DNA of 64,000 bases from Mytilus galloprovincialis (lineage: Eukaryota > Mollusca > Bivalvia > Mytilida > Mytilidae): assembly GCF_965363235.1 (NCBI RefSeq), contig NC_134847.1, positions 64,976,144 to 65,040,143 on the forward strand. Reading direction: 5' to 3'. Within the stretch, counting starts at the first letter, position 1. Each line of letters opens with the position of its first letter. The notes under the pieces were generated by a model. That model was not told where the DNA came from, searched no databases, and saw only the letters and a list, made by a program, of their open reading frames with translations. Positions 1 through 64,000 of the stretch are shown here, piece after piece. The position numbers and the translations under genes are program-made.

Positions 1-880
1 CCGACGTAATTTCGTGAACTGTTATGGAATTTCTTTACACAAATGATGAGGCCATGTTGATTTTAATTTGAAATAGTATTGTGCTGAACCTTTTAGTTAT
101 TTCTCTCTATCTATTATGGTAACTGCAAAATTCGCAAAAATGGTATAAATCATATTTCATGGGCAATAACTCCCTTAAGACGTCAATATGTGATTTCTAG
201 ATGTTGACTTATTTGTATATGTAGATCCTGTTTTGCTGAACATTTTTGCCATATATCTTTATTGATCTCTTATAATAATTCCTGTCATAAAAAAACCTTA
301 AAAGGGCAAAAAAAATGTATTCAGGGGCAATAACTTCAAAGTCAGTCTAAAATATCGGCCAAGTTGACTTTTTAGAAGACTGATCTTATAGTGTGCTCAA
401 CATACGTGCTTATTGCAATTTCTTTCTTTTCACAATACAGAACTCTTACTCTCCTGATTGGTAAAAATTAAAACGATGAAACTAGATTTAATCTGTCTTT
501 TGTGATCCAAAACATTCAATAAAAATTTGTTTCTACAAAAAATGCCAAAATCGGGTATAAAACATCATCCAAGGCCAATTACTTCTATTATTGAACGATT
601 GCCCATTTCAGACAATTAATTTTTCGTTGATCTGATTTAGTAAACATTTTTGCTATTTCACAGTTTCTTTCTAACTATTTTATTACTGAAAAAAATGAGT
701 AAAAACGTCTGTACAGGATAATAACTGGAAACTGGTTCAATCGATTGACGATTTAAGCAAAAGTTGGTGGATTTATTTTCTTAAAAAGCTCAAGCTTCTA
801 TTCCTTCATTATGTAATCTACATAATCAGTTATTTCTGTAAAAAATTGCTGTCTCTTGGTATTGAAAAAACTTCTATACA
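1..880 (-). repeat. Decayed copy of the AGCTCACC (Helentron-like) repeat family
   Basis: Read on the minus strand, this stretch follows the body of the long repeats at 44201-47250 and 60260-62056. The order of landmarks is shared: GGCAATAACTCC, a GTTGACTTATTTGTA-like block, a TTTTGCTGAACATTTTTGCC block and a TCTATCTATTATGG-like block, recurring in degenerate form at about 160, 325, 572 and 714. Divergence is high and neither terminus is recognisable, so this is an old fragment. Assignment is by eye. Confidence 0.55.
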
Positions 881-2590
881 AGTTATGTTAATTTAATTGA
901 GGTTTGACTAAGTTCGTATAAGATGCGTGGTATCATGGTATAGGCCTATGCTCACAAAACAGCAAAAGGAATAAGAACACATAAACTGAAAACCTGCTCA
1001 CATCTAGATGTCAACATACCTTTTTAAACAATCAAACTTTACTTCATTATAATTTCATATTTGGTTTTGCGTACAAATACAATTAAAATATTAACTTTAA
1101 AGTTGTACAAGAAAATTATATTTTAACAGTATTTATTATGAAGCAAGGGAAATAATCGAATAACATAAAGTACTTGTTACTTGTTTTGTATGATAACTTC
1201 GAATTATATCTCTCCATCAATTGCCATAGAAAATATGCATCAAATGGGACATATTATAAATAGTATAAAAACGTAAAGTAGCTTGCAGATAGATGGGTTT
1301 TTTTTGTCAGACTAATTTGATTATGTTATCTTATTTTGTTGAGAGTCTTATAAAACGAAACGCGATTAATGAGCCATGTATTTGTGTCACTCACATTGTC
1401 AAAATAGAAAAGAAAATGAAAATATCATACATAAGTAATTGCTTATCTTTCATGGTAAAAACAAATTTAAAACCATATTATGTATCATGTTTTTGTACAT
1501 TTAACTTTGAAAAATATCCGTAGCCAAAATGTACATTAAGCCAGGTTTGAAATTCAATTTATTTACAACATTTGCAAAATACTTTCAAGCTTTTATAACG
1601 CCGTGTAAAAAGATATTCTTGCAATTATACTGACGAAAACTGCACGAGTTGGTAAAAACTGTACAAAATAGATGAAATTCTATAAACTAAAGTAGACGAA
1701 ATACGAACTGCCGAATTAATCAATGTTATATAATTGTTGCACATGATATTAGTTCTAAAATTTGTTTAAAACCATTGCCGTGACGTTAATTCTTCTATCA
1801 ATTTAACAATTTATCGTAGTTTCATTCATTTCTTAGTTTGGCATTTTAGTATTGTAAAGTAATTCGGTTTCCATGAAAATATATCTTTTGATTTCGCGTC
1901 TTTCTCTCGACGAGTAAAATGCAATGATTAGATAAACACGTATACCAACCTTGTCATTGTTCAAACATTCACATTGGGATTTTCAAATCATGACTTGAAA
2001 GCTTTATCATTTTCTTTATTTTTAGTAGTTACTGCTTCGAAATACTTTGAAGAAATATAATGGATACTTTAAAAGATTCATATACTAGTGCTTAAAGTAC
2101 AATTCGTAGTTTTTTCCTACCACCGTTTGTTCTGTTGCTATTTTATATCTAAACTACTAGTATTTGATATAATCTAGAGTTTCCAATTCCGTATTATTCA
2201 ATTAAGTATTTGGGAACACGATCTCATGTAGACATTTCCATTCTCAATTTTAAGTATATTCTGGTGACAAATTTCTTAACATGATACTAGAAGGTGGCAT
2301 AAGATGGTTATCTGAGCTTTTGAAAAGACAAGAACCCATTACTCCTACGATTTTGAAGAGGAAGAGTAGTATTGCCAAATTCAGCATAAAAATAATTTAT
2401 CAGTGTTGAGAATCTGGGCTAATATGCATAAAACCAGTTAAGTGAAGATCAATTGTTGACGCCTCCCAACACAATGAGTTTAAAACTGTTTTTCGCTTAA
2501 ATATAACTCTTTCTGCAAAAATAGTAAATATAAACAGTAATGGCTGCTGTTTAGAGTCGTTTGTGATGTAGACTTTATATTTGCCCTTCC
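881..2590. other. Intergenic, no gene recognised
   Basis: This is A+T-rich sequence with only short open frames that lack codon bias, recognisable motifs or matching splice sites. I see no RNA gene and no clear repeat. Confidence 0.5.
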
Positions 2591-2824
2591 CCTTTATATG
2601 CTGCTGTCATTTAGTCGCTACTAGCCTGTCAACGCTGAAGTTGAAAGTTCGACCTCACTTATTCCATGTGCTTTCAACTTAAAAATCTTAATTGACCAGA
2701 ATTGTAAGTTGAAGGTCGGTGGTTCTCGTCGAGTACCCTCCTTGATAGAGGGTTGCTGCTTCTAAGGAAGCTATCAAACCAAGAGTTCCAGATGATGAAG
2801 TTGAAATCATCCCTTCTTTAATTT

Positions 2825-3210
2825 TACGGACGCCATCACGAGTTGGTTGACCGTTACGGAATATTCGTTTCACAGATCATATTGGATATGTTCTTTATGT
2901 TGCAGCTACAACTCCGTTCCATTTCCACGAATGATGTGACCTACCGAATTGGACTATTTACCGGGTTTGTAATAACACGGGTGCAACATGTTGAGCAGGA
3001 TATGCTTACCCTTCCGGAGCACCTTATACCTACCCCAGTTTTGGATGGGTTTCGTATGGCTAAGTCTTTAGTTTTCTATGTTGTGTCTTGTGTAGTACTA
3101 TTATTTGTCTGGTTTTTTTTTCTTTTTTACCCATGGCGTTGTTTATTTTCGATTTATGAGTTAGAATGTCCCTCTGATATTTTTCGCCCTTCTTTCATTG
3201 ACAATCATAC
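2825..3210 (+). repeat. Dispersed bivalve repeat (ACGGACGCCATCACGAG family)
   Basis: The stretch begins near ACGGACGCCATCACGAGTTG and runs through CAGGATATGCTTACCCTTCC and CCATGGCGTTGTTTATTTTC. I recall this consensus as a high-copy repeat in Mytilus sequence. The open frame at 2843-3304 is probably incidental to the repeat. A more decayed relative lies at 9237-9415. Class is unknown; retroposon origin is possible. Confidence 0.6.
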
Positions 3211-3310
3211 CATATCTCCTTATTGTATACCAATAGTAGATATCATGTTTCAGAGAAGATATTTAAAAATAGTTCACGGACGACAGACACAAAGCAATAA
3301 CTAGGTTAGA

Positions 3311-4345
3311 TGAAAAATACAAAAGTTAAGATGATGATCACGCTTCATTTTGATCGTTGCTATATACGTATCATACACACGGTTAGCAGCTGTTCTGTAC
3401 AATAAATGTTGGTGTCAGGTGACAAAATACCAAATGCAAGTACTAGAATACGGTCACCTAGAGGTTATATATACCCCCTGGCGTGAATCTTATAAATATA
3501 CCATCTCCTTAAGAGAGAAAAAAGTATAAATCAATGAGTATAATTTATGGGACATTTACTAATGCTACAGCAACAAAGTCTGTTAAAGAACTTCAAGTTT
3601 ATTACTTACTACATAAGATAAATTATAAAACTATTTATGGTCATCCGAATAAAACCAGATATCTAAGGTAAATCTAGTTGTAATTTTATATTGGTTACAA
3701 AATAAACATACAGACATGATTTTAGGTCTTGTTTAAAAATAGAAACGGTTCACATTCTTTCAAAACACATTTGTAAAGGAAACTATTTATTGTGATAAGT
3801 TTGAACAAATGTTTCGTCCAAAGTAACCTTGATTTAGTTAAAGCATAAGTAAAATTATTCGGAAATTATTTCATGTTTCAAAAATAATCCTTTGTTTACC
3901 ATTATTTACCCTAGATATGACATAATGTCACAAATATATATAGAAAACGTTTGGACTTTCGTGTCTAGTTTTTGTATATACAAATATTCGTCAAATTAAG
4001 TTAAGAAGCTAATAGTGAAATTACAAAAAAATATCTAACCTCGATACTACTCCTTTATTTAAATCTCATAATTTCATAACCCAATTTGTCTATATGATAA
4101 TGCTACTTAGGATTCACTAAAATTACTTAAACTTCTTTGACCATGGTGGGTATTGTCTGTTTTTCTTGACGTCAAATCACTAGTGTTCGCTATTATAGGT
4201 CATCGAAAGGCCTTAAACAACGAGAAAAAAACGCATACCTTATAGTCAGCTATGAAAACATCTGACACGACACATGTGAAACAATACAAATGATAAAAGT
4301 AACGACCTAATTTATAATAATACAATTCACGAAAAGCAAATATGA
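3311..4345. other. Intergenic, no gene recognised
   Basis: A+T-rich sequence with no open frame of note, no repeat and no RNA gene that I can support. Confidence 0.5.
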
Positions 4346-4354
4346 TAGACATGA

Positions 4355-4510
4355 TTATGAACCAATGACAGACACTGAATTACATCCTCCTGACTTTGGA
4401 CAAGCATATACAGAATATGGTGGGTTTAAAAATGTCTGTGAGCGCTCAACGAACCACGGCCTTAACCAGAAACAGTGGATAACAACATTACATAAGAACA
4501 GCTAGTATAT
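4355..4510 (-). repeat. Decayed minus-strand copy of the 34.9-kb retroposon
   Basis: Blocks such as CACTGAATTACA and CTCCTGACTTTGGACA are the reverse complement of the segment near 35085-35115. The order of blocks (GAATTACA, CTCCTGACTT, GGTGGG, AGTGGATAACA, CATAAGAACAG) matches the antisense of 34990-35120. Divergence suggests an older insertion than the intron copy in WDR3. Confidence 0.6.
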
Positions 4511-5282
4511 ATCGGTTGCAAATGACTTAAGGTAACCCAAGAAATTTGTATGTTATGGTACCAAAATAAAATTCCAATGCAGCAGTAAAAGTAAAAGTAC
4601 AAAATGTCAACATATAATATGCTTGTGGGGAATAAATTGGAAATATGACGAGAAGCTGTTCACATTAAAAAAAAGTTATTTCGTATCGTGAAAAGTTTGA
4701 AATCTGAAGTGATTAAATGAAACAAAATGTAAATTAAGATCATATGCATAAAGAATTAATCATCGTATAATGATTCAATATCATCCTCTCAAAATAGTAG
4801 AAGCGCATGATATAACATCTGTAGTTTGTACGTTGACTTCCTCAATAAAAACAAACCAAATGAAAATAACATGACTTTCGACGCTATTTCTCTTGATTTT
4901 TCACAGATGTAACCTCTTTTAAGACGAAACGGACAGCGATGAAAAAAAGAGTAGACGCCTATGTAACCAGTCAGTCATGTTACTGTTATCATGCGTGAGA
5001 TTGATCTTATAAGTCCTTATTGAGCTGCTAAAAAGGGAGAAGAGGTTCATCGATTTTTTTTTCTTCTTTTTTATAGTCAAGAAATATATTTAAAAATCCC
5101 TAGACTTTTAATTAGATTACATAGCTACTTTTGGAATGGACATTGAATATATAAATTATTGAGGAGTGGTGCCATATACATACTATAGTCTCCATAGAAA
5201 TGAGAAGTGCAATAGTTGATACAAATACCATGACTTACTATTAGTGATTTATTAGAAAATGACAATTTTACATTTGTCATTT

Positions 5283-5410
5283 AGTAGCCTTTTATAGCTG
5301 ACTATACGGTACGAATTTTACTCGTTGTTGAAGGCCAGACAGTGATCTTAAGTTTTTTAATATCAGTTTTATTTGGTCTCTTGTGGATAGGCAATCATAC
5401 CACGTCTTCG
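5283..5410 (+). repeat. 5'-truncated copy of the 34.9-kb retroposon
   Basis: The segment carries TTTATAGCTGACTATACGGT, TTGTTGAAGGCC and GGCAATCATACCACGTCTTC, collinear with 35222-35350. It is truncated at its 5' side and keeps the 3' end, as expected of target-primed retroposition. It is more diverged than the 35.2-kb copy. Confidence 0.7.
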
Positions 5411-5665
5411 TCTTTTATAATCACATACTTAACATGAAAAACACCAATGCGGCTACGACTGAGAGTCGGGGCCAAAAATCTTCACGGAAACGAGACTTAC
5501 CAATGACCATACAACTGTATACCAAATATTATAAACTTACTATCAGTGATTCCCACGCATAGACCTTATTACATACAGTCACTAATATATCTTTGCCGAT
5601 GACGCAAACGCCGAAAACAGCACGCCATAGTCTCTATCTGAGGGCTTCTTCGACACAAGCCAACA
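5411..5665. repeat. Decayed dispersed repeat
   Basis: The segment ending in GAGGGCTTCTTCGACACAAG, with GACGCAAACGCCGAAAACAG before it, resembles a high-copy bivalve repeat that I recall from mussel transcripts. There is no second copy in the window to align against, so the boundaries are approximate. Confidence 0.35.
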
Positions 5666-6770
5666 CCAGATCCAAACCATAATAGTTGCTGTTCTACGTT
5701 GTTAATATTCAAGACTTTTAAGTCTTTATTTCCCCTTAGATACGTTGCCGTTTTATCGTATTACCCTCTCAACATCATATCAAAAATATTCCCAAAAATC
5801 TTTCTCATAATGTTCAAATCAATTTGCTATCCAATTATGAGAAGCATTACATAATATTACAGCTTAACATTTTCGTTAATTTATATTTATTTGTAAGTTA
5901 AATAAACCCGTTTCAAAATTCAACTGCTATTTGATGTATTATTATGATCATATAACATAAATCAAAATAAGTCGCAAAATATCTGAAGCGTATTACAACA
6001 ACAAAAAAATATATCCGACAAATCCAATCTAACCGAATTCACATATTATAATATTACTCTAAACGTTCAACACAAATACTGGTAATAATTTTAGTCTTAC
6101 AGGGTCTATCATAGATTGTAAAGTGACACTATCATGTTTAAGTCCAACTTTAATTTTATTGGTGTCACGCAAACATGACATAGAATACATGAAAACAACA
6201 AGCATTAAAATTTGTAAAATAGAAAGAAGTATTGTATTTCAAATAAAAATGTTGATTATTTCACTTTGAATGACAGGAAAAAGAAAAATGTCACCATGGC
6301 TAAGTTTTTCTTGCAAAAAAGGTAGGAATTGAATATAAAAAAATACTTACTTTTTAAAGTCATTAGTAACATCCGTCGACATCTTTATGTAGGTAAATGA
6401 TTTACTACAGTATTTTAAATAAGGTATCTACACATAAAAGTCACACTGCTATCTATTCTTCGTTTCGATAAAACTTTTTAAATGCGAGTTTATCTACAAA
6501 ACATCCCTATTAAGTTCCAATACGATGACAGTTTTATTACATAATTAGAAAAAAAATACTAAAAATATCTTAGGCTATATCACGTCCACCGTGATCATTC
6601 CTGTATAACTAGTTTTACATGGAACGTTTTAACAACCCTCGATATCGAAAAATCATTAAATATATACAACCTAGACCACAGCGAACTTTACAACCAAGAC
6701 CATAGCATAACGATTTTTCACATTCAGTAGCCTGGATACCTCTTTTAATTTGATATAATTACATTAGATG
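5666..6770. other. Intergenic, no gene recognised
   Basis: A+T-rich sequence without a credible coding exon, RNA gene or repeat. Confidence 0.5.
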
Positions 6771-6774
6771 TATG

Positions 6775-7125
6775 TTTTATTATAATACTTTATTCTGATT
6801 GGCTAACTGCACATCACGTGTTATTCCGTAAGCAGTTGCATTGCTCAATACAACTTTTCATTCATGATAACACGTGGTCCAACAATAAAGTGCACAGGTG
6901 AATTAAATAAAAAAATATATAAAATTCGTGTTTTCATGATCATAGCTAAAAAATGTAATTATAAGTATTGAATGCTTCTTTTTGTAACTTTATAGGGTTG
7001 TAAAAGCGTTGACCGTGCGCACATTTTTAGAATGAAGCGCTTCCGCGCTTCATACAAATGTACTTCGGTCAACGCTTTTACATCCCAATAAATTTACAAA
7101 CAGAAGCATTCAATTCTTAAATGAA
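6775..7125. mobile_element. Foldback/MITE with a long hairpin
   Basis: Arms at about 6966-7040 and 7045-7117 are inverted copies. Outer landmarks are GAATGCTTC and its reverse complement, then GTAAAAGCGTTGACCG against CGGTCAACGCTTTTAC, and the centre is GAAGCGCTTCCGCGCTTC. A second inverted pair (CACGTGTTAT and ATAACACGTG) sits upstream at about 6815-6875. No coding capacity. This looks like a non-autonomous DNA element; no target duplication was identified. Confidence 0.6.
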
Positions 7126-9235
7126 AGTATGCCATCAAGTTTCATTTCGAAATTTCCAACTGGTAATTTTTATGTAGAGGCACATCAATTAAATGAAAAG
7201 AAAGAATGAATGAACAGATATAGTCTTAAAGAAAAGATGAGGGCGTTAGATTTCTCTTTGGAATAAAACACAGGGATTGAAGTTACGTATTGGCATGGTA
7301 GCCCACAGCTTTTAAAAATTTTGTAGCTTATGTGTATAGTTCTATACAAGAAAAACAGAAATTTTAGCAGCTCGCATCAAAATTCAGGGACATTGGCAAG
7401 TGGGCCCCTGTTATTTTCAAAACCTGAGGTAACCGCATTTGTAGAATGATATATTCCTGAAGAACTGAAACTGATATTTTCAGAAAGTGAATTAAATGTT
7501 GACATTTGGTCTAGAGATAAAGGATATTTCCTTATTTGCCAAGTAACTAAAAATTAAAAAAAAAAAAAAAAAAGTACTGATGAAATAATAGAAATTCCTA
7601 AATCGACAGAAAACATCATACTCAAAAGGAAAAGGAAAACAAACAGATATTGATGATTATCATTTAAAAACAAACACATAACATATGGTAATACCATCGC
7701 AACGTTAAACGCTTGCTAAGAAGGACTTCCATTTTAAACCTCTGTGATTTATCTTTTATTGTTTTCTTAGAGTAGTACAGAATATATATTCAATAAATTT
7801 TTGTGGATTTAAAGGAATCAACCTTTTGTGGTACTAATGATTGGAAGAAATGCTAGTTGTAATAAATCTTTCCCCGTAGTATCTTCTTTTTGCTCAATAC
7901 AATTATTTGCGTCGTAATTGAAATTCGTGACTTGCATATTAACAACCAAGGTGTTACAACGAAGCACGTTTTGACTTTATTTTTCAATCGATTTGTTAAT
8001 ATAAAACTATGCAAAGTAAACAAACTGTTTAGCAGAGTTACATAATTCCGTGTTAGAGTTCCAAATGGAATAATTTCGTTGGTACATTTTGCGAGGTAAC
8101 GAGATGATTCCATAAGCCTATTTAGCTGCTTAATCATCAGTACATCAAGGAAACAGCAAAGCAGGTTTGTATACGTTTTGACGTATGATAAATGAAGGGT
8201 TAAAAATCAAAAGAATCGAACTCTCATGTTTAGAATACTGTATCAAGTCGTGTATATGTTCATCTTCGAGATTGGTGATGGTTACATTTAGGATTTAAAT
8301 TCTCGGATAGTATGTTCTTTAATTTTTACTTTACCTAAATTTCAATTCCATGAGGAACATTGATTTGACCGAGCTTCAATTAGAGTACTATTACTTTACT
8401 TCTTTATTTTATACACATTGATCTATTGTTTATATTTTAACTATCTGCATTCATGGTATACTTTGATATAGAAAGCATTTGGAACGTTCTGAACTTCTGA
8501 TACTCCTCATTATTATCATTAAAGCCTTTGTATGAGATTGATACAAAGATATATTGAACTGAAAAAGGTATATCGACTGAGGAAAAAGTCCGAGATTGAT
8601 ATACTTCTTTAAGTCGCCGAGTTTCGTCAATATACCTTTTCATTTTTCTTTTAAACATGTTGAATATCTTTAATTATTTGTCTTTATTAAGCAATACATT
8701 TAAACAGTTGTTATACTTTATATACAGATATATGACTGATGAGGGTATCATAATTGTAGTCATATCACAAAAGTGCTCAATATAAAGGGAATAATGTAGA
8801 GAAAAGCACATGTTAAGTTTTCGTAATACCTTCATCTATCTGCTATAGCGATTTCACACTGGTTTCAAAAAATAGCTTCGCAACTTGCATGCAAACGAAA
8901 CTCAGCCACTTTTCTTTTTATATAAAATGGGCATGAAAACGGGAAATGAGTCAAATAGACAAAATCCCGGAAAAAAAGCAGAAAACATGTACATTTATAA
9001 ATGCAAATGTGTTAAAAATTTAAACTTACAGTTTGTCGAACCATCCACCACGATGTCCTCCATCTTCATCCTGAAGATTTTCATATTCCAAATCTGTACT
9101 CATGTTAATCTGGTCTGAATCTAAGGAAGGAGAAAGAGGAAAAATCGTTTATATATATAGTCGTAAATGTTCAATCATTTTCTCACCTATTGAGCCTCTT
9201 TAAAATTTACTTTGAATTGTTGCATCACTGTCACT
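7126..9235. other. Intergenic, no gene recognised
   Basis: The stretch holds an A-run near 7554-7573 that could be the tail of an old retroposon. Open frames at 7853-8137, 8437-8658 and 8885-9118 have no recognisable motif and no matching splice context. I do not call them as genes. Confidence 0.45.
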
Positions 9236-9236
9236 A

Positions 9237-9415
9237 AATTTGCACTTACACAAAGGGCGTAACATACGGGGCATGATCTGCTTACCCTTCCCCAGCATCT
9301 GAGATCAACACCAGCTTTTCGTGATGGTTGTTTTGCTCAGTCTCTAATGTTTGGTTGACTTTTATTCAGATTTTTGTGGTTTTTTTTTGTTTTTTTCCAT
9401 GGTCTTTTTTTATAT
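9237..9415 (+). repeat. Decayed copy of the 2.8-kb repeat
   Basis: The block GATCTGCTTACCCTTCCCCAGCATC and the following GTCTCTAATGTTT and CCATGG blocks are collinear with 2995-3135. The copy is shorter and more diverged than the one at 2825. Confidence 0.6.
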
Positions 9416-11920
9416 ATGTTATAACAATAATTGGTCAATTCATAATTTTAGTATTATGGAGCCAATTTATTCAAAACAAGTAGTTAGATTTTTTTTCTAA
9501 TTTACAGGGTGAATACTTGTCATGCTGATTGTCTTTGCAATTCACACTTGTAACATAGCTGATGTAGTTGAGTTCTAGAAACAATATCAAGGACATTTCC
9601 AAAAAGTTTTGAAAAAATCTACGTTTTAAGGGATATACTTCCAAAACAGATTCCAAACTTTTCACGTTAGATAGAACTTGAAATGCTGACCATTTAAACA
9701 CTGTCAGTTTTTCTCTAATTGCTTTAGTTTTAGAGATATCAATTAATAATGAAGCTACCCTATTTTCTATTTTTAGACGGTTTCATTGAGAGAATATTTT
9801 TGACGAAAAATTTACAGACGACGGACAACGAGTGGTAAGTAATGACAAAAGCTCTCATGACCCTTTGTGTCAGGTAAACTATTTAAAAAACGTTCAGGAA
9901 CTCACGGAAAAGGGGGGGGGGGTTACTTCCATAATTTTAAAAATGTATATATATATATATCCATTTCAATTATATAAATGAAAGAAGTGAGCTAGGCTAT
10001 ATACAAATCATTCAGATGACACATTTCCGCGGTTCACTTGGGAACTTATTTGAAAGGTGTAATAGTTGGTTATCAAACGTATGCATTTTAATATAGGGTG
10101 TATAAAATGGAGGGTCATTCGAAGATTTGTTTACCCTCGAAAAGACATATTTTCTTGTATGAAATCTTCCCTTACACAACGGAAGTAAATGTCATTATTA
10201 TTTAAAGAATACATTTGTCTCGATATGTACTGTAAAGCGTGTTTAACTTTTCTCTCTCATGTCTTACTTAAGTTAACCAGTTTTAACAAGAATCTACTCT
10301 TGTCTGACCCTCGGTCTGACCAAGGATCGTTTTGTAACCGGCACTGCTTCGTGCATGCGTTCACCATAATGCATTATAGTAAGTTCTGGTCGTTTGATTG
10401 GGTTGTCTTGATAAATTTTTATGTTTTCATATGATAACCTATTTAATCAATTCCATCAAAAATGCATGTGCTTATATTGACACACATTAGTGACATTAGT
10501 AACACGTAATTTCTGGTCAGTAAACACATGTTAATCAAGTTAGATTTAATAAATGTTTTAAAAACTGTATCGGTCCGTTTTCTTTTCTTTAAGTTATAGG
10601 TCGGATACATTAATGTTTATCATTTTTATATTGAAATATTTTTAAAAATTAAATTGGTGGTGCTTTACTTTTGTCAGAGCGTATATTATATAGCCTATAT
10701 AAATCATCAATGTTTCAGCTGATCATTGATTATTCAGTAACAGAAGCCAGCAATCTCCTACCAGAGTCACTTTATTATATCGTCTTTTTTATTATGGTTA
10801 TTTATTTCATTACTTTATATTATATTATTTCTATGAAATACTGATTTTTCTTTAATAACTATTCAATTCTGATATCCATGCTTTATCATTTTTTTTTATC
10901 CAATTTCAAATAGAGTTGCTTCCCCGGAAATGTTCATGCAAACTTAAACTTATATTTATATGAAAGGAATACTTACCGGCGTTTGTTACTCTTTTCCTCA
11001 CGGAGCTATCCATTTCACCATTAACGTGCGTTTAAATGCGAAGAATACGTTAGTATCATTGATTTTTAACATAATCTGTTCATGTATGCTTAATGTTTAC
11101 GATTTTGTACTTTACCAGCAGAAACCAGATTTATCTAGTAGAATTCTTAAGGCATCATGAGTTATCGCCCATGCAAAAAAATGCATTAACAAAAATACTG
11201 AACTCCAAGGCAACGAGAAACCCATAAAACCGGACAAAACCAAACTCACGGTTATATTGAGCCTCGCAACGAAACAACTGGAAACAACTATCAACCTTAA
11301 CCAGAGATTTCACAAATAGGGAAACATAAAATCACTTATAACTCTAACATGTCTAACACTTGCAAGATAAGTAAGAAAGTAACATAAATTAAAAAGTCTT
11401 TAAAGACGAAATTTCCGAGTACTGTAGATCGAAAATACATTCTTCAACCTCAGTCTATGCACATGTTCATTGTTTCTATGAGCCACATAAGCTTATTTTG
11501 CCATAATAAAAAATATTTAGGTATATAACATGTATAATAAAAGTAAAAAATCTTAAATTTGTGCAATTATACTCTGTATAGATTTTTCGCCGTATAAAAT
11601 GAAGTGCCTAAGCAAATATCTAACAGTGAGTCACCAACAAAGATTATCGGTTATTGAGAATGAAAGGTGTCATAGCAAACCCAGCATTTGTAACATATCG
11701 ATTAAGGAAATTTTACAGAGAGTTTATGCACTTAATATCAGACATAAACCTTAGACATTTTAACAAAAATAGCATGAGGGGAGTGACGATTTGATAGTCG
11801 GTTGGGTGATAGGGAGAGGATGACTTTAAAAGGGTACTTTATGGCCTAATGATAATAAAAAATTTGATAAAAACGTACATTTTCTCTGTTGTAAATTATA
11901 CGATACCGTTTCTCGTACGT
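9416..11920. other. Intergenic, no gene recognised
   Basis: The stretch contains a short G-run near 9912 and an (AT)n microsatellite near 9943-9960. Open frames at 9471-9701, 10189-10434, 10960-11160 and 11112-11294 show no family motif or splice context and are probably chance. Confidence 0.45.
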
Positions 11921-11924
11921 TGCA

Positions 11925-12095
11925 TATCCGGTGTGTGTCCGTTATGCATTCCTTACGCGTCCGTTTTATTCGGTCGGCACATCAACTCTCAACGGATAAC
12001 AATTTTGTCAACGGACAACTTTTATTTTCATCCGTTAGGCGTGCGTTAGTGCCATCCGGTAAGGTGTTACCGAGGCTTTACGTAACAGTTTTTCA
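11925..12095. repeat. CCGTT/AACGG-rich degenerate repeat
   Basis: Within about 170 bases the heptamer-like words TCCGTTA, GTCCGTT, AACGGATAAC and AACGGACAAC recur on both strands, and the local G+C is well above the surroundings. Two overlapping short open frames here reflect the repeat. It may be a piece of a dispersed repeat; class unknown. Confidence 0.4.
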
Positions 12096-12175
12096 TTTAT
12101 AACAAATTAGGTCGTTATTAAAAAAAACCAACGAAGGCCAGTCTACAGTGCAATATAGTTTTAACTTCTACGTCA

Positions 12176-12252
12176 TTTGATATATGTTGAAGAGTTGGAG
12201 TTGTGGCTCATTGATCCTCATTGGCAGTCTTATCACATCTTTTTTTTTTATA
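12176..12252 (+). repeat. 3' tip of the 34.9-kb retroposon
   Basis: GTGGCTCATTGATCCTCATTGGCAGTCTTATCACATC followed by a T-run is a diverged version of the terminal block at 35321-35368. Only the 3' end is present, in keeping with 5' truncation. Confidence 0.5.
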
Positions 12253-14990
12253 TATCATAAATAAGTATTTCTTTAATTATTCTGTAATATACTATTAATC
12301 TTACAACCCACTAATCAATGTAATCGAGTGGTGATCGATATTGTGGTCGACAGGAGAGGCGAACAAGTGTTTACAATACTGAACATCTTACAGTCAAAGA
12401 CTTTGTTCTTTCCTCGTCTGACCCGTTTTCCGAGTGATAATGTGTGTTTCTTTTAAAAATAATATAGCACTGACTGAAGACTTGATTTGTCATAGTATTG
12501 CTACATCATTTTAAGTTATAGTCATAGCGTTTTCATTTACATCAGCAGTTGTATATATATACTATGTATGATACTTTAAAAAGTACTGTACTGATGTTTA
12601 TCTATAAAGTAAGGAAAAAGAACATTTTCCCTTCATTTCATGTGAGAGGGTTGATTAATTGTCTCATATTTCAAGTTTCGATACACGTTAAATATTTTTA
12701 TCATCATACTTGTGTTTAAATCCATCCTCTTGTCTTTTGACGATCCTATACCTTTAGTCCTGAATAGCCTCTGTCATCTCCCTTTCTCTTTTGTTGAGGG
12801 TAATTTATTACACAGTTGTTCGTTTACTCTTTTATGTTGTTCAATTCAAACATTTTAAAATCTTACAATAGTGTTTTTAAACTTTTAAGTTTAATCGCAT
12901 AAATAAAGATATGATTAAAACGTGTACTAGCCAGCCAAGAACGAGAGTAAATAACTTGTTGTAAGCTTCATGCAGTTAACATTTCTGTTATAAATCCATT
13001 GCTACAAAATGTGTGAAAAATTAAATTTCTTATCCAGCTGAAAATAAATTAAGACTCCATCATCGACATAACGAAAATAGTATTACAAACCCAGTACATT
13101 TTCTGGATTTGATACTGCTTCGCAGTCTGATATTTCTCGGTGAAGCGGAAGATATGCAGATAGTAAAGTTTATGTATATTGTTATCTAACATAAGTAATA
13201 ATCCAGTGACAAATCTCATTTTGTGGTGTCATTTCCAAAAAAAATGCAATACAACTATCATTACATATCAGTGTCCGCTATGAGGAAGTTTTTATAAGCA
13301 TTGGATTCCTCTTTGTTAAGTTAGTGCAAGTCTCTCATACTGCCCACATGTGGTCGGCGTGTCAGCCACTGCCACACCTAGATTTCTCGGCTCCCGTTGC
13401 TGTCTACACCTTCTTGTTCGTCTTCTTTTCACTCGCTAAGCTCCGTTACAGCTATTAATCTGTCTCTCTGAGCTCTTACCACCTTGCCCACAAATCCAAT
13501 TGCTTTATGTCTATATAGATATTTTAAAGGAGTAGGTCCAGTAAGACCCCTTTTTGGCCCCAAAATATAGCAGTTTTACAATATTGTTAAAATGTATATT
13601 TTTAGTTATTTTTTGGAAAGTAGAATGCTTCTGCTACATAAATATGGGCTGGTTTTTTTTACAATACAGTGCACATATATCGGGAACTAGCATCATTAAT
13701 TCATGTTGAATTACTGAAATCTTCACAATTTAAGTATTTTAGTTTAATTTTAGACGGTTTCCGTGTTAAATGAAAGTGGCTGCATTTGTGTCCATTCTTA
13801 ATATTGAAATGTAAGTTATATTTGATGATAATACATAACATAACTAAAGGTTGAGGGTGAACACGGATGTGGCCACTTTCATTTTTGACAAAGATATGCA
13901 GATAGTTTCGAGGAGTAAACAATCGGCACCAGTTAGCAAAGTCGTATCTAAAGGGTTAGAGATAAGTGAAACGGCATGGGACGTACATTATTACAAATGC
14001 TGTGTATGTGTAAATATGCTGCATGGTCTATTGGTTGGTAGTTGAATCGGTTGCCTCATAGCTCGCCAGTGTGCAGAGAGTGTGTTTTATTGTTTGAAGA
14101 TAATTATTTTTTCTATTTTTTTTTAAAGGAAACATGAAGTTATAGTTCTAGAATTCTCTGAATTGAAAAAAAATAATTATTTAATGTGAATACTAGGTTG
14201 ATATATTTAATACTGAGAGTCTTATCGGATAAAGGCGTATCCGCCTTTGAACGGATATTATAGCTCATACGGTTTGTTGTCGCAGCCAACACTGAAAACA
14301 AACAAAAAAATGAATACAAATATATACATAAAAAAAAAGAAATTTATATAAACAAAGAGATTGCGCTCTATCTGTTTAAATTTTTAATCCATAATTTTTT
14401 GGGCCATATTTGTATCCACCCCAACCACTGAATCCGTCTCCTCAGCTAGCGCATTATAAGGTTTAATTAATATATTCTCTCTTGACAACGTGGAGCAAAA
14501 CTTACACTCCAGTTATATTGTTATACTTCATAGTTTCTTGTTTCTATGTAGTGATTCACGAAACCTACATGAAAGGTTGCAGAGGTCACGAAAACCGAAA
14601 TATACTTGAAAAAAACCTACATGGGATTTTGAACGGACTACTGAGACCTTTAATCCTGCAATATACATTAGTCGAAAGCTTGTTTAAAGAAAAACAAAAT
14701 GCAGATAGTTAAAATATGTTGCACAACAATGCATTGAAGTACCTGAAAACAAAAATATATATGAAAAAAGCATCATTGGATTTTGAAAAGGACTGCTGCG
14801 ACCATGTCCCAAAAATACTTGACCCCAAGTAAACTCTATGTGGATATTTTAACGGATTTCTGTAACCCGTCATCTTCCGGAATTTCGGTTATAAATTAGA
14901 ATAAATCAAAAGCTGGCATAGGCGGATCCAGGGGTATACCATTGCCAAAAAAAAAAGAAAAAAGGAAGGAAGGTATCTTTTAACTAATGA
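12253..14990. other. Intergenic, no gene recognised
   Basis: Mostly A+T-rich unique-looking sequence. A small hairpin (GGATAAAGGCG with CGCCTTTGAACGGAT) lies at about 14227-14257. Open frames at 13701-13922, 13851-14045 and 14482-14712 carry no motif that I recognise and are not called. Confidence 0.45.
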
Positions 14991-14995
14991 CACCT

Positions 14996-15066
14996 CTTCA
15001 TGAAAAACAGACCATCTGTGAGAGTTGTCTCATTGGCAATCATATACCACATCTTCTTTTTTTTAT
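14996..15066 (+). repeat. 3' tip of the 34.9-kb retroposon
   Basis: GAGAGTTGTCTCATTGGCAATCATATACCACATCTTC followed by a T-run and ATAAT matches the retroposon terminus at 35321-35368. It lies just past the 3' end of the C1q gene, so a read-through transcript would carry it antisense. Confidence 0.65.
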
Positions 15067-15146
15067 AATTATAACCCAATAGAGTGTATTACTGAATTTG
15101 AATAAAGAGAACAATAGAAACCCATTTTTTTAATACTTTGTGTTTA

Positions 15147-16758
15147 TCACAGGCGGAATCCTGCAAATGACGATGTTCCATACCCAGTTCCACTAACATG
15201 GCCACCATGTACAACACCTGAACGGATCCATACACGATCGTCTGATTGCAGTGAAACGATCGCAAACGCCGTTGATACTGCCCAATCCGAATGATCTGTT
15301 GCATCACTGATAATTTGTCCAAAGACTTGACCATTAACGACTAATTCTGACTGCATAGATGTATGATCACTATTCGAGATTGTCCAGATAAAGAAATAAG
15401 TCCCTTCGACACTGGCAACGAATTCGCCGTCAACAGATTTATATGAATTTCCAAGGTTCAATCTGATCTTGTCAAATACTATTGGCTGATGATTGCCCAA
15501 GTTATCGATATTTTTAGATAGATGGGCATAAAATGCTATCTTTTGTGATCCTGGTGTGTCAGTAGGAGCATTTATTAGGAGTCGTTTGTCTTCTACAAAA
15601 CAGAAAAAAAAACACATGTACATTTTTTCATCCTTTTCGAAGATGTAGCGAAATTCCATTCTTGTTATATTTAGCATAACAAAATTAAAAATATATATAT
15701 ATATATCTACAGGAATACAAGAAAACAAGTTGAATTTTAGTGATTGGTATCTCATTTACAGCGTAAAATTACTATTCTTTTATACTCTTTGAATTCAAGC
15801 GTCACTATATATATAGTAACGAAACGCACATCTGGAGAAAACAATTTTAAGTCTGGTATTTTTTATGACTTTTTACACAATTTTTAATAGTTACCACTAA
15901 TTGTATGCAATACTATGCGTGCCCATGGACATCTTAAACTTGAAACGAATTATATTGTGATGTAGTTTACCGTCATCTGTCTTTTGTTGAACACATATAT
16001 AGACAACTACAGTCCTAAATCCATGCACAAGAAAGTTAAAATTTCATATCTTCTCTCAATTATAAAATGGTTAAGTAAGGCTATAAGTCTTTCATTTCAT
16101 ACTGATAAGGCGACCGATAGTATTACTTACCTAACAGATGTTGAAACACGAAATTGGAAAATTTTAAAAGTTTTAGGAAAATGCACGGGCACATTTGGGG
16201 GATGACCCTCCCCCTTTTTTTTTACTTAAAAAGATCCTTTCTTGATTGGTATTGTGTATTTCATTTTTGTCCCTTCTTGCAACAATTGTCACCTATAAAT
16301 TGAGAGAGCAACCGTGTGGTGTCTGTGAACTAACATAATATAATGGATGTGGCAGTTTAATTTGAAAATATGATGTTTTCTAAGTGGTTCAGGAGATAAG
16401 TTCACTTGTTATTCAACATCATTTTGATGCAAACTCTTGGACTTAGATCATAGACTGAACTTGCCAGATTTCCTTGTTATAATGAATCATTCAGGGATAA
16501 TTTTAAATTCTACTCACGGTTAGATTCTGTTCCGTTGGTGTGTTTGTTACATTTGCAGTCTTTCATTTGCTCTTTTAAGAACTTAATTTCATTCGCAGCT
16601 CTGTCATAGCGATTATACATTTCAGTTTCCAACCGCAACATTTCTTTTGAAAATAGATTCCTTATTTCCTGTATTTCCGAATGAATATAATGATCGGTAC
16701 AAAAAACCTTATATTCAAAGATGATAAACAGAAAATAAAATGTCTGTAATAACTCCAT
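15147..16758 (-). CDS. C1q domain-containing secreted protein (two exons)
   Basis: Exon 1 is 16518-16758 and exon 2 is 15147-15592; the intron at 15593-16517 has a GTGAGT donor and a TTTTGTAG acceptor. The exons join in phase 1 to give 228 residues. Residues 1-20 (MELLQTFYFLFIIFEYKVFC) form a signal peptide. Residues 27-66 are an acidic/basic coiled coil with a CKC motif at its end. Residues 98-228 are a C1q/TNF-like jelly roll, with FDKIRLNLGNSY, GEFVASVEGTYFF and the closing SFAGFRL. There is no collagen stretch. Bivalves have expanded such coiled-coil C1q lectin-like proteins, many used as pattern-recognition molecules; trimerisation by the coiled coil is expected. The ATG at 16758 is chosen because it starts the hydrophobic leader; an upstream in-frame TTG is ignored. 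Ligand unknown. An additional 5' exon cannot be excluded. Confidence 0.85.
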
Positions 16759-16814
16759 TATACAGGACAAGATACGAGGTGAACTAGATGGGATAATTCA
16801 GTACTGTAAGACTG

Positions 16815-16821
16815 ATATATA
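16815..16821 (-). promoter_or_regulatory. Possible TATA box of the C1q gene
   Basis: Read on the minus strand the site is TATATAT, about 57 bases upstream of the chosen ATG. That leaves room for a start site and a short leader. A+T-rich sequence makes chance matches common, so this is weak. Confidence 0.25.
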
Positions 16822-17037
16822 CTTATCTTAGTGTTTGATAAGGATACCTAGCATGGTTTGTTGTCAGACGATTGGCATTTGGTGTTACATATCGAATTTA
16901 CATTGATATCTCGAAGTCTTTTGATACTCTGGTATTTCATACAGAGCGTGGATATATACATGTTCATTTAGACAAAAATATTTTGGTTAGAAACATGTGT
17001 CAATGAAGTTATAAAAAAAAAATTGTATATGCTGAAA

Positions 17038-17285
17038 TTGGGAATGGAAATGGGGAAAAGGGTCAAAGAGATAACAACAACCAAAGAGCAGATAACAGAC
17101 GAATGTCACCAATTGGCCTTCAAAGCAGCGAGAAAATCCCGCACACGGAAGCGGACATCTGCTGGCCCCTAAATAGATATGTATACGATTGCTTAGCGTT
17201 CCTTTGGCGTGCAAATAACGGATACGGACCGCTCTGTCAGTTTTCTCTGTACGTCAAGTGCATGTCTATAGAGACAAAAAACTAA
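17038..17285 (+). repeat. Dispersed bivalve repeat (GCTGGCCCCTAAAT family)
   Basis: The segment runs GGGAATGGAAATGGGGAA, GTCAAAGAGATAACAAC, AGCAGCGAGAAAATCCCGC and CTGCTGGCCCCTAAATAG. I recall this order as a high-copy mussel repeat. Open frames on both strands here are incidental. Boundaries are approximate because no second copy lies in the window. Confidence 0.55.
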
Positions 17286-17828
17286 TAATTATTTTTATTT
17301 GAGACTAATAATGCTAACCACTCAGTAATCTGGGATACTTATCCTATTCGCTAACTTGACTTTTATAAAAGTTTAATATGAACATATTTTATTAAAATTG
17401 AATGGTAAGGTTATCGGTGTGGTATGGTGGGTGATGAGCGTTGACACGTTGGTGAGATTGGTTGTTTTTGTGTGTTGTCCAGTGACAAATACATCATCAT
17501 CGGGATGCGGCATGCATGGCCGTGAAACTCGGGGGCAAAAAAATAACTTCAAACAGGCCACTTACCCCTTATTGAGTTTTGCAAGTGTTCTTCAAAGTGC
17601 GGAGAGATACACATTTCAAAAAAAATATTTCCATTTTAAAGATATTTTATTTTTTTAAGATATTGTTCATTCATGTTCCTTCTAATTCATCTTTGTAGTA
17701 TTTTTTTGTGGTACTAGACAAACCTTTTTTTTCATTCGGAAACGGAAACAGAATGATGATAATGACCGAGAGTTACTGTTGTCCAATAAGCTCTACGTAT
17801 AAAGGCTAATATACCAGTATTTATTTAG

Positions 17829-19364
17829 GGACCAGTTTATATGCATCCAACTTATTGGAAAATACTAACAGAACTATATGAAGGGCTTACTTCCAAAGTA
17901 AAATGGATGGATGGACTTAGTGAACCATTTAAAATCAAGCAAGGTGTAAGGCAAGGCGGTATACTTTCAACACACTTATACAAAATATTTGTACAAGACC
18001 TATTAGTAGAGCTAGAACAGAACTCTTTGGGATATCATTTGGGAGACATATATGTAGGGGCACCAACTTGTGCAGATGATATAGCCTTTATCTCAAACAA
18101 CGAGTATGAGCTACAAGTAATGCTGAATGTAATAGACAGATATGCTAAAGAGCATCATTACAAAATACATCCAACCAAAACAGAAATAATCGACTGTTCA
18201 AAGCGTAAATCTAGCTACAGCTGGACAATGGGAGGCAAAGTCGTAAAAACATCTGAGTGTAGTGAGCATCTAGGAATAAAGAGAACAGATGGAAAAGAAC
18301 ATAACTTCAACATCAAAGAAAGAATACAAACCGCTAGAAGAACAAAGTATGCACTTATGGGTTCTGGTGTGCACGGTACAAATGGACTTAACCCTGCAAT
18401 CTCATACCAAATATATAAAACCTATGTAATACCAAGATTAACATATGGTTTAGAAGTACTACCTTTAACAAAATCAAATATAGAGGAACTAGAGATATTC
18501 CATAGGAAAAACTTGAGGCACCTACAGTCACTACCAGAAAGAACATCAAATGCTGTGGTACTACTACTACTTGGAGCATTGCCTATAGAAGCTGAAATAC
18601 ATAAAAGACATTTATCACTTTTATACTCTATATTATCATGTGACAACAGCAAAATTAAAGATGTTATGATTAGACAAATTGCCACTAACTATGACAACAA
18701 GAAAAGTTTTTTCAGCAGGATACTGAATATACTTGAGATGTATGATCTTCCTTCCATCAACTATTTGCAGAAAAATCTTCCAAAAAGAGATATATGGAAA
18801 GAAGAAATAAAGAAAAAAGTAAACCAATATTGGAATGCTCAATTAAAATCTGAAGCTCGTAATAAAACCAGTCTAAAAAATATGAACATAGAAAATTTAG
18901 AAATTGGAAAAACAGCTCAAGTATGGAATCTACAAAATCAACCACGACTTGAATTAAGAAAAGCAATTATAAAAGCCAGAATGATGACGGGAGCATATAT
19001 CTTACAGTCGGACAAACACAAGTTCACACACTTTGTGGCAGAACCGTTATGTCAGCTGTGCAATACAGAAAATGAAGACATTATTCATATGGTTACCTCT
19101 TGTCCAGTGTTAAGTACTATAAGAGAGAAATACTATGTAGAGATGAAAATGGAAATATTGGATAATATTGATCCAATTAAATGGAATACTTTCTGCTGCA
19201 ATAAGATGGAAATAACACAATTGATACTGGATTGTAATAATTTCAAAGAAACACTGAACATAAGTAGTGAACTCATGACCAAGATAGAAGAAAAATGTAG
19301 AAATCTATTATTCCAACTTCACGCAAAGAGAATAGAAGTACTGGATGCATTAAACAACAAATAA
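17829..19364 (+). mobile_element. 5'-truncated non-LTR retrotransposon (LINE), ORF2 3' half
   Basis: One uninterrupted frame runs from about 17829 to a TAA at 19364 (507 codons counted from the ATG at 17841). It enters in the middle of a reverse transcriptase: VRQGGILST at residues 36-44 is the palm motif before the active site, and CADDIAFIS at 77-85 is the catalytic box, with Cys where Phe or Tyr is usual. A C-terminal zinc knuckle C-x2-C-x8-H-x4-C covers residues 404-421 (CQLCNTENEDIIHMVTSC). The endonuclease and the N-terminal fingers are absent, as in a 5'-truncated insertion. The lack of stops over 1.5 kb suggests a fairly recent copy. The first kept base follows an in-frame TAG. A 3' UTR follows but its end and any target duplication were not identified. 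It cannot move by itself. Confidence 0.85.
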
Positions 19365-20737
19365 TATGTGCCAATGAATATATACATGTAGTGACAGTTA
19401 TACGTGTGTAGAGGTTTGAAACAAAAGCCTATATTCAAAGTGAAAAAGGACATTAAAGGATATATTCTGATAATAATATCAACATGAAGGTGAAAATCAC
19501 CCGTTTGCAAGCACAACAACCATATATAATGATTATGATTTTGTGAAAGTAATTTTAAAAACTACAAGTGAAGCAGATAAAGTCTTTACTTTTAACATCA
19601 CCATCATGGCTTTTAATCTTTTTTGTAATAATTTTAATTGTTTTTTTGTTGTTGTTTTTTTTTTTTTTTAATTTCCTTTAGTCAATATTACGTTGTTAAT
19701 ACTTTTATCCATTTTAATTTCCTATTTTTTTGTAAGGTAAAATGAATAGGATTTTGTTTTTACAGAATAAGAGCACAGAAGAGCACAGAATAAACCATTG
19801 AAATTTTAAATGGTACAAACATCTTAAAATAAAGCACAAAATAATTATATTAAAATCATAATGTATTTTTAATATGAAATTTGTTTTATCATACTGAGCA
19901 AAGTTGGATATCATATCTAGATGAAATGAAAGATATGTTTTAGATTTTAAGCATTGGCTACTATGTTGATATTTTAACAAGTTTTCTTTTTTTTCTTTTA
20001 ACATCATAAACTCCCTATGTAAATTACACCCATGTAAGCATCTATTATATAGGTAATTTTATTGTCACTTGCATGAATAGGAAAAACACATCATTGACAT
20101 ATGTAAATAAGATAAGCATATGATAATAAACCAGTTAAAAAGCAATATCTGTATATATAACTTTAAAAGACACAACAAAACCAAAAAGTACATATAATAA
20201 CAAACATACACATAATGTGCTGTACATAGTTGTAAAGAAACAAAAACAAAAAAAGTTATCCACAAAATTACCCTCATATATACTCTAATATCATTAGAGG
20301 TGTTCCTGTCTATAGGAAGCTTATACAAAGAAGAAGAAGAAGTTTTTAAAACCGGAAGTTTACATTTTGCGACTGCACGTGTTGAATGTAATTTTCTTCA
20401 GAACACTTTGACTTTGATAAACATTTGGTAAGCGTAAGATTTAGCAGCCAAATCGAAATATATTTATGTCTATAGTGAATCCCGATTGGCATGACGGTCA
20501 AGACTCTTGACCACAATCCAAGGACAAGGTTGGCCTTTGCCTTTGGCAAAGAACCAGTCAATACTAGTATTGATTATAGTCCGGTGGTTGGTAAATACCG
20601 GCAAAAACTGGACAATAGTAGCCAATTAGAATAACGCAATACAAGATTCGTGATGTTATTGATAAGTCTCAAGAGTTTGAAATCCTATCAATAACGGTGT
20701 AAAAATATGCAAAAAATAGAGCTTCTCTTGAAGTGAG
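19365..20737. other. LINE 3' flank and A+T-rich intergenic DNA
   Basis: The first few hundred bases are probably LINE 3' UTR. A T-run follows near 19650-19670 and a GAA microsatellite near 20330. A 10-bp inverted pair (GTTATTGATA and TATCAATAAC) lies at about 20662-20697. I see no gene. Confidence 0.4.
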
Positions 20738-20917
20738 TTCGTGGTCTAGTCCGAGATTACTCTGACGTCCAACGGCTGTTTTGCCAGACAAGCTGGGGCC
20801 GTGGGACCCCAGCTTGTCTGGCAAAACAGCCGTTGGACGTCAGAGTAATCTCGGACTATTTGTGGTCTAGTAGTGACCGATGGCTACAGTGCTGAAGGTC
20901 CCGAGTTCGATTCTCAC
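20738..20917 (+). repeat. tRNA-derived SINE, 5' half (interrupted twice)
   Basis: After removal of the hairpin insertion the sequence GTGGTCTAGTAGTGACCGATGG resembles a tRNA A box, and GAGTTCGATTCTCAC resembles a B box, at the expected spacing. The second half of the same SINE resumes at 25439, after the 4.5-kb insertion. This split is supported by the 10-bp repeat CGATTCTCAC at 20908-20917 and 25439-25448. Confidence 0.65.
20748..20857. mobile_element. Perfect 51-bp-stem hairpin inserted in the SINE
   Basis: The left arm (20748-20798, starting AGTCCGAGATTACTC) and right arm (20807-20857) are exact reverse complements over 51 bases, with an 8-base loop. The word GTGGTCTAGT occurs at 20741-20750 and again just after the hairpin near 20862-20871, which looks like a target-site duplication of about 10 bp. 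With no coding capacity this is a foldback-type MITE. A perfect stem implies recent origin or repair by arm conversion. Confidence 0.7.
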
Positions 20918-21019
20918 GGTATCCGGTCGTTCCGGCCCCAAGTCAATCCGGCCCCAAGTCGATCCGGCCCAAGTCGATCCGGCCCACGTCGATCCGGTCC
21001 CAAGTCGATCCGGCCCCAT
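20918..21019 (+). repeat. GTCGATCCGGCCCCAA minisatellite (left arm)
   Basis: Six to seven imperfect units with core CGATCCGGCCC. It is the left inverted end of the 4.5-kb element. The G+C content stands out sharply from the A+T-rich surroundings. Confidence 0.85.
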
Positions 21020-22149
21020 GATAAAATATGAATTAACTATATTGATTTTGGAGAAATTTGTCACAAATTTTAACAGTATAAATGGAATTTGAAAAATGTG
21101 TCCGATCGATGATGGATGACAGCAGGTCAGTGAAGTATTGGAGTACCAGTTAAAGAACTATTTTAAATCGATACGAAAATGAGTGTTATTGTGTCCGTTT
21201 GTATCGCAGTTTCTACATTTTTAAATTATGAAGTTATTTTCCATGATAACTTTTACTTTGAATTTCATGGCAATTTTTATTTTATTCAGTTCACACACAG
21301 AATAGCTAAATAAATATTTACAGTCCAATGGACCTATAAAATTTAACTCATCATAATGACTTATTTAATCGAATCATAAGTCTATAATTGGTTTGTTTAT
21401 TTAACAGTTGTCTGATGATTGTGAACTAAGGTAATGCCACTCGTAATCACTTAATTCAATCCAATGCTGATTAATTAATGTTACATAATATAATATCAGC
21501 ACTCTTTTATAGAAACGATTCGGCAAATCAAACAACATTTCCCAATTTGAAAAAAATTAAGAACTTAAGAAAAACAAAGTTAATATGTATAAGCTTGGGG
21601 ATCGGCTTGTACCGTTCATGTATGTAACTGTTTGTTAAATTACATGTTACACAAGATGAAACTTGTTAGGATCACAATTATAAGAAAATGCTGCTGATTA
21701 ATGTTGATGTCTAAATTCTTTTATAAAAAATAAATATATATTTTATTATAGTGTCACATATTGATTGACAATATTTACAAATCACAGTATACAATAAAAC
21801 AATCAATACCCAGTCATAAATTTGACCTATGAGACACTTAACACATGTTATATACATTATTACATTTTGTAATAGAGTTTAATGGTAAAATTCATAAAAT
21901 TATCATCAAAAAAAAGTTAAAACGTGTTTATGCATTTAAAAGCATATATATTTGAGCAAAAAATAAAATCCGAAATGAATGTTGTTAAAAAGTATGGAAA
22001 TAAGTTAAAAAGAATAAAATATATATTCTAAGTTTTAAAATAATTTCATCTAAAAATTAACGATTACATATTTAATTATCTTATAAAAAATTAATCGCAG
22101 TGACTTTTAAATCATAAAATAAGACTTTTACAACTAGTATGTTATTAGT

Positions 22150-25117
22150 AATAATTAAGAAAATAATTTTCGTCTCATAAAACTCTTATGTAAACATTTG
22201 CTTAAACATTTTTGAATATCAGAACATTTCATTATTTCAACAAGTTTGACATCATCATTTAACATTGAGAAATTGTCAATATATTTTGAACATTCGAACA
22301 ACAATTCAAACCTAATGTCATCATATAAGGAACATTGCAAAAGAAAATGTTTTTCAGATTCAACACAATTTAAGGAACAAAATTTACAAAGTCTATTTTC
22401 TAAAGCTGTAGGCGGCCTGGTGTACCTGCCAGTCTCGATGGCTAACGGGAGCGAGCCGGCGCGGAACAAGGCTAGAGTACGTCTGTACGAGCGTGGTATA
22501 ATTTGGAGAACGTATGTCTCGGCAAAATTGTTATAGTTTTAAATAACCTGTACGTTCGAAGTTTGTTGCCATTTTGATGTCCACGATCATTGAATAGTTC
22601 ACTTTGCCATTCGGTATTGTCTAAAACCTTTATTTTGTCCGTCACAAACTTCATAACTGTTTTCGTAGATAAAGATAGATCGTTTACGGTGTTTCGAATG
22701 TTTAATAACTCGGTAAATTTATCCACATCGCGGCACCAACCTTTGCGTCTTCTTGAGGCCCACCTCAATATTTTGAACACGTTCCGATTTTTGTCTGTTC
22801 TTGTGATTTTACACAAAAGTCTGATACATGATATATGATGCTTATTTAAACATGAAATCCACCCCATGTCGCCCCGACTTGCGATATTGGACGTGTTTTT
22901 TCCCACAGATAAAAAGAATTTACATGCTTTGTTTTGAACTGTATTAATGACATTTATTGATTTAGTTCCCCACACTGCACTTCCATACATTAGAATTGGA
23001 TCCACCATAGAGTTATAAAGTTTAGTATATACACTATATGACATTCCACCAGATGATGCAAATTTACCAAAAAGAGCTCCTAAAGCTTGACTAGCGGACT
23101 TCGCGAGTTCTTTACTGTTTTTGATAAAAGTCAAATGCTCGTCTAGCCATATCCCAAGATACTTATATGAGTCAATGCATTTAATACTGTTTTCATCACA
23201 TTCAAAATTACATCTGGTAACGTTAAATGACTGTGGGCGGAAATGTACAACTTTAGTTTTATCTGCGTTAATGGATAACTTCCAGTTAGAACACCAGTCT
23301 GTCAACACGTCCAACATATTTTGTAGACTGTCTTCGTTGGGCGCAATTAAGGCAATGTCATCCGCGTACAACAATATGCTCAGTGTTCCAGCTAGGCCGT
23401 TTTCAGAGGGCGTGGCGCCCGCCCTTTTCCGAGTGGCGCCCTGTGCCCTTTTTACAGTTTCCAGGGTGCCCTGCCTTTTTTGAAGATCGATTGCATATTA
23501 ATTTGCGTATTGATATGATACGCTAATTACTAAATTTTACCTGGGGAAAAGATTATGACTTTGTTTACCACCCCAAGCTACAACTGGTGTCATAATCTGT
23601 TGTTATAGGTAATCCGTTTATCGGATGGGTCATTAATGATCATCAACATTAATTCGTTCAAATAGAATCGGTCAGTCGGCAATTATCTTTGAAGAAATGT
23701 GCATACAACAACTTGGGCACAATTTGCGATGTTTACCGTAGTTTCATGGAAGAAACGTAATGACAGAAAGTTGGAAAACCATTATAAACTCGTTGAAGAC
23801 ATTGTTTTACTTGTTTTCTGTAAAATAAACAGAAAATTCAGACGTATTTGTCATTGACTGCCTTCATTTTTGATACAACAAATAACAAAATCGGCCGCCA
23901 TATTGTGATCATATTTACGTACTGTTTATAATCCTCCAAAGAAGGAGCACACCTGAATAAAGAAAGATAACTCAATCTGATTTTTTTCCTAGCATTGAGT
24001 AACCCATTTACATATTCTAAAATGTGTCTCCATACTTCTTGCTTAAGAATATATATGTTTAGGTATTTATTTTGAGTTATGGGAAAAGTTAAAGAGGGTC
24101 TTAGTAGCAGTGTTGGTAGGGTGCCTTGGTCATCTTTTTCTGTATTCTTTATTTTTGATACTATTTTTCACTGTTGCTTTATATCCTAAAATTGTGAATT
24201 TACTGAGCACAGCTGTTTTGTGCTGTATTGCCATCAAGCACAGCAGGGGTAGAAAGGTGAAACTGATAAATTGTGGTAGACCATAGAAACAGTATGAAAC
24301 TGATCTCCTTTCAAAACATACTGCATATAAAGTTCAACTGTGCCAAGCAATGATAAAAAAACTTGTGTGACAAGCTGCTTGACAAGTTAATTTCAGCCTT
24401 AAAAGTAGAAAGATAGAGTTCTATATGGGCTAAAGATGTTGTTCTTGTATAACCTGTGATTCAACGAATAAACACAAATGTTTGATTAACATCTTGTATT
24501 AAAATATGCCCTTTTCATATTATCATATCGCGCGTTAAATGCCCTTTTTCAGGATTGGCACCCTGCCCTTTTGAAAACCTAGCTGGAACACTGATGCTTA
24601 ACATAGTCTCATGAACATTAATTCCACAATTCAACGCATTTATACGATCTGCAAGGTCATTAATATATACAGCGAAGAGCGTAGGTGACAGTATACAGCC
24701 TTGTTTTACACCGGACGTCACACTGAACCAAGGGGTTAACTCATTATTCACACGTACAGTACATTGGACATCTTCATAAAGCGATTTGATTGCACCAAGA
24801 AACGATTGTTGTTATTCTCACTATTATTTGTAAACAAGGTTTGAAACTCATCTTTCCATTTGTTTAAAACACTGTTCTTATCCGTTTTTACATTTCCTGT
24901 ATCGTCAATAATGGCCCACGGAACGTGTGGTTTTCGTTCATTCTCTATTCCGGTCTTTCCTATCGATTTCCAAAATTCACTTTGGCTACACGCATTCAGT
25001 TGGTCTTCAAGTTTTTGTTGTTCCTGATACACATATTTCCTTTTATATTTCTGATTTAGCCTATCGAATTGTTTTCTAACGCTACAGAACTCTTCTTTAA
25101 GTTTACGTTTGATTTAT
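22150..25117 (-). mobile_element. Degraded LINE (reverse transcriptase), split by a DNA element
   Basis: Read on the minus strand the order is: endonuclease-RT linker (25117 to about 24800, with SEFWKSIGKTG and HVPWAIID), RT core GVKQGCILSPTLFAVYINDL (24515-24751), catalytic YADDIALIAP (near 23360), the thumb (GYLGIWLD-like KYLGIWLDEHL, then DPILMYGSAVWG) and a C-terminal zinc knuckle CKFCSLNCVESEKHFLLQC (22155-22469). It is not functional: the 5' end is missing, part of the RT fingers is deleted with a frame change near 24800, another frame shift lies near 22480, and a 1213-bp element splits the RT just before YADD. Removing that insert with one target copy restores the codons MLSILLYADD. 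Confidence 0.85.
23381..24593. mobile_element. Non-autonomous hAT-like DNA transposon (1213 bp)
   Basis: The ends are exact 16-bp terminal inverted repeats, CAGTGTTCCAGCTAGG, continuing as weaker homology (TTTTCA, AGGGC, GGTGCC). The flanks carry ATGCT on both sides (23376-23380 and 24594-24598), a 5-bp target duplication. Excision in silico restores the reverse-transcriptase frame of the host LINE, which fixes the boundaries. No transposase is encoded. CAGTG-type ends fit hAT; a 5-bp duplication fits the hAT5 clade as I recall it rather than the usual 8 bp. Confidence 0.8.
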
Positions 25118-25336
25118 ATATGTTTTGATATAATTATACCCAATAATCTTGAAAACTTGTAATAAAGACATAATCAACCTAGTTGTTTTATACTCATCTA
25201 AGGAAAATATTTTTCAAAGGCCTTTTTTAATTTGTTTACCGTACACCTTTAACATTATAATAAAAATAATAAACATTTATAAATTACAATTAATATATAT
25301 TTATTTTTATTCCTTAGAAATATTTTTTTTATTGGG

Positions 25337-25438
25337 GCCGGATCGACTTAACATATGGGCCGGATCGACATGGGGCCGGATCGACGTGGGACGGATCGAC
25401 TCGGGCCGGATCGACGTGGGGCCGGATCGACCCGAAAG
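25337..25438 (-). repeat. GTCGATCCGGCCCCAA minisatellite (right arm)
   Basis: About six units of GGGGCCGGATCGAC, the reverse complement of the left-arm unit, forming the right inverted end of the 4.5-kb element. Confidence 0.85.
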
Positions 25439-25560
25439 CGATTCTCACTCGGGGTGCTAAAAATATCAGTACATCAGAAGGGTAATTTTCACCCTCTCAT
25501 ACACATCTCTGGTACCTAGACCAGAGTTTAAACTAGAATGGGTACTTTGGGGGCCTCGGT
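25439..25560 (+). repeat. tRNA-derived SINE, 3' half
   Basis: This half starts with the second copy of CGATTCTCAC and continues TCGGGGTGCTAAAAATATCAG and ACATCTCTGGTACCTAGACCAG. It completes the SINE started at 20738. The 3' end is approximate. Confidence 0.55.
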
Positions 25561-25599
25561 TGGTCAAAGTTGTTCCCTACTTGACCTGGAGATCAATCT

Positions 25600-26170
25600 T
25601 CTGATATCTCTCTGGTTTGTCTGTTTCCACCGAGTGGCCTGGTGGTTCTCTCCGAGTACTTTGGCTTCCTCCACCATAATAACAGACTTCCCGGTGTCCT
25701 AGCACTCCCTTAGTGTTGGGTGGGGATTGAGTTGTCCTTGTAAAAATAATTGTCGTATAAATATACGTTAGTGACACATCTCCATTAATCCAGATAGGGA
25801 GTGTACATGGCTGCCACTGTAGCCTCGCAGCTTTCGAGGGGTTCTTCGGATATCGGAGGCATTTACCAGTACATACATACATATGTGAGAGAAACTCATT
25901 GGTTTGTCTGTTTCCACGGAGTTGCCCATGGTTCTCTATGAGCAGTCCTTCGGCTTCCTCCACCATAATGACAAACTTCCTAGTTTCCTACATGTAGCAC
26001 TCCCTTTGTTTTGGGTGAAGATTAACTGATTAATACATGTACATGTACACGTTTATAGTGACATATCCCCATTAATCCCGATAGGGAGTGTACATAGATG
26101 CCACTGTACTCTCGCACCTTTTGAGGGGTTCTTCGGATAACAGATGCGAAATCCAGTACTAACATACACA
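25600..26170. repeat. Tandem pair of diverged ~287-bp units
   Basis: Two direct copies start near 25612 and 25899. Shared blocks are GGTTTGTCTGTTTCCAC, GGCTTCCTCCACCATAAT, AGCACTCCCTT, GACATATCCCCATTAATCC-like, GATAGGGAGTGTACAT and GAGGGGTTCTTCGGATA. The frames at 25577-25966 and 26022-26297 (minus) run across the repeats and are not credible genes. Confidence 0.7.
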
Positions 26171-26349
26171 CATACAGAAAAATAAGAGAAATACAGTGTC
26201 TGAGTAGGGTACGAGTAGTCCAAATAGACGTCTTTGAAAGGATTCTTTTATTCTCTTGCTTTGACGACTTTGCCATTGCTTTGCAGGAAGATGTCAAAAC
26301 AAAAAAACAAAATAGCCTTTCATGATGTCATAATAGACCATGTAGACCA

Positions 26350-26723
26350 CTTTTGAGTGTGTTCCTCACCAGAAAAAACTCATCAATTATGCATGCCTTT
26401 ATGATGTCATTTATCTGATAGAGGGGATCACCTGTATCCTTGCACTATTAATGGCAATGTTCATCAAGCATTTTAGTGATCGTCATTGTGCAGGATGACC
26501 TAGAAATAGTGTTTGTTCTGTAGGTACTTAATGACAATTTCCTAATGACAGAAGTGCTGATTCTCAATCATGCGAATTCAATTTGCCAAATAATTCCTGC
26601 AATTTAGTATAATTTTTCTAACCAATCGCTCAACTTGGAAACGAAAGTGATGATGCCTCTAAACGCACAAATGATGTTCACTTAAACCAAAGTTTTTCTC
26701 AGAAATACATCAAACTCGAAAGG
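26350..26723 (+). mobile_element. MITE-like repeat, copy 1 (inverse partner at 55843-56216)
   Basis: This stretch aligns over its whole length to the reverse complement of 55843-56216. Shared words are CTCATCAATTATGC, GATAGAGGGGAT, GTCATTGTGCAGGAT, GTACTTAAT, CTAATGACAG and ACGCACAAATGATGTTCACT. Its outer ends carry TTTCGAGTTTG-like sequence in inverse orientation, suggesting short terminal inverted repeats. No coding capacity. Confidence 0.7.
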
Positions 26724-27095
26724 CAAATTGGCTTTCATAGGCTTGTAAACCGGCTAACCTAATGTCAGCAGATCAGAATAAAACTGAGATAAGAAACAAA
26801 CCTGGTGTCTTTTTAAATATTTTTCCTTTAAATATTAACTTTAATCATAATGGAATCTGTAATAACAAAAATTCAAACAATAATCGATAAGCATTACAAA
26901 CATGAGGTGGAAAAAAATAAAAAAAATAAAAATAGCTTTATCTTACTACAGAAATCAAGAAAAGAAGATACAAACAAATGTTGATTTGACATGTTTACTT
27001 GTGACGGATTATAAATTTAAAACTGGTTCTGTGTCAGATACTTTATAATCAATAAAAGGAATACTAATCTCTGAAACCAGACTTACAAAAAAAGT

Positions 27096-27312
27096 AGGGG
27101 TTTACTGTTTTACCTCTGTCCAATTAAATATTTACTGTCGCATCTTTCACAGGAACAACATTAAAACGATTAACTGAAATTTGGTATCTGAGTTTATATG
27201 AGTTGCGTCTTTCTTAGGCTGAATTTGGTTTCACTGTTTTTTAAGGTCATCTATACAATGTACCTTGCGATGCTTTTTCACTCAACAACTTCCTGTTTAC
27301 CCGATACTTTAA
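27096..27312 (+). repeat. Decayed copy of the TATACCCCC repeat family
   Basis: GTAGGGGTTTACTGTTTTACCTCTGTC and CAACAACTTCCTGTTTACCCGA match the 5' half of the repeat at 50480-50965. The matching 3' end (GTGAGCAGTAGGTCACAG and TCACTTGTTT) lies at 28589-28620, so one old copy may span both with later insertions between. Confidence 0.6.
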
Positions 27313-27412
27313 GCCAAGGATCCGGAAAAATTTTCACTTAATTTTGGTCATTTTCATATAACTTAAAAGTTGGTGCCCCTTTTCAAAAAAAGTTTGTCAA
27401 AATCTCATTACT

Positions 27413-27660
27413 GCATGAGTATGAGGGTCTGGATTGGGGGGGGGGGGGGGGGTTCTGTTATCCTGTAAACATTTAATTTTCATCTCCTTTCTCTCTAATC
27501 ATTAAAAAATTAACCCCTTTTTTCTCTAATCTTCAAATAATTAACCCCTTTTTTTCTCTAATCTTCATTTTTTTTGCCTGTTATTCTCTAGTCTTCATTT
27601 TTTAAGGGCATTATTCTTTAATCATTTAACCCAATCCAAACCCTTGAGTATGCTCATACT
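27413..27660. mobile_element. Hairpin-ended repeat with a G17 run
   Basis: The left end reads GAGGGTCTGGATTGGG and runs into 17 consecutive G (27436-27452). The right end reads CCCAATCCAAACCCTTGAGT, its inverse. The interior is a tandem of TCTCTAATCTTCATTTTTT-like units. This looks like a small non-autonomous element. Confidence 0.5.
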
Positions 27661-28860
27661 CGTAGCATCAACAAACTTGTTTCACTGTTGCATCGCATTT
27701 ACTTCATCATGTTCATGATTTATCCTACCATTTTCCTAAAATCGATTACAGTTTAAAAATAAAATGATTTTAATGACTCAAAACGATAACTTTCTCAGTC
27801 ATTGCTATGTTTCTTTGATTCTGAAGTAATTCAAACGGGATGTAATGCAACAATACTAAAACGAACAATTCCGGACTCATTTCCGGATTAAGTTTTGTTT
27901 ATCATATTCACAGGAAATCATCGGCTTTTTAATATTTTACCTTTAATAGTGTAAGAAAAAAAATATTCTTGAAAATAGTTGCACTTGCTTTATTTAGCAT
28001 GAAATCATTTTAAATAAAATTTACAATTCAGTGTCTTATCTGCGGAAGAGAATTTCATATTACATAGTAGACAAAGCATGTGTGTTTAATAGTGGTGAAA
28101 AAATACTTTTTTTCTACGCAAATTAACACTGATTAAATCAAGTTTTAATTTAATTTTAAATCATAATTGACAATTGTCTTAGCTGAATAGTAATGAAATA
28201 ATGAAGACAGTTGGTATGGAATTTTAATTTCTTTATAATATTAGTTCGGAGCTTGTTATTAATAGCTAGGTGTGAATTAAAAACACAGGTAAAGACATTA
28301 GCGATCATTAGCCAATAGCTCCCCGAGGCATTAATATAGTTATTGGGAGGGCCCTCAGGATTATAACTGGAGTGGCAGTTTAATTACATAAAATCTATAA
28401 CAAAACAAAAATATGTTCAAAATGGCAATTTTGAAACTTGATCTCAACAAAATGACCGAAATTATTTCTGTTGAAAAATAAAATTTTACCTAAATCCCAA
28501 TTACACGTTTAGGACAAAATACTTTCAGTTTAGGACAAGACTGGCAAATATGACCGTTTCCAGACCCATGCTTTTTGTCATTATATATTAGTGAGCAGTA
28601 GGTCACAGATTCACTTGTTTAAATCTTGAATGCAATATGAAATCAAAAAAGAAAATCAAATGAGATTAATTTTAAAACTTTCATTATCATTTGACTTATG
28701 CTATGAACACACAAGTCCAGAAGGCAGATTTTCATGAGTCTTATCCTCATGGATTTATTAGTCTCAGAAAATAGTTTAGAGAACTCTTTTATGATTTTGA
28801 GCTTCTTTTATTCATTATATTTACTTGGATCCAAATTCTTTGATTTAAATATTTTTCCAG

Positions 28861-28880
28861 GTAAAACACAATGATATAAG
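28861..28880 (+). promoter_or_regulatory. WDR3 5' leader end with a minimal upstream ORF
   Basis: A good 3' splice site (ATTTTTCCAG) ends at 28860. The 20 bases that follow include ATG-ATA-TAA at 28871-28879, one base before the main ATG at 28881. If this exon start is right, every transcript carries a two-codon upstream ORF. A first non-coding exon is implied upstream but not located. Confidence 0.45.
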
Positions 28881-31800
28881 ATGGGCGTGACTAAGCAGTA
28901 CCTGAGGTATATACCAGGGCCATCATTTGGTGTGATAGGTAGTCCTAAAGCCAACATATTATTCTTGGATGTCCGAGGAGTTAGAGGGAAATATTGTGCA
29001 GTGGGAGCTTGTGAAGATGTTATTGTATGGGATTTAAGGACCGGAGAAAAGGTTTGTCTTAGAATAAAAATTAGACTAAAGCAACAGCAATGTATAGATC
29101 ATTGGGACATCATCCTACCCAGTCTTCACGCTGAGTGGCATCCCAGGCAGCCCAGGATTGTAAAATTGCTCTCTGGCCTGTAAAAATCATATCTACAGGC
29201 CAACAGAATCTAACTAAAAATTTTCAAAAATTGAACTCCGGGCCTGTAGATTTAGCAGTTCATCGTGAAGACTGCCTACCTACAAATATTGAAAGACAGT
29301 TATAAACTGTAATATGAGATATGAATAAGAAATGCAAATGTTCAGCTTGGATACATTTAAATAGTGTAAAGTATCAAACAGGTTGGGAACAAACCCTCTA
29401 TATGGTGATTATACCTGTATAGAGGGATAATCCTTCTATAGAGGGGTAAAATTATCCCTCTATAGAGGGGTATTTTTGTTTAGACTGGATTTAAATCAAA
29501 ATAGGGCAGAATGGCATTCTCTACTTATTATGGCAGTAACCTGGAACAGTTGATGTACTTAATTTAATATGCACCATGATTGAAAGCTGTGATGATCAGG
29601 TAAATTCTACTCACTTATGCCTCACTGAACAGAATTTCTATTGTTAGATTTAACATGAAATTTAAAGGTCAACTATACCTTTTGTTGTTGATCCGGTGTT
29701 CAGATAGGTTTACAATAGATTGCAAGTTTTGTCACTTTAGGAGAAAACTGGTTATCCCAATTTTTAGTAAAGTGCATATGTTGATGCATATAATGCTAGA
29801 GATTATATCCAATATACCTAGAAAATGCCATTCTGCCCTAATTTGCTTTAAATCCAGTGCAAACAAAAATACCCCTCTATAGAGGGATAATTTTATCCCT
29901 CTAAAGAAGGATTATCCCTCTATAGAGGTATAATCACCATACAGGGGATTTGTTCCCAACCTGTCAAAATGATAAAGGCACACCCTTAATGAAGCAGAAT
30001 AATTAGCAAAAAGCACCATTTGCAGCTAAATTTGTACAATGTGTGGTCTTGACAAAGTCTCCTTGGTTAGGCATATATATAGACTAAGTACAACATGTAC
30101 ATCTACTAACAAGGACAAATACAGGATTATTGAAGAGTGAACTTTTAGTGAATTGAAGTTACTGCATACCGTGGATTCATTATTATTAATAGGATACCAT
30201 TTTTTGTCAAAAATCAATGACTTAAATTTATATACATGTAGGCTCACATGCAGAATTTTGCAAAACCAAGAAATCAAATATCCACCATGTCCACAATAAA
30301 GAAAGTTTTACTGAATCCACGAAAATAAATTAATCCACATTACAAGTACTTTAATTTATATGACAATTTAAATTTTAAGACATTCTTCAAAGCTTTTATA
30401 TAATGAAAGTTATTTGTAGACTTATAATAAAGTTACTAGACATAATGTTCCAATTACAATTTGCTTGTAGTTTAACACACTAAAGGGAGATAAGCATGAA
30501 GTAACAGCTTTAGCCAAGTCACCAGATAAGAAACATATAGCTGTAGGTTATAATGATGGAATGGTCAAAGTATTTGATGTGGCCAGTGGTGATCTGGTCG
30601 TCAATTTTAGTGGACACAAGTCTACTGTTACCACACTGTCTTATGATCACCAGGGGATGAGGCTTGTGTCAGGAGGAAAGGTAGGTACAAGTGTATAAAC
30701 AGGTAGACAAAATTATTTAAGGAAATGAAACATTCAAGTTACACTTTATTTAGAAATATCATTAAAAACCATATACTGTATTAGTGCATCAGACCACATG
30801 GTTAAAGTTACAAATCCCATTGCAATCAAAATTGAGTCTGTTATCTATAATTGATTGAAAGATGTTCTGCTGATTTGAATTTTACATGCTTCAATAAAAA
30901 CCAGGCTGAAAGTCAGTGAATGTCATGGGGGGGGGGGGGGGGGGGGGGGGGGGGGAAATACGACCAAAAGACAAACAACAGTATACAAAACATGAACCCA
31001 ACCATTTTCCATTGAATAGAAAATAGTAGAAACTGTCTAAATCTTACAAGGTTGATATAACAATTAACAGGATCAACAATGAAAAGAAAACCAACTTATT
31101 TTGAACTGTTATAAAAAATAAGTTTGACTATTATAGATTGTCTCAGACAACCAAATAGGAGAAGTTTTGACATAAGGCTATGAATAACAGTCATTTTAGA
31201 AGTATTTTCATCTGCCGGTTAAGTCAAAATTCCTATGTTTATAGATTAAGGGCATATATGTATCTACATACATATCTTGCTTGGCATGAAAGTAAACTAA
31301 TAAGGTATACATTCAACATTCAATGCAATAACTAAATAGAGTTTCTGCTTTATATCGCAGTTGATTCTATATTGTTTGATGGCTTGTAGTTAGTTATAAA
31401 TATAATTCACTTTAAATCTAATGTAGGTTTTGATTAAAAGTAACAACTGATTATTTGACTTGTCTATCATTTTCTCTATTGTAGGACACAGATGTCATTG
31501 TTTGGGATATTGTGAATGAAGCAGGTCTCTTCAGATTGAAAGGTCACAAAGGTCAAATTACTCAACTGTCATTTCTAAAACAGAAGGATGTTTTGATTAC
31601 TAGGTACTAATAAACTTCATTATATATATATATGTATACAACTCGTCTAAACATCAACCCAACAATGTTAGATCTGTAAATTTGCTTTCGCAAATTTTTG
31701 GTTCTTCCCTCGCCGAGATTCGAACCCATGCTACTGTGATATCGTGTACATACATACAGCTGAACTTAGAACTAAGAAAAACATGTTGAAGTAATTTTAC

Positions 31801-34800
31801 AAGATGCAACAGAATGAGTTGTCATGAAAAATACTTAAGATTTTTCTGCTTATCTGACAAGCACATTTTCAATTCACAAAAATAAAGCCCATGTTAAAAC
31901 TAACTAAATTAGATTGGCACATTTGAATATGTAAAACCTTTCGTAAAGATATTTATTGGTTCTCTCAAGCACTCAGTGTTTCTTAAATACAAATATTTAA
32001 AAATTAAGCAATTTTGTCGATTTAAGGAAAACAATAAGTTTTTTTTTTGTCTCAAATTTCATTATATTTGAAATACTAGCTACTACTGATTTCACTTTGC
32101 ATATTTTTTTTAAGTAATTAAAAAGTTGTGCAGTTTTTTATTATTTCTTATTATAATTATGTCCAAATTGTTACTATTTCAGTTCTAAAGATACTTTTGT
32201 AAAGTTTTGGGATTTGGAGACTCAGCATTGTTTTAAAACATTAGTAGGACACAGAAGTGAGGTTAGTATGAAAGTCATGATATAGGACATCAATATTCAT
32301 GAGACTTTTAAAAGTCACTCCTTCATTAGAAATTTAACTCTGTCAAAGTCATATTAACAGTTTAGTTTTTTATTAATCTTTTCTTTGTCTCTCAGTTGTC
32401 TGAGTGCAAACATTTATTAGTAGTTTTGGTATCACATGAAGATAACTTCAAGATGTTGACCATCATGATGTGGGAGTTATGGTTACTGTTGCAACAACTT
32501 TGCTATCGATATTTGAAACTGATAATATAAATGACTTAAGGACGTTCGCTATTCTGTTTAAAAATAACAAGCTTTTTAAAAGACTGTTATAAATTGATAG
32601 TATATAAATAAAGAAACTAGAAAATCAGAAAAAAATTGTAGGTCCGTGTGCTTGTTTTCGAAATATAAGGCTTTGAAAATTTGGCGGGAAATAATTCTCT
32701 CTAGATTTTTCTTGCATTTAAACAATGGCACCTTTTTTGTTAAAAAAAACTATGAAAAAATAACAAGGATTTCATAAGATTTTGAAATATGCCTTTTAAA
32801 CAGTATGTAATAAAATTATAAAAAGAAAAGTGAGAGTTAGTGGGAAAAAGTTTTTGATATTAAAACATGGATAAAACCAGAGGATTCCGAAAATCTGACA
32901 AAAATTCAAAAAATAGAGGAGCAAACATCCTTAAAAAGAATAGCAGAAATTACTAGCCACCTCTTGCAATTGGTAAACAGTATCTCAACAACAGACCAAT
33001 ATATTCAACAAAACCATCAACACAACGAATGTTATTTGGGAACAGTATTCTGAAGAATTGCTTTAAAGTAAGATGTTTAATCATACAAGGTTATAAAAAA
33101 AACTTGCAATAAGATATTAAAATTGTCTGCAAGTGAATGACGTTAAAATCATAATGAGGAGTAAAATCCCTGTTTTGATTATTATATATATCCATGAATG
33201 TGTAAATTAAATATTTCTAATTATTAGTGATACTTTTAAAGAAACTGTTAGAATATTGTGCATATTTCATCTCTTAGGTTTTATTCATTTCAGGTGTATG
33301 ATTTTGTGGTTATACGCAATGGGCAGAGATTAATTACAGGGTCAGCAGATAGTGAACTAAGAGTTTGGGATATAGATTACTTAGATACAGAGGTATTCAA
33401 ATTTTTATTTTTGTCCTTCATTATTGTGGAATCATTTTTTTAACCTTTTTAGAATAAGATATCTATAGTTAATTCAGTACATATCTCACAGCAACAGTTA
33501 TAAAACAAAGACTAAACTACATTTATAGCACTTGGCAAATAAAAACAAAAAACGATTATGACAACCAATACCAACATCAACCACTTAAGGTAAACAAACA
33601 ATACCAACATCAACCTTTAAAGACAGACAAACAACCAATGTCAACCACTGTATTAAATGAATATCTATCCACATCATCTCTGCCCCAATTTGAAATGCAA
33701 ATTTGATCTTGCTAATGAACCGATTGTTAAATCAGCAGGATGAAGAACCAGAAGCAAAGAGACCTAAAGTAGAGACGATGTCAGATGAAGAAGGGGAAGA
33801 AGAAGAAATGGTAAGTTCAATATGCTTGGAAACAATGTTAAGATGCAATAAAGTATCATGAAAAAGATGCACAATTCCAAAATGTTTTTGAATCATTCAT
33901 TTATTTTGTACCTAATGAAAATTGTAAAGGTTTTTTTAGGATAATGCGAAAAATTTATTATGTCCCCAGTAAATATGACTCTTCAAAGAAACAGTGTCTT
34001 AATTGGCACCTACGTCAGATATTCAAAATAGTAGTTTTAACTGCTGAATATTATAAATAATGGTAAGTCAACAAAACATGATTAGTAACCATGTTCTTAT
34101 CTTTATATTAAATGCCTTTTAGGTCTCATGGTAGGGTACTCCGTCCAGTACAGTAGATCATCGGTTCAAACCAGGTTTTGTCAAATTAATGACTTTGAAA
34201 TTGGTATTTGCTGTTTCTGTAATAAGCATGCAGCATTATTGATTAAGAGCAAAGACAAGTTTGCTAGGAGTCAGAATGATATGTCTGGGAAAGGACATGT
34301 CTTCCTTTTAACTGTTACATTGTGACCTAACATGTTAAATATCCATTCTATGGGTTTGTCTAGTACAAACCAGGCTTAATATTTATATTGCATAAGCATG
34401 TTCTTAAATTTTTTATCTAAAAGCATACTAATTGTTTGATATAGAAATTGCTTTAAACTACCCAATCATGTTTCAGAATATTTTAAAATGCAAAAAGATT
34501 GGATCAGTAATGAGAAAAGGCAGACACAGAGTGGTTTCCATGGCAACAGATGAAACAGGAAGTGTACTTGCATGCCATGTAAGTTTTAACTTATATGATT
34601 GTTTGCAGTCACTTAAAGGACTCAGGAGTTTACCTTTATAAAAAGATGCGGACAAATCAACCAAACAGCAGTACATCAGAAGGCTAAAGAACCAACGAAG
34701 TCACCAATATTTCACCTTATTTGACAAGCCAGTACATAGATTTCAAGCAACCTTGACATTTCCCCCCATACTTTAGCTAATATTCAGGACCAAAAGAAGA

Positions 34801-37800
34801 TTTTAGTCCGTTTTCCAACCATAGCAGATCATAATTGGCTATAAACCAAAAGAAATAATCGTGATAATTTTCCTCAATTTCCTTAAAAACAACTTAATGT
34901 CTGGATGTATAAGTACCAGGCCACGTCCACTTGTATTTTTGTCCATCTGATGAGTTAAGCCTTTTTCAACTGATTTTTATAGTTCATTCTTATGTTGTAC
35001 TGTTATACCACTGTCCCAGGTTAGGGTGAGGGTTGGGAACCCGCTAACATGTTTAACCCTGCCACATTATTTATGTATGTGCCTGTCCCAAGTCAGGAGC
35101 CTGTAATTCAGTGGTTGTCGTTTGTTTATGTGTTACATATTTGTTTTTCGTTCATTTTTTTACATAAATAAGGCCGTTAGTTTTCTCGTTTGAATTGTTT
35201 TACATTGTCTTATCGGGGCCTTTTATAGCTCACTATGCGGTATGGGCTTTGCTCATTGTTGAAGGCCGTACGGTGACCTATAGTTGTTAATGTCTGTGTC
35301 ATTTTGGTCTTTTGTGGATAGTTGTCTCATTGGCAATCATACCACATCTTCTTTTTTTTTTATATTAAGTATAGTGCTTAACTCTATATCCATTGTTTTC
35401 AAAATTATTTGGTGCAAATTTTGGGTTGAGAACTGGCCAGAAAAATGTTCATCCGAAGGCAGGATCGTTTTATTAGAAATATAATTTGTATAATTTATCA
35501 TTACTTTTTTTTTAGGGAACAGATCACATTTTAGAGGTCTTCAGTTTACCAAGCACTGAAGAATTGAGGAAACATTTAGCCAAAAGACAGAAAAGATTAA
35601 ACAAAAAATTGAAGTAAGTTATAAGTTATGAAGAATGATGTAAATGATATACAGTAGACTCCACCTAATCGGATATCGGCTAAACGAATATATCGGCTAT
35701 TGTAATATTATTTCAAAACACCAAACCCTTCCCTATATGTTTAATGTTAGTTTAATTTTTATCATGTAATCGAATATCGGATATAGAATATATCGGCAAA
35801 TCGGATAAGAATATTCAGGTAATTTTGTTAAAAACCATGTACAATCGGATATTTTCAATGTTTTTCTGACAGGAAATGAACCCAGAAGTTTTGATTTTGG
35901 TAATCTTGCAGACAAGAAGAATATGTTTTTAATAAATAAAAAGGATCTTTAAATTGTTGTCTTTATACATTGTTTTCCTTTGTCATGTGATTTACATGCC
36001 CTTTTACTTCAAATGGTTTGAATCTATTTATAAATTATACAAGACTCAGTTGACAAGAGAAGCACGTTGCTGTTGCGAGAATTTTTATTAAAGTAAAACT
36101 CTAATGATCATAGAATGAGAAATATAATCTTAACTGAATAATTTATTGCAATATAAATACAAATCCCTTTTGACAAGAGAAATCTGACTTTTGTCAGTTC
36201 TAAATATGTTTTCACATGTGCAAAGGTAACCACACATGTCATGGCGGCCATATTGGTTTGTTTACAAATTTGTGAATAAGACTCTAGAACCATGACCTAA
36301 AAATAAATAGTCTTCAGAAAACGTAAACTTTATGCAATAATATTTTATCAATCATTATTATTTTCATAAATTTAAATTTGATTATTTAAAGAAATAAAAT
36401 CATAAAAATTACGATTATTTATAGCCAAATTAGTTTACCTGTGTGAAAATGTAAATAATGGATTAATTTGTTTACTAAACAAAGAAAGACAAACTATGGA
36501 TGGAAGATAATAATTCACATAAATATTTCAGGACATTTGATTTATTTTAATAAATATAGGATTTAAAAACTGCAAGTGTAAACAAATTTAATCATTACAT
36601 AATCAGCTGATATTTTTTATGCAAACATCTGTAACTGATAAAAATCACTCCATCAATCCTTCAGCCCTTTCACAATTGTCAGGGTTAGTAACATCTCATG
36701 AATATACATTCATTGTCTAATTGAATATATCGGGGAATCAGATATTTTTAGCTGACATTTTGGGCATCCGATTGGCTGGAGTCTTCTGTACTCCATTCGA
36801 ACTTTCATAATCATTCAAGCTTTTAAAAACAATTAAATATAGGGAAGGGTTGAGATCTTCTCAAAAACTAGTTTGACCCTGCACATGAATGAGCACCTTT
36901 CTCAAATGTGAATGATCATCAATGTTATTCTTTGATATGGATTGATGATTGATTGATTGTTAGTGTCAAACACCACTTTTGCACTATAGGTTATATGATG
37001 TTGGCCATTTTTTATTAGTAAAGGAACTGGTAGTCAATTATGTTTGAAGTCAAATGCACATGCCACATGCAGTGCTATAACTCAAAACCTCAGTGTTGAC
37101 AGGCTAGTAATACAGTATATGATCTACATAGTCCATTTGGCCACCGAGGTCCTCTTTAAAAGGAATATTATGGACAATGCTGTGTGTGTTTGATAAGGTG
37201 AAAAAGTTATGGATAAGAGAGAGCCTATACATTATGGCATAAAACAGGGAAGCAAATCCCAGAATATTTGCTAGCTTAAATACAGTGTAGTATAATGGAA
37301 TTTTCTGTCCCAGCCCATTTTCCACCTCAATAGGTTTTCGCTTCATCATGAGATGTAATGATTACATGAATGATTATTTACAAATAGTTTCATGTTGTAC
37401 ATTGCTTGATATTTTCTGGTTTAGGGATGATGATGCAGAAGTAAAGGCAGACCTGAAATTAGATGATGAAATAAGTCATGCTAATAATATAAAACTATCA
37501 GCTAAAATATCATCTTTTGATATCATATTAGAAGGACCAGCACAAACAAAGGTATGTGGTCATCTTTTTATGCCCCACCTATGATAGTAGAGAGGCATTA
37601 TTTTTTCTGGTCTGTGCTCCGTTCGTTCGTCCGTCGTTCGTCTGTGCGTCCGTTCAGGTTAAATTTTTTGGTCAAGGTAGTTTTTGATGAAGCTGAAGTC
37701 CAATCAACTTGAAACTTAGTACACTTGTTACCTTATGATATGATCTTTCTAATTTTAAAGCCAAATTAGACTTTTGACCTCAATTTCACGGTCCACTGAA

Positions 37801-40800
37801 CATAGAAAATGAAAGTGGGAGTTTCAGGATGAAGTTTTTGGTCAAGGTAGTTTTTGATGAAATTGAAGTGCAATCAACTTGAAACTTAGTACATATGTTC
37901 TCTTTAGTATAATATTTCTAATTTTAATGCCAAATTAGATTATTACCTAATTTCACGGTCCATGGAACATGGAAAAGGATAGTGTGAGTGGGGCATCCAT
38001 GTACTTTGGACACATTCTTGTTTTAGGATTTTGTTTAGACTTCAGGCATTTGAATGATGTTAATAACAATTAAGTCTTGCTTGTATCAATTAGTTGTGCC
38101 TTTGTAAAAGATATGAATTTCCTTTTTGCCAACTTAAATTCAAGAGCTGATTGGTAAATACAGAAAAATCCTTTTACTTACTTTTGATATGGAAACTATA
38201 TTTCATAGTAAAATTTTTATATACATGTAAATTCATTGATATTTTTAGGTTCTTGCTTTGTTAAATAACAATACCATCGAAAGTTGTTGTGTAAATCAAC
38301 GTGATAAAAATGGGGAGATAACTAATAGTCAGAAGTTAATGATGGCTGGTCACCGTACTGATGTAAGGACAATATGTACCAGTTCTGATAATACTGCTAT
38401 CCTGTCTGGGAGTGGTGAAACAGTTAAAATATGGAATAGGTATGTTATATGATCTCTGATAACAAAAATTTAGATGTACTAGAATAGTTGCAGAAAGTAT
38501 GCACAGCATGCAGAATACACACTAAGGTTGGAAACCTTGCTTTGTTTAGGCATAAAAAGCATGATTTATACAATTACATGAGTACAAACTATAATGTATC
38601 AATAACATTTATGATATGATGACAGCTGATTTTCTTCACATAGAAGATTCAAATTTTATGCCCCCACCAAATCTGAGGGGGCATTTAGTGTTAATCTTGT
38701 CTCTCCACTCGTTGCATTACTTTTATGGTTCTTTGAGTCATGCTCCTTTACAACACTATATGCAAGTGGGGGCATCATCTGTGTCCCATACAAAAATTCT
38801 CCATTTATTTTAGTCTACTTTGTTGAAATAAAATTGCAGTTAAAAAGCCATCTTTGAATGTGTTTAGAATTTTACATTATTTTAATTCAAAGTTGTGTTT
38901 TAAGTTGCAGTTTATAAATATCCACACATAGTCTAATTTTCAATCCTTTTTATTTAGATCAACATTACAGTGTATAAGAACCATGGAGTGTGATTATGCT
39001 TTGTGTTCTTTATTTGCACCTGGTGACAGAATTGTTATTGTGGGAACAAAGGTCAGTAGATTGCACCTGGTGACAGAATTGTTATTGTGGGAACAAAGGT
39101 CAGTAGATTGCACCTGGTGACAGAATTGTTATTGTGGGAACAAAGGTCAGTAGATTGCACCTGGTGACGGAATTGTTATTGTGGGAACAAAGGTCAGTAG
39201 ATTGCACCTGGTGACGGAATTGTTATTGTGGGAACAAAGGTCAGTAGATTGCACCTGGTGACGGATTTGTTATTGTGGGAACAAAGGTCAGTAGATTGCA
39301 CCTGGTGACGGAATTGTTATTGTGGGAACAAAGGTCAGTAGATTGCACCTGGTGACGGAATTGTTATTGTGGGAACAAAGGTCAGTAGATTGCACCTGGT
39401 GACGGAATTGTTATTGTGGGAACAAAGGTCAGTAGATTGCACCTGGTGAGGGAATTGTTATTGTGGGAACAAAGGTCAGTAGATTGCACCTGGTGAGGGA
39501 ATTGTTATTGTGGGAACAAAGGTCAGTAGATTGCACCTGGTGACGGAATTGTTATTGTGAGAACAAAGGTCAGTAGATTGCACCTGGTGACGGAATTGTT
39601 ATTGTGGGAACAAAGGTCAGTAGATTGCACCTGGTGACAGAATTGTTATTGTGGGAACAAAGGTCAGTAGATTGCACCTGGTGACAGAATTGTTATTGTG
39701 GGAACAAAGGTCAGTAGATTGCACCTGGTGACAGAATTGTTATTGTGGGAACAAAGGTCAGTAGATTGCACCTGGTGACAGAATTGTTATTGTTGGAACA
39801 AAGGTCAGTAGATCTTAGTATGTCTAATGGCTACATTTCTGGTGCCACTATTTTCTCAATATTTAACTTTTCATAATAAACTGTTCTAGTACTTGGTAAA
39901 TGTCTTCATTCAATTTTACTTTAAATTCAACAACAATCATATTTGAAAAATGATATTCATCTGAAATATTGTTTGTTGAAAATTACCTTGCTTTTCCTAG
40001 CCTATTGTTTTATGTTTTAGTGATAAAGCTTCAGAAAATATTCAACCTGCCTTCTCTAAGTTTGGTGTATTGTTACCTTAAAGAAGCAGACAACAAGATG
40101 TTTATTTCTTCATAAAACTATTTTACATTAAACCCACTTCTGAATTTTTTATGATTTTATCTTAAAAATTAATCCCTCGTAAAAATTTATCACTGAACAG
40201 TATAGTTTTTTTATGGAGATATATATATATTTACTTGTTTATACTTTTTCCAGGGTGGTAAACTGCAGTTGTTTGATGTAGCTAGTGGTGTTTTGCTTGA
40301 GACTATTGAAAGTCATACAAGTGCTGTATGGGGTATATGTATGGCACCAGATAAGGTTTGTAGTTTATGAATACCAAAAGATAATATAGACAATAATGAG
40401 ATATCATTTGAAAAGAAGAAATATACACTGATTGTTGTTAATCTATTCTAGTTATAAAGCATAAAATTTTCTTTAAATATTGTTTTGTTCTTGTTCAACA
40501 AATACATTAGACTTCAGAGCTTTAAAATGTACTGGAAGCTCTTTCGTTTAGGGAAATTATTTTAATACAAGATAAAAAAAAAAACATTACATAATTGAAC
40601 TGTCAAGAATTAGCCCTTTTAACTAGTCAGTCAGTCAGTAAGTAAGTAAGATTATGATTTAATTGATTAACAAATAGATACTGTAGACATTACATAAATT
40701 CTAAGGCAAAATATTTTACCTAGAATTTCTGCACATAAAAGAAGATTGATTTTGTAATTTTTTTTTTTTACCAAGTAAGTATTTGAGAGAGTAAAACATA

Positions 40801-43800
40801 TCCATATGTATCAATATTATATATTTATAGAGAGGTGTAGTATCTGGTAGTGCAGATAAAACTGTCAAATTCTGGAATTTTGAGATGGTTTCGGATGAGA
40901 AATATTCTGATTCAAGGTGAGGTTATACAAAGAACAGTTTGAAATTTATTTTATAAACAAATAAAAATTTGAACATACATTGAACAATTTTGTTTTTTTT
41001 GAAAGATCATTAACTTGAATATTTGCCTTAGTAATACTTTTGTTGCATAAATTTTCAATTTTTTAGAAGGGGAGGGGGAGCTTAGGGATTTCTATGACTG
41101 AATGTTTTCTTTTATCTTGTTGGGAGAGTTGTCTTTAAGTTCTGAAATATAAGTTGACTGCATAATATTTTACAATAATTTTACAGTAAAAGATTAAGTT
41201 TGGAGCATGTGAAGACACTTCAGATGGATGAAGATGTGCTAGGTGTAAAATACAGGTAAGAATATAACTTTGGTTCTGACTAAAGAATGTACTGTAATGG
41301 GAGAAACTTTTTAGGGGAGAGTGGGGTATTTGGGCAAAATCATGATAAAGATAAAATTGGGAAATATCCCGTGTATAAATCGGATTTTAAAGACAAGAAC
41401 AATGAATATAATTAAATCTCTTAAACAGGTTCTGTCCTTTGAAATGGCAAAATTGAAGGTACAGAAAAACAAACCTGTCTTTATTTCTAAAGTTTAGGGT
41501 TTATGCTTTCACACTAAGAAGGATTTACACCTTGAAAAGGAAGGAGAAAATTCAATTTTTTTGTGCATTTAAAGTTATATTAGGTTTTATAACAGTGTAA
41601 AATATTTAAATTCCCACATCTAAATAAAGATACCACGCTAGCATTGAGTGGTGGTATGTCCACTATTGATTGAAGGGATTTTGTAATTTTAGAGGGTTGG
41701 TAATAGTTTATGTGTAATAAAAAAAGAATAAAATATTGATGAGACTAAAATAACCACACAAAAATGGAAAAGTTTTTGATTCCTTTCTCAGATTATCAGC
41801 ATATTTTATAAATATATGCATACATTGTAACTAAATAACCAAATTTGTGATTCACCTTTAGAACACTCAAAATTTAACTATGAAAAACATTATTGCTTGT
41901 GTGTTCTTTTGATTTACTGTTCAGTGATGGAAACAAGTCTTTCATGGCTATTTACCATCTGTATCGATAATTATAAATTTCTGCTGTCAAATATTTTTGG
42001 GGGTTTTCTTTTACATGAATGTGTGATTTTAAATTTCAGTCCAGACCAAAGATATATAGCTGTTGCATTATTGGACAATACTGTTAAGGTTTTCTTCACA
42101 GACACCTTAAAGGTAAGTTTATCCTTAAACTAAGTGACAAGAATGCCTCATAAAAAGTTCTGTTTTTCTACAAAATTTGGGTAAAATTACACTAAATATT
42201 TCCCATGAATTGATCAGTAATTTATTCACATTTTCAATTATACTTTATAGTTTGAAATCAAGTTTATTTTAACATCAAATGGATTTTTATATTTACATCT
42301 TGTATCAGCATTACTTGACTGTAAATTGTTAATCCAGATGGCTTTTTGACCAAGTACTGAAAAAATTCAGTTTACAGTATTTAGAATGTATAATTAGCAC
42401 ACTGTAAATTAAGAAATTATTGTGATGTTTTTATTATTGCGAAAAAATGCAACAGGGTTATAATTGCAGTTATTTAAACTTGCATTTTGAAATTTTCTAT
42501 ATGAATTAAACATGATTTTTATCAATATTGCAAAAATTAAAATAGCATTTATGTTTAAATTGACAAAATCTCAATAATAAATACACACAATAATTTCTGA
42601 ATCAAAAGTATACAAAAATTGTAATTGATAATCAGATAGATTATTTGAACATTAAAAAGCTCAAAATTTTATGTGTTGTAATATTATTTTTTAGTTTTTC
42701 CTATCAATGTATGGACATAAACTACCAGTCCTGTGTTTAGATATATCATCAGATAGTTCACTGCTAATTACTGGATCAGCTGATCGTAATGTCAAAATCT
42801 GGGGCATGGATTTTGGTGACTGCCATAAATCAATATTTGCTCATGATGACAGGTAAGCACTATTATGTTATATTATAAAGGATTGATTTGACAAAATTAT
42901 TCCCTGCTTATGAGAAGTATAATGCATTCATCGTGTCTATTGTCTGTCTGTTTTTAAGGCCTCACCATACCCTTGTTTGTCTGTCTGTCCAGCTGTAAGT
43001 CCCAAAATTAGTTTCAGTTCTCTCAACTTTAGTTGGTCTCGACCAGATGTAATGAAACTTATGCACAATGCTTGTTACCACAAAACACAGATCAAGTTTG
43101 AATTTGGGTTGTATCAATTTTACTGATTTTGACTTATGTCCCTTTACAACATTATATACAAGTAGGGGCATCATCTGTGTCCAATAGACACATTCTCCAT
43201 TTATGTATTCTGTCTATTATTTTAATTACATATTACTCGGCTTTATAATTGTAATGACTTACTGGTAACTGGTAAGTGATTTTCAAAATTGCAGGGCAGT
43301 CATTATCTTGTTTGTTCAAAGTTTAGATTTTGATTTTACACTGAGCATGGAATCTTTAAGCAAGTTAAGTATAAGTTTTCACAATTTTGTTTCAACCTTT
43401 GAAATAGATTTACACATTCCATAGGTGAACATGACAATGATTTCTGTTGTAATTAAATTTTTTTTTCAGTATAATGTGTCTACAATTTGTGGCTAAAACA
43501 CATTTGTTCTTCTCTGGAGGGAAGGATGGCAAGATTAAACAATGGGATGCTGATAACTTTGAACATATAACTACACTTACTGTAAGTACTCTAAATGGGA
43601 ATTACTCTAAATATAAGTATGTGAACTTCAACTAATATAAATTTTAATACTATATATGTAAATTATGTGTATTGTTTGCCTTTGGGTTACTGTTTCATTT
43701 AAATTTACTCCACATCTCCTGTTATTTATGTGGTAACTTTAAACTTTAAATGCATCATATATATGTAGGACTCAAATCTATGGCGGTTTCCAAATCTATG

Positions 43801-46800
43801 GCAGATTCCTAATCTATGGCAAATGTAACGTTACCAACGTCAAACAACTCAAATCTATGGCAGATTTTTGTTTTCTCCAAATCTATGGCAGATCTTTTTC
43901 ATAACGTCACAATTGAATAACGCCATATTACATCGTCGCTGCCAAATACGACGGAACCGATGGATTTGAACACCATTTCAGATGAAATGTGATGTACCGA
44001 TCGAAGCCCTCGTTGAATAAGGACATCGATGGTTTTCAGTACCGGAAATTTCATAAGGATTTATAAAAAATATTTTACGTCTGGCAAAGTTTATAAACTG
44101 AAAGATCAAATTACCTGATACCAATTTGATTAGAATTGACATCAAATAAAAAAAAATTAACTACAAAATAACATTATGTGAAAATTCAAACTGTTCATTT
44201 TTAGCTCACCTGGCCGAAAGGCCAAGTGAGCTTTTCTCATCACTTGGCGTCCGGCGTCCATCGTCGTCGTCGTCGTCCGTCGTCGTCCTGCGTTAACTTT
44301 TACAAAAATCTTCTCCTCTGAAACTACTGGGCCAAATTTAACCAAACTTGGCCACAATCATCATTGGGGTATCTAGTTTAAAAAATGTGTCTGGTGACCC
44401 GCCCAACCAACCAAGATGGCCGCCATGGCTAAAAATAGAACATAGGGGTAAAATGAAGTTTTTGGCTTATAACTCAAAAACCAAAGCATTTAGAGCAAAT
44501 CTGACGTGGGGTAATATTGTTCATCAGGTCAAGATCTATCTGCCCTGGAATTTTCAGATGAATCGGACATTTCGTTGTTGGGTTGCTGCCCCTGAAATGG
44601 TAATTTTAAGGAAATTTTGCTGTTTTTGGTTATTATCTTGAATATTATTATAGATAGAGATAAACTGTAAACAGCAATAATGTTCAGCAAAGTAAGATCT
44701 ACAAATAAGTCAACATGACCAAAATGGTCAGTTGACCACTTTAGGAGTTATTGCCCTTTATAGTCAATTTTTAACCATTTTTCGTAAATCTTAGTAATCT
44801 TTTAGAAAAATCTTCTCCTCTGAAACTACTGGGCCAAATTTAACCAAACTTAGCCATAATCATCATTGGGGTATCCAGTTAAAAAAATGTGTCCGATAAC
44901 TTGGCCAACAAACCAAGATGGCCGCCATGGCTAAAGATAGAACATGGGGGTAAAATGCGGTTTTTGGCTTATAACTCAAAAACCAAAGCATTGAGAGCAA
45001 ATCTGACAGGAAGTAAAATTGTTGATCAGGTCACGATCTATCTGCCCTGGAATTTTCAGATGAATCGGATAATCGGTTGTTAGGTTGCTGCCCCTGAATT
45101 GGTAATTTTGAGGAAATTTTGCCGTTTTTAGCTCACCTGGCTTAAAAGGCCATGTGAGCTTTTCTCATCACTTGGCGTCCGTTGTCGTCGTCGTCTGTCG
45201 TCGTTAACAATTTTTCAAACATCTTCTCCTCTGAAACTACTGAATGGATTTGAATGAAACTTAAAATGATTGTTCCTTAGATTATCCTGCACAAAGTGTG
45301 TGCTTTGATTTTTGATCCGTCAAAAAACATGGCCGCCGTTACTTAAAATAGAACATAGGGGTCAAATGCAGTTTTTGGCTTATATCTCAAAAACGGAAGC
45401 ATTTAGAGCAAATCTGACATGGGGTAAAAATGTTTATTAGGTCAAGATCTATCAGCCCAGAAATTTTCAGATGAATCAAACAAACCATTGTTGGGTTGCT
45501 GCCACTTAATTGGTAATTTTAAGGAAATTTTGCAGTTTTTGGTCATTATCTTGAATATTATTATAGATGAAGATAAACTGTAAACAGCAAAAATGATCAG
45601 CAAAGTAAGATCTACAAATAGGTTAATATGACCAAAATTGTCAATTGACCCCTTAAGGGGTAAATGTCCTTTAATGACAATCTTTCACAATTTGTTCATC
45701 ATATTTGCTAACTTTAAAAAAATTTTCTCCTCTGAAACTACTGAATGGATTTGGATGAAACTTAGCATGATAGTTCCTTAGATTATCCTGCACAAAGTGT
45801 GTGCTTCGATTTTTGATCCGTCAAAAAACATGGCCGCCGTTACTTAAAATAGAACATAGGGGTCAAATGCAGTTTTTGGCTTATATCTCAAAAACGGAAG
45901 CATTTAGAGCAAATCTGACATGGGGTAAAAATGTTCATTAGGTCAAGATCTATCAGCCCTGAAATTTTCAGACGAATCAAACAAACCATTGTTGGGTTGC
46001 TGCCACTTAATTGGTAATTTTAAGGAAATTTTGCAGTTTTTGGTCATTATCTTGAATATCATTATAGATAAAGATAAACTGTAAACAGCAAAAATGATCA
46101 GCAAAGTAAGATCTACAAATAAGTTAAATATGACCAAAATTGTCAATTGACCCCTTAAGGGGTTATTGTCCTTTAATGACAATTTTTTCACAATTTGTTC
46201 ATCATATTTGCTAACTTTAAAAAATCTTCTCCTCTAAAACTACTCAACCAAATTCAACCAAACTTCATTTGAATGATCAGTAGGGTGTATAAAATAAAGT
46301 TTGTGTTTTATTTTCTATTTCGTCAAAAAACATGGCCGAAGGCATTGTTTACCAGGTGAGCGATTCAGGCTCTTGAGAGCCTCTTGTTTTGTTATTATCT
46401 TGAATATTATTATAGATAGAGATAAACTGTAAACAGCAATAATGTTCAGCAAAGTAAGATCTACAAATAAGTCAACATGACCAAAATGGTCAGTTGACCA
46501 CTTTAGGAGTTATTGCCCTTTATAGTCAATTTTTAACCATTTTTCGTAAATCTTAGTAATCTTTTAGAAAAATCTTCTCCTCTGAAACTTCTGGGCCAAA
46601 TTTAACCAAACTTGACCATAATCATCATTGGGGTATCTAGTTAAAAAAATGTGTCCGATAACTTGGCCAACAAACCAAGATGGCCGCCATGGCTGAAAAT
46701 AGAACATGGGGGTAAAATGCAGTTTTTGGCTTATAACTCAAAAACCAAAGCATTGAGAGCAAATCTGACAACAAGTAAATTTGTTCATCAGGTCACGATC

Positions 46801-49800
46801 TATCTGCCCTGGAATTTTCAGATGAATCGGATAATCGGTTGTTAGGTTGCTGCCCCTGAATTGGTAATTTTGAGGAAATTTTGCTGTTTTTTGTTATTAT
46901 CTTGAATATTATTATAGATAGAGATAAACTGTAAACAGCAATAATGTACAGCAAAGTAAGAACTAAAAATAAGTCAGTATGACCAAAATAGTCAATTGAC
47001 CCCCTAAGGAGTTATTGCCCTTCATAGTCAATTTTTAACAATTTTCTTAAAATTTGAAGATTTTCAATAACATTTTCCACAGAAAGTACTGTTATAGATA
47101 GAGATAATTGTAAGCAGCAAGAATGTTTAGTAAAGTAAGATCTACAAACACATCACCAGCACCAAAACACAATTTTGTCATGAATCCATCTGCTACCTTT
47201 AATATTCACATAGACCAAGGTGAGCGACACAGGCTCTTTAGAGCCTCTAGTTAGTTGTCTTTTTTATATAAAAACCTGCCTTCTTGTTTGTTGAGGGACT
47301 TGAACTAGTTGGTTTAATGAATGGGCTAAACAGGTATCATGCATTAAAAATTATTGTTTTAACCGGGCGCATCATTTAAATATTTCAGTCTGTATTAGGA
47401 TATATGAATTCATCATTTATGAAATGTTTTGGTTGACCATTATGAAAAGTTTATTTCACAAATGTTTATAGACATGCTCCCGTTGTCGTATATTTCCACT
47501 TGTTTAAGACAAGTCATTGGTCGTATATATATACTGCATTGTTTCCCATTTGCACAAATTTTACCATAGGTTTGGAAACAACAAAAATCCGCCATATATT
47601 AGGAAATTACAAAATTTGCCATAGATTAGGGTTTTAAAAAATTTGCCATAGATTTCGGATGGCATGACGTCATATTTAGCATAGATTAGGAATCTGCCAT
47701 AGATTTGGAACCCACCATAGATTTGAGTCCTCCATATATTAAACTTTTAATTTTAAATGTAAAAGTTGATTTCTTAAATTATTTCAAATCTAAGCACTTG
47801 TAAGATAAAGGACTTTGTTTTATCATTTGAAAATAAATAGATTTTTTTTTAAAAACATTTTTACTTGAAATTGAAAGATTGAAAAATTAAACATTTTGGT
47901 GTCTTAGCCAAAAAAAAAAGACATGTAAGTTACTATTGAAAATTGTTAGTTCTTTTATACTATTTAGGCTCATCATGCTGAAGTATGGAGCTTGACAGTT
48001 AGTTCAGCTGGTCACTTTATGGTCAGTGGATCCCATGACAAGTCATTGAGATTGTGGGAAAGGTCAAAAGAACCATTAGTTTTAGAGGAGGAAAGAGAAA
48101 TGGTATATATTATTGTGAAATATCTCTGTAAATTGTAAAAATAAGAGAGAATTGTGCTAATTAGATTCATTTATAATCTCTCATATAAAATTTTAATCAA
48201 TGCGTTACAAAAAAAATTAGTAATAATAAAATAAGATTGAATCTGAATCACCAACAGTGTACTCACCTGAAAAAAAAATATGACTAATAACAACAAACAA
48301 CACCTGATGCATGCTCAAAATGTGAAAGCGTTAAATCAGTTTTACTTGCAATCATAACAATAACAGCATATTGTCTATGTAGATTATTATGTCATTAAAA
48401 AAAACCCACAAAATAAAAAATCAGCACAGTCCTGTCACCAACAACTGTTAACCTTCCTTATACTTTCTGAATTTATATTTTGCTTTAATGCAGATTTACT
48501 TTCTTACCGTTTAACAATTATTACCTTTAAACACATAAGTATCATGTATTGAAAATGTTCTAATGAATTTCAGGAAAGAGAAGCAGAGTATGAAGATTCG
48601 GTCGCTCAGTCAGGAGAACCTGTGGTATGTTCCTATTGATCTTTATATCTCCGTTTAGCTTTGATTAAGTATATGTACAGTGATATTAGAATATATTTCA
48701 CCAGTTTCAAGAAAATCAAGAGCAAACTTTTTGATTATTCAAAAGTTTTAAATTCAATAAACCAATAAGTTTAAAGAATTTGCATATTAAGGATTCCTAG
48801 ATTTTATTTTATGAACTTTATCTTTATCAGAGTCTGATAGAAATGCTATTTTAGGGATACCCCATTAAAATGAATGTTGATGGTTTAAAGGAACTTCAAT
48901 AATAGCACCACAACCATGATATTTTATTTTGAGTAATTTTACATACATCAAAAGGACAAGCAACCATAAATGACTTCATAAACCATTGCCTTACTACCCT
49001 CCAACATTCCTTTATATGGAATAATCCTTACACAAAATGTTAAACATTATTTTTTGTTGCCTTATTATGTTATCTCCATTATAAGTAACTTGAAATTTTT
49101 TAATAAAAGATATAATATGTACAGAAATAAAATCATAGTAGTAGTGTTGACATCTTTGATTATGTTTACCCAATAGAAATGTATTATTTTATAGGTGGCA
49201 GGGGAGACAAACATTGAAGTAGGGTTAGCAGGAAAGAAAAGTATTGAAACAGTAAAAGGGGTAAGATTTTTACTTTCCATGCTGAAAAGTTCAGTGCTGG
49301 TTAAGGATACAACAAAGTGATTCTCCAAGAATCACACAAATATGTGGGAAACAATGCATTCATTATAAAAATTGGGATTGCATTATTGCCAAAGAGGTTG
49401 TCATCATAGTGAAGGAGTTTGGAATTCAAAAAGGTGAACTGACTTCAGCTTTATTTGAGAGATTCAATTTAATTCTGCAACTCAATGAAATCAGTTACTA
49501 TAAAGTATAATTCTGACTTTTGAAATTTGAAAATTATTTTGTGTATCTTGTTTAAATACCATATGTATATAAAATTAACGAATACTAAGGTAAAATGCAG
49601 GTTGATAAGTAATTTCCGAAATTCAAGCAACAAGATAAAGATTTACAGCCTGTAGCATTACATAATACATGTAGTACAATGTACATGTACAATTATTTGA
49701 ATATAGAACTAGCTTTACACAAACAGATTATATATGAACTTGTTTTAATTAAAGGCAGAGAAAATTATGGAAGCTTTAGAATTATATAAAGAGGAAACAT

Positions 49801-52800
49801 TGAAGTTAGAACAACATGAAGAGGAATGTAAACAGAAAGGAAAGGAGGTCAGTTATTATATTAACACTGTTCTTGGTCACATTACAGCTAATTTTATAAT
49901 GCATGTAGAGCATGTAGAGCAAGACTTTGGTTAGCTTGCTTGCTTTGTTTGTATATTGAACAGATATATCATGTTATGGAGGGGTATTTGCGAAAAATGC
50001 CAGTGAAGGGACTAAAATGTCCCGATCCGCCTGGCAAGGGAAATTCAGTCCAAAGACTGGTATTTTTAGGCAAATTACACCAAATAGATTTGAATTGAAA
50101 CTCTCTCTCTGTACAGGTGTAGATAAAAAAAAAAAAAACTTACTGGAAAGCTGTTATTCATTTACATGTTTATTCATAATTTTGAGGATAAGAGGATATT
50201 ATCATGGAACCACAGGATTTATAATAATACGTGTTAGCTCCTTTTTTTATGTAAAGCCATATCAAAATTTGGCAGGAAGATGCTCCAGAGGGTAAAAAGG
50301 ATTATTCAAAATGGAAAATAACATGGTATTTGAGACAAATTCACCAACAATGGTGAAAAATAGGCAAATTAGTTTGATATGAGGAAAAAATATTACAATA
50401 TGTGTAAAATACACTGGCTATCAACCAATCAAAGTCTTACTTTCTTATTTAAGGTGAAATTATGTAGAATATAGTAATTATACCCCCGCTTTAAAAAAGG
50501 GGGGGTATACTGTTTTACCTCTGTCTGTCAGTCCGTCCGTCAGTCCGTCCATCAGTCCGTCCGTCAGTCAGTCCGTCCCATGAAACTTTCGTCACATTTT
50601 TCTCAGGAACTACACATCCACCCTTTCTGTAATTTGGTATCAACATTTATATATGTCAGCCATACCGTGTGATGCGTTTTCAGATTCATCACTTGACAAC
50701 TTCCTGTTTACCGAACACTTGTCTGATTTTACACATGATAGCCAAGTTGAAAATTTTCGTCACATTTTTCTCAGGAACTACAATACAAGGATTTCTGAAA
50801 TTTGGTTTCAGGATTTATATAAGTCAACTATACCGTGTGATGCGTTTTCAGATTCATCACTCTACAACTTCCTGTTTACCGAACACTTGCATATTTTTAC
50901 ACTATTAATATTATCCACTTGCGGCGGGGGTATCATCAGTGAGCAGTAGCTCGCAGTTTCACTTGTTTGAATTACTTCCAATCAAATTTAAATATAATAT
51001 ACTAGTATACAGGTTTAACTATGCCTATAAATATTGTTTCAAGATGTCAATCTTAATTACAAATCTTTGGTAAATGTTTATACAAACAAAACAAGCAAGC
51101 CAACCATATTTTTTTCTCCACAAGCATTAGGAAATAAGCTGTAACTCAATTAATAAACAAATCGGTAACCAATTGACAAATAAAGTAAATTTTGTAAGTC
51201 ATCATTGTGCTCATTCCATGGTATGACATTCCATGGTATGACATAAGTTGTGATGATAGAGATTAATTAGGGCCCCGCCGACTAAGGCGGGTCGCCCTAT
51301 AGTGATCAGTCTGTCCGTCCGTCCGTCCGTCTGTCCGTCTGTCCGTCTGTCCGTCCGTCCGTCCGTCCGTCCGTAACACTTTAACTTTGTGTCCGCTCTA
51401 TATCTTAAAAACCGTTATGATTTCAAAGTTTATACTTGACATCCATTTTAACCAACACCAGAGGGTGTGTCATGATGTATGTAAAACTTCCTAGGTCAAA
51501 GGTCAAGGTCAAAAACTTTGGTTTCGGTTGACAACCCTGTGTCCTGTGGTGAAGATCGTGTCCGCTCTATATCTTGAGAACCGTTATGATTTCAAAGTTT
51601 AAACTTGACATCCATTTTAACCAACACCAGAGGGTGTGTCATGATGTATGTAAAACTTCCTAGGTCAAAGGTCAAGGTCAAAAACTTTAATTTCAGTTGA
51701 CAACCCTGTGTCCTGTGGTGAAGATCGTGTCCGCTCTATATCTTGAGAACCGTTATGATTTCAAAGTTTATACTTGACATGTATATGAACCAACACCAGA
51801 GGGTGTGTCATAATTTATGAACGACTGCCTAGGGCAAAGTTCAAGGTCAAAAACTTTGGTTTCAGTTGACAACCCCATGTCCTATGGTAAAGATTGTGTC
51901 CGCTCTATATCTTGAGAACCGTTATCATTTCAAAGTTTATACTTGACATGTATATAAACCAACACCAAAGGGTGTGTCATAATTTATGTGCAACTTCCTA
52001 GGTCAAAGGTCAAGGTCAAAAACTTTGGTTTCAGTTGACAACCCCATGTCCTATGGTAAAGATCGTGTCCGCTCTATATCTTGAGAACCGTTATCATTTC
52101 AAAGTTTATACTTGACATGTTTAAGTTTATACTTGACATGTTTATAAACCAACACCAAAGGGTGTGTCATAATTTATTTACAACTTCCTAGGTCAAAGGT
52201 CAAGGTCAAAAACTTTGATTTCAGTTGACAAACCCATGTCCTATGGTAAAGATACAATTTTTTAATGCACATTATTCACAGCGGGGCCCACAGAGATGGC
52301 TCCCATCTCAATGATATCTAGTTGAGTTTGAACATCTGTATTTATAATTCACAAAAAGCATCCTTACAAATGATCACTATAGAAAAAGTAATAATTTTAA
52401 AAGTAGAAAACTATGATTATCAATGAAGTATTTTGGTAGAATCTGTTTCTTATTCATATCAGTAACTCAATCACAAATATATAAACCTAATATGGCCACT
52501 GTTACATAGGAAAGAACATAGGGATAGATAAAGCAAAAGACATAAATGATGACTGTTTCTATGAACTATTAAATATATAAATCAAATACTGTAAACCAAC
52601 CTATTTTCGTGGATACTTTATTTCGCGGCTTTTAAAATTCGTGATTTTCTAATTTACTTGATGTAGATTAATAAAGATTTACTTATTCGCGATGATTTAT
52701 ATTCGCGTTATTTTTTTTCTCGCTAAAGTCGCGCAAACTAAATCGCTCGCGAAGATAAGTTGGTTTACAGTAGTCGCTAATATGTTAAGCTTGGATCTTT

Positions 52801-55800
52801 CCTTTAAAACTTCTTCAAGAAATCAAAAAGTCACGAAATTAAATAGCTGTGAATTAGTCAAGGAAAGGTTAAGGCCAAATAAAGTATCAGCCAAAAAATA
52901 AGTTGGTTTACCGTGTATTAAAGCATCAAATGTGACATTTGTTCTTGGTGTCATAATATTGACCTAATTACTGCTGTTTAAGATACCTTTAGTTTCTGTT
53001 ATTTTAAATGACATTTACTTTATCTTGTGTTTGTAGTTACCTCCACCAACACCACATCCCATGTTACTGGCACATAATGTTTCATCACCAGCAAGATTTA
53101 TGTTAGTCATGTTAAAGAAAGTTAGATCAAGGTAAGTAATGGAGCTAATTCATCACTCATCTATGTTTTCGTAGTTTGGAGAATAATTGGTACAACTTAA
53201 TGGTGGTACACATTAGTGTACAATAAAATGTATTTTGTGATACATCAAAAACTCTTTCTTCTCCAATTTAGAATAGCTATAATTATTGAATAATGATTTA
53301 AAGGCAATTGAATATTATGATTATATGCCAGTTATTATCATTAATTTTGTTGCTGCATAATTGATTTCAGTAATTTTTATACGACCGCAAAAATTTAAAA
53401 AAATTTGGTCGTATATTGGTATCACGACGTCAGCGTCATCCTAAGACCGATGTTTTCCAGATAATTACTTTAGTATAAGTGTATAGAAATCAATGAAATT
53501 TTAACATAACGTTTAGAACCTTTAAAGGAAGGTTGGGATTGATTTTGAGGGTTTTGGTCCCAATAGTTTAGTAGTTAAGAGATAATAACTTGTGTGTATG
53601 TGTATCTTTCTGAAATTGTACCATAAGTTTCCATTTCAGAAAAGGGAAGGTTGGGATTGATTTTGGGGGTTATGGCCCAAACTGTTTAGGAATTAGGGGC
53701 CAAAAAAGAGCCAAAAACAATACTTTTCTAATACTTTGTTTAAATTGCTTATTTCTTGACCAATTTCAATGGGGTTTTATTCTTGGGTTCTTGGGGTTCT
53801 TAGATATGCTGAATCTAACTGTGAATAAAGTTTTTGGAATTTGGTCCTCGTTTTCAAATTGGTCCACTTGAGGTTCAAAGGGTCAAAAATTAAACTTTGT
53901 TTGATTTCATCAAAAATTGAATTATTGAGGTTCTTTGATATGCCGAATCTAACCGTGTATTTAGATTTTTAATTTTGGGCCCAGTTTTCAACTTGGTCCA
54001 AATTGGGGTCCAAAATTTAACTTTGTTTGATTTCAACAAAAATTGAATGTATGGGGTTCTTTGGTATACTCATTCTAACCATGTATTTAGATTTTTGATT
54101 TTTTAAGCCCTATTATCAAATTGGTCCACATTGAGGTCAAAAGGGTCCAAAAATAAACTTTGTTGGATTTCATCAAAAATTGAATTCTTTGATATGCGGA
54201 ATCAATCCATGGCCATCATGGCCATGTATTTAGATTTTGGATATTGGACCATAGTAGGTAAATTTAATTTTTTTAATTTCATTTGACCACATTCATTCTG
54301 TGTCGGAAACCTATACTGTGTCAACAATTTAATCATAATCCAAATTCAGAGCTGTATCAAGCTTGAATGTTGTGTCCATACTTGCCCCAACTATTCAGGG
54401 TTCGACCTCTGCAGTCATATAAAGCTGTGCCCTGCGGAGCATCTGGTTCACCTATTTATAAGTGTCTGTACAGAAATATTACCGGTTAGTCTTTGTTTTA
54501 AAATTTAAAATATGTACATTGCTGATCATTGAACTTTCCTTTTCAGTGCATATCTGCAAGCTATGTCTGCTTATAAAAAAAAGAAATTTCATCACCAATG
54601 TTTTGTTATAGTATCCATTAGTTCCTGTGTCTAAAAGTGCATGCTTGTCTTCACTCTTGAGTTGATAAAGCAGTTTATAAAAGCAATTGTGAACTATATT
54701 TCAGTGAACTTGAGGAATCACTACTGGTACTGCCCTTTTCCTATGTGATTGACATGCTTAAAGTGTTAGAGGTTTTTATAGACTCAGGATGGGAAATAGA
54801 ACTCGCTTGTAGATGTTTATTCTTCCTTCTACGGTAAGTAACATTAAAGTGTTCACATTTTTCAAGTTTTTATACAGGACGTATTATGGTATGCAAATGT
54901 CCGGCGTCTGTCAGTCTGTCAAGTGTCAACATGTCTTACCATTACTTGAGAACTGCTTATCCAAATTTCATGAAACTTAACATAGTTGTTTCTTATGATG
55001 GTCAAACGATGTTTATACTTTTTGGTGAAAATAGGATTTAAACTTTTTGAGTTACAGGACTTTAAAACAGGGGGGTGTTTTTTTCACATGTTGCTATGTA
55101 TCTCAAAAATTATTTATGATTATTGCTTAAAACTTTACACACTTCTTAGTTATATTAAGCTAAAGATCTGTATTCTATTTGGTGATGATTCAAAATTTTA
55201 TTTTAGAGTTATTAAGTTTTTTGTAAAAAAAGTGGGTTTTTTCACATTTCGCACTGTATCTCAGAGACTATTTATGATTATTGCATAAAACTTCACACAA
55301 ATCACTTTACAAATTAGGGTTGATAACTCCAATTGTTTTCCTTTTTTTTTTAATTATACTAAAATTATACTGATTGTTTTAAGTTTCAGCATAATTTACT
55401 CTATGATTATTTTTTTTAGAGTTCATCATGGACAGATAACATCCAATCAGGTCTTACTCCCTGTCATAGATAGACTCAGGACAAAAACAGTGGATCAGGT
55501 CAACAAACTTAGAGTAAGCCTGCAATAAAAAAATTCTAACAATAAATCCTTTAGCTTAACTGACCAAAAGGATCAAGTGAGCTATTCTCATCACTTGGAA
55601 TAGGTCAAGGTCTTTTAACTTTTAAGAAAACCTCCTCCTCTGAACCTTGGACACAATCGTCATTGGATTTTCTTGTTTAAAAATGTATACAATAATCCCA
55701 TTGCCTACGAATTAAAAAATATTAATTTTTGTTTCAAACATTTATAAAAGCAGAATATAGAAATGATATATGGCTATTATTAGATATATGTTTTATTATG

Positions 55801-56550
55801 TGTTAAATCAGATATATATATATGAGAATTTTGATCAAATAGACAATTTCGAGTTCAATGCATTTCCGTCAAAAACTTTGGTTTTAGTGAACATCATTTG
55901 TGCGTTTAAGGGTGTCGTCACTTCCGTTCCAATGTTGAGCAAGTAGTTGGAAAACTATGATGCTATATTGCACGAATTACTCTACAAATTGAATTCTTAT
56001 AATTGACAATCAGCACAGCTGTCATTAGGGAATTGTGATTAAGTACCGACGAAACAAACATTATTTCTAATTTATCCTGCACAATGACAATCACTAAGTC
56101 GCTTGATGAACATTAATAGTGCAGGGATACAGGCAATCCCCTCTATCTGGTAAATGACGTCATAAAGGGGCGCATAATTGATGAGTCTTTCTGGTGAAGA
56201 ACAAACTCGAAAGTCATCTATTGGTGAATATGAATTCAAATAGAATAGGTGTAAAATGCAATTTGTCTATAATCTTAAAAACTGCTATAGTTTCTGAAAA
56301 TCTGATAGGGGCAAAAGTTAAGATATACCTACTGTTAATTAACACCATCAATAGAAAGCATTGTAGATACCTTGACATTTATTATGTCTTATTGTAGGAC
56401 CAGATAGGCTTCAATATAGCAGGATTACAGTTTATGAAGGGACATATTGAAGAATCTCAGGAGGTTCAGTTCTTCATGGATGCTAGTGGACAATATAATA
56501 AAAAGAAGAAGAAAGAAAAGAAAAAAGCAATTTTATCTATTAAAACATAA
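28881..56550 (+). CDS. WDR3: WD repeat-containing protein 3 (UTP12/DIP2), 25 coding exons
   Basis: Exons: 28881-29051, 30471-30680, 31485-31603, 32183-32261, 33294-33392, 33736-33810, 34477-34578, 35516-35613, 37425-37551, 38249-38439, 38958-39051, 40254-40355, 40831-40916, 41187-41255, 42040-42112, 42695-42852, 43470-43581, 47968-48102, 48574-48624, 49195-49260, 49755-49847, 53037-53131, 54705-54833, 55420-55513, 56398-56550. All junctions are GT-AG and in frame; total 926 codons plus TAA. WD40 repeats fill residues 1 to about 690 as two propellers, with an acidic insert in exon 6. Hallmarks shared with human WDR3 as recalled: [72 protein letters not shown] Utp12 domain covers about 780-890 ([23 protein letters not shown]), then a Lys-rich tail at 911-919. 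The protein acts in the UTP-B part of the nucleolar small-subunit processome, in 18S rRNA maturation. The promoter and poly(A) signal are not identified. Longer introns are loaded with mobile elements. Confidence 0.95.
29119..29274. mobile_element. Small TIR element (MITE) in WDR3 intron 1
   Basis: Inverted ends read CAGTCTTCACG and CGTGAAGACTG. CCTAC flanks both sides (29114-29118 and 29275-29279), a likely 5-bp target duplication. The inside includes GGCCTGTAGAT-like words on both strands. Length about 156 bp, non-coding. Confidence 0.6.
29379..29963. mobile_element. Foldback element with palindromic CCCTCTATAGAGGG iterons
   Basis: Both ends start CAGGTTGGGAACAAA and are inverted for about 145 bp each, reaching the block GGGCAGAATGGCATT. 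TCAAA flanks both ends (29374-29378 and 29964-29968), a 5-bp target duplication. Each arm has about four copies of a word close to CCCTCTATAGAGGG, itself a palindrome. No coding capacity; length 585 bp. It lies in WDR3 intron 1. Confidence 0.8.
30927..30955 (+). repeat. Poly(G) run of 29 in WDR3 intron 2
   Basis: Twenty-nine consecutive G on the transcribed RNA sense. The RNA could form a G-quadruplex. The true length is uncertain because long homopolymers are error-prone. Confidence 0.85.
31622..31765 (-). repeat. tRNA-derived SINE in WDR3 intron 3
   Basis: Read on the minus strand it contains a B-box-like GGGTTCGAATCTCGGCGAGG, then AACCAAAAATTTGCG, GCAAATTTACAG and AACATTGTTGGGTTGATG, ending at a (TA)n stretch. 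I recall this tail from mussel sequence. It begins about 18 bases past the exon 3 donor. Confidence 0.65.
32536..32934. mobile_element. TTAA-flanked MITE in WDR3 intron 4
   Basis: Ends read TTAAGGACGTTCGCT and AGCAAACATCCTTAA, a 15-bp inverted repeat with two mismatches and TTAA at both outer edges. TTAA targets are used by piggyBac and Kolobok elements. About 399 bp, non-coding. Confidence 0.65.
33733..33738 (+). other. NAGNAG tandem acceptor of WDR3 exon 6
   Basis: The sequence CAGCAG at the exon 6 start allows splicing after either AG. The two isoforms would differ by one Gln at the head of the acidic linker and stay in frame. The polypyrimidine tract is weak. Confidence 0.5.
34121..34400 (+). 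repeat. tRNA-derived SINE in WDR3 intron 7
   Basis: GTCTCATGGTAGGGTACTCC is A-box-like and ATCGGTTCAAACC is a B box. The body carries GAGTCAGAATGATATGTCTG and GACATGTCTTCC, which I recall from the central domain of a bivalve SINE. The short open frame at 34128-34325 is inside it. Confidence 0.65.
34915..35368 (+). repeat. Near-consensus bivalve retroposon in WDR3 intron 7
   Basis: Landmarks in order: TGATGAGTTAAGCCTTTTTC, CACTGTCCCAGGTTAGG, CAAGTCAGGAGCCTGTAATT, GGCCGTTAGTTTTCTCG, CATTGTTGAAGGCCGTACGG and GTCTCATTGGCAATCATACC, ending in a T-rich tail. I recognise it as one of the most frequent repeats in mussel sequence. Five copies in this window keep mainly the 3' part, as with LINE or SINE retroposition. 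This copy is closest to the consensus that I recall, so it is young. Confidence 0.75.
35652..36788. mobile_element. Pogo/Tigger-like non-autonomous element in WDR3 intron 8
   Basis: Ends read CAGTAGACTCCACCTAATCG and, inverted, CAGAAGACTCCAGCCAATCG; TA flanks both sides. Subterminal words ATCGGATATCGGCTAA and relatives recur near the left end. TA target and CAGTA-type ends fit the pogo branch of Tc1/mariner. About 1.14 kb with no transposase frame. Confidence 0.65.
37569..38020 (+). mobile_element. TATGCCCCACC repeat (Helentron-like) in WDR3 intron 9
   Basis: The 5' end folds: TATGCCCCACCTA against TAGAGAGGCAT. The 3' end repeats the second arm (GTGGGGCATC), followed by an imperfect small hairpin and CATTCTTG before a T-run. 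The interior has two direct units beginning GGTCAAGGTAGTTTTTGATG (near 37670 and 37843), and a CCGTCGTTCG-rich leader. Known as a common bivalve repeat; class inferred. Confidence 0.6.
38657..38813 (+). repeat. Short TATGCCCCCACC repeat in WDR3 intron 10
   Basis: The 5' hairpin ATGCCCCC/GGGGGCAT and the 3' block GTGGGGGCATCATCTGTGTCC frame a body of about 100 bases. The body shares CTTTACAACACTATATGCAAG with the copy ending at 43200. It is internally shortened. Confidence 0.55.
39014..39812 (+). repeat. 17-copy 47-bp minisatellite across a WDR3 5' splice site
   Basis: Exactly 17 head-to-tail 47-bp units (799 bp) begin inside exon 11 and run into intron 11. Unit 1 is coding: its first 38 bases encode the end of exon 11, [10 protein letters not shown], conserved with human WDR3, and then GTCAGTAGA starts the intron. 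Units 2-17 repeat this exon end plus donor, so a GT donor in the context ACAAAG/GTCAGT occurs every 47 bases from 39052 to 39804. Variants are grouped: units 1-3 and 14-17 have GTGACAG, 4-9 and 12-13 GTGACGG, 10-11 GTGAGGG, which fits stepwise local duplication. Unit 1 is the needed donor: splicing there joins VGTK to [12 protein letters not shown]. Confidence 0.97.
42955..43200 (+). repeat. TATGCCCCCACC-family repeat in WDR3 intron 16
   Basis: The 3' end reads CAAGTAGGGGCATCATCTG then the hairpin TGTGTCCAATAGACACA and TTCTCC, matching the end of the 38.7-kb copy. The 5' hairpin is decayed here. Body includes CCTTTACAACATTATATAC. Confidence 0.5.
44201..47250 (+). mobile_element. AGCTCACC repeat (Helentron-like), outer copy
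   Basis: The 5' end folds, AGCTCACCTGGCC against GGCCAAGTGAGCT. The 3' end has CCAAGGTGAGC, the inverse of the start, then the hairpin AGGCTCTTTAGAGCCT and CTAG before TT. That is the plan of Helentrons and their non-autonomous relatives: asymmetric inverted ends, 3' hairpin, insertion in a T-run. The interior is a tandem of units of about 600 bases; each carries CTTCTCCTCTGAAACTACTG, AAGATGGCCGCCATGG and GGAGTTATTGCCCTTTA. Short frames (44348-44641, 44889-45083, 46651-46845) repeat in each unit but look incidental. A second copy is inserted at 45130-46386. Confidence 0.65.
45130..46386 (+). mobile_element. AGCTCACC repeat, inner copy nested in the outer one
   Basis: It has its own 5' hairpin (AGCTCACCTGG, CCATGTGAGC) and its own 3' end (CCAGGTGAGCGATTCAGGCTCTTGAGAGCCT then CTTG). 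Outer-copy sequence is interrupted inside the block that reads AAATTTTGCTGTTTTTGGTTATTATC in other units: the left side stops at TTGCCGTTTT and the right side resumes at TTTTGTTATTATC. Confidence 0.7.
50480..50965 (+). mobile_element. TATACCCCC repeat (Helentron-like) in WDR3 intron 21
   Basis: The 5' hairpin is TATACCCCCGC with GGGGGGGTATA. The 3' end has GGCGGGGGTATC, then hairpin GTGAGCAGTAGCTCGC and CACTTG before TTT. Inside is a (CCGTCAGT)n leader and a direct duplication of about 170 bp, each copy with ACCGTGTGATGCGTTTTCAG and CTTCCTGTTTACCGAACAC. The frame at 50653-50949 comes from this duplication. Confidence 0.65.
51270..52321 (+). mobile_element. GGGCCCCGCC repeat (Helentron-like) with five 169-bp units
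   Basis: The 5' hairpin is AGGGCCCCGCC with GGCGGGTCGCCCT. The 3' end has GCGGGGCCCAC, hairpin GAGATGGCTCCCATCTC and ATCTAG before TT. After a (CCGT)n leader come five units that start GTGTCCGCTCTATATCTT at 51389, 51558, 51727, 51896 and 52065: a constant 169-bp period, the last with a short internal duplication. Each includes GGTCAAAGGTCAAGGTCAAA. Confidence 0.75.
52589..52770. mobile_element. Short TA-flanked MITE in WDR3 intron 21
   Basis: Ends read CTGTAAACCAACCTATTTTCG and, inverted, CTGTAAACCAACTTATCTTCG, flanked by TA on both sides. At 182 bp with no coding capacity it fits a mariner-type MITE. Single ends of the same family (GTTGGTTTAC) occur near 52911 and 63067. Confidence 0.7.
53378..54446 (+). 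mobile_element. ATACGACCGC repeat (Helentron-like) in WDR3 intron 22
   Basis: The 5' hairpin is ATACGACC and AAATTT on the left, with AAATTTGGTCGTAT on the right. The 3' end has GCAGTCATAT, a decayed inverse of the start, then GCTGTGCCCTGCGGAGCATCTGG before TT. The interior holds three to four degenerate units with TTCTTTGATATGCCGAATCTA and GTGTATTTAGATTTTT. Recognised as a common bivalve repeat. Confidence 0.65.
54869..55320 (+). repeat. GACGTATTATGGTAT repeat in WDR3 intron 23
   Basis: The 5' side reads ATACAGGACGTATTATGGTAT then GTCCGGCGTCTGTCAGTCTGT. The body has two direct units with TTTTTTCACAT, CTCAAAAATTATTTATGATTATTGC-like blocks, which also produce the frame at 54986-55288. A common bivalve repeat as recalled; 3' end not seen. 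Confidence 0.5.
55555..55690 (+). repeat. 5' fragment of the AGCTCACC repeat in WDR3 intron 24
   Basis: AAAAGGATCAAGTGAGCTATTCTCATCACTTGG, then CTCCTCCTCTGAA and CAATCGTCATTGGATTTTCTTG, follows the first 170 bases of the family at 44201 with heavy divergence. Confidence 0.55.
55843..56216 (-). mobile_element. MITE-like repeat, copy 2, in WDR3 intron 24
   Basis: This is the inverse partner of 26350-26723, aligned over its full length. It ends with ACAAACTCGAAAGTC and starts with ACAATTTCGAGTTCA, short inverted ends. Relative to WDR3 it lies in reverse orientation to the upstream copy. Confidence 0.7.
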
Positions 56551-57085
56551 AAAAGTGGCTGAAATCTTAAAATATTGCTGGTGCTAAAAGGGCCATTATT
56601 GGCTTAATTTGTACCTTGCTTTTTAAAGCATCCAGTATATAGAAATGGAAGTGTATCTCTTTCAGTTCGCATCTGCAACTTCTCCTGAAACACTCCACAA
56701 ATTTTGTGAAACTTTGACAGAATCTTTGTCATATCTGCATATGATGTATTTACTTTGGGAAAACATGGACTTCTTCAAATCTGCTCACAAATCAACTTAC
56801 AGGCAACAATGGTGTTAGCTAACTTCTTTAAAGCTTTATATTTTAGAAGGTGGAAGACCTGAATGATTCATACTTTGTATATAGATGCCTAATGTTATGA
56901 AGTTTCAGTCTTTCGTATGTTCATTGTCCTTTACCTCATATTTATGGCTCAATGACAACTTGAAAAAAAAAGAATTTGTAATGTAAATTTCTTTCTTATT
57001 AGGAGTAATAGGGTACCTATATTCAGTATGTCGTGTGTACCTTGCAAGGTTCTCATGCCTGTCAGACAGTTTTCATTTGACCTTG
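56551..57085 (+). other. WDR3 3' UTR and flank
   Basis: Follows the TAA of WDR3. I found no canonical AATAAA in this stretch; cleavage may use a variant signal or lie further down in the repeats. No other feature seen. Confidence 0.4.
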
Positions 57086-58867
57086 ACCTCAATTTCATGG
57101 ATCAGTGAACAAGGTTAAGTTCTTATATCATATACTATAAGCAATAGGTCTCCTATTTTCAACCGGATTTTTGTGACAAAAATGTCGGTTATTGATTTGG
57201 GGATGTACGGCGGGCGGGCGGGCTGTCGGGCAGGCGGGCGGCAATCAAATGTTGTCCGTGCATTAACTCATGAACCGTTCAACCAAAGCTTTTAAAATTT
57301 TAATATGTTATTACTGACAACTATATGAAGGTCAAGTTCAATAATGGCGATTTTGACTTTTACCGTTCAGGAGTTATGGTTCTTGAAAGATTGAAAAATG
57401 GAGTTTCCAGTCGTGTCCGTGCATTTAGGCATGAACTGTTCTACCAAAGCTTCCCAAATTTTAATATGTTGTTACTGATGACAGAATGGAGGTCAAGTTT
57501 AATAATGACGATTTTGACTTTTACCGTTCAGGAGTTATGGTTCTTGAAAGATTGAAAAATGGAGTTTCCAGTCGTGTCCGTGCATTTATGCATGAACTGT
57601 TCTATCAATGAACTGTTCTATCAAAGCTTCCGAAATTTTAATATGCTGTTACTGATGACAAAATGGAGGTCAAGTTCAATAATGACAATTTTGACTTTTA
57701 CCGTTCAGGAGTTATGGTTCTTGAAAGATTGAAAAATGGTGTTTCCCTTCATGTCCGTGCATTTTCTCATGAACCATTCAACCAAAGCTTTTGAAATTTT
57801 AATATGTTGTTACTGATGACAAAATAGAGGTCAAGTTCAATAATGACGATTTTGACTTTTACCGTTCAGGAGTTATGGTTCTTGAAAGATCGTAAAATGG
57901 CGTTTCCATTCATGTTGTTGCATTTACTCATGAACCGTTCAATCTAAGCTTTTCAAATTTTAATATGTTGATACTGATGACAAAATGGAGGTCAAATTTG
58001 ATATTGACGATTTTCACTTTCACCATTCATCAGTAATGGTTCTTGTGATATTGCTAGGACACAAAGAAATGTTAATAAATCCGGTTTGCTGTCGTTGGAC
58101 AGCCTCTTGTTGAGTATGGAATGATTGTCCAACTGGCAGATGTCATTTGACCTTTGACCTCATTTTCATGGTTCAATGGTCAAACTTAAATTTTTGCGTT
58201 TTGGTCTTTTTTTTTTATTACTATATTCAAAACTGGCTGCCAAGAAATAGCCTTAATGTAGTGCTTAAAAGTGGCGTAAAACACCCATTTTTTTTTTTTA
58301 AATCAAATATATTTTGGGTAAGGAATGATTATAAAGTGTACATGTCCAAACTGGCAGATGATATCTGACCTAAGCCCTTTGACTTCATTTTCATGGTTCA
58401 ATGTTCAAGTTATGTTTTTGCATTTTTTTTTTTTAATACTACTGGTATATTCAATAGGTAAACTATATTTGGTGTATGGAAATATTTTATGATATTCATG
58501 TCAATCTCGCAGGAATTATTTGTCCTTGACCTCATTTTCATGGTTCATTGCTCTGACGGAAGTTTTTTGTGTGTTGGTCTGTTTTTCTTAAACTTCATTC
58601 TCATGGTTCAATGGTCAATGTTAAGTCTGCATGGTGAAGTTTATTTCTTTTATACAATAAGCCATATGAACTATATTTGCTGTATGGAAGGATTGTAAGG
58701 TGTACATGTCTGTCTGGTATGGTTTATATTACATTGACCTTATTTTCATGGTTCATTGGTCAATGTTTAGTTCTCTTGGTACAAACTAATGACACTATAA
58801 GCAATAGGTCAACTATATTTGGTGAGTTGAATGATTTTAAGGTGTACATATATTTCTTGATTAGTTA
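57086..58867 (+). repeat. Array of TTGACCTCATTTTCATGGTTCA units
   Basis: Degenerate units of about 150 bases carry the block TTGACCTCATTTTCATGG, then GGTCAATGTTAAG, AAGCAATAGGTC and GTATGGAAGGATTGTAAGG. Copies start near 57086, 58157, 58379, 58525 and 58735, and the array resumes at 60244 beyond the 58875-60236 insertion. The Helentron-like repeat at 57161-58109 is inserted in it. Short frames in the array are not genes. Confidence 0.6.
57161..58109 (+). mobile_element. AACCGGAT repeat (Helentron-like) with five ~161-bp units
   Basis: The 5' hairpin is AACCGGATTTTTG with a TGTCGGTT arm. The 3' end has ATCCGGTT, exact inverse of the start, then hairpin GCTGTCGTTGGACAGC and CTCTTG before TT. 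After a (GGCG)n leader, units beginning GTCCGTGCATT start at 57254, 57415, 57576, 57753 and 57914, a period of 161 apart from one 177-bp step. Each unit has CGTTCAGGAGTTATGGTTCT. Confidence 0.75.
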
Positions 58868-58874
58868 ATCTGAC

Positions 58875-60236
58875 CATGGAAGTAATATTTAAAAGGAATA
58901 ACATCGACTAATTAGCATGTATTAACGGCCTGCAGAGCTCTGTACTAAAGTCATATGATTTTATCCAATTATAGTCTCAGCGGTAAGACCCCTTTGGTTA
59001 CTATCTGTGATACCGCGGTTGTAAAATGGCATCTGGAATTTCTTATCAGTCACATGATTTTATCGAGTCCGGTAATTATAAAGTACCTGTGTGAAATCCG
59101 AGGTTTATTAATAAGAAGGTGGCGCTGTATCATATAAAACATCTACCTTCAGAAAGAAGTCGTTTGATGTAAAAAACTTGAAAAACGGACGAGAATTGTT
59201 CAAACTACAGCAGTTTAACATGGAAAATTGTATTTAAATTAGCATATTTTTGCTTTTTACCGTTTGTTTTAAACTGTCCTAAAAGTATTTTCCGGTTAAA
59301 AGCGGATCCCGAGTTAAACAGATAAATACCGATGAATCGATCAGGTTTCACATGATGTTTAACAAAATAATGTAGGCAAATGTAGGCATAGATTTTTTTA
59401 CTGTTGAAATGTGCAAAGTTAATCGAGATTGAATAAAAGAATATTTACTTTCAAGTATTCTAAATTTATGTATATTTCATAAATGTTATTGATTGCATTA
59501 TTGAAACTGGACAACTAAAATGGGGATAATATTTTCGTAAATATATATTATTGTGGAATGCTTGTATTAATATAATAAGCTATACAGCAAAAATTATAAC
59601 AAACCGACGAAATGGGCTTGAATCTATCTGTCTTACGGTAAATTCCTTTTTACACAAATTAGTTTATGTATCAAGAACTTAAATTGAAGGATAGAACCGT
59701 TTAGAATTGTGAATATTTTAATTGACTATAAATACACGAAGGATTTAGATTTTTCGTATTTAATAAAGGGGGTCCAAACGTATTTTTTTAACAATCATCT
59801 TCCTAACTTACGGAAATGGTTTTTTAACTGTCTGTAAATATTAAAATTGAAAATGACCCAGCCTTGTTCTCCAATTTCGTATGTGATAGCTGTCGGTTTA
59901 AACTATTAAGATCAAAAACTAACCAAAAATAGGAAAAAAATGGACTAAAATAAAAATTGAACGAATGACTCTATTCGGCAGCGTACATCAACGGAATGTA
60001 ACGAATGGACTATTCAGGTAACTTCGCACGTATATACGACAAAAACTTGTCTGTTCGTAATTCTCCGTGAACACGAAAATGACCGATAAGTGTCAGTGAT
60101 TTGATCGATCACATGCGGAGAATCAATTTCCATGCCAGATATTGAACCAATTAACGAGTTATCGAAAGATGGGCGGTAACGCAGATGAAACCTTTGAAGT
60201 GACGACGATGTTATTCCTTTCAATATTACTTCCATG
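58875..60236. mobile_element. 1362-bp TIR element, possibly P-like, with 7-bp target duplication
   Basis: Inverted ends of 31-32 bp start CATGGAAGTAATATT and end GGAATAACATCG, differing by a small indel. ATCTGAC flanks both sides exactly (58868-58874 and 60237-60243). Removing the element rejoins the surrounding TTGACCTCATTTT array. The closing frame at 60014-60235 (minus) starts inside the TIR and has no recognised domain. Length of the TIR, the CATG start and a 7-8-bp duplication recall the P superfamily, but no THAP-type transposase is present. Non-autonomous. Confidence 0.75.
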
Positions 60237-60259
60237 ATCTGACATTGACCTCATTTTTT

Positions 60260-62056
60260 AGCTCACCTGACCTGAAAGGTGAAGTGAGCTTTTCTCATTA
60301 CTTGGCGTCCGTCTTCAGTAAACTTTTACAAAAACCTTCTCCTCTGAAACTACTGGGCCAAATTTAACCAAACTTGGCCACAATCATCATTGGTGTATCT
60401 TATTTGAAAAATGTGTGGCGAGACCCTGCCAACCAACCAAGATGGCCGCCATGGCTAAAAATAGAACATAGGGGTAAAATGTACATTTTGGCTTATAACT
60501 CTAAAACCATAGCATTTAGAGCAAATCTGTCATGGGGGTAAAACTGTCTATTAGGTCAAGATCTATCTGCCCTGAAATTTTCAGACAAATCAGACAACCT
60601 GTTGTTGGGTTGCTGCCCCCAAAATAGTAATTTTAAGGAAATTTTGCAATTTTTGGTTATTATCTTGAATATTATTATAGACAGAGATAAACTGCAAATA
60701 GCAATAATGTTCAGCAAAGTAAGATCTACAAATAAGTCAACATGACCAAAATTGTCAGTTGACCCCTTAAGGAGTTATTGCCCTTTATAGTCAATTTTTT
60801 AACCATTTTTCTAAAATTTTAGTAATCTTTTAAAAAAATCTTCTCCTCTGAAACTACTGCTCCAAATTTAACCAAACTTGTCCAAAATTATCATTGGGGT
60901 ATGTAGTTTAAAAAATGTGTCTGATGACCCGGCCAACCAACCAAGATGGCCACCATGGCTAAAAATAGTACTTAGGGGTGAAATGTAGATTTTGGCTAAT
61001 ATCTTTGAAAACAAAGCATTTAGATCAAATCTGACAGGGGTTTAATTGTTTACCAGGTTAAGATCTATCTGCTTTGAAATTTTCAGACAAATCAGACAAA
61101 CCGTTGTTGGGTTGCTGCCCCCGAATTAGCAATTTTAAGGAAATTTTGCAGTTTTTGGTTATTATTTTGAATATTATTATAGATAGAGATAAAGTGTAAA
61201 CAGCAATAATGTTCAGCAAAATATGATCTACAAATAAGTCAAACATGACCAAAATTGACAGTTGACTCCTTAAGGAGTTATTGCCCTTTATAGTCAATTT
61301 TTAACCATTTTTCAAAATTTTTGAAATCTTTAAAAAAAATCTTCTCATCTGAAACTACTGGGCTAAATTTAACCAAACTTGGCCACAATCATCATTGGGG
61401 TATCTTGTTTTGAACATGTGTCTGATGACCCGGCCAACTAACCGAGATGGCCACCATGGCTAAAAATAGTACATAGGGGTAGAATGTAGATTTTGGCTTA
61501 TATCTCTGAAACCGAAGAATTTAGAGCAAATCTGACAATTAAATTGTTTATCAGGTCAAGATCTTTCTGCCCTGAAATTTTCAGACAAATCGGACAACCT
61601 GTTGTTGGGTTGCTGCCCCCAAATTTGTAATTTTAAGGAAATTTGGCAGATTTTAGTTATTATCTTGAATATTATTATAGATAGAGATAAACTGTAAACA
61701 GCAATAATGTTCAGCAAAATAAGATCTGCAAATGAGTCAACATGACCAAAATTGTCAATTGATCCCTTAAGGAGATATTGCCCTTTATAGTCAATTTTTA
61801 ACAATTTTCATAAATTTTTGTAAATTTTTGTAAATTAAAAAAAAAAACTTTTTCCACTGTAATTACTCAGCCAAGTTCATTATAGTCTAGATAAATCTTA
61901 TTGTAGCAACAAGAATGTTCAGTAAAGCAGGACTCGGTAAGATCTACAAACACATCACCATCACCAAAACACAATTTTGTCATGAATTTATCTGTGTCCA
62001 TTGTTTAATATGCACATAGACCAAGGTGAGCGACACAGGCTCTTGAGAGCGTCTAG
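60260..62056 (+). mobile_element. AGCTCACC repeat (Helentron-like), third long copy
   Basis: Starts with the hairpin AGCTCACCTGACC and GGTGAAGTGAGCT. The 3' end has CCAAGGTGAGCGACACAGGC, hairpin GGCTCTTGAGAGC and GTCTAG before a T-run. Three internal units of about 550 bases follow, each with CTTCTCCTCTGAAACTACTG-like, AAGATGGCC(G/A)CCATGG and GGAGTTATTGCCCTTTA. Frames at 61058-61297 and 61556-61804 (minus) repeat between units and are not genes. Confidence 0.7.
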
Positions 62057-62257
62057 TTTTTAATCATGCTAATTTTATGTGATACTTGTAGTAAAGCTAT
62101 ATATTTAGGATTATCAACATAAAATCAATGGTTAGTAAAGAAAGGCGAGACACTTCGGCATGTGCATTCTAGCATTATAATAATGGTTTAAGGTGGACAA
62201 TAATTTGGATCCAGCAGCAAAAATTGTGTAAACATACATCATAGATATATAACATTA

Positions 62258-62494
62258 CTACATTAAATCAGCTAAACTAACATACATTTGAATCAAATGA
62301 CACCAATGTTTTTGTAGTTCATAGTAAATAAAATCTGTTACTATAGCATATAACACAATAACATTACCATGTATCTTCTCTCCCCAAAATGTACAAATTA
62401 AGGTAAATATTAATACAAGTGTGCACAAAATAATAGTAACGCTATAAAAATCTCTTGCTTCCAACTCTTGCAAAACATCTGCAACAGGAACATC
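62258..62494 (-). CDS. Possible 3'-terminal exon of a membrane protein (unrecognised)
   Basis: On the minus strand an acceptor-like TTTTTGGCTTAG is followed by an open frame of 78 codons to a TAG at 62258. It starts DVPVADVLQELEARDFYSVT and continues with a hydrophobic segment, IILCTLVLIFTLICTFWG, that could be a single transmembrane helix. I do not recognise the family and found no upstream exon before the window edge. An internal donor-like GGTAATG occurs at about 62370. It may equally be chance. Confidence 0.3.
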   Translation of the reverse strand, partial: DVPVADVLQELEARDFYSVTIILCTLVLIFTLICTFWGEKIHGNVIVLYAIVTDFIYYELQKHWCHLIQMYVSLADLM

Positions 62495-64000
62495 CTAAGC
62501 CAAAAATGTGAAAGCAACATGTAAAATTGTTTAGATACTGATCCACATCGAGCTTTACATCCAAAAGGGAAAACTGCTAAAGTAAAGAACATGAAATATC
62601 AGAAAATCTAGGTAAACTGAATGTCTGAGATGTAGCAACTCTTTAGACATGATACATTGAAAGGATCACAGGAATTTGTATAAATATTGACCTTAATAAC
62701 CGATTACAACAACCTACAGCACCTCCCAAAATATATAGAAGACAAACACAATCATGTACCAGTTATTTGGAAAGCGGTACAGGAATTTAGCTTAATTAGC
62801 CACAGCTACTGGTTGAACATTGCCACTCAATTAAACAGAAGCCTCAGAAACAACACCAAAAAGGTTTCTGAAGGTCATCATAAAATTCAATTGAAAACAG
62901 AAATCTGCAGGTCAGTAAACGAATTAGAATTGTCGGACTTCTGCTGCTAATATGTAAAACTTGGATTTCTCCTTTCTTGACTACATCATGAGAATCACTC
63001 AATTAAATCGCTGAGAAATGAGCTAAAAAGGGCTAAACTTGATATAAAGTATCCAAGAAAGTACGTTGGTTTACAGTATCTGCTGAATGAACCACTTTAA
63101 CTGATCACATCTGTAGCTCTTGTGTTGAAAGATGTAACAATTTCCAAGAGTAAATATAACAGTTTTCAATGTTAAGAGTTCTATATACCACAGGCAGGAT
63201 GAGATATACTGTAAGCAAAGTTTATGATACTACACTATTATGTCTGTTTCAATGTTTTCTTTAATTATTTTTTTTGCTGAGTTCTATCAATAAAAATAAT
63301 TTCTATTCTGTTTTAGTAACTTTATTTACAATGAATGAAAAATATATAAAACAGTATATAAGATATGATATATGTGCCACTTCCAGAAAGTAATAGCAAC
63401 TGGATTCATTTCATCATTTGTGAGGTACCAATTTTCATGGGTATGGGTTTTAAAACTGAAGTACAATAATTTTACATGAGTTTATGCATACTTTAGTAAA
63501 TCAACAACCTCCCTACCTTAATCCACAAAAATTGGTATACACAAAAACAAATAAATCCAGAGTATTCAATGTACATACATTTAGCTTGTTCATTATAATC
63601 AAACATTAAATATGGATGGGGAAAATAATCACCAAAAAAAAAAAATCAAATTATCTCCACTTAGCATATAAGGTTGGTTACTGCATAAATATTGTTCTTA
63701 GTCGATTTTTATATTTAATGAGTTTGTAAGTACTATCTAAATTCTACGAAGGATAATTTTCTCCAATATCCATGCAAAAACCTTTTACAGTATAGGAAAG
63801 TTGGAAAATCCATGTAAATATGTTTGTGTCACTAATGAAGTTTGCACTAGTGCAATATGATATATTATTGCCTGCTTGACTTTTGATTAATTTCAGAATG
63901 AAATGTGTGGCTGCTTTACACTAAAACTTATTATTTTTATTATGCACAACAAGTTAAGATATATTTTATAATGTGGAGAGGGTGATCTTCAAGAAATATA
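62495..64000. other. Flank, no gene recognised
   Basis: A+T-rich. A plus-strand frame at 62687-62950 has an acceptor-like AG and a donor-like CTGCAG/GTCAGT around it, but no family resemblance. GTTGGTTTACAGTA near 63067 is a lone MITE end. Confidence 0.4.

Follow-up and report, generated by a model that had tools for sequence, protein, structure and literature searches.

An exon end of the mussel WDR3 gene, together with the 5' splice site that closes it, stands in 17 tandem copies within the 64,000-nucleotide stretch of Mytilus galloprovincialis DNA analysed here (the window), and only the first of the 17 donors yields an intact reading frame. We propose that a duplication over the exon 11/intron 11 boundary gave rise to this minisatellite, that exon definition selects donor 1, that the later units are nearly silent, and that the array is one of a large population of such 'mirage' repeats in this genome; for the account as a whole we put the probability at about 0.72.

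The host gene was identified by homology. The translated exon that runs into the array matches residues 444-474 of human WDR3/Utp12 (7mq8_LQ, E 1.7e-12), and further translated stretches of the window match the same protein in the SSU processome structure 7mq8, with E 3.7e-224 against 7mq8_LQ for the joined frames and 3.8e-55 for the C-terminal part; homology to WDR3/Utp12 extends over most of the protein. Purpose-written spliced alignment to human WDR3, less certain at exons 8 and 9, placed 25 modelled coding exons at 28881-56535 on the forward strand. Exon 11 (38958-39051, 94 nt) closes precisely at donor 1, in phase 0. The final 38 bases of the exon form the coding part of unit 1, and each unit therefore consists of 38 exon bases followed by 9 intron bases. 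Exon 12 lies at 40254-40355, with its acceptor at 40253/40254. All 24 modelled introns are at least 270 nt long and none is 250 nt or shorter; intron 10 measures 518 nt and intron 11 measures 1202 nt, of which 450 nt are left past donor 17. WDR3 is an essential gene of ribosome biogenesis. The first-pass annotation had assigned the array to exon 11 of WDR3 and had read its unit as 38 coding plus 9 intron bases, and the 7mq8_LQ match and the spliced alignment bear out both statements.

Several other features were observed in or in connection with this gene. A search with the Utp12 domain returned one further place in the assembly (G000:C8:34600667-34600891, minus strand, L009), which has one stop within the matched stretch and is probably another Utp12-domain gene. 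A run of 29 G at 30927-30955, within intron 2 of WDR3, might form a G-quadruplex or mark a place that is difficult to sequence. Longer tandem arrays occupy 51389-52253 in intron 21 and 57253-58045 downstream of the gene; their periods are close to 169 and 161 bp, respectively, and to about double these values. On the forward strand at 17829-19361, a 511-codon open frame resembles, by eye, a non-LTR retrotransposon reverse transcriptase. Two arrays of 16-bp units located 4.3 kb apart (20926-21018 and 25357-25431) are built of GTCGATCCGGCCCCAA and GGGCCGGATCGACGTG, apparently mostly reverse complements of each other.

Tandem Repeats Finder (TRF) reported the WDR3 array at 39014-39813 with a period of 47, 17.0 copies, 98% matches and a score of 1516, the top score among 28 rows for the window. 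Unit-by-unit layout placed 17 units of 47 bp at 39014-39812 on the forward strand, the copy number, spacing and position first read from the letters being exact to the base. When the 17 units were aligned, columns 14, 15, 18, 29 and 30 alone were variable, and unit bases 31-47, including AAAG/GTCAGTAGA (a slash marks the splice point), were invariant in 17 of 17 units. The donor 9-mer AAG/GTCAGT is the same in every unit, from donor 1 (39052-39057) to donors 2-17, which follow every 47 bp (39099-39809; GT at 39099, 39146 and onward to 39804); the donors that had been described as near-identical are in fact identical. AAAG/GT is likewise present in every unit, and each copy is thereby bounded by AG/GT. 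Unit position 15 carries A in units 1-3 and 14-17 and G in units 4-13 (39155-39624). Given that A encodes an arginine also found in human WDR3, the direction of change as judged from the coding unit suggests that G is derived. Units 10 and 11 have one further change in common and are mutually identical, and in them stands an extra donor-like CTG/GTGAGG (39443-39451 and 39490-39498), of which the first copy was scored and the second follows by unit identity. When the 331 contigs of the assembly (1.385 Gb) were searched, a single candidate place scored, with at least 8 matches, all of them inside the WDR3 array; neither a second WDR3 copy nor another haplotype with a different unit number was found, leaving one array locus in the assembly.

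The consequences of using each donor were examined by simulated splicing, in which exon 11 was cut at each of the 17 donors and joined to exon 12 at 40254. Donor 1 gave 946 amino acids before the stop. With donor 2 the frame was shifted and closed within exon 12 by a stop at 40279; transcripts from donors 3-17 all included an in-frame TGA at 39118-39120. Thus, just as had been predicted from the letters, the intact WDR3 frame came from donor 1 only, and a premature stop from all 16 later donors. Donor strength as the basis of choosing donor 1 can be ruled out: because the sequences are identical, all 17 donors share the same predicted U1 pairing of −8.1 kcal/mol, a value that ranks 10th of the 24 WDR3 donors. 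The donor of exon 21 is likewise GTCAGT, and CTG/GTGAGG in units 10 and 11 pairs slightly more strongly than donor 1 (predicted −8.6). RNA structure as the basis is unsupported, since the predicted accessibility of donor 1 (0.0048) falls within the range of the other donors (0.0008-0.0099) and the predicted fold of the array was no better than that of shuffled sequences (z −0.39, matched or bettered by 6 of 20 shuffles). With donor 1 favoured neither by strength nor by predicted folding, position remains.

Among donors of equal strength, the one nearest to the downstream acceptor is classically expected to win, an expectation valid for splice sites that are paired over a short intron. In the portion of their paper available to us (PMC9225289), Carranza, Shenasa and Hertel report that long introns, with the exon as the recognition unit, favour the donor that lies closest to the acceptor of the same exon, intron definition leading to the opposite choice. 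In the minigenes described there, two identical strong donors (CAG/GTAAGT) 52 nt apart with flanking introns of 365 nt were spliced at the upstream donor and at no other. After weakening of both donors, smaller exons kept the upstream preference and larger exons were mostly skipped, and natural human pairs of near-equal donors showed upstream preference in only 60% of events; the proximity rule is therefore not absolute. WDR3 resembles these minigenes in the equal strength of its donors, in their spacing (47 versus 52 nt) and in its flanking introns of more than 250 nt. By contrast, the minigenes were designed and carried two stronger donors, whereas the WDR3 array is natural and carries 17 of middling predicted strength. 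Following the same rule, exon 11 would be recognised across the exon, with its acceptor paired to the nearest donor, donor 1, and units 2-17 would normally be spliced out with intron 11 and have little effect on the mRNA. Exon-definition proximity would explain the use of donor 1 without any special feature of that donor and would make the copies invisible, although the middle rank of donor 1 in predicted U1 pairing makes some leakage possible.

Minisatellites of this anatomy have been described in amphioxus, where, according to the accessible text of two reports (PMC3087553, PMC3902484), 'mirage' minisatellites lie over exon-intron boundaries of Adh3, troponin C and the globins BflGb6 and BflGb9, similar imperfect repeats occur in PGBD5, and regular splicing is undisturbed. 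The former source, as available, also describes interior units as homogenised and edge units as excluded from homogenisation (PMC3087553). The WDR3 array has the same anatomical features: a tandem minisatellite spans an exon-intron boundary, its copies carry the splice site, and interior variants are common to neighbouring units with ancestral units at the edges, a weak likeness with five variable columns. This unit pattern suggests that the array grew by duplication in its interior, with the edge units left out. It differs from the amphioxus mirages in its host, a bivalve, in having 17 units of 47 bp as compared with 6 and 3 in the available description of BflGb6, and in that mirage-like arrays occur at many genes of the mussel genome. 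We infer from the frame consequences that regular splicing of WDR3 is undisturbed as well. Among the records listed by a search of the open-access literature, none described exon-boundary minisatellites in molluscs.

Two other types of boundary repeat offer a comparison. In human segmental duplications, internal tandem repeats located at exon-intron boundaries can alter splicing; as far as the accessible part of that report goes, they belong to recently duplicated gene families in which splicing was changed or introns were created (PMC2812944). By contrast, the WDR3 array occupies a single locus, in a gene that is conserved, and its later copies are most likely silent. In the model of Rogers, as summarised in the available text of PMC3087553, introns are gained by tandem genomic duplication of AG/GT, and intron gain of this type is described for potato RdRp in the corresponding part of PMC4974935. 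The WDR3 unit resembles this model in containing AG/GT, with copies bounded by potential splice signals. However, the acceptor context before AAAG is weak, and we propose that the extra units are all intronic and would merely have lengthened the existing intron 11 without adding a new one. The minisatellite would accordingly have been born through tandem duplication over the exon 11/intron 11 boundary and expanded to 17 units via unit turnover in the array interior.

To see whether the layout occurs elsewhere, the genome was scanned for a consensus donor standing three times in tandem, either AGGTRAGT with gaps of 20-50 or AGGTAAGT with gaps of 51-81. The former gave 1066 overlapping matches as compared with 538 for the motif read backwards, and the latter 1809 as compared with 505. 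Counted by eye, distinct arrays on the contig C1 numbered at least 14 for AGGTRAGT (to 132.6 of 133.1 Mb) and at least 19 for AGGTAAGT (to 123.4 Mb), 3 being common to both searches, for a total of at least 30 arrays with three or more clean donors. We inspected the sequence of 26 of these 30. Homology identifies an exon end at the start of ten of them, and a further six follow an open frame only, with no homology match (one of them, L065, found no match among solved structures); these 16 arrays probably lie at exon ends. Pfam cut-offs were reached at five array exon ends (LMBR1, GDE_C, Fz, EGF_CA and PDZ), and five were assigned by matches to solved structures or by weaker Pfam matches, namely mucolipin (4e-11), prostaglandin reductase-like (about 1e-11), copine/BONZAI-like (2.7e-5), ITPR (1.9e-4) and RIC1-like (2.3e-6, below its full-length cut-off). 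The remaining 10 of the 26 showed no defensible, homology-supported exon end and do not enter the frame counts (L041, L043, L044, L046, L047, L049, L050, L051, L054 and L063); L049 and L051 lie in open frames resembling coding repeats, and the L054 array extends to the edge of the inspected sequence. Examples of exon-end arrays with the donor in their units are L042, L045, L048 (28 units of 57 bp), L052 (15 units of 47 bp), L053, L056, L058-L062 and L064. Extrapolation of the 30 arrays from C1, which makes up 133 of the 1385 Mb, leads to an estimate of roughly 300 arrays of this strict type genome-wide, of which 10/26 or more would lie at defended exon ends. Because the WDR3 donor GTCAGT is itself outside the search motif, the strict search undercounts.

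In all 17 arrays (the 16 and WDR3), at least one later donor equals or exceeds donor 1 in predicted U1 pairing, a result that is partly built in because the search demanded repeated strong donors. The frame outcomes of donor 2, by contrast, were not built in by the search pattern: its use would cause a frameshift in 11 of the 17 arrays, an in-frame stop in 3 and an open peptide insert in 3, and it is thus disruptive in 13 of the 16 arrays outside WDR3 and in 14 of 17 overall. In these 14 an intact protein is obtained only via the 5'-most donor, or if use of a later one is corrected or tolerated. The three arrays that are open in frame have units of 33, 81 and 72 bp and could enter the mRNA. 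Two of them, L061 (81 bp, PDZ) and L064 (72 bp, RIC1-like), stay open through the units inspected and could add coding repeats if later donors were used. Since 16 other arrays share the layout and donor 2 is disruptive in 13 of them, choice of the first donor looks general rather than specific to WDR3.

These results bear on a different reading, raised by the first-pass annotation, in which WDR3 relies on a finely balanced choice among 17 equal sites, donors 2-17 being used appreciably, their transcripts being sent to nonsense-mediated decay and unit number tuning WDR3 output. The 16 later donors do match donor 1 both in sequence and in the pairing predicted, each of them leads to a premature stop, units 10 and 11 add a slightly stronger donor-like site, and the 60% figure for human near-equal pairs in the available text of PMC9225289 leaves room for leakage. 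However, identical strong donors under exon definition were used exclusively upstream in the same account, and the same layout recurs at 10 other homology-identified exon ends on C1, with donor 2 causing a frameshift or stop in 7 of the 10. Moreover, unit lengths show no bias toward multiples of three, as would be expected if the ribosome never sees the copies (5 of 11 homology-identified arrays including WDR3, a small sample, p 0.52 against one third; 6 of all 17 arrays analysed). A finely balanced or tunable choice is unsupported given the minigene result and the 16 other arrays, and tuning by copy number is likewise unsupported, nothing examined having linked unit number with output; we regard leaky or regulated choice as an unlikely reading. 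Less likely still is a self-correcting array, in which a later donor is used first and donor 1 is then spliced to an AAAG, either one that closes a unit or the one at the exon junction, so that whole units are removed and the normal mRNA is restored; this would be intron gain by tandem duplication caught in progress. AG/GT does bound every unit, from GT to AG, as in the literature model of intron gain by AG/GT duplication (PMC3087553 and PMC4974935, in their accessible parts), and pyrimidine content before AAAG (0.47-0.53) falls within the lowest part of the range spanned by the 24 modelled acceptors (0.47-0.82). However, TTGTTATTGTGGGAACAAAG, which precedes AAAG, ends purine-rich and by eye looks like a poor acceptor, two other AG positions in the first three units have pyrimidine scores of 0.29 and 0.47-0.59, and such correction would be superfluous if donor 1 wins outright.

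The array might instead be kept because 16 extra U1 docking sites at the beginning of intron 11 would be helpful, for example against premature polyadenylation of the long transcript or to reinforce recognition of exon 11. Seventeen predicted U1 sites stand within 0.8 kb, none of them degraded, and the last 17 bases of the unit are unchanged throughout. However, just five variable columns are too few to show constraint, and the youth of the array would account equally well for the identity of its units; we hold this explanation to be very improbable. We regard an assembly artefact, with one or few units at the true locus, as no more probable than that. Tandem repeats are commonly misassembled; however, the ordered differences between units (A at the edges, G in the interior, and the paired units 10 and 11) are not expected from simple duplication of reads, the assembly is highly continuous (C1 being 133 Mb), and many similar arrays exist, each with unit variants of its own. 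Selection of donor 1 by exon definition, with the later units spliced out, thus remains the preferred reading.

The number of arrays on C1 raises the possibility that donors themselves are sites at which minisatellites tend to be born. The base-matched control TCCATTCA gave 7 distinct arrays with gaps of 51-81 on the whole of C1, two of them 12 kb apart with a unit in common. As compared with the AGGTAAGT arrays, and with C1 site numbers scaled from genome-wide counts (39604 for AGGTAAGT and 72798 for TCCATTCA), arrays per site amount to 0.54% for AGGTAAGT and 0.10% for TCCATTCA, a ratio of 5.4 (Fisher p 7e-5), or an odds ratio of 5.0 (p 1e-4) over an equal span of C1, in a test that has a single control, eye-counted arrays and scaled sites and does not separate splice sites from genes. 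With gaps of 20-50, at least 14 donor arrays compared with 7 control arrays, these being raw counts of degenerate motifs rather than counts per site. A second control, AAGTGATG, is dominated by one giant array and was therefore compared by overlapping matches per site, where the donor motif reached 4.57% and three permutations 0.69, 1.04 and 0.32%, in counts dominated by long arrays. As a rough background, 183.5 kb of sequence contained three arrays besides the targets and WDR3, one with a period of 59-89 and two with periods of 28-58; inspection of these three saw no exon end. The excess of donor arrays may come in part from arrays being more numerous in genes than between them, and we treat donors as minisatellite hot spots as a lead rather than a result. 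The wider proposal that Mytilus donors, and probably acceptors too, are hot spots of minisatellite birth, leaving hundreds of genes with up to dozens of near-identical donors that exon definition keeps from the mRNA, is a tentative one that we place below even odds.

The acceptor side was surveyed with the motif TTTTCAGG, which gave 275 raw matches as compared with 96 read backwards; acceptor-side arrays may occur in this genome. By eye, TTTTCAG is followed by ALERGIYFEI, an RPP30-like exon start, at G000:C1:65943514-65944247, and by GVFLHIMADTLGSVG, a zinc-transporter-like exon start, at G000:C1:101285114-101285545. On C4, a 770-codon frame contains 22 matches to the decapeptide of Mytilus foot protein 1, which supports a mussel as the source of the DNA.

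The WDR3 array is a further mirage of a known sort, and its interest lies in its copy number and in the population to which it belongs rather than in the regulation of WDR3. It represents a natural experiment in splice-site duplication, in which 17 identical donors take the place of the two in the minigenes. Should the population on C1 prove real, a single genome would hold dozens to hundreds of such arrays with varied unit lengths and copy numbers, in which the nearest-donor rule, its limits and its supposed need for long introns could be tested with existing types of RNA data. Gene predictors could misplace exon ends inside such arrays, a warning for annotation. If donors are indeed hot spots of minisatellite birth, the arrays of the mussel would offer a test provided by nature, across a whole genome, of the way in which the spliceosome decides between sites of identical sequence, and, with 3 of 17 arrays open in frame, a lasting supply of new exon ends and introns.
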